Positions 1 through 64,000 of a stretch of 64,000 bases of DNA are shown here, piece after piece. The stretch is from Thermocrinis sp. GTDB taxonomy: Bacteria > Aquificota > Aquificia > Aquificales > Aquificaceae. Location: NCBI GenBank assembly GCA_028276475.1, contig JAPYWH010000005.1:1-64000 (forward strand), read 5' to 3'. Under the pieces are notes generated by a model. That model was given only the letters and a program-made list of their open reading frames with translations, searched no databases and was not told the origin of the DNA. A program made the position numbers and the translations under genes. Numbering within the stretch: position 1 is the stretch's first letter; each line of letters starts with the position of its first letter.

Positions 1-1495
1 TCTTGTCTCCATCCTTTAGCACAGCCTCGGTTATTTTGTTTTCAATGGAGTTAAGGAAGGTTCCATTTGCGGAATTCAGGTCCCTGATTACTATGGAATT
101 CCCAGAAGGACCTATCCATGCATGTTCTCTTGATACTCTGTCATCTTTTATAACTATATTGTTTTTGGAAGGATCTCTTCCTATCTTTATACCCGTAGGG
201 GGAATGTTGAAGGTCTGTCCAGCATAAGGTCCACTAAGCCCTACCAATTGACCCAGTGTTTTTGTTTCCTTCTCTTTTGATGCAGGTGTAGGTTTTTTGT
301 TCTTAAGGAATAAGAAAACACCCACCCCGCCCGCTATCAAGATCACCAATAGCGCACCACCTAAAACCAAAAAGGACTTTCCACCTGTAGCTTTCCCACC
401 ACCTAAAGTGAGCTTTTCCTGTATCTTTGCCTGAAGATTTCTCGCATCAGGCAAGAAGGGATAAAGTCTTAGAACATCGTCAAGCCTCTTCATAGCCTGC
501 TCGTACTCACCCTTTACATAAAGGTCTATTGCCTCGTACCAAAGTTTGTTAAACACGCTTTCTTGATTAATGTTAGCACCGCTAACTCTTATAAACTCCG
601 CTATGGTGTTTGAGGGGACCAGGAAGTTAAAACCTTGAATGGGAATTGTGTCCTTTATGCTTATAAAAGTAGCCATACCTATAACCTCACCCTGCCGATT
701 GAAAACAGGTCCGCCACTATTTCCCCAAGTGAGAGGTGCATCCGTCTGTATAACTGGCGCGCCACCCACCTGGACCTTTGCACCCGAAACCCTTCCGCTG
801 GTGACAGTGGGGTCCAGTATGGTTTGCTGTCCCAAAAAGGCATGCTGTAAAACTACACCGGGATAGCCTACTGCGTATATTTGATCTGTGAGTTTTACAT
901 TATCTGAATTCCCCAGCTTTGCTACGGGCAAGTTTTTTGCCTCTATTTTCAAAACCGCCACATCTTTACCGCTTTCTAATTTAACCTCCAATCCATAGAT
1001 CTCTTGGTAAGCTTTGCCCGCCTGTCTACCACTTACAGGAGTTATGGGTGGGCTGTAAGCTTTTAATTCTGCAAGAAAAGCCTGTCCATTTTGTATTATC
1101 ACATACAGTTTTTTCTCTACTTTAAAAGGTTGGTTCATCAAAGCTTGAAAAACAGCAATTTGCCTTTCTTTTGGCAAGTCTTTTCCGTGCTCTTCAATGA
1201 GCTTTTCTATCAGTTGAGCCTTGAGAAGCTTCTCGTTAGACTCATGATACAACTGAACCACATGGCCGTTTGTTACTACATAACCGTCGGGTGTTATGAT
1301 AAAACCGCTGCCACTACCAGAAAGTTCAACAGGATACTTCTCTCCCTCTAAGGTCAGTTCTGCTTTGGCATACACATAGATGAGCACCACCGAAGGCTTT
1401 ACCTTCAGTAGCATTATAGTATCGTCCCCCTGTTGAGCTTTTGAGGGAAGTATGCTTACAAGGACAGCCATAAGACAGAATAAGAGGTACATCAT
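1..1495 (-). CDS. trypsin-like serine protease with membrane anchor and FHA domain (partial)
   Basis: The gene runs off the left edge of the window, so the C-terminus is missing. It begins with an apparent signal peptide, followed by a trypsin-like (HtrA-like) protease domain. The catalytic triad is visible: His about residue 78 in TNGHVV, Asp about 178 in DVAVLKIE, Ser about 260 in GNSGGP. No PDZ domain is seen. A hydrophobic segment near residues 370-395 (LVILIAGGVGVFLFL) precedes an FHA domain (GRDPSKNNIVI, then SREH and NGT motifs), which normally binds phosphothreonine. The protease part would lie outside the membrane and the FHA domain inside. The ATG at 1495 is preceded by a good GGAGGG ribosome site; a second in-frame ATG follows directly. 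The specific substrate cannot be inferred. Confidence 0.88.
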   Translation of the reverse strand, partial: MMYLLFCLMAVLVSILPSKAQQGDDTIMLLKVKPSVVLIYVYAKAELTLEGEKYPVELSGSGSGFIITPDGYVVTNGHVVQLYHESNEKLLKAQLIEKLIEEHGKDLPKERQIAVFQALMNQPFKVEKKLYVIIQNGQAFLAELKAYSPPITPVSGRQAGKAYQEIYGLEVKLESGKDVAVLKIEAKNLPVAKLGNSDNVKLTDQIYAVGYPGVVLQHAFLGQQTILDPTVTSGRVSGAKVQVGGAPVIQTDAPLTWGNSGGPVFNRQGEVIGMATFISIKDTIPIQGFNFLVPSNTIAEFIRVSGANINQESVFNKLWYEAIDLYVKGEYEQAMKRLDDVLRLYPFLPDARNLQAKIQEKLTLGGGKATGGKSFLVLGGALLVILIAGGVGVFLFLKNKKPTPASKEKETKTLGQLVGLSGPYAGQTFNIPPTGIKIGRDPSKNNIVIKDDRVSREHAWIGPSGNSIVIRDLNSANGTFLNSIENKITEAVLKDGDK

Positions 1496-1526
1496 ATTTA
1501 CCCTCCTTTATAGTGTTTATGGAAAT

Positions 1527-1555
1527 AATATAAACCAACTGAAACATTATTGCAA
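1527..1555 (-). promoter_or_regulatory. promoter of the protease-FHA gene
   Basis: On the minus strand TTGCAA (1550-1555) and TATATT (1527-1532) are separated by 17 nt, a good housekeeping promoter. The predicted transcript has a leader of about 25 nt with an AAAGGAGGG ribosome site, in contrast with the leaderless-type promoters elsewhere in the window. Confidence 0.6.
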
Positions 1556-1574
1556 GCATACCCTATTTAGGACA

Positions 1575-2225
1575 TTATTTGCAAACCAAAGAGAGCCTCA
1601 TAAAAACGGTTATAGTTTGCAGGTCCTTGGTAGGTTGAGGTGCAGATATGCCTCTTGCTTCTCCATATATGGGTGAGTAAAGCAGTGGACCGTCGTAGCT
1701 TATGCTTTCTATTTGGCATTCCCTTTTAAGCTTTTTGCTAATTTCAGTGGTAAATGCAGTCGCCCTGTCAAGGAGAGAAAATATCAACTCTTGCTTTTTG
1801 GCTTCCTGAGCATTTGCGGAAACGATCCATTGGGTCCCCTGGATGGAAAAGCTTATGCCTTCCATTTGGGCAAGCTTTTGAAGTATCAGGTCTTGGTCTT
1901 TGGCATCCTTTAATCTGAACTGATATAAGGCTTGAGCCCTAAAACCTTCGCATTTTTGGGTGTTCTTTTCCATAAAACACTTTCTATCCACCCAATAGTT
2001 CCCTCCAGAGTAAGAAAGTCCCAGTTGGCTCAGTTCTCTATCTACCCTTCCCAGTAAAGAGAGGGCTTTTACTTCTTTATCTGCCTCCGCAGAAATGTTC
2101 AAGGTAAGAGTATATATATCCGGTGCTATCTGGGCGGATTGGGTAAGGTTCACAAAAACCCTTAATGGATTATCCTGTGCAAAGGACAAAGCCCAAAGGC
2201 TCAAAAGCAAGAAAAGGAACCTCAT
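1575..2225 (-). CDS. SIMPL-domain (DUF541) secreted protein
   Basis: A 216-residue protein with a cleavable signal peptide (MRFLFLLLSLWALSFAQD) and a body typical of the SIMPL/DUF541 family, including the N-terminal strand pattern ending in TLTLNISAEADKEV and the long central helix in which pairs of subunits pack. Family members are periplasmic or outer-membrane associated and have no agreed biochemical function. It is predicted to be transcribed from its own promoter, with a TATAAT ending 7 nt before the ATG, divergently from the small gene at 2256. Two Cys (CFMEKNTQKC) could form a disulfide. Family assignment is fairly secure, function unknown. Confidence 0.75.
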   Translation of the reverse strand: MRFLFLLLSLWALSFAQDNPLRVFVNLTQSAQIAPDIYTLTLNISAEADKEVKALSLLGRVDRELSQLGLSYSGGNYWVDRKCFMEKNTQKCEGFRAQALYQFRLKDAKDQDLILQKLAQMEGISFSIQGTQWIVSANAQEAKKQELIFSLLDRATAFTTEISKKLKRECQIESISYDGPLLYSPIYGEARGISAPQPTKDLQTITVFMRLSLVCK

Positions 2226-2232
2226 GGCAAAG

Positions 2233-2238
2233 ATTATA
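2233..2238 (-). promoter_or_regulatory. -10 box of SIMPL gene, leaderless type
   Basis: TATAAT on the minus strand ends 7 nt before the ATG at 2225, with CTTTGCC between. Transcription would start at or next to the start codon. No convincing -35 box and no Shine-Dalgarno sequence are present. Confidence 0.55.
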
Positions 2239-2255
2239 GCTTAAATTTTTTGTCT

Positions 2256-2690
2256 ATGAAAAAGGACCTGAGTTCAATGCTCGTTCAAGGTGGAAGGTTC
2301 AACAGTGTGGAAGAGTTGAAGGACTATTTAGTGGAGTATGTATTGGAGCTCATTCTCATTGAGCTTGAAAACCTTCCAAAGGACCAGTGGGACAAAACTC
2401 TGAAAACTTGGGAAAAGATTGTGCTCCTCTCTTACGGACTGATGGGTAAGCCCTTGGAGGAGAGAGAAAAGCTTTATGAGCGTTGGAGGTTCGACGCGGT
2501 GATGAAGACCATTGTGGAAAATTTGGCGGAAGCCCTGAAGGAATCTTTACGCCTTGGGCTTTTGAAGGAAAAGCAGGAGCCCATAAAACTTCTGCAGATC
2601 GCCCTACAACACGGTCTGAAGAAGGAGCACCCTAAAAAAGAAACGCTCTTGGAAATAAAAAAAGCTTATGGGTTTGAACTGAGCCAATAG
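2256..2690 (+). CDS. conserved unknown helical protein
   Basis: I do not recognise a family. The 144-residue product is soluble, charged and predicted almost wholly helical, with no membrane segment, Cys motif or nucleotide-binding motif. It has a Lys/Glu-rich thermophile composition. I prefer the ATG at 2256; an in-frame TTG at 2250 is possible and neither has a ribosome site. It is transcribed divergently from the SIMPL gene, and its 3' end overlaps the end of arsB by 25 bp on the opposite strand. Its codon use and length support a real gene. Confidence 0.7.
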   Translation: MKKDLSSMLVQGGRFNSVEELKDYLVEYVLELILIELENLPKDQWDKTLKTWEKIVLLSYGLMGKPLEEREKLYERWRFDAVMKTIVENLAEALKESLRLGLLKEKQEPIKLLQIALQHGLKKEHPKKETLLEIKKAYGFELSQ

Positions 2691-3979
2691 ACAAAAACTA
2701 AACTAAAAAGCACCGCCAGTAAAACAGGGATCGTTAGCACAAAGCCCACCTTCATGTAATATCCCCAAGATACGCGCACTCCTTTGTATTCCAGAATGTG
2801 GAGCCAGAGAAGGGTAGCCAAAGAGCCTATGGGAGTTAGCTTTGGTCCTATGTTTGTTCCCACCAAGTTTGCCAAGGCTAAAAATTGGGTAATGCCATCA
2901 GATAGCTGGGCGTCTTTTACCGATAGATTGACAACCATCACCGTGGGAAGGTTGTTCATGGTTGCAGAAAGAAGGGCAGAGAGCAGTCCCGTTCCCACGA
3001 TGGCAAAGGGTTCTCCAGCTTCAAAGAGCCATCTTATGGCATACACCAAGCTATCGGTGAGCCCCACCTTCTTCAGGCTATAAACCACCACATACATACC
3101 AATGGAGAAAAACACAATCTGCCACGGAGTTAGAAGGACTATTTCTTTAACTGACACAACCCTATTTTTCAGCGTGGCAAGGGTGAGCAGGAGGGCACAA
3201 AAGCCGAGCACCACCGAGATGGGCACTTGGACTTTTAACAGCTCCAAAACCAAAAAGCTAACACCAATAAAAAGTATTACCAGCCAACCCATCACGAAAA
3301 CAATAGGGTCCCTTACGGCATACCTGGGAGGGTAGACTTCAAGCACCTCCGGATCATATCGTTTTATCAAGCTCTTTCTGTAAAAAAGATACAAGACAAG
3401 GATGCTTGAGATTATGGAAACAATGTTTGGCAAAAACATCAAAAGGGCGAACTTCCAAAAGTCTATGCCAAAGAAGTGGGCGGTGATGATGTTGGTAAGG
3501 TTGGAGATCACCAAGGGAAGGCTTGCGGTGTCCGCAATAAAGCCACTGCCCATTATGTAGGGCATGATCGTGGCACTGGGCAGGTTAAGGTGTTTGATCT
3601 TTGAGTAGATTATGGGCGTTAGCATCAAGGACGCACCATCGTTGGCAAAGATGGCAGAGATAAACGCCCCCAGAAGCATAAGAGAAACAAAGAGCAAAAT
3701 TCCGTTGCCCTTGGCGTAGCCTATGGACTTTAGAGCCATCCACTCAAAAAAGCCCGCCTTGTCTAGGATGATGGAGATAAAGATCAAAAAGACAAAGGCA
3801 AGGGTAGCATCCCAAACCAAAAGGGTAATGTAGACCACATCGGAAAAAGACACCAAGCCCAAGGCTAAACAGATGATGGCTCCAATCCACGCAGACCAAC
3901 CTATGCCAAGATTTTTGGGCTTGGCAATAACCAAAAACAGAGTTAAAAGGAAAATCCCAAGGGCTAAAAGCTTTTCCAC
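2666..3979 (-). CDS. arsB: arsenite efflux permease ArsB
   Basis: A 437-residue membrane protein of the ArsB/NhaD ion transporter superfamily with roughly 11-12 hydrophobic segments. Characteristic stretches are the FANDGASLMLTP region near residue 112 and the NNLPTVM plus NLVGTNIGPKLTPIGS half of the inverted repeat near residues 340-385. ArsB exports arsenite from the cytoplasm. It is the last gene of the ars operon, 3 bp after arsC. No ArsA ATPase is present, so it probably works as a secondary transporter driven by the membrane potential. A Na+/H+ antiporter role is the alternative, but the operon favours arsenite. Confidence 0.9.
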   Translation of the reverse strand: MEKLLALGIFLLTLFLVIAKPKNLGIGWSAWIGAIICLALGLVSFSDVVYITLLVWDATLAFVFLIFISIILDKAGFFEWMALKSIGYAKGNGILLFVSLMLLGAFISAIFANDGASLMLTPIIYSKIKHLNLPSATIMPYIMGSGFIADTASLPLVISNLTNIITAHFFGIDFWKFALLMFLPNIVSIISSILVLYLFYRKSLIKRYDPEVLEVYPPRYAVRDPIVFVMGWLVILFIGVSFLVLELLKVQVPISVVLGFCALLLTLATLKNRVVSVKEIVLLTPWQIVFFSIGMYVVVYSLKKVGLTDSLVYAIRWLFEAGEPFAIVGTGLLSALLSATMNNLPTVMVVNLSVKDAQLSDGITQFLALANLVGTNIGPKLTPIGSLATLLWLHILEYKGVRVSWGYYMKVGFVLTIPVLLAVLFSLVFVYWLSSNP

Positions 3980-3982
3980 CTA

Positions 3983-4399
3983 TCAGACTCCCTTTATAAG
4001 CTCCTCCACCCTCCTTTTGATTTCGTCTCTTACCTTTCTGAAAAATTCCAGCTTTTCTTCCTCATAGCCCTCATACTTGGCAGGGTCAGGTAGCCCCCAG
4101 TGTTCCATCCTTGCCCCGGGCACCACAGGGCAGGTTTCCTTTGCATCTCCGCAGAGGGTTATAACCACGTCAAGCTCTTGGTAGGGAATGTCCTCTATGG
4201 ACTTTGGATAGTGGGCGGACATGTCTATGCCCTCTTCCTCCATAACCCTTATGGCGTAGGGATTTACCCTCTCTGCGGGCTGGGAACCGGCGGAGTAGAT
4301 TTCTACCTGCTTTCCATACAGCTTGGCAAAATACTTGGCGTATGCCTCTGCCATCTGGCTCCTTGCAGAATTGCCCGTGCATATAAAACCTATCTTCAT
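3983..4399 (-). CDS. arsC: arsenate reductase ArsC (low-molecular-weight phosphatase type)
   Basis: A 138-residue protein starting with the P-loop CTGNSAR (CX5R) of the low-molecular-weight protein tyrosine phosphatase fold, as in thioredoxin-coupled ArsC of Staphylococcus aureus and Bacillus. It reduces arsenate to arsenite, which the neighbouring permeases export. Further Cys at about residue 83 and 89 (TLCGDAKETCP) match the redox relay of this class, and the catalytic Asp lies in the LPDP motif near residue 105. It lies between the ArsP-like permease and arsB, with 3-bp gaps on both sides. Confidence 0.95.
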   Translation of the reverse strand: MKIGFICTGNSARSQMAEAYAKYFAKLYGKQVEIYSAGSQPAERVNPYAIRVMEEEGIDMSAHYPKSIEDIPYQELDVVITLCGDAKETCPVVPGARMEHWGLPDPAKYEGYEEEKLEFFRKVRDEIKRRVEELIKGV

Positions 4400-4402
4400 G
4401 GC

Positions 4403-5362
4403 TCACCTCCCAAACAAAAGGTTAAAGAGGTATCCTACGATCACTATTGAGATGGATACAATGCCCGCAAACATAAAGATCAGCTTTGGCTTCATGATCT
4501 GCTTTAGGATCACAAACTCTGGCACAGAAAGGGCAGTGGTTGCCATCATAAAGGACAAAGCGGTGCCAATGGGAACTCCCTTTTCAATGAGGGCTTGGAT
4601 AACCGGCAAAATACCCGCAGAATTAGAATAGAGAGGCACACCTATTAATACCGCCACAGGAACAGATAAAAATCCTGCGGACTTCATTAATTCTCTTATA
4701 GTTTCTTCTGGCACATAGTTATGAATAAAACTTCCCACACCTATTGCCACAATTATGTAAGGAGAGACCTTTTTTAAAATCTCCTTTAGGTTGTCAAGGG
4801 CAAAGTTGATCCTGTCTTTAAAAGAGATCTCCTTTTCCTGAACCTCCCCAAACTTCAGCTCAAAGACATAATCCTCTATAAGGTGCCTTGGGTTTAGCTT
4901 TTCTATGATAAAACCGCTAAAGATGGCAACGGATACTCCAAAGACCACATAAGCTAAGGCAACCTTATAGCCAAAGGTCGCAAACAAAAGCCCAAGGGCT
5001 ACCTCATTGACCATGGGAGAAGCCACCAAAAAGGCAAAGGCTGCACCCAAAGGTATACCCGCCTCCACAAATCCAATAAACATGGGCACCGCAGAACAGG
5101 AACAAAAGGGCGTAAATATGCCAAGCACTGCAGAAAGAGGGATTGCCAGAGCCTTATGTTTAGAAAGTATTCTCCTTGTTTTCTCCAAGGGAAAGTAGCT
5201 TCTGATAAAGGAGATAACAAAGATGATCAGGGCAAGCAATGTAAAGATCTTTAGCGTATCGTATATAAAAAAGTGAAAAACACCGTAAAGCCTTTGATTT
5301 GGGCTCAAGCCCAAGAGATTGCCAACCACATAATGGGCAAAAGCGTCGTATAATTCAAACAT
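4403..5362 (-). CDS. ArsP-like permease (DUF318/UPF0718 family)
   Basis: A 319-residue protein with about eight hydrophobic segments and the family signature PFCSCSAVPMFIGF near residue 85, plus the second-half motif GVPLYSNSAGILPV. Members of this family include ArsP, which exports trivalent organoarsenicals, and uncharacterised permeases in many arsenic islands. The Cys pair in CSC is a likely metalloid-binding site. It sits directly after the CxxC thioredoxin-like gene (1 bp gap) and before arsC. Whether the substrate is arsenite or methylated arsenic cannot be told; no ArsM methyltransferase is in the window. Confidence 0.85.
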   Translation of the reverse strand: MFELYDAFAHYVVGNLLGLSPNQRLYGVFHFFIYDTLKIFTLLALIIFVISFIRSYFPLEKTRRILSKHKALAIPLSAVLGIFTPFCSCSAVPMFIGFVEAGIPLGAAFAFLVASPMVNEVALGLLFATFGYKVALAYVVFGVSVAIFSGFIIEKLNPRHLIEDYVFELKFGEVQEKEISFKDRINFALDNLKEILKKVSPYIIVAIGVGSFIHNYVPEETIRELMKSAGFLSVPVAVLIGVPLYSNSAGILPVIQALIEKGVPIGTALSFMMATTALSVPEFVILKQIMKPKLIFMFAGIVSISIVIVGYLFNLLFGR

Positions 5363-5363
5363 C

Positions 5364-5609
5364 TCAGTCTTCCGTTATCAGCTTTTCTACCACCTGCGGT
5401 GCAGGAATGGGTGCACCGGCGTGCTTTACCTTTCCATCTACCACGAGCACTGGCGTGGTCATAACCCCAAGCTTAGCCAGTTCCCTAACATCCACCACCT
5501 TTTCAACTTCTGCGGGAATGTTCTTTGACTTCACTATGGTGCTGACCACATTGTAAAGTAGCTCACAGTTGTTGCAATTGGTGGCACTTATAACTTTGAC
5601 CTTCTTCAT
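5364..5609 (-). CDS. small thioredoxin-like redox-active disulfide protein
   Basis: An 81-residue glutaredoxin/thioredoxin-fold protein of the redox-active disulfide protein 2 (thioredoxin_3) family. The active site CNNC is at residues 12-15 and the cis-Pro motif MTTPVLVVDG near residue 50. It overlaps the end of arsR by 4 nt and precedes the ArsP-like permease, an arrangement known from other arsenic and DUF318 loci. It may recycle ArsC or deliver a thiol-bound metalloid to the permease; both are inference. Confidence 0.88.
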   Translation of the reverse strand: MKKVKVISATNCNNCELLYNVVSTIVKSKNIPAEVEKVVDVRELAKLGVMTTPVLVVDGKVKHAGAPIPAPQVVEKLITED

Positions 5610-5935
5610 GGCCCTACCTCACAGGCTGTTGTCTGAATTTTTGAAACTTCCATACCTTCTTCAATAAAGGGCAAAACCGCCCTAAGCATAGGATTTTCAA
5701 GGTTTAACCTGTAATAGACCCACCTTCCCCTCCTTTTCCAGAGCACCAAATCCGCTTCCCTTAGCACCCTCATATGGAAGGAAACCTTTGGTTGAGATAG
5801 CCCAAAGGCTTGAACGATCTGACACACGCACAGCTCTTTGGCAGACAACAGAGCCCTAATGATCTCAAGCCTAATAGGCTCAGACAGTGCAAAGAAAAAC
5901 TTAACAAGCTCTGTCCCTTTGGTTCCAGCTTGCAT
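5606..5935 (-). CDS. arsR: ArsR/SmtB family arsenic-responsive repressor
   Basis: A 109-residue winged-helix protein. The CVC motif in KELCVCQI (about residues 36-38) is the arsenite-binding site of classical ArsR, followed by the recognition helix SQPKVSFHMRVLREADLV and the wing RRGRWVYYRL. A third Cys is near the C-terminus (TTACEVGP). It heads the operon arsR-trx-arsP-arsC-arsB and is expected to repress it until arsenite binds. The ATG at 5935 has no ribosome site, and a TAAAAT lies 7 nt upstream. Confidence 0.93.
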   Translation of the reverse strand: MQAGTKGTELVKFFFALSEPIRLEIIRALLSAKELCVCQIVQAFGLSQPKVSFHMRVLREADLVLWKRRGRWVYYRLNLENPMLRAVLPFIEEGMEVSKIQTTACEVGP

Positions 5936-5941
5936 AAAAAT

Positions 5942-5976
5942 AATTTTATATGAAATTTTACGTCGGGTGAGAAATT
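5942..5976 (-). promoter_or_regulatory. ars operon promoter and candidate ArsR operator
   Basis: On the minus strand TAAAAT (5943-5948) ends 7 nt before the arsR ATG. The element AATTTCTCACCC (5965-5976) lies 16 nt upstream of it and is shared with two other promoters in the window. An imperfect inverted repeat with AATTT/AAATT arms around a 6-bp centre (5942-5957) overlaps the -10 box and is a plausible ArsR operator. Confidence 0.55.
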
Positions 5977-6069
5977 CAGAGAAGCTGGAAAAATCCTCCC
6001 CTTTTGTCCATCAAAGGCGTCAGACCCACAAACAGCTTGCCCACATCCTGCCCACTACCGCTTAGGACC

Positions 6070-6837
6070 TTACCTCAGTTTTTTTGCATAAACGACCGCA
6101 CCCAAGAGGAAGGAAAAGGTAAGCTCAAGCCATACCAAGAAGGAGAGCAGAGAGCCCAAAACAGCGTATAAGGGATTAAGACTTATCAGCTTGATGAAAA
6201 ACTTACCAAAGACAAAGTTTAAAAGCATCAGGAAAACAAGGAAAAGCACAGAGGTTTCCAATATGCGTATTGGCTTTAGGGTGTTTCTTAGAAAGAACCA
6301 ATACATAAGGTATATAAGAGGCAAAAACAAAAGTGGTTTAGAGAGAATAAGGGCAAAGCTCAGGCTTTTGGGAATAAAAGACTGAAGAAGGGACAGGGTT
6401 GCAGAACCCACCAATATGAAAAAAGAAAAACCCAAAAGATAAACCGGAATAAAAACCCAAAGAAGGGTCTCTTTGAGTTTTAAATCTTCCTTTAGAACAT
6501 GAGAGATTGCTTTGGCAAAGGCTTTGGAGTAGCTTACCAAAAAGAAGTAGGAGATAAAAAAAGAAAACACGGAACCTATTTCTCTGTGTTTGTATATTTT
6601 CAAAAGCTTGTTGATCAGCACCTCTCCATAATTTGGTGTAAGCTGGCTTATAACCTGCATAATCTTTTCTTGGCTTAGAAAAGGGAAAAAGCTTGCCAAA
6701 AATCCAAGGAATAGCAAAAGAGAACTGATTACCATCAAAAACCTTAAGGTCAATGCGGACGCATAGAGGCTAACATCTCCTAAAAATATCTCCTTAAGGG
6801 AGTAAAACAGTGCCAAAAGCCTACTTTTTATCATCAA
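6070..6837 (-). CDS. YihY/BrkB family membrane protein
   Basis: A 255-residue protein with about six hydrophobic segments and the features of the YihY/virulence factor BrkB family (once annotated as RNase BN): an early SLYASALTLRFLMV segment and a C-terminal PLYAVLGSLLSFLVWLELTF stretch. Function in this family is unsettled; transport roles have been suggested. Its ATG overlaps the stop of the upstream aminomutase gene by 4 nt, so the two are co-transcribed. The family assignment rests on topology and the C-terminal motif. Confidence 0.75.
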   Translation of the reverse strand: MMIKSRLLALFYSLKEIFLGDVSLYASALTLRFLMVISSLLLFLGFLASFFPFLSQEKIMQVISQLTPNYGEVLINKLLKIYKHREIGSVFSFFISYFFLVSYSKAFAKAISHVLKEDLKLKETLLWVFIPVYLLGFSFFILVGSATLSLLQSFIPKSLSFALILSKPLLFLPLIYLMYWFFLRNTLKPIRILETSVLFLVFLMLLNFVFGKFFIKLISLNPLYAVLGSLLSFLVWLELTFSFLLGAVVYAKKLR

Positions 6838-7922
6838 AACTCTTCTATATCATACTCTACCATCTCACCCTGCCAGCTTCTAAAAACATGCCTTGTTCCA
6901 TCCTTTGCCAAAAGATACTGAGGAAGCAGGGGCACCTTCCCTTTGCCACCGGGTAGGTCTATGGCATAGGTGGGTATGGCGTATCCGGAGATTCTGCCTC
7001 TTAGGTAATCCATTATTTCCAAGCCCTTTTCTACAGTAGTCCTAAAATGCACTGCGCCCTTTATAGGGTCGCAATGGAAGAGATACTGGGGCTTTACTTT
7101 GATCCTTATCAAAGACCTCATAAGCTCAAGCATGGTTTGGGGGTCGTCGTTTATGCCTTTTAAGAGGACTGTTTGGTTTAAGACGGGGATGCCTCTGCGA
7201 AGTATGTTCTCCACCGCTTCTTGAGCCTCTGGGGTGATCTCTTTGGGATGGTTAAAGTGGGTGCTGAGCCATATTGGGGAGTATTTTTCAAGGATGTCCA
7301 AGAGCTTTTGGTCAAAAAAGCGTTGGGGCGCCAAAACGGGAAGCCTTGTCCCTATGCGTATGACCTCCACATGGGGAATTTTTCTAATTTCTGAAAGCAA
7401 CAGTTCAAGTTTTTCGTAGCTTAGGGTCAAAGGGTCTCCGCCGGAAAGTAGCACTTCCCTGATCTCTGGATGTGCCTTTATATATTGGGTGGTTTGTTTT
7501 ATCTGCCCTACGCTTATAGCCCTCTCTCCCTGAGAGAATATCCTCTTTCTCATACAGTGTCTGCAATAGACTGCACAAAAGGTGGTAGTTTGCACCAAAA
7601 CCCTGTCGGGATATCGGTGGGTAAGCCCGGGAATTTCTCCCTCCTCCCTTAGGGCATCTGGCTCTCCATGACACTGAACCCTTTCATCCACCTCCACCGC
7701 CCTTGGAATAGCCTGAAGCCTTATTGGGTCCTGCGGATCTTGGGGGTCAATCAAAGAAAGATAGTAGGGAGTTATAGCCATAGGATATATTCCCTGCGTT
7801 CTTTTTATGCCCTCAATTTCCTCCGGCAAAAGCCTTAAGAACCTTTCAAGCTCTTCCTGAGTTTTAACTCTATTTTGAATTTGCCAATGGTAGCTTCTCC
7901 AAAGCTCCTTTTTGACTTGCAT
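6834..7922 (-). CDS. kamA: lysine 2,3-aminomutase family radical SAM enzyme
   Basis: A 362-residue radical SAM protein. The [4Fe-4S] motif CAVYCRHC is near residues 115-122, followed by LSGGDPLTL. The C-terminal part has the PLP-binding and substrate regions of lysine 2,3-aminomutase (IDLPGGKGKVPL near residue 320). KamA makes beta-lysine from lysine; its close relative EpmB modifies elongation factor P. The protein is shorter than clostridial KamA and no EpmA or beta-lysine acetyltransferase is nearby, so substrate is open. I choose ATG 7922 because of the WQIQNR region and a TATGAT box 7 nt upstream; an ATG at 7946 is also in frame. Confidence 0.85.
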   Translation of the reverse strand: MQVKKELWRSYHWQIQNRVKTQEELERFLRLLPEEIEGIKRTQGIYPMAITPYYLSLIDPQDPQDPIRLQAIPRAVEVDERVQCHGEPDALREEGEIPGLTHRYPDRVLVQTTTFCAVYCRHCMRKRIFSQGERAISVGQIKQTTQYIKAHPEIREVLLSGGDPLTLSYEKLELLLSEIRKIPHVEVIRIGTRLPVLAPQRFFDQKLLDILEKYSPIWLSTHFNHPKEITPEAQEAVENILRRGIPVLNQTVLLKGINDDPQTMLELMRSLIRIKVKPQYLFHCDPIKGAVHFRTTVEKGLEIMDYLRGRISGYAIPTYAIDLPGGKGKVPLLPQYLLAKDGTRHVFRSWQGEMVEYDIEEF

Positions 7923-7929
7923 TTGAAAA

Positions 7930-7935
7930 ATCATA
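7930..7935 (-). promoter_or_regulatory. -10 box of kamA, leaderless type
   Basis: TATGAT on the minus strand ends 7 nt before the ATG at 7922. No ribosome site is present between them. The -35 region has no good match. Confidence 0.45.
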
Positions 7936-8011
7936 TCAAAAACCACATACCCACAGATGGCTGGAAAGGGATAATTACGCTCCTCCCATTACCAAATAAC
8001 AAGGGACGGAT

Positions 8012-8235
8012 GCTGTTATCCCACACTGTGGGCTTGGAACTGTATAAAGTGCTACCTTAACAATAGGATTGCTAATGCTGTTATCCCACACGGTGGGCTT
8101 GGAACGCAAAAATTGCAAAAATTCACCACCCCCTATAATAGAGCTGTTATCCCACACGGTGGGCTTGGAACGCGTTCGTTGTGAGTATCCAGTCTTCCCA
8201 AATTGCGCTGTTATCCCACACGGTGGGCTTGGAAC
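8012..8235 (-). CRISPR. short CRISPR array, four repeats and three spacers
   Basis: Four 29-bp repeats lie at 8012-8040, 8077-8105, 8143-8171 and 8207-8235, with spacers of 36, 37 and 35 bp. Read on the minus strand, the repeat begins GTTCCAAGCCCAC and ends GTGGGATAACAGC; CCCAC and GTGGG form a 5-bp hairpin. The repeat at 8012-8040 has one substitution in the loop, which leaves the stem intact. A degenerate repeat marks the old end of an array, so the leader should be on the right; a promoter is found there (8255-8283) pointing into the array. The repeat resembles type I-E repeats in its GTTCC start and GGGATAA end, but spacers are longer than the usual 32 bp. No cas gene is within the window. 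Confidence 0.95.
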
Positions 8236-8254
8236 TCAAATCACCACATTAACC

Positions 8255-8283
8255 AAAATAAGACATATCAATCATTTTGTCAA
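8255..8283 (-). promoter_or_regulatory. CRISPR leader promoter
   Basis: On the minus strand a perfect TTGACA (8278-8283) is followed after 17 nt by TATTTT (8255-8260). Transcription would begin near 8248, about 13 nt before the first repeat, and read through the array. This fixes the array orientation independently of the degenerate repeat. Confidence 0.7.
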
Positions 8284-8398
8284 GGTGGCACCCTTTTCAA
8301 ATGAAGTTAATTTTCCGAAATCCGAGATCATGCAAAGTTGAGTCTGTTGTTGTCAAATTTAAACGGTTGTCTCCCAATGCTTCCCGCCACCGACCATA

Positions 8399-8438
8399 AT
8401 TACAGTATTACGGTATTACATAATTACGGCTTTACGGT
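8399..8438. repeat. 8-bp tandem repeat, five copies
   Basis: Units start at 8399, 8407, 8415, 8423 and 8431 with exact 8-bp spacing. Copies read ATTACAGT, ATTACGGT, ATTACATA, ATTACGGC and TTTACGGT, consensus ATTACGGT. The block is flanked by two copies of TGCTTCCCG at 8378-8386 and 8444-8452. No function is evident. Confidence 0.8.
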
Positions 8439-8498
8439 GAGACTGCTTCCCGAAAAGCTTGAAAATCAAAGCCTTAACCCTCTCAAAACTAAAACAGC

Positions 8499-8575
8499 CC
8501 ACTGGGAGGGCACGCTAACCCATATTCAGTTGCCAAGTTGAACAAGGGTCCCAGTGGAACCCTTAAGCTCCCTTA
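8499..8575. other. potential structured RNA or attenuator upstream of atpG
   Basis: CCACTGGGA (8499-8507) is perfectly complementary to TCCCAGTGG (8549-8557), a 9-bp stem with a 41-nt loop. The right arm can instead form a local hairpin: AAGGGTCC (8544-8551) with GGAACCCTT (8556-8564), one bulged A. A third small hairpin, CCCTTAAAGGG, follows. The two larger structures are mutually exclusive. No run of T follows on either strand, so this is not a simple terminator. Confidence 0.35.
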
Positions 8576-8710
8576 AAGGGACTATAAAATCATAACACAA
8601 AATAGTGGGTGGAAGCTTTCTGTTAGCCATCGTGGATGAAAAGGTAAGGTGGATAAGAAAGCGGGATATTAAAGAAAAGCAAAAGCGGACAAAAGAACAG
8701 GGGTCTGTGT

Positions 8711-8716
8711 TATAAT
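8711..8716 (+). promoter_or_regulatory. extended -10 promoter of atpG
   Basis: TGT-TATAAT is a perfect extended -10 element. It ends 9 nt before the atpG ATG, predicting a 5' leader of only about 2-3 nt. There is no Shine-Dalgarno sequence before the ATG. Confidence 0.65.
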
Positions 8717-8725
8717 TTAAATGCC

Positions 8726-9595
8726 ATGCCTAAGCTTTCTCCGAGGGATATAAAAAGGAAGATCCAGGGGATAAAGAACACCAGAAGGATCACCAAAGCC
8801 ATGAAGGTGGTCTCCGCCGCCAAGCTGAGAAAGGCTCAGGAGGCAATATACGCCTCAAGACCATACTCAGAAAGGCTCTACGAGATGATTGCCCACCTTT
8901 CTGCCCATGTGGATATGAGCGCGCATCCTCTTTTGGAGGTTAGGGAGGAAAGAAGGGTTGATATCATTCTTATAACCGCGGATAGGGGCTTGGCGGGTGC
9001 CTTCAACTCAAACGTAATAAAGAGGACGGAAGAGCTTATCGCAGAAAAAAAGCAAAATGGCGTAGAGGTATCCCTTGTCCTTATAGGACGTAAGGGTGCC
9101 CAATACTTTCAAAAGAGAAGCTGGAAGGTTTTAAAGTCTTACGAGGAGGTCTTTAGGAAGGAGATCAACTTTGATGTGGTCAAGGAGGTGGGCGAGTTAG
9201 TCCGGCAAAGATACCAAAACAAAGAGACGGACGGGGTGTATCTGATAAACAATGAAATGGTCACAAGGGTAAATTACAAGCCCGTGGTTAGAAAGTTCTT
9301 GCCCTTTGAAAGGATAGAAGAAAAGGAGCAAGATTATAGCTCCTACGAGTTTGAGGTGGATGCGGAAACGTTCATAAACAAGCTCATTGACCTGTATTTG
9401 AACTATCAGCTATACAGGGCTATGCTTGAGTCCAACGCGGCGGAGCACTTTGCCCGAATGGTGGCTATGGATAATGCTACGCGCAACGCAGACGAGCTCG
9501 TGAAAACTTGGACTTTGATATTTAACAAGGCAAGGCAGGAGTCCATAACCTACGAGCTTGTGGATATAGTTAATGCAGTGGAAGCTATGAAGTGA
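8726..9595 (+). CDS. atpG: ATP synthase F1 gamma subunit
   Basis: A 289-residue protein matching F1 gamma along its length. It starts with the N-terminal helix motif RDIKRKIQGIKNTRRITKAM and the VVSAAKLRKAQ region, contains the Rossmann-like middle (LITADRGLAGAFNSNV) and ends with the conserved C-terminal helix (NATRNADELV). Gamma is the rotating shaft of F1. It is apart from the other ATPase genes (atpH, atpF and atpF' are at 24584-26039; alpha, beta and others are outside the window), the dispersed arrangement known from Aquificales. ftsY follows after 1 bp. Confidence 0.97.
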   Translation: MPKLSPRDIKRKIQGIKNTRRITKAMKVVSAAKLRKAQEAIYASRPYSERLYEMIAHLSAHVDMSAHPLLEVREERRVDIILITADRGLAGAFNSNVIKRTEELIAEKKQNGVEVSLVLIGRKGAQYFQKRSWKVLKSYEEVFRKEINFDVVKEVGELVRQRYQNKETDGVYLINNEMVTRVNYKPVVRKFLPFERIEEKEQDYSSYEFEVDAETFINKLIDLYLNYQLYRAMLESNAAEHFARMVAMDNATRNADELVKTWTLIFNKARQESITYELVDIVNAVEAMK

Positions 9596-9596
9596 A

Positions 9597-10964
9597 ATGT
9601 TTGGCTTTTTCAAGAAGTCAGAAGAGGAGAAGTTAGCGGAAAGAGGAGACAAATCTGCCATTCTTAAGCTCATAGAAAAGGGTAAAAAGGACAAAGCTAT
9701 AGAAATTTTAGAAAAATTCAAAGAAAACCCTGAACTAAGACCCATTCTTTTCAAGCTTTATATGGAGGAGGGCAAATATTACTATGCCTACCAACTGGTG
9801 GAATACTACGACAAAAACTTAGCCACCGCCAAAGAAAGGGCACTTCTCTACGAAAGGGTGGGAGAGACCCAAAAGGCGGTGGAGGAGTATTCCAAGGTGG
9901 GGGACTATGAGAGCCTTTATAGGGCTGGGATGCTTTTGAAGGAAGCAAAGCCCGAAGAGAGCCTTGAGTTTTTGGAGAGGGCTTTCAAGCTGGCAAAGGA
10001 AACCCAAAAGAAGGAACTGGAAGAACACATTTTGGAGATAAAGAAAAGGCTTGGGCTCGTGGAGGTAAAAAAAGAGGGCTTTTTGGAAAGGCTCCGCAAA
10101 GGTTTAAGAAAGACGAGGGAGCTCCTTGAGTTTGGCGTTATCTTTGCAGGGAGGAAGGTGGATGAGGAGCTGTTGGAAGAGCTTGAAGAGAGGCTCATAA
10201 GGGCAGACATTGGAGTAAAGACCGCAGGGCAACTGGTGGAAGAGTTAAGAAAGGAAGCTATAAGAAAAAACATAAAAACCTGGGAAGGGCTGTTGCCTGT
10301 GCTTAGAGAAAAGCTACTAAGCTACATAGGTGGCTGTAAAGGAGAGTTAAAGGAAGGCAAGGTTTATCTTTTTTTGGGGGTCAATGGTTCTGGAAAGACC
10401 ACCACCATAGGAAAGCTCGCCCATAGGTTCAAAAGTCAAGGGAAAAAGGTTCTACTCTGTGCTGGAGATACCTTTAGGTCTGCGGCGATAGAGCAGTTGC
10501 AGGTTTGGGCTCAAAGGAGCGGTGCAGATATAGTCTATAAGGAGGAGGGTGCAGACCCTGCGTCGGTGGTCTATCAGGCTTTGGAAAAGGCTCAGAAAGA
10601 AAACTACGATGTGGTTTTGATAGATACCGCCGGAAGGCTACACACAAAGGAGCCACTTATCAGGGAGCTAAGAAAAATAAAGCAGGTCGTTCAGAAGTTC
10701 TACCCGGAGGAGCCCACCGAAACCCTTTTGGTGTTGGATGCCACAATAGGACAGAACTCTCTTTCACAGGCTAAGGTCTTTAAGGAGGCGGTGGATGTTA
10801 GCGGTATAGTGCTTACCAAGTTGGATGGCTCTGCAAAGGGTGGTGCGGTGGTGCCCATATGCACCGAGCTAAAAATTCCCATAAAGCTTTTGGGGGTGGG
10901 TGAGGGTTTGGAGGACCTGCAGGAGTTTGAACCAAAAACCTTTGTGGAGGAGCTAACAAGTTGA
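9597..10964 (+). CDS. ftsY: signal recognition particle receptor FtsY with TPR-like N-terminus
   Basis: A 455-residue SRP receptor GTPase. The C-terminal NG domain has G1 [10 protein letters not shown] (about residue 261), G2 DTFRSAA, G3 DTAGRLH, and G4 [10 protein letters not shown]. It docks the SRP-ribosome complex at the membrane. Instead of the usual acidic disordered A domain, residues about 10-155 form regularly spaced helical pairs that read like degenerate TPR or HEAT units (for example [20 protein letters not shown] and [20 protein letters not shown]). The gene starts 1 bp after atpG; lon follows with overlapping stop/start. Confidence 0.96.
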
Positions 10965-13339
10965 TGACGGAGGACTTTTTCAGATTGCCGGAGGTTCCAT
11001 CGGAGGAGTTTGAACTGCCCGCCATGCCTCTGAGGGACCTGGTGGTCTTTCCCGCTATGGTGGTTCCTCTCTTTGTGGGCAGGGAATTTTCCGTCAGAGC
11101 CATAGAGAGCGCCCTCAAAAGGGACAGGTTAATCCTCTTGGTCTTGCAAAAGGAAAAGAACGTGGAGGAGCCAGATAAAGAGGGCATTTACTCTATGGGC
11201 GTTATAGCCCATATCATCCGGGCAACGCCTTTGGAGGAAGGAAAGCTAAAAATACTCGTGCAGGGCATAAAGAGGGCACACATAAAGGACTACTACAAAA
11301 AGGAGGACCACTATTGGGCGTTGGTTAAAGCTATAGATGAAAAGGAAATAAACCCGGAGGAACTTAGCAAAGAAGAGGGGGCATACATTTCCGCTGTGAA
11401 GGAGCTTTTGGATAGGGCGGTCTCTTTGGGAAAGCAGGTGATCCCGGACCTATTGATGGTAATAAGGGAGTTGGAGGACCCCGGAAAGCTGGCGGACCTT
11501 ACCGCATCCATCTCGGACATAAAGTCCCACGAAGCCCAAAAGGTCTTAGAAAGCTTGGACCCCATCGAAAGGCTAAAGCTGGTCCATCAGTATCTGTCCA
11601 ACGAAGTGGGCATGCTGGAAGTCCAGAGTAGGATCAGGAACACTGCAAGAGAAAGAATAGAGAAGGAGCAGAGGGAATACTTCCTTAGGCAACAGCTAAA
11701 AGCTATCCAAGAGGAACTGGGAGAGCTCGACGAGAAAAAGGAAGAGGTGGAGAACTACAGAAAGAAGTTAGCCCAGCTAAAGCTCTCAAAGGAAACACGG
11801 GAGGAGATAGAAAAGCAGATAAAGAGGCTGGAGAGAATGCATCCAGAATCTGCGGAGGCTGGAGTGATAAGAACTTGGCTTGATTGGGTCCTGGAATTGC
11901 CCTGGAACAAAAAAACCAAAGACAGATACAACTTAGAAAGGGTCAAAGAGATCTTGGACAGGGATCACTACAACTTAGAGAAGGTAAAGGAGCGAATCAT
12001 AGAGTATTTGGCGGTGAAGAAGCTTACAAAAGGTAAAAGCACTGCGGTGCAGATCCTCTGTTTTGTAGGTCCTCCGGGCGTAGGCAAAACATCCCTTGGA
12101 AAATCCATAGCGGAAGCCTTGGGTAAAAAGTTTGTGAGAATATCCTTGGGTGGTATAAGGGACGAGGCGGAGATCAGAGGACACAGGAGAACCTACGTGG
12201 GTGCCCTACCGGGTCGGATCATTCAGGCGGTAAAGCAGGCGGGCACCAAAAACCCTCTGATTATTCTGGATGAGGTGGATAAGATATCTATATCCTTCCA
12301 AGGAGACCCTGACGCAGCGCTGTTGGAGGTGTTGGACCCAGAACAGAACCAAAACTTTACAGACCTGTACATAGGCTTGCCCTTTGACCTGTCGGAGGTG
12401 TTCTTTATCTGCACCGCCAACAGGGTGGATACAATTCCAAGACCTCTCCTTGATAGGATGGAGGTGATCTACCTCTCTGGGTATTCGGAGGAAGAGAAGG
12501 TATTTATAGCCAAAAATCACCTGTTGCCCAAGCTTTTGCCCTTGCACGGCTTTAAAGAGGGAGAGGTTATATTCCAAGAGGAAGCCCTTTTGGAGGTTAT
12601 AAGAGGATACACCCGTGAATCTGGAGTTAGAAACCTCCAAAGGCAGTTGGGAACCATCCTAAGAAAGCTCGCCCTCAGAAAGCTAAGGGGCGAAAAGCCA
12701 CCCTTTGAAGTAAAAGCCCAGGACGTTAAAGGGTTTTTGGGAGTGCCCAAGAGATTTACAGACAAGGAAGATACACCAATGGTTGGCTTGGCAATAGGTC
12801 TTGCTTGGACGGAGGTGGGCGGTGAGATCATGCTCATAGAGGCAACTCGGTTCAAGGGCAAGGGCAATCTCATACTTACCGGTTCCCTTGGAGATGTGAT
12901 GAAGGAGTCCGCCCAAGCGGCAATGTCTTACATAAAGTCTAAGGCGGAAGATTACGGAATAAACCCGGAGGAGTTTTCCAACTGGGATGTGCACATACAT
13001 GTGCCCGAGGGAGCTGTGCCCAAAGATGGACCCTCTGCGGGTATTACCATTGCTACAGCATTACTTTCTCTGTTTACGGATTTCCCAGTCAGGTCTGACA
13101 TTGCCATGACTGGAGAGGTTACACTACGCGGAAGGGTTCTGCCAGTAGGTGGGCTAAAGGAGAAGATCCTCGCCGCCAAGAGGGCTGGCATATATGAGGT
13201 GATCCTTCCAGAGAAGAATAAAGATGAGGTTTTGGAAGATTTACCCGCCTATGTGAGGGACAAAATGACCTTTCACTTTGTCAAAGACTTAGACCAGGTC
13301 TTTGAAAGGGCACTTGTTTCTAGCCCAAGGAAAACTTAA
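10964..13339 (+). CDS. lon: ATP-dependent protease Lon (LonA)
   Basis: A 791-residue LonA protease that degrades misfolded and regulatory proteins in the cytoplasm. Visible parts: the N-terminal substrate domain beginning [13 protein letters not shown], a coiled-coil linker, the AAA module with Walker [10 protein letters not shown] (about residue 368) and Walker [10 protein letters not shown], and the protease domain with catalytic Ser in [10 protein letters not shown] (about 690) and catalytic Lys in KILAAKRAG (about 735). I use the ATG at 10964, which overlaps the ftsY stop as TGATG; an in-frame TTG lies one codon earlier. It is the last gene of atpG-ftsY-lon. Confidence 0.97.
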
Positions 13340-13346
13340 GATGTGT

Positions 13347-13352
13347 TATAAT
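13347..13352 (+). promoter_or_regulatory. extended -10 promoter of the hyfEFGI operon
   Basis: TGT-TATAAT, the same extended -10 as at atpG, ends 8 nt before the hyfE ATG at 13361. It begins 7 bp after the lon stop codon, so the AT-rich island has its own promoter, and the mRNA would be leaderless. Confidence 0.6.
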
Positions 13353-13360
13353 ACAACAAA

Positions 13361-14008
13361 ATGGTTAAATTTCTTGTTGAATTCTTCGGGGCTATGTCCC
13401 TTTTCCTCGCAGTAGCTCAACTATCAAGTAATAGACTGAATCTTTCTATAAAGATCTATCAGCTTCAATCAGTGTTTCTCTCCACATCCATTTTATTTAT
13501 TGGGATTGTATCTTCTGAATTTGAGCTTTATATTTCAAGCTTTTTAAACTTTCTAATTAAGGTGATTTTGATACCATTCTTTTTATTTAAAGTGGTTGAA
13601 AAAATTAAGCTTGATAGAGAAATTTCAATGTATCTAAACATTACAAACTCTTTGCTTTTTTCAATCTTGATAATCATTTTCGCGTTTTATATCTCAAATA
13701 AAATTAATATAACAGGTGAAGTTATAGCAAAACAGATTTTCCCGTTATCCTTAGGAATTATCTTTATTGGAATTTTTATGATGCTTTCAAGGAAAAAAGC
13801 CTTATCTCAGATTATTGGTTTTTTGACAATGGAAAATGGAATACTTCTTGCCGGAACTTCTTTGACAAAAGGTATGCCGATGATAGTTGAAATTGGAGTA
13901 TTTTTTGACGTTTTCGTCGGTGTTTTGATGGCTGGTGTGCTTGTATTTCAGATTAAAACTACTGTTGAAAATATTGATACATCAAGACTATCAGACCTTA
14001 AGGAGTAA
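13361..14008 (+). CDS. hyfE: hydrogenase-4 component E-like membrane subunit
   Basis: A 215-residue protein with about seven hydrophobic helices, matching HyfE. HyfE is related to the NuoK/MnhC membrane subunits and carries a Glu in a central helix that may take part in ion translocation; MENGILLAGTSL near residue 150 is the typical segment. It is the first gene of the hyfEFGI half-operon, 2 bp before hyfF. Base composition changes sharply here: the preceding lon gene is GC-rich at third positions, whereas this gene and the next five are clearly AT-rich. Confidence 0.85.
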   Translation: MVKFLVEFFGAMSLFLAVAQLSSNRLNLSIKIYQLQSVFLSTSILFIGIVSSEFELYISSFLNFLIKVILIPFFLFKVVEKIKLDREISMYLNITNSLLFSILIIIFAFYISNKINITGEVIAKQIFPLSLGIIFIGIFMMLSRKKALSQIIGFLTMENGILLAGTSLTKGMPMIVEIGVFFDVFVGVLMAGVLVFQIKTTVENIDTSRLSDLKE

Positions 14009-14010
14009 AG

Positions 14011-15465
14011 ATGGGTGTCATAATTGGTTTGCAACTTATCTGGGCTGTTGTTAGCTACTTTCTAAATCTTAGATTTGTGTATTTTGTTCAAATTGGAATT
14101 ACTTTTATAAATTTGATTCTTGGATACAGCTTAATCTCTAAGATAAACAATCCACAGGACAGAATTTTTGAGCTTAACAATTTACTGTTTCTTGATTCAT
14201 TAAATTCAATAGTATTTCTGATAATTTTAATAATATCCTTCTTTGTTTCCATATACAGCATAGCTTATGTGAAAAGGGAGTTAAAGGCTGGTATTCCTGA
14301 AAGAAACTTCAAAGATTACTACTTTTGGATGAACGCCTTTATATTTACTATGTTAGTGGTTGTATTATCAAATAATTTTGGAATTTTATGGATTGCTATA
14401 GAAGGCACTACCTTGGCAACTGCATTCTTGGTTAATTTCTACAGGAACAAAGAAGCTGTGGAAGCTGGCTGGAAGTACATAATGCTTTGCTCTATTGGAA
14501 TTGCTCTTGCATTGTTTGGCATCATTCTTTTTTATTACAGCTCTTTCTCAGTGTTAGGACATGGATTACAGTCTTTAAACTGGACTAACATTTACGATGT
14601 AAGCAGTAAGCTTAATTCAAAACTCTTAATGCTTGCGTTTATATTTGTATTGGTTGGATTTGGAACAAAGGTTGGATTTGCTCCACTACATTTTTGGCTT
14701 CCTGACGCCCACTCACAGGCTCCAACGCCTATAAGTGCTTTAATGTCTGGTGTTTTACTAAACTGTGCTTTTTATTCTATTCTCAGAGTTCAAGCAATTA
14801 TAAACAACAATGGCTATGGTTATGATACTTCAAAATATTTGATGTTCTTTGGTGTTTTGACTGTTGTAATTTCGGCTTTATTTATCATTCGTCAGGTTGA
14901 TTATAAAAGACTGCTTGCTTACTCATCTATGGAACATATGGCTATAATTGCCTTTGCATTTTCTGTAAATACTAAGTTAAGCATTTTTGCAGGAGTTTAT
15001 CATCTTATAAATCATGCTATTGTAAAAACTTCAATATTTATGACAGTTGGAAGCATTTTAACTTCTTTCCACACAAGGGATATATTCAGCATAAGAGGGC
15101 TTTTTAAAGCGTTGCCTTATACTTCCGTAGCTTTGATTTTATCGGTGTTTGCTATCACTGGAACTCCGCCGTTTAGCATCTTTATGTCTAAGCTTTTTAT
15201 TTTAATATCTTCTTTCAAAGCTGGTTTTATAATTCCTTCTATTATCTTGATGTTAGCTTTAGTTTTAATCTTTGGTGGGTTTATCTATCACTTTTTAAAC
15301 ATGCTTATGGGAGATACTGATAAAAGATACAAAGAAGACCTGTTGATACTATTACCGCCGTTTGTTTTACTCTTTATATCACTTGTTTTATCTTTTTACA
15401 TTCCTGAAAAAATTTTAATACTAATTAACAACATACCTGAAATTTTAGGAGTTAAAAATGGTTGA
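14011..15465 (+). CDS. hyfF: hydrogenase-4 component F-like antiporter subunit
   Basis: A 484-residue membrane protein of the NuoM/NuoN/MrpD antiporter-like family with about 13-14 helices. Diagnostic stretches are VGFAPLHFWLPDAHSQAP (about residue 225), with a conserved Lys just before, and LLAYSSMEHMAIIAF (about residue 305). Such subunits form the ion channel of complex I and membrane-bound hydrogenases. Its 3' end overlaps hyfG by 8 nt. AT-rich like the rest of the island. Confidence 0.9.
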   Translation: MGVIIGLQLIWAVVSYFLNLRFVYFVQIGITFINLILGYSLISKINNPQDRIFELNNLLFLDSLNSIVFLIILIISFFVSIYSIAYVKRELKAGIPERNFKDYYFWMNAFIFTMLVVVLSNNFGILWIAIEGTTLATAFLVNFYRNKEAVEAGWKYIMLCSIGIALALFGIILFYYSSFSVLGHGLQSLNWTNIYDVSSKLNSKLLMLAFIFVLVGFGTKVGFAPLHFWLPDAHSQAPTPISALMSGVLLNCAFYSILRVQAIINNNGYGYDTSKYLMFFGVLTVVISALFIIRQVDYKRLLAYSSMEHMAIIAFAFSVNTKLSIFAGVYHLINHAIVKTSIFMTVGSILTSFHTRDIFSIRGLFKALPYTSVALILSVFAITGTPPFSIFMSKLFILISSFKAGFIIPSIILMLALVLIFGGFIYHFLNMLMGDTDKRYKEDLLILLPPFVLLFISLVLSFYIPEKILILINNIPEILGVKNG

Positions 15466-17026
15466 GGAGCTTTTAAAGCCTATAAAAGATTTAATAGCAG
15501 ATTACAGCTTTAATACTAAAAACGAGATAGTTATTCGTACATCAGACTTTAACTTAGCAAAAGTATCTCAGTATTTATTTAGAGATTTAGATTGTGAGCT
15601 TGCAACGGTAATAGCAACAGATGATAGATTTTCTGATGACTGTTGTTTTACTATAAGATATGTCTACTCTTATCATAAAAAGAATGTATTTTTTATCGTA
15701 GAGAATAAAGTTAAAGAAAGGTTTAACTCACTGGCTAACATAATACCTGCTTTAAACTGGTACGAAAGAGAAATTAGAGATATGTTTGGGCTTGTTCCAC
15801 TTAACCATCCAGACCCAAGACCTTTGGTTTTGTTTCCAGAAAATTTTCCGCCGGATTTACATCCTTTAAGAAAAGATTTTGATATAAAAACAAGACCGGA
15901 GCTTAAAAGCTATGGAAAGTATGAATACAAAGAAGTTGAAGGAGAAGGAGTATTTAACATACTTGTAGGACCTATTCATGCAGGTATTATAGAGCCGGGA
16001 CATTTTAGATTTTCTCTTGCTGGTGAGCATGTTTTACAGCTTGAAATAAGACATTTTTGGAAGCATAGAGGAGTAGAAAAACTCGCTGAAGGTAAAACAG
16101 CGGAAGAAATCTTAGAAATTGTTCCAAGAGTATCAGGAGACCATTCTTACGCACATACCTTAGCTTATGTTCAAGCCATAGAAAAACTCTCTAATACAGA
16201 AATTCCAGAGAGGGCTAAATATTTAAGAGTTTTATTTGCTGAGCTTGAAAGGTTGATGTGTAATCTAAACGATGTAGCTTGGCTTTTCCAGGATGTAGCA
16301 TACAGTTTTGGTGCACAAGGTATGTTTATCTTAAAAGAAGAAGTGATGAGATTAAACAAAGCACTTACAGGAAATAGATTTAATAAAAACGTTCTTAAAA
16401 TCGGCGGTGTATCTGTAGATTTAAACCAAGAAAAGGTAAATCTCATCATAGATAAACTTGGCTTCATTGCTGATAAGTTTGAATTTTATAAAAAAATAAT
16501 TTTTGACTCTGCTTCTATTCTTGATAGATTTGAAACAACGGGAAGAATACTTTACGAAACAGTCAAAGAGCTTTCCTGTGTAGGCTATACTGCAAGAGCT
16601 TCTGGCTTAAAATCAGACATAAGAAAAGAACATCCATATCTTATATACGACAAGCTAACATTTACAAGCCAAACTTTTGAAGAGGGAGACTGTTTTGCAA
16701 GGTTAAAATGCAGGCTATCAGACATAGAAGACAGCATTTCTATAATAAAAGAAGTTTTAGCAGATTTACCAGATGGAGAGATTTTTACACAGCCAAACCC
16801 ACTGCCAGCCAATAGATGGACTCTTGGATACAGCGAAGGACAGAGAGGAAATATTATGTACTTTGTTAAAACAGATAAGGAAGGAAAAATAGACAGATTA
16901 AAAATCAGAGACCCATCTTTCAACAACTGGCAGGCTATACAGTGGGCAGTTTTAGGAGATATCGTTGCAGATTTTCCGCTTGTCAATAAGAGTTTAAATT
17001 TAAGCTATGCAGGAACAGATCTGTGA
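15458..17026 (+). CDS. hyfG: HyfG-like large subunit without NiFe ligands
   Basis: A 522-residue fusion of a NuoC-like 30-kDa domain (residues about 1-150, including NWYEREIRDMFGLVP) and a NuoD/HycE-like large-subunit domain. The L1 motif starts normally (KHRGVEKLAEG, about residue 205), but where hydrogenases have CGxC this protein reads SGDH (RVSGDHSYAH). The C-terminal L2 motif DPCxxC is replaced by DPSFNN. All four Cys ligands of the NiFe centre are absent, so it cannot be a NiFe hydrogenase. It fits the energy-converting hydrogenase related (Ehr) complexes. hyfI follows after 9 bp. Confidence 0.9.
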   Translation: MVEELLKPIKDLIADYSFNTKNEIVIRTSDFNLAKVSQYLFRDLDCELATVIATDDRFSDDCCFTIRYVYSYHKKNVFFIVENKVKERFNSLANIIPALNWYEREIRDMFGLVPLNHPDPRPLVLFPENFPPDLHPLRKDFDIKTRPELKSYGKYEYKEVEGEGVFNILVGPIHAGIIEPGHFRFSLAGEHVLQLEIRHFWKHRGVEKLAEGKTAEEILEIVPRVSGDHSYAHTLAYVQAIEKLSNTEIPERAKYLRVLFAELERLMCNLNDVAWLFQDVAYSFGAQGMFILKEEVMRLNKALTGNRFNKNVLKIGGVSVDLNQEKVNLIIDKLGFIADKFEFYKKIIFDSASILDRFETTGRILYETVKELSCVGYTARASGLKSDIRKEHPYLIYDKLTFTSQTFEEGDCFARLKCRLSDIEDSISIIKEVLADLPDGEIFTQPNPLPANRWTLGYSEGQRGNIMYFVKTDKEGKIDRLKIRDPSFNNWQAIQWAVLGDIVADFPLVNKSLNLSYAGTDL

Positions 17027-17035
17027 GGTGTAAAG

Positions 17036-17554
17036 ATGTTTAGAATCTTTAAAGAAAGATTTAAAGAAGGAATAAAGGCAGAAGAGCTTAAAATCAGAGA
17101 TGAAAATGTTGAAATTCTCGGCAAACAGTTAAAAGAAAAGATAGATAAATACTTTCAAGGAAGTTTTGCCATCAGAGAGGTTGACAGTGGTTCATGCAAC
17201 GCTTGTGAGTATGAAATATCAGCTTTATCAAATCCTTACTATGACATAGAAAGGTTTGGAGTAAAGTTTGTTGCATCGCCAAAACACGCAGACGCTATAA
17301 TGATCACTGGCTGTTTAACAAGAAATATGTATGAAGCAATGATGAAAGCATACGAAAATGTTCCAAATCCTAAGTTTGTTATTGCTGTAGGAGATTGTGC
17401 TTTGGATGGTGGAATCTTCAAAGGTAGTTATGCAGTAATGGATGGGATAAAAGATAAACTTCCAGTAGACATTTGGATAAAAGGTTGCCCACCAGAGCCA
17501 ATAGACATAATTTCTGGTTTATTAATGCTTTTAAATCAAAAGTTTGGAGAATAG
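17036..17554 (+). CDS. hyfI: HyfI/NuoB-like iron-sulfur small subunit
   Basis: A 172-residue small subunit of the NuoB/HycG family. Four Cys positions for the proximal [4Fe-4S] cluster are present: CNAC near residue 55, GCLTRN near 98, GDCALDGG near 122, and GCPPEP near 152. This cluster hands electrons to the large subunit in hydrogenases and is N2 in complex I. Retention of the cluster next to a ligand-less large subunit suggests a quinone-type or still unknown electron acceptor. Last gene of the forward half-operon; hyfC converges 30 bp downstream. Confidence 0.92.
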   Translation: MFRIFKERFKEGIKAEELKIRDENVEILGKQLKEKIDKYFQGSFAIREVDSGSCNACEYEISALSNPYYDIERFGVKFVASPKHADAIMITGCLTRNMYEAMMKAYENVPNPKFVIAVGDCALDGGIFKGSYAVMDGIKDKLPVDIWIKGCPPEPIDIISGLLMLLNQKFGE

Positions 17555-17584
17555 AAATCTAATTTTTAGTGTAATGCTGAAATA

Positions 17585-18520
17585 TTATAGATTGTTTAAA
17601 ATCAGTGAAATTAAAGAAAGTATAAATGCCAGTGTGAGAACCTCAGGCACTCTGAAAAATCTGAATTTGGCTATACTCATCTCGATTAAAGCAACAGGAA
17701 CTGCAAATATAATTAACTTAAAAATATAAAAAATTATCCCTAATACTATAGACAAAATGTAAGTTTCCTTGTAAAAGCCAATTGGAAAGAAGAGATTTGA
17801 TGCCAAGGTGATAAATATAGTAAGTTTTATGTGTGAAGACAACTCAAAAAGTGCTAAGTGCCTTCCTGATGCTTCTAAAATCATTGCTTCATGGACCATA
17901 GTAAGTTCCAAGTGCGTCTCTGGGTTATCAAAAGGAATCCTTGCGTTTTCAGCTAATGATACTATTAATAGAGATATTAAAGCAAAAGACAAAGATACAG
18001 GATAGGTAAATACACCAAACTGATGAATTCTTTCAAAAATTTCTCCTATATTTGTGCTTCCTGTCTGAAGGGCAAAGGTAAAGATGATCAGCATGAAAGA
18101 CGCTTCAGATAAGGCAGCGATAGTCACCTCTCTACTTGAACCAAGCCCACCGAAAGCACTTGCTTGATCCATACCATATAAAGCCATAAAAAATACACCC
18201 AAAGCCAAAATGTAAGCTAAGGCTATTATATCTCCAGTAAAATTCAATAAAGTATGTTTGTTAATTACAGGTAAAAACGTTGCAGACCAAGTGGTTGAAA
18301 TAAAAACTATGTAAGGTGCTATCCTTGATATAAAAGAAGAATCCTTTGAGATAACAGCTTCTTTTTTCAAAAGTTTATAGATATCTTTGTATGCTTGAGT
18401 TAAAGGTGGTCCTTTCTGACCTCTCAAGATACATTTAATTTTGTGAATAAAGGTTTTAATAAAGGGAGAGATCGCTACCAGAACAAAAAATTGCAGAAAA
18501 CCGATAGCGATATATTCCAT
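17585..18520 (-). CDS. hyfC: HyfC/NuoH-like membrane subunit
   Basis: A 311-residue membrane protein with eight or so helices matching HyfC/HycD/NuoH. Diagnostic sequences are GLGSSREVTIAALSEASFM (about residue 125) and RIPFDNPETHLELTMVHEA (about residue 200), followed by GRHLALFE. NuoH-type subunits connect the redox arm to the ion channels. It lies 1 bp after hyfB on the minus strand, facing hyfI. AT-rich codons. Confidence 0.93.
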   Translation of the reverse strand: MEYIAIGFLQFFVLVAISPFIKTFIHKIKCILRGQKGPPLTQAYKDIYKLLKKEAVISKDSSFISRIAPYIVFISTTWSATFLPVINKHTLLNFTGDIIALAYILALGVFFMALYGMDQASAFGGLGSSREVTIAALSEASFMLIIFTFALQTGSTNIGEIFERIHQFGVFTYPVSLSFALISLLIVSLAENARIPFDNPETHLELTMVHEAMILEASGRHLALFELSSHIKLTIFITLASNLFFPIGFYKETYILSIVLGIIFYIFKLIIFAVPVALIEMSIAKFRFFRVPEVLTLAFILSLISLILNNL

Positions 18521-18521
18521 T

Positions 18522-20513
18522 CTACCACCTCACGAAATAAAGTATAAAAGCAATTAGGGTAAATATCATATAAGCAATATAAACATGTATAATGCCGGGT
18601 TGAACAAAATATCTCACTTTTAAAACGAACTTAATAAACACGTTGGTTATACTCAAAATTAAATTTTCTATTCTATCATCAATTCTTATTCTATAAATTT
18701 TCTTCGGAAGAAAATATTTTTTACCACTGAAGGACAAGCTTTCTTCTACCTTATAGATAAAGGATAATATTCTTCTTATAGGCTGAGAAAATCCTGTCGC
18801 GCTATACTGAGCTTTAACCGTTAGGTTGCTCTCTTCAAGACCACAAGCCCAAGTTTCGTACTCTCTCGTATTCCCATTTCCTATTAATCTAATAAGTAGA
18901 TACGTGCTTACAAAGATAACAATACCCGCTATTGCAAGGAGTAATGTTGAGATTCTTCCAAAATCGTAGTCTGTTGAAATAAGTAATAAACCATTTTTGT
19001 GGATAATATACTTGTAAACAGAGAAAGATTCTATTTGGTTTAAGACCCTGTCAGCCAGATATACAGGGAAAACGGGTAGGATTCCCGAAACTATGATCAT
19101 TAATGCCAAAAACCCCATTCCTATAAGCATAAATCCATCAGGTTCTGAGGCTTTTTTAGTCTTATCTGTTCTTCCAATTCCAAGAAAAGTAGTTCCATAA
19201 AGCTTAGCAAAACTACCAATGGAAAACGCACCGGTTAAAGCCAAAACAGAAGCAAACAGAGGCATTGTAAAGGAGATAAACTCATAGTTTAAAAGACTGC
19301 CATATAAAAGGGATTGATAGATAAGCCATTCGCTTACAAATCCATTGAACGGTGGCAAGGCAGTTATTCCAAGAATCCCAATCAAAAATAAAATGCCCGT
19401 CTTTGGCATTAATTTATTCAATCCACCAAGTTCTTCCATATTTTTAGTATGGGTTTTGAACAAGATAGAGCCAGCGCCCAAAAATAGCAAACCTTTAAAC
19501 ACTGTATGGTTTAAAGTATGGTATAGGACTGCGACAAAGGAGAGTCCCATAAGAAGTTCAATGTTGAAAGATTTAAATATCATAGAAAGCCCAAGCGCAA
19601 TTAAAATTATCCCTATATTTTCCATAGAAGAATAGGCTAATAATTTTTTTATATCTGTTTGAACATATGCATACAATATCCCATACATTGCGGATAAGGC
19701 ACCAAAGAATAAAACTATATATCCAAAACTAACAGGAATATCCTTCAAAAATTCAAAGTAAAATCTAATAAGCATGTATATAGCTGTTTTTATCATAACA
19801 CCGGACATTAAAGCAGAAACATTAGAAGGGGCAACAGGATGAGCCTTTGGAAGCCAAAAATGAAGCGGGAATATACCAGCTTTTGTCCCAAAGCCAATCA
19901 AAGAAGTTAAGAAAACTAAAAACTTAATGTTTTCAGGCAGGTTTATGTTAGTGAAATTTTTGAACTCAAGGCTTCCAGAGTGAATATAAAGTAGAATAAA
20001 CGAAATAATTATAAAGATTGTTGCCAAATGGGTCATAAACATATAGAGAATACCAGCGTTTAAATTTTCTTCCTTTTTATAATCAAAAATAACAAGCAAA
20101 AACGAAACAACAGACATTAGTTCCCACCATATTAGAAAGGTGGGAACGTTTGCAGACAAAATTACCATAATAATAGAGAGGATAAACAAGTTATACAAAA
20201 AGGTTAAAATTTTTTTGTGTTTAAATTCACTGATATAAGAAACAGAATATATTGAAGAAACTAAGGATAGTAAAAATACAAGCCCAGCAAAAAACAAGCT
20301 TAAACTATCAACTCTATAGCTAAATGTTAAAAAGGGAATAGCCGATTGAAATGAGACGATAAAATCAGTATTTGAGGGTATTAAGTAGATAGAAACTATA
20401 AGAAAAACTAAACTTGTTAAGCTCTGCAAGATTAGGGAGATTTTTGGTCGGAAAGACAAGATTAATGGTATAACTAATGGCAGTAAATAAAAAGGCTTTT
20501 CTAATCCGCTCAT
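18522..20513 (-). CDS. hyfB: HyfB/NuoL-like antiporter subunit
   Basis: A 663-residue membrane protein, the largest of the antiporter-like subunits (HyfB/HycC type). It has about 15-16 helices, the motif GIFPLHFWLPKAHPVAPSNV (about residue 215), the LLAYSSMENIGIIL segment (about residue 290) and HTLNHTVFKGLLFLGAGS (about residue 337). The C-terminal part carries a soluble-looking stretch (ETWACGLEESNLTVKAQYSA), as in HyfB. It leads the reverse half-operon hyfB-hyfC and is preceded by an AAGGAGA ribosome site and a strong promoter. No HyfA, HyfD or HyfH is in the window. Confidence 0.92.
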   Translation of the reverse strand: MSGLEKPFYLLPLVIPLILSFRPKISLILQSLTSLVFLIVSIYLIPSNTDFIVSFQSAIPFLTFSYRVDSLSLFFAGLVFLLSLVSSIYSVSYISEFKHKKILTFLYNLFILSIIMVILSANVPTFLIWWELMSVVSFLLVIFDYKKEENLNAGILYMFMTHLATIFIIISFILLYIHSGSLEFKNFTNINLPENIKFLVFLTSLIGFGTKAGIFPLHFWLPKAHPVAPSNVSALMSGVMIKTAIYMLIRFYFEFLKDIPVSFGYIVLFFGALSAMYGILYAYVQTDIKKLLAYSSMENIGIILIALGLSMIFKSFNIELLMGLSFVAVLYHTLNHTVFKGLLFLGAGSILFKTHTKNMEELGGLNKLMPKTGILFLIGILGITALPPFNGFVSEWLIYQSLLYGSLLNYEFISFTMPLFASVLALTGAFSIGSFAKLYGTTFLGIGRTDKTKKASEPDGFMLIGMGFLALMIIVSGILPVFPVYLADRVLNQIESFSVYKYIIHKNGLLLISTDYDFGRISTLLLAIAGIVIFVSTYLLIRLIGNGNTREYETWACGLEESNLTVKAQYSATGFSQPIRRILSFIYKVEESLSFSGKKYFLPKKIYRIRIDDRIENLILSITNVFIKFVLKVRYFVQPGIIHVYIAYMIFTLIAFILYFVRW

Positions 20514-20563
20514 TCACTTTTCTCCTTGCTCACGCTTGCAAAAGGAATAATCATTTATATGGT

Positions 20564-20593
20564 ATTTTAAGATTAGAAAATGGTTTCTGTCAA
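20564..20593 (-). promoter_or_regulatory. promoter of the hyfBC operon
   Basis: On the minus strand a perfect TTGACA (20588-20593) and TAAAAT (20564-20569) are 18 nt apart. The leader is about 45 nt and ends in an AAGGAGA ribosome site before the hyfB ATG. This is a leadered, housekeeping-type promoter, unlike that of the facing hyfEFGI operon. Confidence 0.7.
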
Positions 20594-20738
20594 GTGGTTA
20601 GCCTTTAGAAGGGAGTGTTTAACAAAAGCGTGAAGCCTTTTCAGAGGTAAAATACTTTTCCACATAAACTCATCTTAGTTCTTCTTTAGCACATCCTAAA
20701 ATCCTATTACTGGAAATCGAAATAGCCTCGCTAAATGC

Positions 20739-20767
20739 TTGACAAGGCTTTTCTTTGTGTCTATATT
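20739..20767 (+). promoter_or_regulatory. strong promoter before the DUF454 gene
   Basis: TTGACA (20739-20744), a 17-nt spacer and TATATT (20762-20767) form a near-consensus housekeeping promoter. The predicted start near 20774 gives a leader of about 25 nt for the gene at 20800. No strong ribosome site precedes the ATG. Confidence 0.7.
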
Positions 20768-20799
20768 CATCTTTGCGTAAGTATGATTGGTGTGCAAAC

Positions 20800-21039
20800 A
20801 TGAGAAAGTTCCTTTACAGGACTATTGCTGGGATTTTTTTATTGCTTGCTGTTTTGGGTGTCTTTTTGCCACTGCTTCCAACGGTTCCCTTTGTGCTGTT
20901 GGCTGTTTTCTTTTTGGTTAAATCCTCCAAAAAGGACTTAGTGCGGATTAAGAGGGTTCCATATATTGGTAAAATTCTATATCCTTACATAAAAAGGGTA
21001 GCAAAATGGAATACACAACAGCCAAGTTCTTCCACCTGA
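20800..21039 (+). CDS. short DUF454 (YbaN-like) membrane protein
   Basis: A 79-residue protein. Its first 45 residues match the DUF454/YbaN family start (FLYRTIAGIFLLLAVLGVFL, then PLLPTVPFVLLA), with two membrane helices. Most family members are about 120 residues; this one ends soon after the second helix with WNTQQPSSST, whose codons overlap the start of the next gene by 34 bp. It may therefore be truncated. Function of the family is unknown. I chose the ATG at 20800 by the family start; an earlier in-frame ATG at 20755 lies inside the promoter. Confidence 0.72.
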   Translation: MRKFLYRTIAGIFLLLAVLGVFLPLLPTVPFVLLAVFFLVKSSKKDLVRIKRVPYIGKILYPYIKRVAKWNTQQPSSST

Positions 21040-21446
21040 TAGGCGTCTTTTTGTGGGTTGCATCCTCCTCTTCCTTAGGGCTTTTTATGATCTACGGAAA
21101 CTTTAAAGATACCAAGTGCGACAAGCACATTCTCAGAAACTTCTACCGATGGATGACAAACCTTGAGATAGTAGGCTTTGTTCTTGCCCTTGCTATGGGC
21201 TTCTATATGCTACATTTACTTAAATATCGCTTTGACATAAACTGGTTAAACTACAAACTGCCTATTGTACTGCTCCTCTTTTTGCCCTTGGAGGTCCTAA
21301 ACTTCTGGTTTGTGAATATACACATACCAAAGAGTCAAGACAAAGAAAAGGCATACAAAAGATACGACCTTTTTAACTACATCGTAGCCCTGCCATTGGT
21401 GGTGGGTGGTCTGGTGGTAGTTTATTTGGCGGTGGTTAAGCCATGA
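21006..21446 (+). CDS. four-helix membrane protein, HemJ/CopD/DUF2269-like
   Basis: A 146-residue protein with four hydrophobic helices. The first begins with the FFHLIGVFLW-like pattern (KFFHLIGVFLWVASSSSLG), with a His that in related families (HemJ/UPF0093, CopD, DUF2269) binds haem or metal. I cannot decide between these families. It overlaps the short DUF454 gene by 34 bp and the QueC-like gene by 4 nt, so it sits inside a three-gene operon. Confidence 0.65.
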   Translation: MEYTTAKFFHLIGVFLWVASSSSLGLFMIYGNFKDTKCDKHILRNFYRWMTNLEIVGFVLALAMGFYMLHLLKYRFDINWLNYKLPIVLLLFLPLEVLNFWFVNIHIPKSQDKEKAYKRYDLFNYIVALPLVVGGLVVVYLAVVKP

Positions 21447-22063
21447 AAAAGAGTGTTGTTCTTTTCAGTGGAGGAGTGGAAAGCACGTGTGTTCTATACC
21501 TTAAGCTCTTGGAAGGACAGGTTGTCTATCCGGTTTATGTTAAATGCGGAATGCCCTGGGAAAGGCTTGAGTATGTGAAAGCTACTGAGCTCTGGCAAGA
21601 GACAAAAAGAGGGTTTTCAAAGTTGATGCCTATAAAGGTTCTGCCTTTAAAAACTTACCATAAAAAGTACGAAGCCATAGAGACAGAAGAGGAATTGTTT
21701 ATTCCTCTGAGAAACTTAACACTATTAACTGCGGTGGCAGGATATGCCCTGTCAAAGAGGGCGGAGAGTATAGGCATAGGCAGTTTGGGACTGTATCCCT
21801 TTCCCGATAACAACCTTGCCTACCTTAAAGAGGTGGAAAGGCTAATCACAGAAGGTTCAAAGCAAAGGTTAAAAGTAGAGGTTCCCTTTTTTGGCATGGA
21901 AAAGGGAGAGGTTGTAAAGAGATTTTCAAAGTGGGTTCCACTGCACAGGACCTTTTCCTGCGTCAATCCCATTTTACGAAATGGGAAGATACTTCATTGT
22001 GGAAGATGTATAAAGTGCAAAGAAAGGGAAGAAGCCTTCAAAGAAGCCCAAATTCCTTTATGA
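21443..22063 (+). CDS. QueC-like PP-loop ATPase
   Basis: A 206-residue adenine nucleotide alpha hydrolase. The PP-loop reads FSGGVESTCVLY near residue 9, with Glu where QueC normally has Asp (SGGxDS). Four Cys near the C-terminus (FSCV, then HCGRCIKC) match the zinc site of QueC, the 7-cyano-7-deazaguanine synthase of queuosine biosynthesis. QueC-like is the best call, but the motif change and lack of QueD/QueE neighbours leave room for another PP-loop amidation or thiolation reaction. Its stop overlaps the convergent TauE/SafE gene by 26 bp. Confidence 0.75.
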   Translation: MKKSVVLFSGGVESTCVLYLKLLEGQVVYPVYVKCGMPWERLEYVKATELWQETKRGFSKLMPIKVLPLKTYHKKYEAIETEEELFIPLRNLTLLTAVAGYALSKRAESIGIGSLGLYPFPDNNLAYLKEVERLITEGSKQRLKVEVPFFGMEKGEVVKRFSKWVPLHRTFSCVNPILRNGKILHCGRCIKCKEREEAFKEAQIPL

Positions 22064-22790
22064 AGAACACAAAGCTAAGCAAAAATCCCCAAGCGACGAT
22101 CACCGCTTTGGCGGTTTTCTGATTTAGCCTTTTGGCTACCACCGCCCCCAGATATCCACCCAGCATAAAGGCTGGCATCATAACAAGCACAAAGTCAAAG
22201 GCAACCTTGCCACTAAACACAAAGATAAGGGCACCCAAAAGGTTTATCACAAAGCCTAAAAAGTTCTTGAGGGCTATGGTCAGTTGCATGTTTGAAACAC
22301 CGGAAAGCACTATGGAGGATGCCATCATTATGCCTATACCCGCCCCAAAGTAGCTCCCATAGATAGCTGTGAGAAACTGAAGCAAGATAGGAAGAAACCT
22401 TGAGGAGTTGCCAAGCCTTGTTATGAACTTGAGAATCAGCTCACTGAAAGCAAGCAAAAGGGTGGCAAAACCTATCAAAAAGGGAACAGCCTTTTTAAAG
22501 GTCTCGGGCGGAGTGTATATGAGCAAAAAAGCACCAAGCAAGGCACCAAGCAAAGATGGAGGCAAAAAGGTTTTAAGAGTAGGGAAGTTTTCCCTCAGAG
22601 TCTTTCTGTAGCTCAGGGCGCTGGTAAAAGGTCCAAGCCATAGGGCTACGGTGTTTGTTACGTTGGCGGAGAGTGGGTCTAAGCCTGCAAAGACCAAAGC
22701 GGGAAAGGTTATAAGGGTTCCACCGCCAGCTATGGCATTTATAAAACCAGCTACGATGGAAGCGAGGATTGGTATTAGGTAAGTTTCCAT
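22038..22790 (-). CDS. TauE/SafE family sulfite/organosulfonate exporter-like permease
   Basis: A 250-residue membrane protein with about eight helices. The N-terminal SIVAGFINAIAGGGTLITFP motif and its second-half counterpart (GSYFGAGIGIMMAS) are typical of the TauE/SafE (DUF81) family, which moves sulfite, sulfonates or other anions across the inner membrane. In a sulfur-oxidising thermophile sulfite export would make sense, but substrate is inference. It stands alone on the minus strand, downstream of the two tRNA genes. Confidence 0.88.
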   Translation of the reverse strand: METYLIPILASIVAGFINAIAGGGTLITFPALVFAGLDPLSANVTNTVALWLGPFTSALSYRKTLRENFPTLKTFLPPSLLGALLGAFLLIYTPPETFKKAVPFLIGFATLLLAFSELILKFITRLGNSSRFLPILLQFLTAIYGSYFGAGIGIMMASSIVLSGVSNMQLTIALKNFLGFVINLLGALIFVFSGKVAFDFVLVMMPAFMLGGYLGAVVAKRLNQKTAKAVIVAWGFLLSFVFFIKEFGLL

Positions 22791-22809
22791 TGTTGGTTGG
22801 TTTTTCTTA

Positions 22810-22881
22810 AGGCAACGGGCGGATTCGAACCGCCGTAGAAGGGATTTGCAGTCCCTCGCCTAGCCACTCGGCCACGTTGCC
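22810..22881 (-). tRNA. tRNA-Cys (GCA)
   Basis: On the minus strand a complete cloverleaf is visible: acceptor GGCAACG pairs with CGTTGCC, the anticodon loop reads ACTGCAAAT with anticodon GCA, and the T arm has GGTTCGAATCC. The discriminator base is U and CCA is not encoded. It follows tRNA-Gly after 4 bp and is probably co-transcribed with it. Confidence 0.95.
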
Positions 22882-22885
22882 TAAG

Positions 22886-22957
22886 AGCGGGCGACGGGAC
22901 TCGAACCCGCGACCTGCTGCATGGCAAGCAGCCGCTCCACCTCTGAGCTACGCCCGC
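22886..22957 (-). tRNA. tRNA-Gly (GCC)
   Basis: On the minus strand the acceptor GCGGGCG pairs with CGCCCGC, the anticodon loop reads CTTGCCATG with anticodon GCC, and the T arm has GGGTTCGAGTCCC. The discriminator is U and CCA is not encoded. It is the first gene of the Gly-Cys tRNA pair. Confidence 0.95.
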
Positions 22958-22967
22958 TATAGAATAT

Positions 22968-22973
22968 ATTATA
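22968..22973 (-). promoter_or_regulatory. -10 box of the tRNA-Gly/Cys pair
   Basis: TATAAT on the minus strand lies 10 nt upstream of the mature 5' end of tRNA-Gly. The preceding 7 bp up to the yicC stop codon leave little other room, so the -35 region lies within yicC. Confidence 0.55.
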
Positions 22974-22980
22974 ACCCAAA

Positions 22981-23832
22981 CTACTCTATGTTTGCCACCT
23001 GCTGTTTTAACCTATCAACCTCTGCTTTTATCTCCACCACCCATTGAGAAAGCTCGGGCATTTTGTTTCCTAAGGTGTTTATCTCCCTGTGCATCTCTTG
23101 GAGCAAAAACTCCAGCTTCCTTCCTACCTCTCCCTGTGCATCCAACAGTCCCTCAAACCTCTCAAGATGAACCTTAAAGCGTGCCACTTCCTCCTCTATG
23201 TCCATCTTTGAAAGGATAAGACTGATCTCACTGAGAACAGTGGGATTCCCTTCCGGGAGGTTTAGCTCCTTTGCCTTCTCCAAAACCCTTTTCTTTGCCC
23301 TTTCTAAAATGCTATCCTTGTTTTCAAGGATACTTTTTAGGTGCTCCCTTATAATCCTTAGTCTAGAAAGAAGCTCCTCCTTTAGTTTTGCTCCTTCCTC
23401 TTCCCTGCTCTTTACAACTTCCTTTAGTGCGTCGGTCAATGCCTGAATAATGAGTGCCTTGGTTTCCTCCTCCAGTTCCTCCTCCGCCATTTCCACATAC
23501 CTTAAAGAAGCGTAAAAAGCCATATCATCAGAGAGATTGAACCCAGAACGCTGGGCTAAATCTTTAAAAAACTGAAAAGTGCTAACCAGGGCGTCGGGAT
23601 TTACCACGTTTCCCTTTGGCTTTTTTGCTTCCACCTGCACGAGGACGCTAACAGTTCCCCTCTGCAGATACTCCTTTATCTTATTCCTTACCTCAAACTC
23701 AAACTCATAAAGGTTTATGTTAGACCTTATTGAAACGTCAAGCCCCTTCCCGTTTAAGGTCTTTATAAAAACCGCTACCTTTCTCTCTTCATCCTCCGCG
23801 GTAGCCCTTCCGAGCCCTGTCATACTACGCAT
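22981..23832 (-). CDS. yicC: YicC/YloC family endoribonuclease
   Basis: A 283-residue protein of the YicC/YloC family, with the conserved start MRSMTGLGRATA and the conserved C-terminal region ending FLLQEMHREINTLGNK. E. coli YicC has been reported as an endoribonuclease acting on small RNAs and on rho-independent terminators. The ATG at 23832 matches the family start; a longer frame upstream overlaps the preceding gene. It begins 1 bp after that gene and is the last protein gene of the ndk cluster. Confidence 0.92.
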   Translation of the reverse strand: MRSMTGLGRATAEDEERKVAVFIKTLNGKGLDVSIRSNINLYEFEFEVRNKIKEYLQRGTVSVLVQVEAKKPKGNVVNPDALVSTFQFFKDLAQRSGFNLSDDMAFYASLRYVEMAEEELEEETKALIIQALTDALKEVVKSREEEGAKLKEELLSRLRIIREHLKSILENKDSILERAKKRVLEKAKELNLPEGNPTVLSEISLILSKMDIEEEVARFKVHLERFEGLLDAQGEVGRKLEFLLQEMHREINTLGNKMPELSQWVVEIKAEVDRLKQQVANIE

Positions 23833-23833
23833 G

Positions 23834-24145
23834 TTAGCCACCGCCGTATTCGGAGCTTTCCGACTCCGCCACAAACTCTTCTATCATATCGGTTATAAGC
23901 TTTAAAAGCTCCTCCGTGTTCTTTTCCAAGTAGTAATCAAAGAGCTCTATTTTTCTTTCCTTAGTTATTTTTTCTGAAACCTCAAACCGCACCAAAAGAT
24001 AAGGGACTTCTCTGTGTAGCTTAAACTGAGGGTCCGCTGGAAGCACAAGCTCCACATCCACATCTGCACCAAAGGGTCTTTCCCTTTCAATAAGCTCCCT
24101 CAAAGCCAAGAGTTTTTCCTTATATTTCTTCCAGTCAAACATCAC
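23834..24145 (-). CDS. small conserved unknown protein between ndk and yicC
   Basis: I do not recognise a family. The 103-residue soluble product has an N-terminal helix rich in Lys and Glu, a beta-rich middle (DVELVLPADPQFKLHREVPY) and a C-terminal amphipathic helix with an acidic end. It overlaps the ndk stop by 4 nt and precedes yicC by 1 bp, so it is part of the same transcript. Confidence 0.75.
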   Translation of the reverse strand: MMFDWKKYKEKLLALRELIERERPFGADVDVELVLPADPQFKLHREVPYLLVRFEVSEKITKERKIELFDYYLEKNTEELLKLITDMIEEFVAESESSEYGGG

Positions 24146-24573
24146 TCTACCATCTCCAACCGTGAGAATATGAAGGGAATCTCATACTGGGCGGATTCTA
24201 CAGAATCTGAGGCGTGCACTGCATTTTTACCCTTATCGGTGCCAAACAGTGCCCTTATGGAGTTAGGAGCAACCTTCCTTGCTTCCTCGCTGTCGGTGGG
24301 ACCTATGATCTCCCTTACCCTCCTTATGGCATCCTCTCCCTCCAAAACCATGGCGACCACAGGTCCTGAAGTCATAAACTCCACAAGCTCCCCGTAAAAG
24401 GGTCTGTCTTTGTGCACTATGTAAAAGCCCTTTGCCTGCTCTGTGGTGAACCTAAAGAGCTTGAGGGCAACAAGCCTAAAGCCCTCGGATAGAAACCTGT
24501 CTATTATTTTACCAGTTGCCCCCTTCTCAAAGGCATCGGGTTTAACAATCACCAAGGTTCTCTCCACCGCCAT
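24142..24573 (-). CDS. ndk: nucleoside diphosphate kinase
   Basis: A 143-residue Ndk that equilibrates nucleoside di- and triphosphates. The start VERTLVIVKPDAFEKG and the active-site His in NAVHASDSVESA (about residue 118) are intact. Length is normal for the bacterial enzyme. The gene is 10 bp downstream of atpH and overlaps the next gene by 4 nt. A GGAGGT-type ribosome site precedes its ATG. Confidence 0.97.
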   Translation of the reverse strand: MAVERTLVIVKPDAFEKGATGKIIDRFLSEGFRLVALKLFRFTTEQAKGFYIVHKDRPFYGELVEFMTSGPVVAMVLEGEDAIRRVREIIGPTDSEEARKVAPNSIRALFGTDKGKNAVHASDSVESAQYEIPFIFSRLEMVE

Positions 24574-24583
24574 CTGGAACCTC

Positions 24584-25108
24584 CTATGTTAATTTTTCTA
24601 AAGCCCTCTTTACTGAGGCGTCCAAAACAAAACCGCTTGTTTTTACCACAAAGCCCCCTATGAGGGATGGGTCCTCTTGGACCTCAAACTCCAATTCCCT
24701 GTTGAGGATCTGTTGAACCTTTGACTTTATGGACTCTAAGGTATTCTCGTCAAGCTTTCTGGCAACGAGTATGAAAGCCTTGGAAAGCCTTAGGAACTTT
24801 TCCACTTCGTGATCGTAGAGCCTTTTGATTTCCCCCAACATAGGCATTGCGTTGAGCTCCACCAAGTAGTTTATAAACTCCTTTACTTCCGAGGGCAAGG
24901 AAAATTTTGAAGAAAGACTTACTAAATACTCCACCTTTTTTTCGTTGGGAACTTGTGGGTTCAGTATAAAGTCCCTAAAGAGTCTTTCTTTTCGGTATAG
25001 GCTATAAACAAAGCCAAGAAACTCGCTGGCTTGAACCAAAACAGACCTTTCTTTGGGAAGTTTGCCCAGCAGGGATTTAGCCAGCTTTTTTGAAAGCTCC
25101 TTGTTCAT
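24584..25108 (-). CDS. atpH: ATP synthase F1 delta subunit
   Basis: A 174-residue F1 delta (OSCP-type) subunit, which links the b stalk to the top of F1. It shows the N-terminal helical bundle (KKLAKSLLGKL onward, FRDFILNPQVPNEKKVEYL) and the C-terminal motif DPSLIGGFVVKTSGFVLDAS that marks the family. It overlaps atpF by 4 nt and is third in atpF'-atpF-atpH. Confidence 0.95.
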   Translation of the reverse strand: MNKELSKKLAKSLLGKLPKERSVLVQASEFLGFVYSLYRKERLFRDFILNPQVPNEKKVEYLVSLSSKFSLPSEVKEFINYLVELNAMPMLGEIKRLYDHEVEKFLRLSKAFILVARKLDENTLESIKSKVQQILNRELEFEVQEDPSLIGGFVVKTSGFVLDASVKRALEKLT

Positions 25109-25599
25109 TTTTGCACCTCCAGTTTCCTGAGCATTTTCTCTGCGTATTTTTTCTGGATGTCCGGGTTTTCAAAGTCTTGGAATAGCCTTTGGAGGGCGAG
25201 CTCCTTTGCCTGCCTCATTCCAAACCGCAAGAGTTCTTCCTTTGCCCTCTTGGTCTCCAACTCAATGGTTTCTTTTGCCTTTTCTTTTATTCTGCTTGCA
25301 ATCTCTTCTATCTTTTTGAGCTCCTCTTCCTTCATCTGCTGGGCGGTTTGCTTGGCAAGTTCTATCTGCTCAGTGTGGCGTCTTTTGGCATCCTCATACT
25401 CTGCCTTTGCCCTTTCCAAGGTCTCCTTTGCCTCCTTCAGTTCCCTCTCGGAGCTTTCCAAACCCTCCGTTAGTTTGGAGAAAAAGCCTTCGAAGGCTTG
25501 GATTATGTGCTTTCTACCAAAGTAATAAACTATTGCCAAAAAGAGCAGTATGTTGAGCCCCTTCCAAACTAACTCTATGGTGTGATGCCCTTCTGCCAT
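25105..25599 (-). CDS. atpF: ATP synthase Fo b subunit
   Basis: A 164-residue protein with one N-terminal membrane helix (LVWKGLNILLFLAIVYYFG) and a long Lys/Glu/Ala-rich coiled coil. This is the b subunit of the Fo peripheral stalk. It touches the stop of the b' gene (1 nt overlap) and overlaps atpH by 4 nt. Confidence 0.92.
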   Translation of the reverse strand: MAEGHHTIELVWKGLNILLFLAIVYYFGRKHIIQAFEGFFSKLTEGLESSERELKEAKETLERAKAEYEDAKRRHTEQIELAKQTAQQMKEEELKKIEEIASRIKEKAKETIELETKRAKEELLRFGMRQAKELALQRLFQDFENPDIQKKYAEKMLRKLEVQK

Positions 25600-26039
25600 T
25601 ACGCCGCCTCCTCTTCTATTTTTCTCACGATTTCTTCGGCGATATCTTTTAGCCTCTCTTGAAGTTTTTGTTTTTCTTCTTCAAGCTTTCTTCTTATCTC
25701 CTCCAATGCCCTTTCTATTTCCTCTTGGGCTTCCTTTTCCACCTGTGCGAGCCTTTCCGCCTTGATCTTTTCCACTTCCCTCTTGGCGGAGTTTAATATC
25801 TCTTTGGAGGTCAAGCTTGCCTTTTCTAACTCTTCCCTTGCCAGTTCAAAAAACCTGCTGGCTTCCTCTTGGAGTTTCTTTGCGTCTTCGTAATTCTTTG
25901 CGGTAATGCTCTCCCTCTCCTCTATTACCGCACTGTAGGGCTTTACGAGGACCTGCCTTATTATGAACAGGAAGATCAGAAAAAGGAAGGCTTGGACAAA
26001 CAAAGTTATGTTCGGATAAAGGGCTTGCTGTATTTCCAT
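25599..26039 (-). CDS. atpF': ATP synthase Fo b' subunit
   Basis: A 146-residue second b-type subunit. One N-terminal membrane helix (LFVQAFLFLIFLFIIRQVLV) is followed by KPYSAVIEERE and a long charged coiled coil. Paired b and b' genes are known from photosynthetic bacteria and Aquificales, where they form a heterodimeric peripheral stalk. The ATG is preceded by an AGGAGGT ribosome site, and a TAAAAT near 26060 may be its promoter -10. Confidence 0.92.
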   Translation of the reverse strand: MEIQQALYPNITLFVQAFLFLIFLFIIRQVLVKPYSAVIEERESITAKNYEDAKKLQEEASRFFELAREELEKASLTSKEILNSAKREVEKIKAERLAQVEKEAQEEIERALEEIRRKLEEEKQKLQERLKDIAEEIVRKIEEEAA

Positions 26040-26061
26040 CTTAACCTCCTGGATAGGTATT

Positions 26062-26508
26062 TTAACATATACCTTCTTCTATCTCTTGTATGAGTTCCAG
26101 CCTTTTTTGATGCCTTCCGCCCTCAAATTCCTCACTGAGCCAAGCGGACACTATGGAAAGGGCTAACTCTTCCCCCAGAACTCGGTCTCCAAGGCAGAGC
26201 ACGTTGGCATTGTTGTGCCTTCTGCTCATGCGTGCCATGTATTCGTTCAGACACAGGGCTGCCCGAATGCCCTTAAACTTATTGGCGGTTATACACATTC
26301 CTATACCGCTTCCGCAGATAAGGATACCAAAGTCCGCCTCCTTTCTTTGAACCGCCCTTGCCACCTCCTTGGCAAAGATGGGATAGTGGGTGGATTCAGT
26401 GGAATTAGTTCCAAAATCTAAAACTTCGTAGCCCTTGGATAGTAAAAACTCTTTTATTTTTTCCTTTAGGCTAAAGCCCGCATGGTCTGAACCTATGGCG
26501 ATTTTCAT
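26062..26508 (-). CDS. rpiB: ribose-5-phosphate isomerase B
   Basis: A 148-residue RpiB/LacAB-type isomerase interconverting ribose 5-phosphate and ribulose 5-phosphate. Key parts are the start [12 protein letters not shown], the catalytic Cys in LICGSGIGM (about residue 66) and the phosphate-binding His in [14 protein letters not shown] (about residue 99). It overlaps the end of gatB by 4 nt, so the two are translationally coupled. Confidence 0.96.
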
Positions 26509-27920
26509 TGAGAAAGCACCTCGCTAAGGATTTTATTTACCAGTTGAGGGTTTGCCTTTCCTTTTGTAGCCTTCATAACCTGTCCCACAAAAAAGCCCAT
26601 AAGTTTTGTCTCTCCCGATTTAAGTCTTTCATACTCCTTTGGATGGGCATTTAAAACCTCCTGCACGATAGCCACCAAAGAGTTCTCGTCGGTTATTTGC
26701 TTTAGACCTCTCTTTTCTACGATTACCTCTGGGTCCTCTCCGGTTTCAAACATTTGGGCAAGCACTTCTTTGGCAAGCTTGGAAGAGAGCACACCTTCCT
26801 TTATAAGTTTTATTAGTTTGGAGAGCTTTTCCGGGTTCACGGGCGACTCTTCAAGGCTCAGCCCACGGTCTCTTATTTGTCCCAAAAAGTCGTTCAAGAG
26901 CCAGTTGGATGTTAGCTTTGGGTCTTCAGGGTAAAAGCTGAGGGCATTTTCGAAGAAATCTCCAAGCTCTTTTAAGTCCGTTAGCACCTTTGCGTCGTAG
27001 GAAGAAAGGGCATAGTCCCTTATAAACCTTTCATACCTTTGTTTGGGAAGTTCAGGCATGGTTGCCCTGACCTCTTCTATCCGCTCCTCTTTTATTACCA
27101 AAGGTAGAAGGTCTGGGTCTGGGAAGTATCTGTAGTCCTCTGCCTCTTCTTTGGTTCTCATAGGATGGGTGAGCCCACTGGATGGGTCAAAGGTGCGGGT
27201 TTCCTGCACTATTTTTCCACCAGTGGAGAGAATTTTTGCCTGCCTTTCTATCTCGCTCTCTATTGCCTTTTGAACAAACTTAAAGGAATTGACGTTCTTT
27301 ATTTCTACTTTTGTGCCAAGCTGATCTGTGCCCTTAGGTCTTAGAGAAAGGTTTATGTCGCACCTTAGTTGTCCCTTCTCCATATCTGCCTTAGAGACGC
27401 CCGCATACCGGAGTATGTTCCTGAGGGTCTCCAAAAATTCCCTTGCAAGCTCTGGAGAGTCTATGTCTGGTTCGGTGACAATCTCTATAAGTGGCGTGCC
27501 AGCCCTGTTTAGGTCTATGTAAGTTTTGTTGCCTTCGTGAATGCTTTTGCCCGCATCCTCCTCTAAGTGTAGTCTCCTTATGCGAATTTTCTTACCGTTG
27601 ACCTCCATCCATCCATCTGTAGCCAAAGGCTGTTCATACTGGGATATTTGATATCCCTTTGGCAGGTCCGGATAAAAGTAGTTCTTTCGGGCAAAAACAG
27701 AAAAGGTATGCACCTTGCAGTTGAGGGCTAAAGCTGCCCTTATGGCGTACTCAACAGCCCTCTTATTGACCACGGGAAGACTACCGGGCAGACCGAGGCA
27801 TACAGGACACACAAGACTGTTGGGCTCTGCTCCAAACTCTACAGGGCACGTGCAGAACATTTTGGTTTGGGTGTCCAATTGCACGTGGATCTCAAGCCCT
27901 ATAACCGGTTCAAATTCCAT
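26505..27920 (-). CDS. gatB: aspartyl/glutamyl-tRNA amidotransferase subunit B
   Basis: A 471-residue GatB, the kinase/transamidation subunit that converts Glu-tRNA(Gln) or Asp-tRNA(Asn) to the amidated form. It starts with the family motif [19 protein letters not shown], has zinc-site Cys ([13 protein letters not shown]), and ends with the YqeY-like tail ([20 protein letters not shown]). GatA and GatC are not in the window. A TAAAAT ends 8 nt before the ATG and no ribosome site is seen. Confidence 0.97.
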
Positions 27921-27928
27921 GATTTTTT

Positions 27929-27934
27929 ATTTTA
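27929..27934 (-). promoter_or_regulatory. -10 box of gatB, leaderless type
   Basis: TAAAAT on the minus strand ends 8 nt before the gatB ATG with only A/T and a final C between, so transcription would start at about the start codon. Confidence 0.5.
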
Positions 27935-27986
27935 ACGAATAGCTCGGAAAGAGCCCTCGTATATGTTCAGTATAACTGGATAAGAC

Positions 27987-28583
27987 TCACTCTGTCTCCC
28001 TTTGCTTTTTACACTGCTCAAGCTCAAGCCTCAAGGAGAGCATCTCCCTCTCCTTTTCCAGAAGTAGCTTTTGGACTTCTATATCCTTCTGTGCCAGTTC
28101 AAGCTCCTTTTCCTTGAGCTTTCCTTCCAATTTGTGGATCTCTTTCTCCTTTTCCTTGAGCTCCTTCCTTAGCTCTTCCACCAAGGTCCTTTCTTTCTCA
28201 CGATCCTCCAAAGCCCTCTTTAGAAGTTCTATTTCCTTCTCCTTTACCGCCAGAAGGGTGTATAGGCTGGAAAGCTCATGAAAGAGCTCTTCCCTTTGTC
28301 TGTCCTTTTGCATAAGCATCTCCAAATAGGTGGCTATCAGGCTACCTTCAAAGCCTGCCTTTAGCTTTTCCAAGTTGGAAGAAAGATTAGCCTCTTGCTT
28401 GGCTCTTTCTTCCTCTTTCTGGGTCAAAAACTCATACTCCTCCCTGTTTAAAAGGACATACCATATGCCGTCCTCCCCTTTTTCGCCGGGAAGCACTCCC
28501 GCCCTTATGCGATTCTTGACGGTGTTCAAAGACACTCCTGTCAAATTTGCATACTCACTTGCCTTTATTTTGACAGTATTCAT
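27987..28583 (-). CDS. HTH protein with long coiled coil
   Basis: A 198-residue protein. Residues about 4-55 form a MerR/excisionase-like helix-turn-helix (KASEYANLTGVSLNTVKNRI) with a following wing (GIWYVLLNREEY). Residues about 60-195 are an almost uninterrupted coiled coil of Lys, Glu and Leu heptads, including a repetitive KELKEKEKEIHKLEGKLKEK stretch. No effector domain is seen. The plan suggests a DNA-binding scaffold or chromosome-organising protein rather than a classical regulator. Its promoter carries three spaced TGATA repeats that may be an autoregulatory site. Confidence 0.7.
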   Translation of the reverse strand: MNTVKIKASEYANLTGVSLNTVKNRIRAGVLPGEKGEDGIWYVLLNREEYEFLTQKEEERAKQEANLSSNLEKLKAGFEGSLIATYLEMLMQKDRQREELFHELSSLYTLLAVKEKEIELLKRALEDREKERTLVEELRKELKEKEKEIHKLEGKLKEKELELAQKDIEVQKLLLEKEREMLSLRLELEQCKKQRETE

Positions 28584-28604
28584 GATACCCTCCTTTTAAA
28601 GGTT

Positions 28605-28649
28605 TGATACTTGATATAAATGATAGCAAATTGTCGTCAGAAATGTCAA
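28605..28649 (-). promoter_or_regulatory. promoter and repeated TGATA operator of the HTH/coiled-coil gene
   Basis: On the minus strand TTGACA (28644-28649), an 18-nt spacer and TATCAT (28620-28625) form a good promoter. On the plus strand TGATA occurs at 28605, 28612 and 28621, overlapping the -10 box and the start site. A GGAGGG ribosome site precedes the ATG at 28583. Confidence 0.6.
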
Positions 28650-28735
28650 GGGATTGGATAGAAGAAGTGTTAACATAATTGCTATTATATTAACAACCTA
28701 CCCCTAGAAGGCTCCCACGCCATGTTCTTCAACTG

Positions 28736-29277
28736 CTAAAAACAGGCAACCAAGCTACCCACCAAGGGAAGCAAAAAGTTATCGTCAACCCTTTTGGAAA
28801 AAAGTTCCACCAGTGCGCCCGCAAGGGCTACCAAGAAAGCCTTTGGACCAAGGAAGGGGAAAAGAACCAAGCTTGTGCTAACAAAGAAAGCCAAAGCACC
28901 CTCTAGGCTTTTGTTTCCTATCTTTGTCTTTCCGAAGTGATAGCCCACTATACCCGCAAAGCCGTCTCCCACTGCGGTAATTAACACGCCCACCGCACTG
29001 CACTCTTTTGGGAAGAAAAGAAAGCTTAAAAATACGCCCAAGTTTAGCCAGAGGGCTTGAATGGATGGCTTTTCGCGGTTGTTCTCCCTCTCAAAGTAAT
29101 AAACTAGATCGTATATGGGCTTTAGCCGGTCTTTGCCTAACTTAAAAACTAGCGAAAGATTTAAAAGGATCACCAAAAGACATAACAGTAAAAGTAAAGG
29201 CTTTGGAAGTAAAAAAAGCGGCAAAAGCCACAGGAGGATGGAAAATACATGAAATAGCTTTCTTCTTAGTTCTACGT

Positions 29278-29287
<10 letters not shown>
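28736..29287 (-). CDS. Dgk1/Sec59-like CTP-dependent lipid kinase family protein
   Basis: A 183-residue membrane protein with about six helices. The start RRKLFHV and the motif [20 protein letters not shown] (about residue 105) followed by [10 protein letters not shown] match the dolichol kinase/phytol kinase/CTP-dependent diacylglycerol kinase family. The late [16 protein letters not shown] segment also fits. The lipid substrate is unknown. Its start overlaps the guaA stop by 10 nt. Confidence 0.82.
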
Positions 29288-32085
<2,798 letters not shown>

Positions 32086-32132
32086 CTTACTGACAGCAAT
32101 CCCTACTTCCCCTTCTTTTAAACCAAACATTC

Positions 32133-32711
32133 CTATGCACCCTGAACCTCCACTTCGTTTGGTGCTGTAAAGAATGCTACCGCAAGCAGTATATAACCCA
32201 CAAGCATTAGCAAACCACCTAACCCAAACAAGATTATTGCAATCGCACCTATAAACATCAAAAGCCCAGCAATCTTAAAAAGATTTTGATTTGTCGCTTG
32301 GGCAAGAATTTCATATGCTTCTTTATAGAAGAAAAAACTAACCACAAGAGTGGCATATGCAACTAAAATAGCAAAGGCAACCCCTAAGCCTAATCCTAAA
32401 ATGGCACCCGTTTCGTTTTTCGGAGAAACGAATAATGGTATTAACGCCATTAGCCCAAAGGCAAAAGCTATTACCGTACCAACTATGTTTAAAATGAAAG
32501 CTATCAAAACCTTTTGAAAAATACTTGGCCTTCTTAGCATATTGCTTAGCTGGTACATGCTGATAAGCCATAGAACAAACCCCACGATGCTTAAAAGAAT
32601 CCCTATTCTCGGTATCCAACTTAACAGGATTAAAATATAACCAATGCCACCGAGCATTTTCTGGGTGGATATATTCACCCTCTGAGTGGGCAAGTTACCT
32701 TGTTCCATCAT
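32133..32711 (-). CDS. DUF996 family membrane protein
   Basis: A 192-residue protein with five or six hydrophobic helices, matching the DUF996 family found mainly in archaea and thermophilic bacteria, starting STQKMLGGIGYILILLSWIP. The function is unknown. It stands alone between ahcY (convergent) and feoB. Codon use is more AT-rich than flanking genes, so recent transfer is possible. It has a good leadered promoter and a GGGAG ribosome site. Confidence 0.75.
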   Translation of the reverse strand: MMEQGNLPTQRVNISTQKMLGGIGYILILLSWIPRIGILLSIVGFVLWLISMYQLSNMLRRPSIFQKVLIAFILNIVGTVIAFAFGLMALIPLFVSPKNETGAILGLGLGVAFAILVAYATLVVSFFFYKEAYEILAQATNQNLFKIAGLLMFIGAIAIILFGLGGLLMLVGYILLAVAFFTAPNEVEVQGA

Positions 32712-32742
32712 GACACACTCCCTTTTTTTGATTTCTTTAGAT

Positions 32743-32771
32743 AGTATAATTCAAAAAGGGAAACCTTTCAA
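32743..32771 (-). promoter_or_regulatory. promoter of the DUF996 gene
   Basis: TTGAAA (32766-32771) and TATACT (32743-32748) are 17 nt apart on the minus strand. The leader would be about 25 nt and contains GGGAG before the ATG. Confidence 0.6.
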
Positions 32772-32795
32772 ATATCCTCCACCTATACCTATACT

Positions 32796-34796
32796 CTAAC
32801 CTACTAAAAGGTTCATTAATTTATAAACGATAACTCCCGATACCCATGCCACAACAAAGCTGTATGCTAAGAACAACAGGGCAAACTTTGTGCCTCCCTC
32901 CTTTTGCAAAACTGCCACCGTGCCTAAGCAAGAGGTGTATAAGAGTATAAAGACCATAAAGGCAAGGGCTTGGGCTGGGTTCATGGAGTTTTTAATGGCA
33001 GACTTTAGTTGGGAATGTTCCTCCTTCACCTCAAGGGCTTTTGGCATTGGGTTTAAAAGGTTAAGAACCGATTCTTTAAGGGCATTGGCAAATGCCACTC
33101 CTTGCTCCTGCAGTGCCTTTCTGGGCTCAAACTCTTCCTTCTTGCCTTCCTCCACCGAGTAGATAACTGCCATAGAGCTAAGAACGATCTCCCTGGCAAG
33201 AAAGGCGGGGATAAGGGATGTTGTGATTTGCCAATCTTCAAGTCCCATTGGTTTGAATATGGGCACCAACGCCCTGCCCACATAACCTGCAAAGCTGTCC
33301 TTTGGATTGGAAACGCCCGGGGGTAAATTTAGCATAGCCCAAAGGATCACAGAAACCGCAAATATTAGGGTTCCAGCCCTGTATATGAAATGTTTCACAT
33401 GTGCCCAGGTGATCCTAAGCACCAGCTTTAGGGCGGGTAAACGGTAGGGTGGAAGTTCCAAGATCATATGGTGCAAAGAGCCTCTATAAACCAACTTTTG
33501 AAGGAAAAAGGAGGTTAAAAAGGCAACCGAAACACCAAAAAGATAGAGCAGGAAAATCACAAGGGCGGGATTTGGAAAAAAGAGCACCGCAAAGAAGGAA
33601 AAAACCACAAGCCTTGCGGGACAGCTCATAAAGGGGACCATTGCCAGAACCAAGAGTTTGTCCCTTTTTGTTTCCATGACCCTTGACGCCATTATGGCAG
33701 GCACATTACAACCAAAGCCCAAAAGGAGGGGAATAAAACCGGTGCCATGCAGTCCAAACCTATGCATCAAACCATCCATCAAAAAGGCAACCCTTGGCAG
33801 ATATCCAGAAAACTCAAGCAGGGAAAGGATAAAAAGAATGCTTGCGATCAGGGGCAAAAAGGTAAGCACAAAGCCCACACCACCTACAACCGCCTCGGAT
33901 AAAAACCTTGAAAACAAAGACTCGCCCAAAAGATAAACTATTAAAGGAGAGATAAAGTTATTCATAAAACCATCTAGCCACTCCATCCAAGGGGCAGAAA
34001 AGTCAAAGGCTATTTTGAACATAAAAAACATCAAAAATAAAAAGAAAAACAGACCAAAAACTGGATGCAAAAGCAATTTATCTAAACTGTCCGTCAGCTC
34101 AAAGGCACCCTGATTGACCTTTTTTACCACCTTGTAGAACAAGCCATGGGCAAAGGCAAATCTCTCATCTTTCAAAAGTTTATCAAAATCTTCTCCGTAA
34201 AGCTCTTGGGATTTTCTGATCTTTTCAAACTTGGTATTTCCCTCCACCTTGGAAAGGTACTCTTCTAAGGTTTGGGAGTATTTCAAAGGAAAGGGCTTTA
34301 TCTTTTGCTCGTAAGTTTGGATTATTGCTTCCAAAAGCTCTCTTTTTCCCTCTCCAGTCCTGCCGTTAGTTTGGACTACCTTTATTCCCAAAAGTTCAGA
34401 AAGTTTTTCTTTATCTACCTCTATGCCGAGCCTTCGGGCTTCGTCCAACATGTTTAAAGCGATCACTGTAGGAATTTCCATCTCCAATAACTCCGCAGTC
34501 AGGAGGAGGTCCCTTTCCATGTTGGGAGTTTCCAACACATTTACCACCACATCGGGCTTTTGGCTCAAAAGGTAGTCCCTTGCCACCTGCTCCGCCTCGG
34601 AAAAGGGCTCAAGGCTGTAAATGCCGGGCAAATCCACCAAGTAAATTTCATAACCCTTATAAAAGGCTTTGCCTTCCTTTTTTTCTACGGTGGTGCCCGC
34701 CCAGTTTCCAACCCGCAGGGTTGTTCCAGCAATGTGATTGAGAAGGCTCGTTTTACCTACATTAGGATTTCCCACAAGGGCTACGTTGATCTTCAT
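32796..34796 (-). CDS. feoB: ferrous iron transporter FeoB
   Basis: A 666-residue inner-membrane Fe2+ transporter. The N-terminal G domain has G1 VGNPNVGKTS (residues about 8-17), G2 AGTTVEKKEG, G3 DLPGIYSL and G4 NMLDEA. The membrane part carries the Gate motifs (LLGFGCNVPAIMASR with its Cys, and the C-terminal YTSCLGTVAVLQKE). It follows feoA with a 4-nt overlap. Iron uptake under anoxic hot conditions as Fe2+ fits the habitat. Confidence 0.96.
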   Translation of the reverse strand: MKINVALVGNPNVGKTSLLNHIAGTTLRVGNWAGTTVEKKEGKAFYKGYEIYLVDLPGIYSLEPFSEAEQVARDYLLSQKPDVVVNVLETPNMERDLLLTAELLEMEIPTVIALNMLDEARRLGIEVDKEKLSELLGIKVVQTNGRTGEGKRELLEAIIQTYEQKIKPFPLKYSQTLEEYLSKVEGNTKFEKIRKSQELYGEDFDKLLKDERFAFAHGLFYKVVKKVNQGAFELTDSLDKLLLHPVFGLFFFLFLMFFMFKIAFDFSAPWMEWLDGFMNNFISPLIVYLLGESLFSRFLSEAVVGGVGFVLTFLPLIASILFILSLLEFSGYLPRVAFLMDGLMHRFGLHGTGFIPLLLGFGCNVPAIMASRVMETKRDKLLVLAMVPFMSCPARLVVFSFFAVLFFPNPALVIFLLYLFGVSVAFLTSFFLQKLVYRGSLHHMILELPPYRLPALKLVLRITWAHVKHFIYRAGTLIFAVSVILWAMLNLPPGVSNPKDSFAGYVGRALVPIFKPMGLEDWQITTSLIPAFLAREIVLSSMAVIYSVEEGKKEEFEPRKALQEQGVAFANALKESVLNLLNPMPKALEVKEEHSQLKSAIKNSMNPAQALAFMVFILLYTSCLGTVAVLQKEGGTKFALLFLAYSFVVAWVSGVIVYKLMNLLVG

Positions 34797-35002
34797 TGAA
34801 CCTTTATCTTTTGTGCCAAGCCCTTGCTGATGGCTATCTTAGAATGGTCTACTTTGACCACTATGCTTCTACCCAACTTTTGCACCACTTCCAACACCTT
34901 ACCCTTTCTTATGCCCATAGCCTGAAGCTTTCTTAGGCTATCCTCCTTTCCTTCAATGTCCAAAACCTTAACCTTCTTGCCCACCTCTACCTTTTCCAGC
35001 AC
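34793..35002 (-). CDS. feoA: FeoA-type accessory protein
   Basis: A 69-residue SH3-like FeoA domain protein (KVKVLDIEGKEDSLRKLQAM, then GIRKGKVLEVVQKLG) needed for full FeoB activity. Start is GTG at 35002, preceded by an AGGAGGTG ribosome site. It forms the feoA-feoB operon with a 4-nt overlap. Confidence 0.9.
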   Translation of the reverse strand: MLEKVEVGKKVKVLDIEGKEDSLRKLQAMGIRKGKVLEVVQKLGRSIVVKVDHSKIAISKGLAQKIKVQ

Positions 35003-35021
35003 GATTTCACCTCCTGAGAGT

Positions 35022-35058
35022 ATTAATATTAATATACAATCTCAAAAATTTTCGTCAA
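35022..35058 (-). promoter_or_regulatory. feoAB promoter with AT-rich palindrome
   Basis: On the minus strand TTGACG (35053-35058), a 16-nt spacer and TATATT (35031-35036) form a promoter. The perfect palindrome ATTAATATTAAT (35022-35033) overlaps the -10 and start site, where an iron repressor such as Fur or a DtxR-type protein would be expected to bind. It is not a good match to the classical Fur box. Confidence 0.5.
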
Positions 35059-35154
35059 CGGTTATTGAGGCTGTTCTGAAAATAGAAACCCATTTTGTAG
35101 CTTGACAAGTTCCAAGGGTAGCCCTCCTCTTCCCTGTTCTCGGATTAGCTCCCT

Positions 35155-36081
35155 TTAGAGGTTGGAGGGACGTTCCAACGAGGGATTTTTGAAAGCAGTC
35201 TCGGCTTTACGAACTATGGGAACAAAAGCCTTCGTGGATAAAAGCACCCTGTCTCCTGGCTTGAACTCTTCCTCCTGATCCCTTGGCACCACCACCTGAA
35301 CTACCTCAGACCCAACCGCCACACTGAGAATACAAGCATATTCTGCAATTTCTTTTTCAAGAACTATGCCGTTCAAAGAAAACTTAGGAGATTCTCTCCT
35401 TGAGAAGAGCACATCCTTTGGCTTTCCTACCGACTTTATCTTTCCTTCGGAGAGCAAAAGCACCCTGCTTGCCAAGCTCAGGACATCCTCCCTGTTGTGG
35501 GACACCATAATTGTGGGTATGTTAAAGCTCCTTTGGAACTTCTTTATTTCTTCTCTGAGGGTTATGGCGGTCTCTGGGTCAAGGGCGGAGAGGGGCTCAT
35601 CCAACAGCAAAAGCTTCGGTTCTTTTGCCAAAGCCCTAAGCAAGGCTACCCTCTGTTTTTGTCCTCCTGAGAGAACGCTTGGCTTTTTGTCCTTTAGCTG
35701 TTCTAAGCCTGCTAACTTCAAAAGTTCCATAACCCTCTGTGGGTCCTTCTTCTTCATTCCAAAGGCTATGTTTTCAAAAAGGCTCATGTTTGGGAATAGG
35801 GCATAATCCTGAAAGACAAAGCCCACATCCCTCTTCTGTGGTGGTAAGTTTATTCCTCTTTTTGAGTCATACCAGACCTCACCCTTTACCTCCATGGAAC
35901 CTTCCTCTGGCTTTTCTAAACCTGCCAGCATTCTCAAAAGGGTCGTCTTTCCACTGCCAGATTGTCCAAGGACCACAATAAACTCGTCTTCTTCCATTTC
36001 AAACTCCAGCTCTAAAAGGAAGTCCCCCTGAGCGCCGTAAAGCTTCTTTTTTAAGCGGAACCTTATCATAGAAGGCTCCAC
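35155..36081 (-). CDS. modC: molybdate/tungstate ABC transporter ATP-binding protein
   Basis: A 308-residue ABC ATPase: Walker A GQSGSGKTT (about residue 39), Q-loop VFQDYALFPN, signature LSGGQKQRVALLRA, Walker B LLLLDEPLSALD, and H-loop VSHNRED. Residues about 230-300 resemble a TOBE substrate-sensing domain as in ModC. It overlaps modB by 16 nt. ATG at 36069 (MIRFRL) is an alternative start. The operon context (modB, TOBE protein, modA remnant) supports molybdate or tungstate. Confidence 0.92.
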   Translation of the reverse strand: MEPSMIRFRLKKKLYGAQGDFLLELEFEMEEDEFIVVLGQSGSGKTTLLRMLAGLEKPEEGSMEVKGEVWYDSKRGINLPPQKRDVGFVFQDYALFPNMSLFENIAFGMKKKDPQRVMELLKLAGLEQLKDKKPSVLSGGQKQRVALLRALAKEPKLLLLDEPLSALDPETAITLREEIKKFQRSFNIPTIMVSHNREDVLSLASRVLLLSEGKIKSVGKPKDVLFSRRESPKFSLNGIVLEKEIAEYACILSVAVGSEVVQVVVPRDQEEEFKPGDRVLLSTKAFVPIVRKAETAFKNPSLERPSNL

Positions 36082-36737
36082 CTTCTGTTTAGCACATACA
36101 ACGCGGTAAGGGAGAATACAGAAAAAAGTAAGAGTACAAGGGAATAAACATGGGCGGTGGTGTAATCAAGGGCTTCCACCGCAGAGTATATGGCTATGGA
36201 GACCACCCTTGTTTCCCCCTCAATGTTTCCGCCTACCATCAAAACCACACCAAACTCCCCCAAAGTGTGGGCAAAGGAGAGAACTACACCCGTAAGCACG
36301 GAAGCCTTCATGTTGGGAAGGATCACCTTAATAAGTGTCTCCCACTTGGATTTTCCCAAAGTATAGCTGGCTTCTATGAGATTTTTGGGCACAGACCTAA
36401 AGCCTGCAGTGAGAGGATGAACCATCATAGGCAAGCTGTAGATCACAGAGGCGATCAAAATACCCTCAAAATGAAAAACCAGTTGCTTTCCAAAAAGCCT
36501 ATACCAAAGGGCACCAATAAAACCCTCTTTGTTCAAAGCCAAAAGTAGATAAAAGCCCAAAACGGTTGGAGGAAGAACCAAGGGCAGGGATACTAAAGCC
36601 TCCACCAAAGAGGTGTATCTACTTCTGCTGTACGCTAAAAAGTAAGCCAATGGAATACCCAAAAAGAGCAGTATAAGGGTAGTCCAAAAGGAGAGCTCCA
36701 AGGTAAGCCAAAAGGGTGTAAGGTCCAAGCTATTCAT
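36066..36737 (-). CDS. modB: molybdate/tungstate ABC transporter permease
   Basis: A 223-residue permease with about five to six helices. The EAA-type motif is visible as EASYTLGKSKWETLIKVILP near residue 145, and LPLVLPPTVLGFYLL is typical of ModB. Start at 36737 (NSLDLTPFWLTLELSFWTT) fits the usual ModB length of about 225; a longer frame to 36806 overlaps the TOBE gene and contains no conserved sequence. It overlaps the TOBE gene by 8 nt and modC by 16 nt. Confidence 0.9.
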   Translation of the reverse strand: MNSLDLTPFWLTLELSFWTTLILLFLGIPLAYFLAYSRSRYTSLVEALVSLPLVLPPTVLGFYLLLALNKEGFIGALWYRLFGKQLVFHFEGILIASVIYSLPMMVHPLTAGFRSVPKNLIEASYTLGKSKWETLIKVILPNMKASVLTGVVLSFAHTLGEFGVVLMVGGNIEGETRVVSIAIYSAVEALDYTTAHVYSLVLLLFSVFSLTALYVLNRRWSLL

Positions 36738-37128
36738 CCTGTGCCTCCAAAACCACATGCATGGGTGAGAGGAGCATATAAACCTCTGTTCCTTTAGAGA
36801 GCCCAAGGGTATCTACTTGCCTGCTTGTGAGCATAACCCTTATTTCCTGCCCTTTGCAATCTACCACCAACATGGAGAGCACACGACCTTTTTCTAAGGA
36901 CTTTATCGTTCCCTCAAAAAGGTTTATCTGGGAGACCTTCTCCCTCAGAAGCAAAACCTCCGTCTCTTTGAAGATACATTTTACCCGTTTGTTTTCCTTC
37001 ACAAACTCTGCCTCCCCAGGACTTTCCAGCACCACCGCGTAGACGCTTCCCAAGGGAGTTTTAACCTCCACCTCAGATACACCGTTGGTGGAATTTACAG
37101 AGATCACAGTGCCTTTTATGGTGTTCAT
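36730..37128 (-). CDS. TOBE/Mop-domain molybdate-binding protein
   Basis: A 132-residue protein with two tandem TOBE (Mop) domains: residues about 1-66 (NTIKGTVISVNSTNGVSEV) and about 68-132 (NLFEGTIKSLEKGRVLSMLV). Such proteins bind molybdate or tungstate as storage proteins or as sensors. It overlaps the modA remnant by 4 nt and modB by 8 nt, an unusual place for it inside a transporter operon. Confidence 0.8.
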   Translation of the reverse strand: MNTIKGTVISVNSTNGVSEVEVKTPLGSVYAVVLESPGEAEFVKENKRVKCIFKETEVLLLREKVSQINLFEGTIKSLEKGRVLSMLVVDCKGQEIRVMLTSRQVDTLGLSKGTEVYMLLSPMHVVLEAQDE

Positions 37129-37811
37129 TGGCGACCTTCTGGCACAAAAAAGCGGTATTTAAGCAATATATCCCTTGCGGTTTTGGTTTCTATAAAGTTG
37201 TAAAACCTTTTCGCAGAGGGAGAGTTTTCTCCAAACTTGGTTATCCCATAGCCCTGAACGATGGGTCCGTGCCTCTCTTGAGGAATTAGCCAGTATTTTC
37301 CCTTTTCTTTCATGGTGGGAGATAGGGCAAGGGAAAGGGCTATTATACCCACATCCACCGCGCCCGAATAAACGTAGCTGGCTGTTTGGGAAATGTTCTC
37401 CCCAATAACCAGTTTGTTTTTTACTTTTTCAAAAACTCCGTAGCTTTCAAGGGCTTCCTTTGCGGCTTGTCCGTATGGAGCATGTTCCCAGTTTGCTATG
37501 GCAATTTTGTTCGCCCTAAAAAGTACGTCCGGAAAGTTGGAGGGATCCAAGCCCGAATCTTTTCTCACCCAAACCACAATCCTTCCTATTGCGTAGGCTT
37601 AAGGTGCATCCTTTCTTATCTGAATGGTTCCCTTACCCGAGGAGCCAAAGACCAGTTCCACCCTATCCTGAGGGTTAGCCTTCATGTACTCTTGGGCTAT
37701 TTCTTTTAGGGCGTATTGAAGGTCTGCCGCTGCGAATACCCTTATAACCTCCGCCATAGAGCTTTTAAAGGCAAGAAAAAGCCAGAAAATAATAAAGAGC
37801 AATCTGTTCAT
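37125..37811 (-). pseudogene. modA: modA remnant (molybdate-binding protein) with internal deletion and stop
   Basis: Two pieces of one ModA-like periplasmic binding protein lie in the same frame. The first (37811 to 37599) has a signal peptide and the family start VIRVFAAADLQYALKEIAQE up to IQIRKDAP. A TAA at 37596-37598 follows. The second continues AYAIGRIVVWVRKDSGL to a normal C-terminus. About 25-30 residues (the FDLFLSAD region that normally follows GAP) are missing at the same point. The simplest history is an in-frame deletion whose junction codon is TAA. The remaining downstream genes modB and modC are intact. Confidence 0.8.
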
Positions 37812-37847
37812 GATGTTTCAATATTTTAATCTCTCAAGGGATATCGT

Positions 37848-37853
37848 TAAAAT
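37848..37853 (+). promoter_or_regulatory. -10 box of recR, leaderless type
   Basis: TAAAAT ends 8 nt before the recR ATG at 37862. On the opposite strand another TAAAAT (37823-37828) lies 11 nt before the modA ATG, so the 50-bp gap holds both promoters. Confidence 0.5.
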
Positions 37854-37861
37854 ACTACTAA

Positions 37862-38476
37862 ATGTTTGAAGACTACTTCCCTAAGGTTCTAAAACAAGCC
37901 TTGGAAGGGCTGTCAAAAATTCCCACCTACGGAGAGAGAACCTCCTCAAGGTTTTTGTATAACTTCCTTAAACTTCCAAAGGAGGAAAGGGATAAGCTCT
38001 TGGAGAGCTTGGTTTCTCTGAACGAACAGGTAAAGGTGTGTAGTGAGTGCGGTTTGGTATCAGATATGGACCCGTGCAGGATATGTCAGGACCCAAAAAG
38101 GAACAAAAGGTTTATATGCGTAGTGGAGGAGCCCCAAGACGCCTACGCCATAGAGAGGATTGAAAGATACACTGGCGTTTATCATGTGCTGGGTGGCAGG
38201 ATCGCACCCTTGGAAGGTGTCTCCCCGCAGGACTTGAACATAGACAAACTCCTTGAGAGAATAGAGAAAAACGCAGTTAAGGAGGTTATAATAGCCACAA
38301 ACCCCAACTTGGAGGGAGAGGCAACCGCCAACTATCTGATAAAGCTTTTGAAGAAGAGGTTTAGCAAGCTCAAGGTGAGCAGGATCTCTCACGGTTTGCA
38401 GTTTGGAAGCTTGGTGGAGTTGGCGGATGAGTTATCTCTGGAGAAGTCCATTGAGAAGAGGACGGGTTTTCCATAA
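37862..38476 (+). CDS. recR: recombination mediator RecR
   Basis: A 204-residue RecR of the RecFOR gap-repair pathway. It has the N-terminal helix-hairpin-helix (LEGLSKIPTYGERTSSRFLY), a C4 zinc finger with Cys near residues 57, 60, 69 and 72 (CSEC, CRIC) and the TOPRIM domain with ICVVEEPQD and HVLGGRIAPLEGV. Length and motifs are normal. Its last 107 bp overlap the end of the convergent ChaN-like gene. Confidence 0.96.
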   Translation: MFEDYFPKVLKQALEGLSKIPTYGERTSSRFLYNFLKLPKEERDKLLESLVSLNEQVKVCSECGLVSDMDPCRICQDPKRNKRFICVVEEPQDAYAIERIERYTGVYHVLGGRIAPLEGVSPQDLNIDKLLERIEKNAVKEVIIATNPNLEGEATANYLIKLLKKRFSKLKVSRISHGLQFGSLVELADELSLEKSIEKRTGFP

Positions 38477-39173
38477 TGAGCTGTTTTGTCCCCTTTCTGA
38501 GAAGCTGGACGATCCTCGGTACGCCGGAGTTTAAATCGGGTGCATGTCCTCTACCCAAGATAACCACCACCTTTGCAGATTTGTTCTCCGAGAGTATGCG
38601 CACGATCCTCAGAGCCATACCATTGTCCCACGCAGACTGCACATCAAAAAACCTCTTCTCATCTACCTTTGGGTGTTCTTTCAGCACCTCTCTTAACCTT
38701 TCCTTCTCCTGCGGTGTGTGTTCATAGACCTTGGAGGGCAAAAGGTCATCTTTCACATTCTCCAAGCCATCCGTAGAAATTCTTTTTACCAACTCGCTTG
38801 GTATGTTAAGGGCGTATATCCTTATGCCCCTTTCCTTGGCAAACCTCCACAAGGGTGAGTAATACTCGGTGGGAAACCCCCATCTCTTTCTGTATTCGGT
38901 CCTTTCCAGCATTTCCTCCTCTGAAATTTTGCAGGCAATGTAATCATCAAGATATTTTTGGAAGGGTTGCTGGAACATCTCCATTGCCAAGACAAACCTA
39001 TAACCCTCCTGATAGAGCCTTTTTATAACCTCCTCTTGGAACTTATGATCCTTTGGATTGTCGTGGGTCTCTGGCAGGTATATAACCTCCGCCTCCTGCA
39101 AAGAGGGAGAACCAAAGGCAAAAAGGCTAAGGACTATCAAAGCTATACTCCATCTGAATAGCATTTTCGCCAT
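38370..39173 (-). CDS. ChaN-like haem-binding/TIKI superfamily protein
   Basis: A 267-residue exported protein (signal peptide LIVLSLFAFGSPSLQ). Its core matches the ChaN (DUF399) family: IYLPETHDNPKDHKFQ near residue 32, LAMEMFQQPFQKYLDDY near 62 and a final VVILGRGHAPDLNSGVP near 205. ChaN binds haem in Campylobacter; the fold is also related to TIKI proteases. The last about 35 residues (SSSQWTSPEITHPPTPP onward) look like non-conserved sequence and are encoded opposite recR, suggesting the original stop was lost. Confidence 0.78.
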   Translation of the reverse strand: MAKMLFRWSIALIVLSLFAFGSPSLQEAEVIYLPETHDNPKDHKFQEEVIKRLYQEGYRFVLAMEMFQQPFQKYLDDYIACKISEEEMLERTEYRKRWGFPTEYYSPLWRFAKERGIRIYALNIPSELVKRISTDGLENVKDDLLPSKVYEHTPQEKERLREVLKEHPKVDEKRFFDVQSAWDNGMALRIVRILSENKSAKVVVILGRGHAPDLNSGVPRIVQLLRKGTKQLIMENPSSSQWTSPEITHPPTPPSFQTANRERSCSP

Positions 39174-39570
39174 CGGAATAATAATGCCTCCTTTCTCCTA
39201 CGATGTAAAAGTTTAAAGCCTGATAGAGCCTTATAGCCCTCAGGTTTGACTTTCTAACGTCCAGTTGCACCTTTTTAACTTTGCCCTTAAGCTTGTTTAA
39301 AACTTCCCTTAAGAACTCCTTTCCTATACCTCTTCCCCAGTAAGCCCGGTCTATGGCAAAGGTCATAACGTGGGCGCAGTCTTCTATCAGCCAAAGGATG
39401 CAGTATCCTACAAGCTTGCCCTCCACCTCCGCCACAAACCTAACCGAGTAAGGAAGCTTAAACTCCCTCTCAAAGCCCTCCCTACTCCACGCATCGGTGG
39501 TAAAGTTCTCTTTGTTGATCCTAAAGACCTCCGGTATGTCTTCCTTTTCCATTTCCCTTACCTTTATCAT
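39127..39570 (-). CDS. rimI: ribosomal-protein-alanine N-acetyltransferase RimI
   Basis: A GNAT acetyltransferase of about 147 residues. The acetyl-CoA loop reads DRAYWGRGIGKEFL (about residue 75), followed by QLDVRKSNLRAIRLYQALNF and GERRHYY, the signature of RimI (N-terminal acetylation of ribosomal protein S18). I use the ATG at 39570, which has a TAAAAT 9 nt upstream; an ATG two codons earlier (39576) is in frame. The stop region overlaps the start of the ChaN-like gene by 47 bp on the same strand. Divergent from proC. Confidence 0.88.
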   Translation of the reverse strand: MIKVREMEKEDIPEVFRINKENFTTDAWSREGFEREFKLPYSVRFVAEVEGKLVGYCILWLIEDCAHVMTFAIDRAYWGRGIGKEFLREVLNKLKGKVKKVQLDVRKSNLRAIRLYQALNFYIVGERRHYYSDGENAIQMEYSFDSP

Positions 39571-39575
39571 CACCA

Positions 39576-39585
39576 TATAATTTTA
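39576..39585. promoter_or_regulatory. interlocked -10 boxes of rimI and proC
   Basis: Plus-strand TATAAT (39576-39581) ends 7 nt before the proC ATG. Minus-strand TAAAAT (39580-39585) ends 9 nt before the rimI ATG at 39570. The two boxes share 2 bp, and only 18 bp separate the two start codons. Confidence 0.5.
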
Positions 39586-39588
39586 GCT

Positions 39589-40362
39589 ATGCGTATTGGA
39601 ATAATAGGCTTTGGAAATATGGGAAGTGCCTTTGGGGAGGGATTAAAAAAGTCCTCAGAGGTGGTAGCCTTTGACACGGACGCAAGCAAGAAGGAAAAGG
39701 CTTTGGAGATGGGAATAGGATGGGCAAAGGACTTGGAATTTTTGGTGGCAAACTCGGACCTTTTACTGCTTGCGGTAAAGCCCAAAGATGCAGGAAAGGT
39801 CCTTGAAAGCCTCAGGGGAAAGATGGAGGGAAAGATCCTGGTTAGCATTGTGGCAGGGCTATCTCTAAAAAAGATTGAAGAGCTTTTGGGAAGGGAAAAG
39901 GTTATAAGATGCATGCCCAACTTGGCTGTGGCGGTGGGCAAGGGTGCAATCGCCTATGTGTGCAACGAACTTGTGGAAGAAAGGGAGGAAGAGAATTTCA
40001 AGGAAGGTTTTTCTAAGTGTGGAAGTTTGCACAAGGTGGAAGAGGTCTTGATGGATGCCTTTACCGCCCTGGCGGGTTCTGGTCCTGCTTTTGTGATGAA
40101 GTTTATATCTGCCCTCTGCTTGGCGGGAGTAAGAGAGGGCTTTAGCTACCAACAGGCAATGGACATAGTCTTGGACACCATAGAGGGAACAGTCCTTATG
40201 CTTAGAACTTTTGGAGGGCATCCGGAGGAGTGGATCAGCAAGGTTGCCTCTCCCTCCGGCACCACTATAGAGGGCATAAAGGTTTTGGAAGAAAGGGCTT
40301 TCTCAGGGATCCTAATGGAATGCATAAGGGAAACCACCAACAAATGCAAACAGCTTGGCTGA
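39589..40362 (+). CDS. proC: pyrroline-5-carboxylate reductase
   Basis: A 257-residue ProC, last step of proline synthesis. N-terminal Rossmann motif IGIIGFGNMGSAF, then IRCMPNLAVAVGKGA and the C-terminal domain with FTALAGSGPAFVMKF and VASPSGTTIEGIKVLEE. The frame is open further upstream to 39370, but that part is antisense to rimI and not conserved; ATG 39589 is preceded by TATAAT. It overlaps pgeF by 19 nt. Confidence 0.95.
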   Translation: MRIGIIGFGNMGSAFGEGLKKSSEVVAFDTDASKKEKALEMGIGWAKDLEFLVANSDLLLLAVKPKDAGKVLESLRGKMEGKILVSIVAGLSLKKIEELLGREKVIRCMPNLAVAVGKGAIAYVCNELVEEREEENFKEGFSKCGSLHKVEEVLMDAFTALAGSGPAFVMKFISALCLAGVREGFSYQQAMDIVLDTIEGTVLMLRTFGGHPEEWISKVASPSGTTIEGIKVLEERAFSGILMECIRETTNKCKQLG

Positions 40363-40922
40363 GCTTTAGGTTCAAGAATGCCTTGGTAGGGCTAAAACTC
40401 TACGACCCAAAGGATGGCATATTCACACTTAGGCAAATTCATTCGGACAGGGTGGTCCTCTTGGATGAAGAAACACAAGAGGAGGGAGATGCTATTATAA
40501 CCACGAGAAGAAACTTCCCAATAGGTGTGAGGACCGCAGACTGTGTGCCCTTGGCTTTTTTGGGGGAGAGGGCGGTGGGCGTGGTGCATGCGGGCTGGAG
40601 GGGCATAAAGGCGGGCATTGTGGAGAGATTTTTAGAAAGGTTTTTGTCCATTGAGAGGGAACCCTTTGTTTTTGTGGGACCTTCCGCTAAGGCTTGCTGT
40701 TATGAGGTAGGTGAGGAATTCAAAGAGGACTTTAAAATGCTACACTACAAGAATGGAAAGTTCTACATGGACACCCAACTGGAGGTTCTAAAAAGGCTAA
40801 AGGACTACGGACTAAAAAGGCTCTTCGTTTATGGCGAATGCACCATATGTAATGAAAAGTTTCCCTCCCACCGGAGGAACAAAACCTCTCAAAGAATGGT
40901 ACTCTTTGCCCTGCTGACATGA
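40344..40922 (+). CDS. pgeF: PgeF/YfiH family (laccase-domain) protein
   Basis: A 192-residue protein of the YfiH/PgeF (DUF152) family, described as polyphenol oxidase, purine nucleoside phosphorylase or peptidoglycan-editing factor. The zinc or copper ligands are visible as His in RQIHSDRV, Cys in RTADCVPLAF and His in VVHAGWRGIKAG. Late CTICNEKFPSHRRN matches the family end. ATG 40344 matches the family start better than the longer upstream frame. It overlaps proC by 19 nt and birA by 4 nt. Shorter than many members (about 240). Confidence 0.88.
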   Translation: MQTAWLSFRFKNALVGLKLYDPKDGIFTLRQIHSDRVVLLDEETQEEGDAIITTRRNFPIGVRTADCVPLAFLGERAVGVVHAGWRGIKAGIVERFLERFLSIEREPFVFVGPSAKACCYEVGEEFKEDFKMLHYKNGKFYMDTQLEVLKRLKDYGLKRLFVYGECTICNEKFPSHRRNKTSQRMVLFALLT

Positions 40923-41623
40923 TAGGAGATTTTATGCTCTGGCTTGAGGAGACAGGTTCAACCCAAAACATTCTTAAAGATTTCTCCTTTTCCTATGGCA
41001 CTGTTGTGGTAGCAAACAGGCAAAGGGAAGGCAGGGGAAGGTTTGGAAGAATATGGAACTCAGAAGAGGGTGGACTTTATTTTAGCTTTCTTTTAAGGGC
41101 GGAGGATTTTAAGGAGCTTTTGCCACTGCCCTTGGTGGTGGGCTACGGCGTCCTTTTGCAAATTGAAAGAAAGGGATTTAAACCCATGCTAAAGTGGGTC
41201 AATGATGTGTATATATCGGGTAAAAAAGTCTGCGGTGTGCTCGTGGAAAGGTCTAAAGAAAAGATAATGGTAGGCGTGGGCATAAACCTAAATCAGAAGG
41301 AATTTCCCTCGGACCTTATGGCAACATCCCTTTGCATGCTTAGGAATGAGGTCTTTGAAAAAAGAGACTTTCTCCTTGAGACCTTGGAAACTCTTAACAG
41401 GGTTTTGGAGGAGTTCAAGAACTTTGGCTTTGAAAAATTTAGACCTGCCATAAGGCAAAGGCTTATGTTCTTGGGGGAGGAGGTGGTTGTTTATTCTCAG
41501 GAGCCCGTAGTGGGCATCTTTGAGGACATAGACCAAGAGGGTAGCCTACTGCTAAGAACTGCCCAAGGGCTTTTAAAGTTCAACGCCGGAGAGGTTAGCC
41601 TTAGAGGTTCAAAGATACCTTAG
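40919..41623 (+). CDS. birA: biotin--[acetyl-CoA-carboxylase] ligase
   Basis: A 234-residue biotin protein ligase without an N-terminal DNA-binding domain, so not a repressor. The biotinyl-AMP loop reads QREGRGRFGRIWNS (about residue 38), and LKWVNDVYISGKKVCGVLVE near residue 90 is the second signature. The C-terminal SH3-like domain (GEEVVVYSQEPVVGIF) is present. It overlaps pgeF by 4 nt and converges on flgL with a 15-bp overlap. In this group biotin is needed for carboxylases of the reverse TCA cycle. Confidence 0.93.
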   Translation: MIGDFMLWLEETGSTQNILKDFSFSYGTVVVANRQREGRGRFGRIWNSEEGGLYFSFLLRAEDFKELLPLPLVVGYGVLLQIERKGFKPMLKWVNDVYISGKKVCGVLVERSKEKIMVGVGINLNQKEFPSDLMATSLCMLRNEVFEKRDFLLETLETLNRVLEEFKNFGFEKFRPAIRQRLMFLGEEVVVYSQEPVVGIFEDIDQEGSLLLRTAQGLLKFNAGEVSLRGSKIP

Positions 41624-42778
41624 TATGGTTAGGTCCTTTTGGTCTGCCACCATGCGCATTAGGGCTTCGTAGGCTATTCTATACCTTGTGTATTCCATGA
41701 TGCTTTCCGATAGATCCGCATCTTCAATGTCAGACTTTTGCTTTTTGAGAACCACATCAAGGTTATCCTGGGTAGGTTGTAAGTTTTTGACCGTTGAAAG
41801 CACGGAGCCCACCTCGGACCTCCTCAGGGAGATCAAATCGCCCACCCTGTTTAGGGAAAAGAGGTCAAAGTCATCTGGGTAAAACCCTCCCTGCAGTTTT
41901 TCTTTGACCCTCTTGACCACCTGAAGGATGTTTGGGTTTTCAAAGCCCGTAGATAATTCTCCGGTTATCCCGATAAACTGAACACTTGCGGACAGTTCCA
42001 CTGGAGCTAAGGCAATAGAGTAGCTACCGTCAGGATTTTGAGAGACAAAGGCATGCAGTTTGTCTCCTAAATTATCGTTTATATACTGTGCCAACTCCTG
42101 AGTGTTTTGAGGCTCGCCCGCACCGCCGTAGTTGATGGTGTAGGTGTTTGAACCAACCTGCAAGGTTATAGCACCGGGGGTAGTAAAGTTTGTGGTGGGA
42201 GAGGTGTAAGAGACCTTTGATATATAAAGATTGCTTCCAAAAACCTTATCTCCTCTGAGAAAGACCGAGACCTTTGAGTTTTCCGACACCCATACCTCAA
42301 AGTCTTGGGAACTGGCGGTGTAATTCAAAGTGTTTGGGTCAAAGGGTTTTACCGTCAGGAAGGAGCCACCAAAGAGATAGTTCTGTCCAAGTTTGTCGTT
42401 TGCCATGTCCAAAATATTTCCTAAGCCCTTATCAAACTGCTCAGCCAAGGCGGAGAGTTGATCCGGCGTAAGGGTTGCACTGTTTTTTGCCCTAATGGTA
42501 GTTGCGTAAAGCCCTTTTAGTGTGTCCCACACCTTTCCAAGGGTAAAGTCTACGTAGGTAAGGTTTGTGTCTGCAAAGAGCCTGTTTTGGGAGTGTTGGG
42601 AAAGCTGGGCTATCTCTTTCTTTAGCTCAATCACATTGTATGTGGCAGTAGGCTCATCGGAGAGAGCCCTCACCCGCCTTCCCGTGGAAACATCCAGAGT
42701 TTTCTCCGATAGCCCTTTTTTTATCCTCGCATCCTGTTCAATAAACAACGAGAAAAGCAAATTATCTGGCACCTTCAT
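41609..42778 (-). CDS. flgL: flagellar hook-associated protein FlgL (HAP3)
   Basis: A 389-residue flagellin-like junction protein. N-terminal helix region with DVSTGRRVRALSDEPTATYN (about residue 28) and C-terminal helix (ESIMEYTRYRIAYEALMRMV, ending DLTILRYL) are the D0/D1 parts typical of FlgL; the middle is variable. FlgL links the hook-associated protein FlgK to the filament. It follows flgK after 11 bp. Confidence 0.93.
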   Translation of the reverse strand: MKVPDNLLFSLFIEQDARIKKGLSEKTLDVSTGRRVRALSDEPTATYNVIELKKEIAQLSQHSQNRLFADTNLTYVDFTLGKVWDTLKGLYATTIRAKNSATLTPDQLSALAEQFDKGLGNILDMANDKLGQNYLFGGSFLTVKPFDPNTLNYTASSQDFEVWVSENSKVSVFLRGDKVFGSNLYISKVSYTSPTTNFTTPGAITLQVGSNTYTINYGGAGEPQNTQELAQYINDNLGDKLHAFVSQNPDGSYSIALAPVELSASVQFIGITGELSTGFENPNILQVVKRVKEKLQGGFYPDDFDLFSLNRVGDLISLRRSEVGSVLSTVKNLQPTQDNLDVVLKKQKSDIEDADLSESIMEYTRYRIAYEALMRMVADQKDLTILRYL

Positions 42779-42789
42779 AGCCCTTCACC

Positions 42790-44340
42790 TCAAACCATGT
42801 TTAAAGTTGTCTGGATAAGCTCATCCATTGCACTAACCACCTTTGCCAAAGCTTGATAGCTCCTCTGAAGTTGAAAAGCCTCCATAAACTCCTTATCAAT
42901 GGAAACACCTTGCATCTCCTGAAGTTTAGCGTTCAGAGAGCTCAGCATAGCGTTCTCAATATCATACTGCTTTTTGTAGCTGTTAAGGTTTCCTGCGATG
43001 GCATTTGTTAGACCCTGATAGATGTTTTTAGAATTATCCCACCAGAGCCTTGAAAATTGGTTAAACTCGTCCGCTTTTGAATAATCCAAGTTAGACAACT
43101 GAGTGGAAATATTGCCCGCCACCTTTATGTCTGAGATGCCCGTACTCTCAAAAACTCTTCCACCCACCATACCGTTGCTGTCCGTTATTGTGTAAGAAGG
43201 GTCGGAGGATGTGATATGAAGGGTGTAAGTGCCATCTGGATTGGCAACCACTACCGCACTAAAGCCCACCCCAGCGGAGTTTATGGCGTTTGCCAGGTCC
43301 GTAAGGGTGTCCGTTGACGTGTAGTTGATGATGACGGAAGAAGAACCGTTCAGTGTGATTGTTCCGGAAGTGCCTAATGGGTCTGTAGAGTTGGTATAGT
43401 TTAAAGTCCAATAATATTCCGTTATGCCAGTTTTTGCCGGTAGCTTTACCTCGCTTATGAGCTTTTTCACCAGCTGGTCAAGCCTGTTTTGGTAGTCTTG
43501 CAGGTCTGCGATGGCATCCAAACCACCCTTTAGCCTACCGCCGGATATTTCGCCCGATATATCTACTTGGGAACCGTCCTTAGATTTCCAAAGAACTCTT
43601 TTGTTTGCACCGTCGTAGGCTATCTCCCAGCTAAACTTGTCCTCCACCAGCACAAAGCCCTTTGAAGTTTCCACCTTAACCCTGCCTATGTCATCCTCTT
43701 GCACTCTGATGTTTATGTGTTCGGAAAGCTCCCTCAAAAGCCGATCCCTTTCGTCTAAAATGTTCTTGTAGTCCTGTCCCCTTGCGTAGGTCTGAGCGTA
43801 GGTGACGAGAATTTCTTGGTTTAACTTGGCAAGCTTCTTAGTTATAGAATTTACCTTGTCCACATACTGACGCATGCTGTAATCAATGGATTGAGAGATG
43901 GTATCTAAATTCCTTTTTCTGTCCTTTAGATAGCCCACCAAAGAGTTTGCAGACTGAACCAGCTTAGCCCTTGCCCCTTCGTTGGTTGGGTCCTTCATCA
44001 GGTCCTGATAGCTTGTGAAAAAGCTGTTTAGGTATTCTAAACTGCCCAAGCCTTGGGTAAACTCTTGGAAGAGGTCTTCTACCCTTGTATTATTTTTTAT
44101 CCTTTCATCCAAAGAGGAGACCAAAGATAGTTGGGCGTTTCTCTGCTGAACATAATGAAGGCTTTTAACCCTTTCTATGGTCTCTAAACTTATACCATAT
44201 GGAACAAAGGTTTTTATTACAGGGTCTTCCTGTGCATAGTCCGGGTTGTTGGCGTTCAGTATGTTCCTGTTTCTTATGTCAATAGATTTCCTGAGTATTT
44301 CAAGTCCCTGAGAAACTATCCCTAATGTCCCTCCAAACAT
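42790..44340 (-). CDS. flgK: flagellar hook-associated protein FlgK (HAP1)
   Basis: A 516-residue FlgK. The N-terminal D0/D1 region (GIVSQGLEILRKSIDIRNRN, then NANNPDYAQED) and the C-terminal MEAFQLQRSYQALAKVVSAM are conserved with flagellar rod-hook proteins. A central Thr/Ser-rich beta domain (residues about 310-400) is variable and includes GTITLNGSS-type repeats shared in style with FlgL. First gene of flgK-flgL; an AAAAGGTGAG sequence precedes the ATG. Confidence 0.94.
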   Translation of the reverse strand: MFGGTLGIVSQGLEILRKSIDIRNRNILNANNPDYAQEDPVIKTFVPYGISLETIERVKSLHYVQQRNAQLSLVSSLDERIKNNTRVEDLFQEFTQGLGSLEYLNSFFTSYQDLMKDPTNEGARAKLVQSANSLVGYLKDRKRNLDTISQSIDYSMRQYVDKVNSITKKLAKLNQEILVTYAQTYARGQDYKNILDERDRLLRELSEHINIRVQEDDIGRVKVETSKGFVLVEDKFSWEIAYDGANKRVLWKSKDGSQVDISGEISGGRLKGGLDAIADLQDYQNRLDQLVKKLISEVKLPAKTGITEYYWTLNYTNSTDPLGTSGTITLNGSSSVIINYTSTDTLTDLANAINSAGVGFSAVVVANPDGTYTLHITSSDPSYTITDSNGMVGGRVFESTGISDIKVAGNISTQLSNLDYSKADEFNQFSRLWWDNSKNIYQGLTNAIAGNLNSYKKQYDIENAMLSSLNAKLQEMQGVSIDKEFMEAFQLQRSYQALAKVVSAMDELIQTTLNMV

Positions 44341-44353
44341 GGCTCACCTTTTA

Positions 44354-44379
44354 ATATCGTCTCCTTTGAAAAAAGTTTA
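44354..44379 (-). promoter_or_regulatory. candidate sigma-28 (FliA) promoter of flgKL
   Basis: On the minus strand TAAACTTT (44372-44379) is followed by 10 nt and GACGATAT (44354-44361). The sigma-28 consensus is TAAAGTTT and GCCGATAA with about 11 nt between. The match is 7 of 8 and 6 of 8, spacing one short. It starts within the trpC stop codon. Confidence 0.35.
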
Positions 44380-45138
44380 AACAAAAAAGCCCTGAAGTTC
44401 TCTTAGCTTTTTTACAGGGTCTTGGCTCTTCATCAAGCTTGTGCCTATCAAAAAGGCATCTGCACCAAGATTTTCAAACTCAAGCACCTGCTCCCTTGTT
44501 TCTATTCCGCTTTCTACCACCACAAACTTAGCACCGAGTTCCTTAAGTTTTGGCACCAAAGCCCTTGATAGGTTAAGGTCTATCTTCAAAGTTTCCAAAT
44601 CCCTGTTGTTTATGCCAATAATATGGGCGCCAGCCTTTAAAGCCCTCTCTGCTTCCCTTAGGTCAAAGACCTCCACAAGGGCAGACATACCAAGGTCCCT
44701 TGTATAGCTAATAAGCTCCTCCAAAGCTTTTTGCTCAAGGGCTCTGACTATCAGCAAAACCGCATCCGCACCAAAGGCTTTTGCCTCAAACACTTGCAAT
44801 GGGTCAAAGATAAAGTCCTTCCTCAGCAATGGCAGTAGGCAATTTTGCCTCACCTCCCACAGGTCCTCCAAGGAACCCTTGAAGTACTTATCCTCAGTTA
44901 GAACCGATATGGCAACCGCTCCACCCTCCCAGTAAAGTTTCGCCTGCTCCTTTGGAGAGACCTCCTTTATAAGACCAGCGGAGGGAGATGCCTTTTTAAC
45001 CTCCGCTATGATCCTTGTCCTACAGCTCCTTAGTGCATCCTCAAAGCTATAAAACCTTTCCCTTTCCTTAACCCTCTCCCAAAGAAATTCTTCGTATTCT
45101 TTGTCCTTTCTGAGGGTTTGCCTTTTGTAGAAAAGCAC
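44377..45138 (-). CDS. trpC: indole-3-glycerol phosphate synthase
   Basis: A 253-residue TIM-barrel enzyme of tryptophan biosynthesis. Conserved elements: IIAEVKKASPSAGLI (about residue 48), LLRKDFIFDPLQVFEA (about 105), GINNRDLETLKIDL (about 175) and VVESGIETREQV. The other trp genes are not in the window. It follows the TusA-DUF3343 gene by 14 bp on the minus strand. Confidence 0.96.
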   Translation of the reverse strand: MLFYKRQTLRKDKEYEEFLWERVKERERFYSFEDALRSCRTRIIAEVKKASPSAGLIKEVSPKEQAKLYWEGGAVAISVLTEDKYFKGSLEDLWEVRQNCLLPLLRKDFIFDPLQVFEAKAFGADAVLLIVRALEQKALEELISYTRDLGMSALVEVFDLREAERALKAGAHIIGINNRDLETLKIDLNLSRALVPKLKELGAKFVVVESGIETREQVLEFENLGADAFLIGTSLMKSQDPVKKLRELQGFFV

Positions 45139-45152
45139 CTCCTCAAGAAAGC

Positions 45153-45740
45153 TCAGGGATAAACCCTCCTGTAGTTTTTGCCTTCCTTTTTGTAGATGGC
45201 TTCCACGAAAAAGCCATTTTCAGATAGCTCCTTGTAGATTTCCATTGCCTTTTCCTCTCCCTTTATAGCAAGAACTACACCGCATCTTGGGTCTATCTCG
45301 TCCGGAATTGGGATAAGCTTAGCCCTTCCCTTTAGATATTTCTCAGCCCTCGTACCCTCCGATATGGCAGAAAAGGTTATAAAGTGGTCTGGTTTTTCCG
45401 CAAATGGGTTCAACATCATCAAAATGTGCCTTAGGTGTAGCTTCACTCCAAGAGAGTGGAACTTTATCCAATACCAGAGGGAGGGCTCAATTGCGGTGGA
45501 GACCTTTTTAACCTGTGCTATGACCTTGTCCCCTTCCTTTTTTAAGCTAAGAAGTTGATTGCCCGTTTGCTTGCACCAATTGAATATGTCCCTCTCAAAG
45601 CCCGGGTCCGTGGATATTACGGTTATAACCTCGCCCTCCTTTAGCCTCTTTATGTTCTCGGAGGTGATCACTATGGGCAAAGGGCACATAAGACCAGACA
45701 GGTCTAAAACTTTTTCCTTTTCCCTTTCCAAAACCTCCAT
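45153..45740 (-). CDS. TusA-DUF3343 fusion sulfur-carrier-like protein
   Basis: A 195-residue two-domain protein. Residues about 10-80 are a TusA/SirA domain with the active-site motif LMCPLPIVIT. Residues about 115-190 match DUF3343 (ITFSAISEGTRAEKYLKG, then RCGVVLAI), a family suggested to carry selenium or sulfur. A short linker (about 80-115) joins them. TusA proteins accept persulfide sulfur on the CPxP Cys and pass it to partners; sulfur-oxidising bacteria often have several. The fusion suggests direct transfer between the CPxP Cys and the DUF3343 Cys; this is inference. Confidence 0.82.
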   Translation of the reverse strand: MEVLEREKEKVLDLSGLMCPLPIVITSENIKRLKEGEVITVISTDPGFERDIFNWCKQTGNQLLSLKKEGDKVIAQVKKVSTAIEPSLWYWIKFHSLGVKLHLRHILMMLNPFAEKPDHFITFSAISEGTRAEKYLKGRAKLIPIPDEIDPRCGVVLAIKGEEKAMEIYKELSENGFFVEAIYKKEGKNYRRVYP

Positions 45741-45750
45741 GGCAACACCC

Positions 45751-46605
45751 TCACACTGCGATCTTTACTGCCTGTTCTTTGCCTTCAAAACCTGCTATAT
45801 AAAGCCTCAACATCTTGGCACATCTACTTAAATTCTCCTTTAGCTCCGTATCCATAAGCTCTGCAGGATGGTTAAGGTAGAAAACAACCAAGGCACTGCC
45901 CTCTTCTAAACCCACTGGCACAGAAATGGTCAAACTGCCTTCGTCTATAAGGCACTCTTTTACAGAACCCTCCTTCAAAGAAAAAACTTTTATAGCTTTT
46001 AGCTTGAACATCTCCTTCACACCCTTAAGATATTCCTCCGGTCCATTGCTGTCAAGCAATTCCAATAGTTTAAGTAGCATTTCCTTCTGCCTTTTTTCCC
46101 TCTCAAGGACCGAAAGTTCCTCTTGAAGGCTTCTGTATGCCCTCCTCAGTTCCAAAAAATACCTTCTATCCTTCTGAAGGCTCCTAAGCAACTCTACAGA
46201 AGAAGGAGAAAGACCCAACGCCAAAGTTAAAGGAAAAACCAAAAGCCCCTTTAAGCCAAAGTTATAAATGCCAAGGGTAGTAGCGGAAAGAACAGATATA
46301 AAGAAAGGTAAAAGATTTTTGGGAAAGCTATAGAGGGAAGGCACCAAAAGGGAAAAAATAGCCAAAGGCTCTCCCGAAAGTAAAGCCAAGGGTATAAGGA
46401 AGAAAAAGTCTATGTAATCGTTTAGCCTTCTAAGTTTGAAAGAGTAAAAATAATTCACCAGGGCAGTAGAAAGATAAAGGGAAGATATAACCACTATCAC
46501 CGCCTTTTGGGTGTATCCCGGAAGGTAAAGGAGGGCATGGAGGATAAAAAACATAAAGAGCAAAAACCTTAAAAAGGTGATTAAAAACACCTTGTTTAGC
46601 CACAC
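45751..46605 (-). CDS. membrane protein with coiled coil and GAF-like C-terminus
   Basis: I do not recognise a specific family. From a GTG at 46605 the product is 284 residues: about five hydrophobic helices (residues about 1-135), a coiled coil (RSLQKDRRYFLELRRAYRSL onward, about 140-190) and a C-terminal alpha/beta part (LTISVPVGLEEGSALVVFYL) that looks like a GAF-type sensory domain without a kinase. The plan recalls membrane sensors. The GTG is preceded by TATAAT 9 nt upstream; a longer frame to 46671 runs through the divergent gene. TusA-DUF3343 follows after 10 bp. Confidence 0.65.
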   Translation of the reverse strand: MWLNKVFLITFLRFLLFMFFILHALLYLPGYTQKAVIVVISSLYLSTALVNYFYSFKLRRLNDYIDFFFLIPLALLSGEPLAIFSLLVPSLYSFPKNLLPFFISVLSATTLGIYNFGLKGLLVFPLTLALGLSPSSVELLRSLQKDRRYFLELRRAYRSLQEELSVLEREKRQKEMLLKLLELLDSNGPEEYLKGVKEMFKLKAIKVFSLKEGSVKECLIDEGSLTISVPVGLEEGSALVVFYLNHPAELMDTELKENLSRCAKMLRLYIAGFEGKEQAVKIAV

Positions 46606-46610
46606 AGTGC

Positions 46611-46620
46611 TAATATTATA
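46611..46620. promoter_or_regulatory. interlocked divergent -10 boxes at 46605/46627
   Basis: Minus-strand TATAAT (46615-46620) ends 9 nt before the GTG at 46605. Plus-strand TGC-TAATAT (46611-46616) or TATTAT (46614-46619) ends 10 or 7 nt before the ATG at 46627. The two start codons are 21 bp apart, so both promoters occupy the same DNA. Confidence 0.5.
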
Positions 46621-46626
46621 TCCTTG

Positions 46627-47544
46627 ATGGAAAAGAAGATAAACATAAGCCTCCTTTTGGAAAGCTTCCACAATTTGGAGAAGGCTTACGTAGACCTGAA
46701 AAAGCTTATTTCTTTAGGCAAAGAAGAGTTTGTTAAAAACAAACTTATCCAAGACAAGGTTAGGGTAGATTTCAACTTAGCCTTTGAAAGCTGTATGAGA
46801 CCCTGTAGGCATCTTTCGGTGGTTTTTGGTCTAAAGACCTCTTCAAAGGATTGTTTGGTAAAACTTGGAGAGAAGGTGGGCTACGAGGACCTTGAAACCC
46901 TCCAAGCCTTTACAGATTTTTATTTTAAATACAGGGACCTGAAAGAGTCGGTCCAGCCGGAGGAACTATACGATTTCTTGGAAAAGAACCTACATGTTTT
47001 TAAGGATTATGCAAGGGCGGTGGTAGAGTATGTTAAACAAACCACTGGCAATTATCTTCTCATAGACTTTGAACTTCTAAAGGAAAAGGCAAAGTTTGTT
47101 AAGGATTCTGTGAATAAAATAAACTTCGTTTTATCAGTAGGCTTGGAGGAATTCAAAAAAAAGCCTATGTACCACGACAGGGTCAAGTATTTTTATCAGG
47201 TGGCTTACGATTCCCTCTTTGACATTTGCAAACACCTTGCACCGAAGTTTGGCATAAAAAAATTCGGTGATGATTGTCTTTTAAAGATGGTAGAGGGCGG
47301 TATAATCTCTCCTCAGTATTACCCAGTTCTGCTTAAAATGATGAACCTAAAAAACAAGATTATAAGCACTTGGGAGATAGAACTGGAAGACTTATATGAA
47401 GAGTTAATGGAACTCAAAGATCATTTTGAACCACTACTAAAGGAAATATCCTCTTCTCTCAAAAGCCTGTTAGATAAAATCGCCAACCATCAAAAACAAC
47501 TCCAACAAAACAGCCAAGGGCAAGGAAAGGACCAAAGGGAATAG
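46627..47544 (+). CDS. tandem HepT/DUF86-like protein without catalytic motif
   Basis: A 305-residue all-helical protein made of two homologous halves about 140 residues apart: around 31-125 (GKEEFVKNKLIQDKVRVDF, CRHLSVVFGLKTSSKDCL) and around 172-270 (GLEEFKKKPMYHDRVKYFY, CKHLAPKFGIKKFGDDCL). Each half has the HepT (DUF86) layout: an early helix, a C/A-x-x-H segment, and a final helix with EELYDFLEKN or EDLYEELMEL. The catalytic RxxxxH motif of HepT ribonuclease toxins is missing in both. No MntA nucleotidyltransferase partner is nearby. The C-terminal tail (QKQLQQNSQGQGKDQRE) lies opposite the prepilin peptidase gene. Confidence 0.72.
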   Translation: MEKKINISLLLESFHNLEKAYVDLKKLISLGKEEFVKNKLIQDKVRVDFNLAFESCMRPCRHLSVVFGLKTSSKDCLVKLGEKVGYEDLETLQAFTDFYFKYRDLKESVQPEELYDFLEKNLHVFKDYARAVVEYVKQTTGNYLLIDFELLKEKAKFVKDSVNKINFVLSVGLEEFKKKPMYHDRVKYFYQVAYDSLFDICKHLAPKFGIKKFGDDCLLKMVEGGIISPQYYPVLLKMMNLKNKIISTWEIELEDLYEELMELKDHFEPLLKEISSSLKSLLDKIANHQKQLQQNSQGQGKDQRE

Positions 47545-48208
47545 CAAAGTTCATGCTTTTGTGTTTTATCAGCGTAGGAAGCACATAAAGGAGCCCAAAG
47601 AGGGAGCCCAAAAAGACCGCACTAATCACACCCCATATGCCCGTCCAACTACCTATAAGAGCCATAAGCTCCACATCTCCAAACCCAAGCCCCTCAAACT
47701 TTCTGACTTTTTTGTAGTAAAGGTATATAAGTAAAAAGGGCAAAGCACCCGCCAATATTCCCAAAAGGCTCTCGTAAAGGCTAAAGTCCTCCCTAAAGAC
47801 GGAGGCAATCACACCAAGGACTGTTCCACCCAACATCAAGGGCTCCGGTAGGCTAAAGGTATCCCAATCTATCAGGCTAAGCACCAGCAGTAAGGAAAAG
47901 AATACATAAAGCCCAAGGGCGGTAATACTAAAGCCCCATTTGTAATAGGAGAGAACCGCCAGAAAACCGCTAAAAGCCTCCACAAGAGGATATCTGATGG
48001 ATATTTTGGCAGAGCAATTTGGACATTTTCCCCTCAAAAGGATGTAGGAAATTATTGGGATGTTGTTATACCACTTTATGGGTGTTTTACAGATTGGACA
48101 GTGGGAGGGAGGATTAACAATGGACATACCCCGAGGGATTCTGTATATGAGCACATTGTAAAAGGAACCAAGCACCGCACCAAGCAAAAAAAGGAAAATG
48201 TAAATCAT
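47459..48208 (-). CDS. pilD: prepilin peptidase (type IV leader peptidase, A24)
   Basis: A 249-residue membrane protease and methyltransferase that processes type IV prepilins and pseudopilins. N-terminal zinc-like Cys motif CPICKTPIKWYNNIPIISY, then CPNCSAKISIRYPLVE, and the two catalytic Asp in SLIDWDTFSLP (about residue 120) and GLGFGDVELMALIG (about 175, the GxGD motif). About seven helices. It overlaps the convergent HepT-like gene by 86 bp. No pilin genes are in the window. Confidence 0.94.
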   Translation of the reverse strand: MIYIFLFLLGAVLGSFYNVLIYRIPRGMSIVNPPSHCPICKTPIKWYNNIPIISYILLRGKCPNCSAKISIRYPLVEAFSGFLAVLSYYKWGFSITALGLYVFFSLLLVLSLIDWDTFSLPEPLMLGGTVLGVIASVFREDFSLYESLLGILAGALPFLLIYLYYKKVRKFEGLGFGDVELMALIGSWTGIWGVISAVFLGSLFGLLYVLPTLIKHKSMNFAIPFGPFLALGCFVGVVFDGWRFYLTGF

Positions 48209-48330
48209 AGCATTATTTTATGCATTCTCTTATGCTTATGTAGAGTTTCTTTTAAAGAATCCCTCATCAAGACACCCCTCCAGTTTCCGAAGGAGCTAAG
48301 CTACTCCTTATCTTTCGGTTTTTCCTCTTT

Positions 48331-48870
48331 TTACTCTTTGGGCTCTCTCTCCATAAATTCTCTAACCCAAGGCTTGTATTCCATGATTTGTTCAAAGGTA
48401 TAAGGGCACTCCTGTGGAAAATCCTTCTTTGTTGGTAGTTTGCCCTTGAAATAGGCTTTGACTAACAATGCGTTTTTAGGGTTTTCAAACCAGCTAACAA
48501 GACGTGAAATAGCAGATTCCCAAGCGGACTGTAGAAACTCCCACTCCTGCGCCTTTTCCTTTAAAGATGGACTTTCTTTGAATATTTCTTCTATTTCTTC
48601 CCTTGCGATGTTTATGCTGTCAATCCAATCCATTCCCACATCAGGACTATATCTAAAGTGTTCCCACTTGTAAAGATGTTCCTTAATAACCGCCATATAA
48701 CTCCTCACACTCTTACGCAAGCTTTTTCCCATATCCTCCATCTCCTCCAGAAGGTTCTCCCAATCTACGAAACCATATTCTCTGTTTTTGAGAAGTCTGA
48801 GATTTTCCTGCACCCACAGATAAAAGTCCTTTTCATAAAGTTCCTTTAGGCTTTGGGTCGTTTGCCTCAT
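48331..48870 (-). CDS. DUF29 family protein (copy 2)
   Basis: A 179-residue DUF29 protein, family common in cyanobacteria and found in Aquificales, function unknown. It begins RQTTQSLKELYEKDFYLWVQ and has WENLLEEMEDMGKSLRKSVR and HLYKWEHFRYSPDVG. It is clearly homologous to the neighbouring upstream gene along its whole length. I use the ATG at 48870 by analogy with that gene, although the frame is open to 48891. Predicted helical and soluble. Confidence 0.85.
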   Translation of the reverse strand: MRQTTQSLKELYEKDFYLWVQENLRLLKNREYGFVDWENLLEEMEDMGKSLRKSVRSYMAVIKEHLYKWEHFRYSPDVGMDWIDSINIAREEIEEIFKESPSLKEKAQEWEFLQSAWESAISRLVSWFENPKNALLVKAYFKGKLPTKKDFPQECPYTFEQIMEYKPWVREFMEREPKE

Positions 48871-48887
48871 GGGTTTAAATATAAACC

Positions 48888-49403
48888 TCACTCTTCAAGC
48901 CATGGTTCGTATTCCATAATTTGTTCAAAGCTATAAGGACATTCTTGCGGAAAATCTTTTTCTGTTGGAATTCTTCCTTTGAAATATAACTGAACCAACG
49001 CTTTGTTTCGTGGAAGCTTAAACCAATCTATTAACGCATGAACTCCCTCTTCCCATGCTTCTTGTAGGACCTCTCTCCCCTGGGTCCTTACTCTCAAGGA
49101 TGGGTGCTTTCTAAAAATTCTTGCTACCTTTCTCCTGTGAGTATAAATAGTTTCTATCCAATCGTGTCCCATATCCTGACTATACCTAAAATTCTCCCAC
49201 TTATACAGATGCTCCATAATTACCGCCATATAGCTAACCATAGCATCATAGTGCCTTTGCCCCATATCCTTTATCTCCTCCAACAGGTTATCCCAATCCA
49301 CAAGGTCATACTCTTTGTTTTTGAGAAGCTTGAGGTTCTCAATTACCCAAAGGTAGAAGTCTTTTTCGTAGAGTTCTTTTAAGCTTTGGGTTGTTTGTTC
49401 CAT
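48888..49403 (-). CDS. DUF29 family protein (copy 1)
   Basis: A 171-residue DUF29 protein beginning EQTTQSLKELYEKDFYLWVI, followed by DWDNLLEEIKDMGQRHYDAM and ending FKGRIPTEKDFPQECPYSFE. Copy 2 lies immediately downstream (17 bp from stop to its ATG). The ends of the two proteins are nearly identical, the middle less so, typical of an older tandem duplication. Function unknown. Confidence 0.85.
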   Translation of the reverse strand: MEQTTQSLKELYEKDFYLWVIENLKLLKNKEYDLVDWDNLLEEIKDMGQRHYDAMVSYMAVIMEHLYKWENFRYSQDMGHDWIETIYTHRRKVARIFRKHPSLRVRTQGREVLQEAWEEGVHALIDWFKLPRNKALVQLYFKGRIPTEKDFPQECPYSFEQIMEYEPWLEE

Positions 49404-49475
49404 AGGTTTTAAATATAAGCCATAAGATATTGTGTTCCAAGCCTTAGCCCTTTGCGGTAAGGTCCCATCTTGGGT

Positions 49476-49481
49476 TATAAT
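49476..49481 (+). promoter_or_regulatory. -10 box of gyrA, leaderless type
   Basis: TATAAT ends 8 nt before the GTG start at 49490. TTGCGG (49452-49457) lies 18 nt upstream and could serve as a -35 box. No ribosome site is present. Confidence 0.55.
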
Positions 49482-49489
49482 ACTACTTT

Positions 49490-51760
49490 GTGGAAATCTT
49501 AGAGGTTCCCATAGAGGAAGAGGTCAAGCAGTCCTACATAGACTACGCAATGTCTGTTATCGTGGGGAGGGCTATTCCTGATGTTAGGGATGGGCTAAAG
49601 CCTGTTCAGAGAAGGATACTCTATGCTATGCACGATATGGGGCTCACACCCGACAAGGGCTTTGTGAAAAGTGCAAGGATCGTGGGTGCGGTTCTTGGTT
49701 ATTTCCATCCTCATGGGGACCAGGCAGTTTATGAGACCTTGGTCAGAATGGCTCAGGACTTTGTGATGAACTATCCGCTCGTTGTTGGGCAGGGGAACTT
49801 TGGCTCTATAGACGGAGACCCTCCCGCCGCTATGAGATACACAGAAGCCAAGCTCTCTAAGTATGCGGTCCTTATGTTGGAAGACATAGACAAGGACACA
49901 GTGGATTTTGTTCCCAACTTTGACGGCTCTACCCTTGAGCCTACTGTTCTTCCCTCCAAGTTTCCTAACCTTTTGTGCAACGGTGTCTCGGGCATAGCGG
50001 TGGGGCTTGCCACTTCTATACCTCCTCATAACCTGAAGGAAGTCTGCACTGCCCTGATAGAGCTCGCCAAGAACCCAGATATAGATACAAAGGAGATAAT
50101 GAAATACATAAAAGGACCGGACTTTCCTACGGGGGGTGTGGTGGAAAATTACGATGAGCTCATAGAGTTTTACGAAAAAGGTAGGGGTCAAGTTAGAATA
50201 AGGGCAAAGGCGCACGTGGAAAAGCTCTCCGGTGGCAGAGAGCAGATCGTCATAACGGAAATTCCCTATCAGGTCAATAAGGCGGAGCTTATAAAAAGGA
50301 TGGCGGAGCTTGCCCGGGAGGGAAGGCTGAAGGAGATTTCGGACATAAGGGACGAATCGGACAAAGAGGGGCTAAGGATCGTGGTGGAGCTAAAGAGAGA
50401 TGCGGATGGTTCAAAGGTTTTGGAAAAGCTATACAAATACACACAACTGCGGAAGAACTTTCCAATAAACTTTGTGGTGCTAATAAACGGAGAGCCAAAG
50501 CAAGTGGGCATAAAGACATTGCTCTACGAATTCTTCCGCCACCGTTTAGAAGTCATTCACAGAAGGTCCAAGTATCATCTCAAAAGGGCTGAGGAAAGGC
50601 TTCATATAGTGAAGGGGCTTTTAATAGCCCTTGCCCACTTGGACCAGGTGATCCAAGACATCAAAAGCTCCAAAGACACACAGGAGGCAAGGGAAAAACT
50701 CATTAAAAAATACTCCTTGACGGAAGTTCAGGCGAACGCAGTTTTGGACTTAAGGCTCCAAAGGCTGACTTCTCTGGAAAGGCAAAAGCTTGAGGAGGAG
50801 GAAAGAGAACTTTTAGAGAAGATAGATTACTACAAAAGGTTGGTGGAAAGCGAAGAGGAGAAGATTAAGGTCTTTATAGAGGAAACCTCCAAGCTATCTG
50901 AGAGCTTTCCTGCGGTTAGAAAAACCTTCGTAGAGGGTGTGGGGGTTGAGCAAAGAACGGGAAGTATAACGGTGGTTGTTTTTTCTGACGGTAAGGTGAT
51001 GCCTTTAACGGAGAGAGAGGAGGGAGAGGTGGTCAATATTTTGGATGTGCCCTTTGATGATGGGCTGTTTATGGTTTCAAACAGGGGAAGGGTCTATTGG
51101 GTAGCTGGGCTTCAAGCCCTTCAGGGGAGCAAGGTATCCTTTAAGGAACCCGAAGAACGCCTTGTGGGTGCCTTTGTTAGGTCTCAGGCAGCGGACAGAC
51201 TGCTCTTGGCAACCTCTGAGGGGTATGTGAAAAAAATACCCTTGGTGGATTTTGAATACAAAGCCCAGGGAACTAACATCATCAAACTGACGGAGGACCA
51301 AGGGGATGTGGTAAAGGTCCTGCAGTCTCCGGAGGAGGGGGATCTTCTAATCTTCACCAAGATGGGCAAAATGCTAAGGTTTCCCGTGGCAGAGATCTCA
51401 CCCGCCACCATCGGCTCCAAGGGAGTGGTGGGCATAAAGTTAGACAAAGGGGACAAGGTGGTAGGCATGAGGGTTCTAAGAGGGGAAAAGTTCCTGTTGG
51501 TAATAACAGAAGGGGGAACAGTGCAAAAAGTAGCCTCTGAATATGTCCCAAAGAAATCAAGGGGGAACAAGGGTTTGTCTATTCTCACCAGGGAAAGGTT
51601 TGTGGATGTTCTGCCTTTAGGGGAGGGGCAGTCCCTGGACCTTATGCTGATAACCCAAGAGGGTAGCGTTTTCTATGACAGACTGATGGAGGAAGAGTTG
51701 CCCTTAAACAAAGTGCAGAAGAGGTGGGACACTAAGATCGTTAAAGTGGTGATAAAATAA
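49490..51760 (+). CDS. gyrA: type IIA topoisomerase A subunit (GyrA/ParC-like)
   Basis: A 756-residue A subunit. The N-terminal breakage-reunion domain has [36 protein letters not shown], and the catalytic Tyr in [11 protein letters not shown] (about residue 116), plus the tower and coiled-coil regions. The C-terminal beta-pinwheel (residues about 490-756) has the usual blade repeats but no QRRGGKG GyrA box; the nearest sequence is [10 protein letters not shown]. The GyrA box is required for DNA wrapping and negative supercoiling. For Aquifex aeolicus, from memory, the only type IIA enzyme is described as a gyrase/Topo IV chimera. Start is GTG. Confidence 0.93.
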
Positions 51761-51779
51761 TACCTTTAAGGAGGTCAAG

Positions 51780-55831
<4,052 letters not shown>

Positions 55832-55832
<1 letters not shown>

Positions 55833-56164
55833 TAGGATTTTTCTTCTTCTTTTTCCCTGTGATAACCAGCTATGTGCTCTTTTAGAAATGTGATACGCGT
55901 GTTGGCATCCACCTTCAGGGAAACGGTATCCTCTCCAACCTCTACCACCGTGCCTATGATCCCAGAGGAGGTTACTACCCTATCTCCCTTTTTGAGTTTG
56001 GCTAAAAACTCCTGATGCTTTTTTCTTGCCTTCTGCTGGGGTCTTATGAGCAAGAAGTAAAAGAGGGCAAAGAGAAAGATAAAGAAAAACAGCTGAAAGA
56101 GTAAAGCAGACCATGGGCTTGAACCATGAGGAGCAGAGCTCTGGGCAAAGGCAAAGTCCAACAT
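55832..56164 (-). CDS. yajC: preprotein translocase subunit YajC
   Basis: A 110-residue YajC, an accessory of SecDF-YidC. It has an N-terminal membrane helix (FFFIFLFALFYFLLIRPQQK with the diagnostic IRPQQK) and a small cytoplasmic domain (GDRVVTSSGIIGTVVEV). The gene lies 1 bp downstream of the unknown gene at 56510 and adjoins aas. No tgt or secD is in the window. Confidence 0.95.
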
Positions 56165-56165
56165 C

Positions 56166-56510
56166 TCAATCCTCCTTTATCTGTTCTATCTTTTCCAACA
56201 CCTGTTTTTTAAAGTCCTCAGAGAGCTCTTCCTTTGAGGAAAAGATATAGCTTCCCTCCTTTTCCAATACCATTGCCAGAAGTTTTAGTCCCTTTACCTC
56301 CGCCTCAAGGGTCTCCCGGGTGGTTCTGTCTAAATACTTTTTTATACTTTCTGGGTCCGAAAAATCCACCTGCAGGTCTATGATCTCTAAATCTTCTATG
56401 TCTCCTTCTTCGGGCACGTAAATGTTGTAAATTCTATACTCTCCAGCGTTTTGCTTTAGATGGCTAAAGAGCTCCTCTATGTAAATCCTTTTTTGATGTC
56501 TTACGCTCAT
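56166..56510 (-). CDS. conserved unknown acidic protein upstream of yajC
   Basis: I do not recognise a family. The 114-residue product is soluble and acidic, with an early helix (QKRIYIEELFSHLKQNAGEY), an acidic beta segment (EEGDIEDLEIIDLQVDFSD) and a Lys/Glu-rich C-terminal helix. It leads the operon with yajC and aas and has a TAAAAT box 7 nt before the ATG plus the shared TTCTCACCC element. Confidence 0.7.
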   Translation of the reverse strand: MSVRHQKRIYIEELFSHLKQNAGEYRIYNIYVPEEGDIEDLEIIDLQVDFSDPESIKKYLDRTTRETLEAEVKGLKLLAMVLEKEGSYIFSSKEELSEDFKKQVLEKIEQIKED

Positions 56511-56517
56511 GGTTTTT

Positions 56518-56552
56518 ATTTTAACCTACCCTTTTGCCTCGGGTGAGAAGTT
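56518..56552 (-). promoter_or_regulatory. promoter of the yajC operon with TTCTCACCC element
   Basis: On the minus strand AACTTCTCACCC (56541-56552) lies 17 nt upstream of TAAAAT (56518-56523), which ends 7 nt before the ATG at 56510. Two other promoters in the window share this layout. Confidence 0.55.
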
Positions 56553-56687
56553 ATTTAAACAACCAGCCAAGACTTCCTGAAGAAACCATAAAGGCAGGCG
56601 AGTAAAGTCTTAACATTCCTCGGGAGGATTTTGCAAGCTTTTCTGATGTAAAAGGATCAACATAGGCATAAAAAAAGATTTTATCAA

Positions 56688-56707
56688 GGGTCCCCCGAAG
56701 GGGACCC
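56688..56707 (-). terminator. hairpin terminator of the SBBP gene
   Basis: GGGTCCCC and GGGGACCC form an 8-bp perfect stem; on the minus strand the loop is TTCG, a stabilising tetraloop. A run of seven T follows about 10 nt later on that strand. It lies 8 bp after the stop codon of the SBBP gene. Confidence 0.7.
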
Positions 56708-56715
56708 AAGGGTTT

Positions 56716-58380
56716 TTACTTCCTTCTTATCCTTCTTCCGCCACCAGAACCACCACCACCCTCAGAACCTCCAGTAGCCGCTAAATTAGCAGTCAGCCTT
56801 GCTACAAAGGCATCTTTGTCGCCTCTGCCGTAGCTTGTTTGCGCCCCGCCTGAAGTGCGAGGAAAGTTGGTGGAATTGGTATCTCCCGCCACATAGACCT
56901 CGCCCGTTGTGGGATGAATAGCAAGGGCTCTGGCATCATCGTCACCGCTTTCTCCCAGGTAGGTGGATTGCAGAATTTGGGTAAGACCTGAGTTCAGCCT
57001 TGCCACAAAGGCGTCAGGGTATAAGATTCTACAGCTACTGCAACTTGCCTGCGCCCCGCCGGTAGTATTAGGAAAGTCGGTGGAATTAGTATATCCCGCC
57101 ACATAGACCTCGCCCGTTGTGGGATGAATGGCAAGGGCTCTGGCATAATCGCCACTGCTTCCTCCCAGGTAGGTGGATTGGAGAATCTGGGTAAGGCTTG
57201 AGTTCAGCCTTGCCACAAAGGCGTCAGTGAGGCCTCCTCTGTAACTTGCCTGCGCCCCGCCTGAAGTGCGAGGAAAGTCGGTGGAAAGGGTCCATCCCGC
57301 CACATAGACATCGCCCGTTGTGGGATGAATAGCAATGGCTCTGGCATCATCGTCACCGCTTCCTCCCAGGTAGGTGGATTGCAGAATTTGGGTAAGGCTT
57401 GAGTTCAGCCTTGCCACAAAGGCGTCAGACCGTCCTCCGCCGTAGCTTGTTTGCGCCCCGCCAAAAATGCGAGGAAAGTCGGTGGAATTGGTAGCTCCCG
57501 CCACGTAAACATCTCCCGTTTTAGGATGAATGGCAAGGACGTAAGCCTCATCCCGACTGCTTCCTCCCAAATAGGTAGCCTGCAGAATTGGGTCTATCAC
57601 AACAGGCAAGCTTGGGTCTGCTTTGGCTACCTCAAAGCTGTAGCGGTTTTTGCCAATTAGCTTGTATGAAACTTCCACTGGAAGCTTTTTGCCATCCTTT
57701 TCCTGCCATGCTATGGGCTTAGAAAGCTTCAAATCTCCCAAACCAGTTTGGATGATTATCTCTCCATCCTTGGAAAGCTTTAAACCTTTTGCACCATCCA
57801 CCTGCACCTGAATTTTAGAAGGGTCCGCACCGGGCTGGACATAAAACAGCTTTTCCACCGTCTTTTGGGTGGCTTTGAGCTTTACCTCCACTCCAGACCA
57901 TACTTCACCCAAAGAAACATACCTGGAGGTGGAAAGTCCAGACCTGTGCTTGGAAGGGTCGTTGCCTATAAAGTAGCTAACCTTTGTCTGGAGTTCTTCC
58001 TCTCCCTTTATGGCTTGAACTTTGCCACCCACCCAGCGTTCAGAAATCACCCAGCTTTTGGAAGGGCATGCTTTTTCTTTGCACTCCTCTTTTTTGACTG
58101 CCACATGCAAGAGTTCGCCATCCTTAGTTATCCATGTGTTGCCAAAGTATCCTGGGGCAGAAAAAAGTGCCCTTTGGTCCCACTGCCCTTCGTTTTTGAC
58201 CCATCCACGTTCTAAGCCCGCAAGCTTTGCAGAAACAGCCTCCTTAGAGGGCGTTGAAGTAGTGGTTGAAGGTTCTGCCTTTGTCAGGCTTCTTGAGGCG
58301 GTTGATCGGCTACTTGCAAGCCAAGCTAAAGACAGCAAGCTGGCAATCAGCAGAAGGGTTAAAAGTATCCTTTTTGGCAC
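56716..58380 (-). CDS. secreted SBBP-repeat beta-propeller protein
   Basis: A 554-residue exported protein, start GTG at 58380 with an AGGGAGGT ribosome site. Signal peptide (ILLTLLLIASLLSLAWLAS), a Ser/Thr-rich linker, the domain that usually precedes SBBP repeats (GWVKNEGQWDQRALFSAPGY, residues about 60-260), then four SBBP repeats of 67-70 residues with the core DVYVAGxTxSTDFP and DAFVARLNS. The end is a Gly/Ser run followed by RRIRRK, with no membrane helix. Four repeats are too few for a full seven-bladed propeller unless chains associate. Likely a surface or periplasmic scaffold; function unknown. Confidence 0.85.
   Translation of the reverse strand: MPKRILLTLLLIASLLSLAWLASSRSTASRSLTKAEPSTTTSTPSKEAVSAKLAGLERGWVKNEGQWDQRALFSAPGYFGNTWITKDGELLHVAVKKEECKEKACPSKSWVISERWVGGKVQAIKGEEELQTKVSYFIGNDPSKHRSGLSTSRYVSLGEVWSGVEVKLKATQKTVEKLFYVQPGADPSKIQVQVDGAKGLKLSKDGEIIIQTGLGDLKLSKPIAWQEKDGKKLPVEVSYKLIGKNRYSFEVAKADPSLPVVIDPILQATYLGGSSRDEAYVLAIHPKTGDVYVAGATNSTDFPRIFGGAQTSYGGGRSDAFVARLNSSLTQILQSTYLGGSGDDDARAIAIHPTTGDVYVAGWTLSTDFPRTSGGAQASYRGGLTDAFVARLNSSLTQILQSTYLGGSSGDYARALAIHPTTGEVYVAGYTNSTDFPNTTGGAQASCSSCRILYPDAFVARLNSGLTQILQSTYLGESGDDDARALAIHPTTGEVYVAGDTNSTNFPRTSGGAQTSYGRGDKDAFVARLTANLAATGGSEGGGGSGGGRRIRRK
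56776..57588 (-). repeat. four in-gene SBBP DNA repeats of about 201 bp
   Basis: Repeat units begin at the ATT (Ile) codons at 57588, 57387, 57186 and 56976 on the minus strand, with lengths 201, 201, 210 and about 200 bp. Units 2 to 4 are very similar at the DNA level, with long shared stretches around the YLGGS and AIHPTTG codons. This suggests recent duplication or gene conversion and a potential for copy-number change. Confidence 0.8.
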
Positions 58381-58410
58381 GGCTAAACCTCCCTTTAGTT
58401 GTTAGATAAG

Positions 58411-58444
58411 ATTATAAAAAAGCAAATCCTTAGGGTGAGAAATT
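58411..58444 (-). promoter_or_regulatory. promoter of the SBBP gene with TTCTCACCC element
   Basis: AATTTCTCACCC (58433-58444, minus strand) lies 16 nt upstream of TATAAT (58411-58416). The start codon is 30 nt further, so this transcript has a normal leader with an AGGGAGGT ribosome site. Confidence 0.55.
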
Positions 58445-58466
58445 ACCACAGCGTTAATCCCTTTCC

Positions 58467-60356
58467 TCAGGATATAACATAAGCAGGCTTTAAAAAGACT
58501 GCACCCAAGGGTGGAAGGGTTAAAGAGAGGGAATACTGCCTCCCGTGAAAGGGAACATCCTCTGCCATTACCCTGCCCATGTTTCCTATGTTGGCACCGC
58601 CGTATAGTTCCGAGTCTGAATTGAAGATCTCCAACCAAAGCCCGCCCTTTGGCACACCCACCCGGTAGTTATATCTTGGCACGGGTGTGAAGTTCAAAAC
58701 CACCAGAACAATCTCTCCAGACTTTAACTTTCTCAAAAAGGAGATCACACTCTGCTCATAATCGGAAAAATCCACCCACTCAAAGCCCGCCGGATCGCAG
58801 TCCAGCTCATGAAGGGCTCTTTCTTTTCGGTAAAGCTCGTTTAAATCCTTCACGAGCCTTTGCACCCCTCTGTGGGGGAAGTATTCCAAAAGGTGCCAAT
58901 CTAAGCTTTGATTGTGGTCCCACTCCCTCCACTGTCCAAACTCTCCACCCATAAAAAGCAGTTTCTTTCCCGGAAAGGCGTACATGTAAGAGAACAAAAG
59001 CCTAAGGTTGGCAAACTTTTGCCAGTCATCCTTGGGCATCTTTCCCAGAAGGGAACCCTTGCCATGGACTACCTCATCGTGGGAAAGGGGCAGGACAAAA
59101 TTTTCAGAAAATGCATACCAAACGCTGAAGGTTAGCTTGTCGTGATGGTATTTTCTGTATATGGGGTCCTTGGAAAAGTAAAAAAGGGTGTCGTTCATCC
59201 AGCCCATGTTCCACTTATAGCCAAAGCCAAGACCTCCCATGTATGTGGGTTTGCTAACCATGGGCCATGCGGTGGATTCCTCCGCGAAGGTGTGAATGCC
59301 CGGAAAGTCCCTGTATAGGGTTTCGTTTAGTTTTCTCAAAAACTCTATGGCTTCCAAGTTTTCCTTCCCACCGTAAATGTTGGGGACCCACTCGGTGCGG
59401 GAATAGTCCAAATACAGCATAGAAGCCACCGCATCAACCCTTAACCCATCCGCATGATAGACATCTATCCAAAAGTGGGCACTGCTGAGCAGAAAGGACC
59501 TAACCTCTCCCTTTGAGTAATCAAAGACAAAACTTTTCCAGTCGGGATGCCATCTTTTCCTCCAGTCCTCGTACTCATAAAGGTGGGTGCCGTCAAAGAA
59601 AGCCAAGCCGTGCCCGTCGGTAGGAAAGTGGGAGGGCACCCAGTCAAGGATCACTCCAACGCCCCTTTGGTGGAGGCTGTCTATCAGATACATAATGTCC
59701 TGAGGTGTTCCATACCGAGAGGTGGGTGCAAAATAGTTGGTAATCTGATAACCCCAAGAGCCATAAAAGGGATGTTCCATAATGGGTAAAAATTCCACAT
59801 GGCTAAAGCCCATCTCCTTTACATACTCACTTAGCCAATGGGCAAGCTCCCAATAGTGCAAGGACCGATTTTGATCTTCTGGCACCCTTCTCCAAGAGCC
59901 CAAATGCACTTCATAAATGCTAACCGGTGCATGATAGTCAATGTGCCTCCCCCTCTCCCTCATCCATCCATCATCCTGCCAGTCATAGCTAAGGTCCCAC
60001 ACAATGGACGCATTGCCGGGGGGTTGCTCGCAGAAGAAGGCAAAGGGGTCTGATTTTTCCCTGCCCACTCCGTCGGCACCCACCACAAAGTATTTGTATT
60101 TACATCCTTTCCAAACACCGGGCACAAAGAGCTCCCATATGCCGGATGGGTCTGGGCGCTTTTTCATTGGGTGGGAGAACTTGTCCCAACCGTTGAAGTC
60201 TCCAAAGACATAAACCTCTCTTGCGAAAGGAGCCCAGACTGCAAAATGGCACCCACCCTCTATCAGATGGGCACCGAGCTTTCTGTAAAGCCTTGTGTGG
60301 GTGCCCTCCTTAAAGAGGTATATATCGTAATCAGTTATGGGAGAGTAAAAAGCCAT
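58467..60356 (-). CDS. glgB: 1,4-alpha-glucan branching enzyme
   Basis: A 629-residue GH13 branching enzyme introducing alpha-1,6 branches in glycogen. An N-terminal CBM48 domain ([20 protein letters not shown]) is followed by the GH13 barrel with nucleophile Asp in [15 protein letters not shown] (about residue 310), acid Glu in [11 protein letters not shown] (about 365) and [16 protein letters not shown]. Other glg genes are not in the window. It shares 1 nt with the ilvD stop, an odd operon partner. Confidence 0.97.
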
Positions 60357-62020
60357 TAATCAGAAAGCACTGCCCCCTTTGACGCACTTTGAACAAATTT
60401 AACATACCTTCTGAGCCACCGGCTCTTTATCTCCTTCTGTTTGGGCACAAAGTTTTTGAGCCTCTCTTGGAATTCCTCCTCGGGGATCAAGAGCTCTATC
60501 CTTCTACCCGGTATGTCTATGAGAATTTCGTCGCCATCCTTGACTATGCCTATGGGACCGCCTGCAGCTGCCTCTGGGGATATGTGTCCCACGCAGGCAC
60601 CACGGGTGCCACCGGAGAACCTTCCGTCGGTGATCAGGGCTACCTTGTCCCCCAAGCCCATACCCATGATGGCGGAGGTAGGAGAGAGCATCTCCCTCAT
60701 ACCCGGACTGCCCTTTGGACCCTCATACCTTATAACCACCACATGCCCCGGCTTGACCCTGCCGGACATGATGCCCTCTATGGCGGACTCCTCCGAGTCA
60801 AAGCATATGGCTTTTCCTTTAAAGACAAGCATGCTTTCCACCACGCCCGCAGTCTTTACCACCGCACCCTCCGGTGCCAGATTGCCAAAGAGTATAGCAA
60901 GCCCGCCCTCTTTGGAGTATGGGTTCTCTATCCTTCTTATTACCTCTCCGTCTGCGTCCGGTGCAGATTCTGCGACCTCACTAAGGGTCTTTCCACTTAC
61001 CGTCATCTGGTCTGGATGGGGCAAATACCCGCCCCTGATCATCTCCTTGAGAAGGGCAGGAATACCACCCACACTGTCTAAGTCTTGGATGTGATAGTTG
61101 GAAGATGGGGATATTTTGCACAAGGTGGGCGTTCTCTTGGATATTTCGTTTATACGGTTCATGTCGTAGTCTATGCCCGCTTCGTTGGCTATTGCCAAAA
61201 GGTGTAAAACCGTGTTGGTGGAACCGCCCATGGCTATATCCACCGCAAAGGCGTTATCAAAGGCCTCTACGGTAAGAATATCCCTTGGTTTTAAGTCCTT
61301 TTCCAATAGCTCCATGATCTTCCTTGCTGCGGTTCTTGCCAACAGTTCCCTCCTTGGGTCTACCGCAGGAATGGTGCCGTTGCCGGGCAATCCAAGACCT
61401 AAAACCTCCGTTATGCAGTTCATAGAGTTGGCGGTGAACATTCCCGAACAGCTACCACAGGTGGGGCACGCAGATTGCTCTATGACCTTTAACTGCCCTT
61501 CGTCTATCTTTCCGGCTTTTAGCTGTCCTATACCCTCAAAGACGCTTATTAGGTCTACCTTTTTGCCGTTGACCTCACCCGCCAGCATAGGACCACCGCT
61601 TATGAAGATGGTGGGAATGTTTAGCCTAGCGGCAGCCATGAGCATTCCGGGGACGATCTTGTCGCAGTTGGGTATGCATATTAATGCGTCAAGCTGATGG
61701 GCTTCCACCACCGTTTCCACCGAGTCTGCAATCAGCTCCCTTGAGGGCAAGGAGTAGTGCATGCCATAGTGCCCCATGGCAATGCCATCATCCACCCCGA
61801 TCACGTTGAACTCTATGGGCACACCGCCCGCCTTTCGCACCTCTTCCTTGATGGGTTCCACGAACTCCCTAAGATGCACATGCCCGGGGATTATGTCTAT
61901 GTATGAGTTTGCTATGCCAATGAGTGGCTTGTCAAAATCCTCATCGGTAAGCCCGCAAGCCCTGAGCAGAGCCCTATGTGGAGACCTTTCTATGCCTTTT
62001 TTAACCTTGTCGCTCCTCAT
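60356..62020 (-). CDS. ilvD: dihydroxy-acid dehydratase
   Basis: A 554-residue IlvD, third step of branched-chain amino acid synthesis. Iron-sulfur cluster Cys are in [12 protein letters not shown] (about residue 119) and [18 protein letters not shown] (about 190). [20 protein letters not shown] and the C-terminal [20 protein letters not shown] are conserved. A TATACT box lies 7 nt before its ATG, inside the 3' end of the preceding gene, with which it overlaps by 20 bp. Confidence 0.98.
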
Positions 62021-62375
62021 GGAGATAAGTATAAATTAACTCTTCAAGGTTGCAACCTTCTTTAACCCGAACCCTTTCTCCCTTTTCCGGCATCTCTAAA
62101 AAAATTTCCAAGGCATAGCAGGGTTTGTGGCTTAGGGCTTCTTGGTAAAACTCTTGGGCTTGGCTTTCTTGCCCCAAGGCTAAGTTTGTTAGTGCAAGCA
62201 AAAGATATTTTTCGTGGCAATCTTGGGCGAGCATGAGCCACTTGGTGGCTTCTAAGTATCTAAACTCGGTTATATACCTAACTCCCACCCAAAAGTGGTC
62301 CCTCTCTCCCAAAAGGTCTCCTTTACTCAGTTTTTTTCCATCCCTGTGTATAACAATTCGGAACTTTACCCGCAT
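62001..62375 (-). CDS. small TPR-like protein between dnaB and ilvD
   Basis: A 124-residue soluble protein. Its middle ([20 protein letters not shown], then [17 protein letters not shown]) reads as about two TPR-type helical pairs. No enzyme motif is seen. It starts 1 bp after the dnaB stop and its 3' end contains the ilvD promoter. Unknown function; I do not recognise a named family. Confidence 0.72.
62028..62033 (-). promoter_or_regulatory. -10 box of ilvD, leaderless type
   Basis: TATACT on the minus strand ends 7 nt before the ilvD ATG. The intervening TATCTCC has no ribosome site. Confidence 0.45.
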
Positions 62376-62376
62376 G

Positions 62377-63780
62377 CTAAAAATCTAAATCGTAGTCATC
62401 GGGAGAAAATTCCTCTTCTTCTGCCGGCTCGTAGGGCTCCACCCTCTTTGTGCCAGAGTAGGTGGGAGAAAGGGACTTGAACATGGTTGTGTCCTTCATA
62501 AAGGCGAGCTTTACTATGCCCGTGGGACCCTGACGCTGTTTTGCCACAATTATCTCCGCTATACCCTCCTCCTCTGGGGATGGGTTCTTTTTGTAATACT
62601 CGGGTCTGTGGATAAAAAGGATCAAGTCCGCATCCTGTTCAATCTGTCCGCTTTCCCGCAAGTCCGCCAGCTGTGGGCGTTTGTCGCTTCTGTGCTCAAC
62701 CTGACGGGAAAGCTGGGCGAGGGCTACCACTGGCACCTGAATTTCTTTGGCAAGGGCTTTTAGGTTCCTTGATATTTCAGCAACCTCCTCTTGGCGGGAG
62801 CTTCTCCTGTGGGGTGGTCTAAGAAGTTGCAGGTAATCCACAAAGATTATTCCCACGTTCTTTTCCTTCTTTAACTTTCTGCTTTTGATCCTCAGTTCAG
62901 TGGTGGAAAGGGTAGGAGTGTCGTCTATGTATATATCCCTTGAGGAAAGTTCCAAGGCTGAATTGAGCAGTTTTCTCCAATCCTCCTCGGATATAAAACC
63001 CTTTCTTATGTTCTGAAGCCCTACACCCGAAAGCATAGAAAGCATTCTCATTACAAGCTGTTCTTTACTCATTTCCAAGGAAAATATCGCCAAGGGCACC
63101 TTTTCCTCAAAGGCAAGGTTAAGAACCATGGAGAGCATAAAACTACTTTTGCCCATCCCGGGTCTTGCGGCGACGATCACAAGGTCTGAGGGATGAAAGC
63201 CCGTGGTTAGCATATCAAGGTCTATAAAGCCTGAGGGTGTGCCAGTGATCACCTTCTCTTCGTTTTTTCTCTTTTCAATGATCTCCAAAACTTCGTTGGC
63301 TACCTCTTTTATGTGATAATAATGGCTTATTTGGTGTTTTTCGGATATTTCATAGAGCTTTTGGGTTGTCCTTTCCACCAAAAGACTAAGGTCGGGAGAT
63401 TCTTGGACATTCTTCAGGATCTCAATGGATAAGTCCATTAGCCTTCTTAACCCTGCCTTCTCCTTTACGCTGTTTATTGCTTCCAAAAGCAGTGGTCCCT
63501 CCGCCGCCTCTTGGGCTAAGGCATAGACCAATTCCATGCTGACCCTGTCCTGCAGTCCGGACTTTATCAGATAATTTCTCAAAACAATGTCATCCCAATC
63601 CTTCCCTTTATCCTCCCAAACCTTGCAGAGCAGGGAAAACAAAAGCCTGTGAGTTTCAAAGTAAAAGTCTTCTTCACGAAGATATTCAAGGACGGTGGGG
63701 ATGTTGTCTGGGTCCTTGATCATGGCGCCCAAAACCGCCCTCTCTGCCAGCTCGTCGGTGGGATGTTCAGGGAGCTCCAT
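62377..63780 (-). CDS. dnaB: replicative DNA helicase DnaB
   Basis: A 467-residue DnaB. The N-terminal DnaG-interacting domain (ELAERAVLGAMIKDPDNI) leads to a RecA-type ATPase with Walker A VAARPGMGKSSFM (about residue 203), Walker B GIIFVDYLQLL (about 310) and the arginine finger region QIEQDADLILFIHRPEYY. The acidic C-terminal tail (EEEEFSPDDYDLDF) may bind loader proteins. No intein is present. It is followed after 1 bp by the TPR-like gene. Confidence 0.98.
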   Translation of the reverse strand: MELPEHPTDELAERAVLGAMIKDPDNIPTVLEYLREEDFYFETHRLLFSLLCKVWEDKGKDWDDIVLRNYLIKSGLQDRVSMELVYALAQEAAEGPLLLEAINSVKEKAGLRRLMDLSIEILKNVQESPDLSLLVERTTQKLYEISEKHQISHYYHIKEVANEVLEIIEKRKNEEKVITGTPSGFIDLDMLTTGFHPSDLVIVAARPGMGKSSFMLSMVLNLAFEEKVPLAIFSLEMSKEQLVMRMLSMLSGVGLQNIRKGFISEEDWRKLLNSALELSSRDIYIDDTPTLSTTELRIKSRKLKKEKNVGIIFVDYLQLLRPPHRRSSRQEEVAEISRNLKALAKEIQVPVVALAQLSRQVEHRSDKRPQLADLRESGQIEQDADLILFIHRPEYYKKNPSPEEEGIAEIIVAKQRQGPTGIVKLAFMKDTTMFKSLSPTYSGTKRVEPYEPAEEEEFSPDDYDLDF

Positions 63781-63787
63781 GGCGAAA

Positions 63788-63793
63788 GATATA
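63788..63793 (-). promoter_or_regulatory. candidate -10 box of dnaB
   Basis: TATATC on the minus strand ends 7 nt before the dnaB ATG. It is a weaker hexamer than at other sites, and dnaB could also be transcribed with the gene upstream, whose stop is 24 bp away. Confidence 0.35.
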
Positions 63794-63804
63794 AATATAA
63801 ACCC

Positions 63805-64000
63805 TCAGTCAAAAATGGACCCACCCGCCAGCAGATGTCCTAATAAACCAGTCATGTTGAGATAAACCCGGTCAAATTCCAGCACCCAAAAGTTTTCTTC
63901 TTTTTCCAACCGCCTTTGTAGTATTTGCACCTGTGAGGACGCATGCTTTATGCCTTCAAAAAAGAGGAGGGCATTTTCCCTTGTTTTAAACCTGCACCGG
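63805..64000 (-). CDS. 3' end of an unknown gene upstream of dnaB (partial)
   Basis: The frame is open from the right edge of the window to a TGA at 63805-63807, giving 64 C-terminal residues of a protein that starts outside. The visible part is helical (VQILQRRLEKEENFWVLEFD) and ends GHLLAGGSIFD. I do not recognise it. Codon use fits the neighbours, and the 24-bp gap to dnaB suggests one transcript. Confidence 0.6.
   Translation of the reverse strand, partial: RCRFKTRENALLFFEGIKHASSQVQILQRRLEKEENFWVLEFDRVYLNMTGLLGHLLAGGSIFD

What the first reader, a model, noticed from the sequence alone, without database searches (positions are those of the whole stretch)
46627..47544. Tandem-duplicated HepT-like protein with both active sites missing
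Two halves align over about 100 residues (DCLVKLGEK/DCLLKMVEG, CRHL/CKHL, EELYDFLEKN/EDLYEELMEL), each with HepT/DUF86 layout. Catalytic RxxxxH is absent in both, and no MntA antitoxin gene is adjacent. HepT proteins act as dimers, so a single-chain pseudo-dimer without catalysis could have become a structural or regulatory protein.
Basis: partly seen in the sequence, partly recalled or inferred. Interest (0 to 1): 0.55.

Follow-up and report, generated by a model that had tools for sequence, protein, structure and literature searches.

The report
Disarmed double HepT core protein
A bacterial toxin-type RNA-cutting domain was doubled into one chain, lost its known cutting residues, and is now carried by nearly every member of two families of hot-spring bacteria, which suggests a toxin scaffold turned into an ordinary cell component of still unknown task.

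Summary
ORF 46627-47544 (+, 305 aa) is two HepT/HEPN domains in tandem: the halves align far above chance (SW 118; shuffles 34.3 +/- 6.4, 0 of 1000), profiles from 41 orthologues match at E 1.8e-30, and both halves of the model match HEPN structures (Z 18.2 and 15.9). R-x4-H-x-Y is gone: in 72 aligned halves the His and Tyr columns never hold His or Tyr, and helix 2 lost its conserved Arg and Glu; Arg of R-x4-H survives mainly in one half type. No MntA is adjacent.

New here: not a decaying toxin. The tandem is found in 62 of 64 genomes of its family and 35 of 41 of a second (six of the 97 partial or broken), was not seen in 286 other genomes, is under purifying selection (dN/dS 0.06-0.12), and persists in complete genomes without any MNT-type nucleotidyltransferase match. 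It has its own invariants (D-R-x2-Y, D195, C201, H203, C217). No conserved operon, except a 2-TM coiled-coil neighbour in part of the second family.

Best reading: a domesticated, non-catalytic HEPN binding scaffold (MtlR-like in style). Ligand unknown; pseudo-dimer geometry not shown (pTM 0.54-0.58).

The parts
46627..47544 (+). tandem HepT-like protein gene, ATG start (TTG 46624 also possible), 305 aa plus stop
   Evidence: orthologues
46627..47064 (+). N-terminal HEPN half (residues 1-146), the more diverged half in this family
47065..47541 (+). C-terminal HEPN half (residues 147-305) with a low-confidence tail after about residue 283
46753..46815 (+). N-half helix 2 stretch, residues 43-63 (D43..E54..C60-R61-H62): degenerate form of the family motif
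47176..47235 (+). C-half helix 2, residues 184-203: family-specific D184-R185-x2-Y188, D195, C201, H203; HepT has R-x2-E-x3-E here
46921..46944 (+). place of the lost R-x4-H-x-Y in the N-half (aligned residues Y99, D104, K106; alignment here less certain)
47350..47370 (+). place of the lost R-x4-H-x-Y in the C-half (K242 for R, S247 for H, T248 for Y across a one-column gap)

Best explanation
A HepT-type toxin gene was duplicated and fused in (or before) the common ancestor of two families of Aquificota, lost its RNase and AMPylation residues, and was kept as a vertically inherited, single-copy gene. Shown: homology of the halves, HEPN fold of each half (predicted model), loss of the known catalytic residues in both, new invariant residues, near-universal presence in two families, purifying selection, persistence without MntA-type genes or other HepTs. 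Inferred: that the protein is a non-catalytic scaffold which binds a partner (a protein or a structured RNA) through the surface that used to be the RNA-cutting cleft, much as the HEPN-superfamily regulator MtlR binds HPr. Not known: the ligand, whether duplication happened once or twice, and whether the two halves pack on each other like a HepT dimer.
For: Halves homologous; HEPN fold. 28 canonical HepTs (from 26 loci of the phylum, picked by their R-x4-H-x-Y) have R 28/28, E 27/28, E 28/28 in helix 2; in the tandem the first is Y (55 of 55) or V/I/A/T/S (17 f1 N-halves), the second is Glu in 0 of 72, and the catalytic column is His in 0 of 72, while D-R-x2-Y is invariant in 3 of the 4 half types (55 of 55). 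Presence 62 of 64 and 35 of 41 genomes; the 8 misses are assemblies of 200 or more contigs. dN/dS 0.06-0.12 in 6 pairs. Single-contig genomes G009, G051 and G057 hold the tandem gene but have no PF01909 or PF18765 match; in G009 and G057 it gives the only PF01934 match. No match in plasmids, phages or viral contigs. MtlR precedent: PMC6763467 (abstract, passages).
Against: No ligand, operon or expression evidence in family f1; neighbours differ from genus to genus. Arg is kept at the catalytic place in 18 of 19 f2 C-halves, 4 of 19 f2 N-halves and 2 of 17 f1 C-halves, and invariant polar residues remain, so some activity cannot be excluded. The third helix-2 acid is kept as D or E in 68 of 72 halves, as in active HepTs. 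One of 41 loci (L079, genome G077) does have an MNT/HEPN pair directly upstream. The arrangement of the halves is not resolved.
Confidence: 0.62

Rival explanations
1. Still an enzyme: the cleft was re-tooled and the tandem-specific D-R-x2-Y / D195 / H203 residues form a different, possibly asymmetric nuclease or other active site.
For: Invariant polar residues in the old cleft helix in 29 of 29 aligned proteins. The Legionella HEPN works through helix-2 residues Q44/E47 with Mg2+, not R-x4-H. Arg is kept at the catalytic place in 18 of 19 f2 C-halves.
Against: The probable equivalents of Q44/E47 (HepT R and E) are lost: Glu in 0 of 72 halves. The four half types have different residues at the R-x4-H columns.
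Confidence: 0.17
2. Non-catalytic substrate-binding partner, in trans, of a stand-alone MNT-type nucleotidyltransferase (HI0073/HI0074 style).
For: HEPN domains without R-x4-H are known as domains of nucleotidyltransferases (PMC3710099, passages). 42 of 64 f1 genomes have PF01909 matches.
Against: Among f1 genomes with the tandem gene, G009, G025, G026, G040, G043, G051, G057 and G062 (96% complete or better) have neither a PF01909 nor a PF18765 match at E 0.001. The AMPylated Tyr is gone.
Confidence: 0.06
3. Dominant-negative immunity or decoy against HepT toxins of the same cell.
For: Same fold as HepT; the window genome and many others carry further PF01934 genes.
Against: Kept in single-contig genomes where the tandem gives the only PF01934 match (G009, G057), while the number of PF01934 matches in f1 genomes with the tandem runs from 1 to 8 (G022, with a fragment of the gene, has none).
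Confidence: 0.06
4. Decaying or chance-preserved toxin remnant with no function.
For: Both catalytic motifs lost.
Against: dN/dS 0.06-0.12, 75 of 75 genomes in under 200 contigs, family-specific invariants.
Confidence: 0.02

Closest known systems
HepT toxin of HepT/MntA (type VII) toxin-antitoxin systems (PF01934, NF047751)
   Same: Fold of each half, sequence profile, retained positions around D-I-C-x-H shared with the long-type HepTs.
   Different: Two domains in one chain; R-x4-H-x-Y absent; helix-2 R and E absent; no MntA in the window; near-core gene of two families; below the NCBIfam cut-off (47 of 60 bits).
YutE of Bacillus subtilis (1ylm)
   Same: Best structural match of the N-half (Z 15.9).
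   Different: Single domain; 11% identity over the aligned residues.
MtlR (HEPN superfamily regulator)
   Same: HEPN-superfamily protein, often without the catalytic motif, acting by binding a partner, HPr (PMC3710099 and PMC6763467, passages).
   Different: Another family (no MtlR match in the Pfam scan), homodimer of single domains, mannitol operon context.
HEPN dyads: Csx1 (MJ1666 type), Swt1 (PMC3710099, passages); Cas13 (recalled)
   Same: Two HEPN domains in one chain; the Swt1 dyad is listed as inactive.
   Different: Other HEPN families, fused to further domains.

Membership tests
HepT-like domain family (PF01934) | profile score above the curated cut-off | tested here: met
   whole 61.4 bits, C-half 44.4, cut-off 23.5; N-half alone falls short at 21.6; 29 of 29 aligned orthologues match at E 0.001 or better
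HepT-like domain family (PF01934) | HepT/HEPN fold | tested here: met
   both halves of the predicted model
HepT/MntA type VII toxin-antitoxin system | R-x4-H-x-Y in the toxin | tested here: not met
   His and Tyr columns 0 of 72 halves; window residues Y99/D104/K106 and K242/S247/T248
HepT/MntA type VII toxin-antitoxin system | adjacent MNT gene with GSx10DxD | tested here: not met
   window neighbours; variable neighbours in 41 loci (one f2 locus, L079, has an MNT/HEPN pair just upstream); MNT-free genomes
HepT/MntA type VII toxin-antitoxin system | NCBIfam HepT equivalog cut-off | tested here: not met
   47 bits, cut-off 60
HepT/MntA type VII toxin-antitoxin system | RNase toxicity neutralised by AMPylation | not testable with these tools
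   needs bench work
MtlR family | MtlR profile match | tested here: not met
   no MtlR family in the Pfam scan up to E 1
Single-chain HEPN pseudo-dimer | two HEPN domains in one chain | tested here: met
Single-chain HEPN pseudo-dimer | halves packed as in the HepT dimer | tested here: inconclusive
   pTM 0.54 and 0.58

The most novel reading that the evidence does not exclude
A toxin of a toxin-antitoxin system was doubled, disarmed and turned into a core, probably important, cell protein at the base of two families of thermophilic Aquificota, with the old RNA-cutting cleft re-tooled into a new asymmetric binding or active site (D-R-x2-Y, D195, H203), a job not described for any HEPN protein in the papers seen here.
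Probability: 0.25. Interest if true: 0.75.

Novelty: new variant of a known kind. Interest (0 to 1): 0.5.

Why it matters
It is a clean case of a toxin scaffold becoming a vertically inherited gene: an uncharacterised gene found in every genome of two families that is assembled in under 200 contigs (75 of 75), with active HepT/MntA relatives in the same phylum for comparison. It gives a defined, testable family to ask what inactive HEPN domains do, and whether HEPN dimers can be frozen in a single chain.

Tried and rejected
Operon inference: in f1 the neighbours change between genera, so no partner is named. In part of f2 a 2-TM coiled-coil gene (about 417 aa; three copies scanned, no Pfam family over its cut-off) lies directly upstream; 21 of 136 genomes match it and in 18 of the 21 it is next to the tandem gene by coordinates. 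The other three: G066 and G069 have no tandem match; G040 (f1) is a weak 73-residue match elsewhere in the genome. So it is an optional partner. A PADLOC match of it to LeoBC (E 5e-5) was set aside as coiled-coil similarity.

One or two duplications: the tree joins f1 C-halves with f2 N-halves (95/90), and the N-halves of the two families resemble each other least (hhalign 87.9%, E 3.2e-6, against 2e-29 for the C-halves); AU tests do not reject shared (p 0.33-0.38) or independent (p 0.24-0.42) duplications; long branches. Undecided.

Divergent version in a third family of the order (f3, 0 of 7): weak matches (E 0.03-0.09) in 4 genomes read by eye as peptidyl-tRNA hydrolase; rejected.

Metal site from the invariant Cys/His: Cys is also found at these places in 3 active long-type HepTs, so no claim. 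Net charge: pI medians 8.8 and 8.9, window protein 7.0; too weak to argue RNA binding. Promoter scan 46500-47650: no sigma-70-like site. Structures that cover both halves (alpha-catenin; rmsd over 8 A where about 200 residues align) were not taken as relatives.

Literature: ten searches; the listings shown (several capped) held no paper on a tandem HepT or on this gene in Aquificota; the library is open-access only. The A. aeolicus tags searched were my guess from gene order.

Full report
What is there. The gene at 46627-47544 (+) encodes 305 residues from the ATG. The window lies in a 1.30-Mb genome in 68 contigs; the nearest named relatives are Thermocrinis MAGs at 93-96% identity. Family letters below are the tool's: f1 holds these and, Aquifex and Aquificaceae records; f2 is probably Hydrogenothermaceae (recalled from genome sizes, not from a call).

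Two HEPN domains. The halves align at 31% over 77 residues (E 2.8e-13) and score 118 against 34.3 +/- 6.4 for 1000 shuffles. Half profiles from 41 orthologues match at 99.8%, E 1.8e-30. PF01934 recognises the whole (E 8.7e-17) and the C-half; the N-half alone is just under the cut-off. All 29 proteins of alignment A2 match PF01934. The model (pLDDT 85.8) repeats the same helix order at an offset of about 141 residues. The C-half matches HepT at Z 18.2, rmsd 1.6; the N-half matches B. subtilis YutE at Z 15.9, rmsd 2.4. Foldseek alone gave no E at or under 0.001; its best match is a HEPN toxin (E 0.014, probability 1.00). Relative packing of the halves is unresolved: pTM 0.54, and 0.58 with the tail cut.

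Active site. The nearest single-domain relatives found in the phylum (four, 140-151 aa) keep R-N-x3-H-x-Y and sit next to an MntA with GSx10DxD. In 72 tandem halves (36 of 41 proteins; five near-copies left out) the His column never holds His and the Tyr column never holds Tyr. Against 28 canonical HepTs from Aquificota, picked by their R-x4-H-x-Y (so that motif is 28 of 28 by choice), helix 2 R (28/28) is Y in 55 and V/I/A/T/S in 17 halves, E (27/28) is Glu in 0 of 72, and the third acid is kept as D or E in 68 of 72 (N in 4). The lost R aligns with R46 of the HepT changed in entry 7ae9 (residue count). The helix-2 Q44/E47 site of the Legionella HEPN, which works without R-x4-H (PMC11586414, passages), has the same spacing as the lost R and E; that equivalence is my inference. 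Results against a fully dead site: Arg stays at the catalytic place in 18 of 19 f2 C-halves, 4 of 19 f2 N-halves and 2 of 17 f1 C-halves; 8 of 72 halves hold some R-x4-6-H string, seven of them elsewhere in the chain and one (L056 N-half) four residues past the aligned place.

New constraints. Invariant in 29 of 29 aligned orthologues: H62, C76, F176, D184, R185, Y188, D195, C201, H203, C217. D-R-x2-Y is fixed in f1 C-halves (17/17) and f2 N- and C-halves (19/19, 19/19), and degenerate in f1 N-halves. dN/dS among four close relatives is 0.06-0.12 (six pairs).

Distribution. Phylum search: 102 of 136 genomes match the protein at E 0.001. With the family profile in 391 genomes, matches of tandem type lie only in f1 (62 of 64) and f2 (35 of 41). 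Six of these 97 are partial or broken (G008, G020, G022, G059, G091, and G093 with stops inside). All 46 f1 and 29 f2 genomes in under 200 contigs have a match (G059 only its C-half, G093 broken); all 8 misses are in 200 or more contigs (counted by hand). No hit in plasmids, phages or viral contigs.

Independence from toxin-antitoxin systems. f1 genomes G009, G025, G026, G040, G043, G051, G057 and G062 (96% complete or better) hold the tandem gene but no PF01909 or PF18765 match; in G009 and G057 the tandem also gives the only PF01934 match. The window genome itself does have an active-type HepT on another contig (C12, R-x4-H-x-Y) with MNT matches beside it. One of 41 loci, L079 (genome G077), has an MNT/HEPN pair (by eye) directly upstream of the tandem gene.

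Neighbourhood. In f1 nothing is conserved around the gene between genera beyond scattered shared neighbours. In f2 a gene read by eye as lpxC lies within six genes in 14 of 20 loci, and a 2-TM coiled-coil gene is directly upstream in 18 of the 21 genomes that match it.

Known ground. Inactive HEPN domains and HEPN dyads are described (PMC3710099: passages, part of the abstract among them): Swt1 and Csx1 dyads, MtlR as a non-catalytic regulator. MtlR binds HPr as a homodimer (PMC6763467: abstract and passages). HepT/MntA chemistry: PMC7641770 (passages). The Aquificales comparison PMC4227106 had no hit for HepT, DUF86 or toxin (find only). No paper found here describes a tandem HepT in Aquificota.

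Conclusion. A real, conserved, disarmed double HepT; most likely a domesticated binding scaffold (0.62). Novelty: new variant of a known kind. The ligand, essentiality and packing of the halves are open.

Noticed in passing
L144, L145 (family f3 genomes G110, G105): An MNT gene (PF18765/PF01909) and a HEPN gene (PF08780), with overlapping ends, sit between two RAMP genes of a type III CRISPR csm cassette, one with a Csm4 C-terminal match (L144; L145 read by eye).
   Followed up: partly
window 48331-49403: Two adjacent DUF29 paralogues (E 1.6e-32 and 1.7e-33) on the minus strand, just past the prepilin peptidase gene (by eye).
   Followed up: no
L063:6855-8108 and other f2 loci: Lineage-specific 2-TM coiled-coil protein gene directly upstream of the tandem gene in f2 genera g12, g17, g18; no Pfam family over its cut-off.
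   Followed up: partly
window 46624-46671: The tandem gene's 5' end overlaps the longest ORF of the divergent membrane-protein gene by 48 bases; one of the two start codons may be further in.
   Followed up: no
L079 (f2 genome G077): A small MNT gene and a HEPN gene (95 and 135 aa, by eye) lie directly upstream of the tandem gene in this one locus.
   Followed up: no
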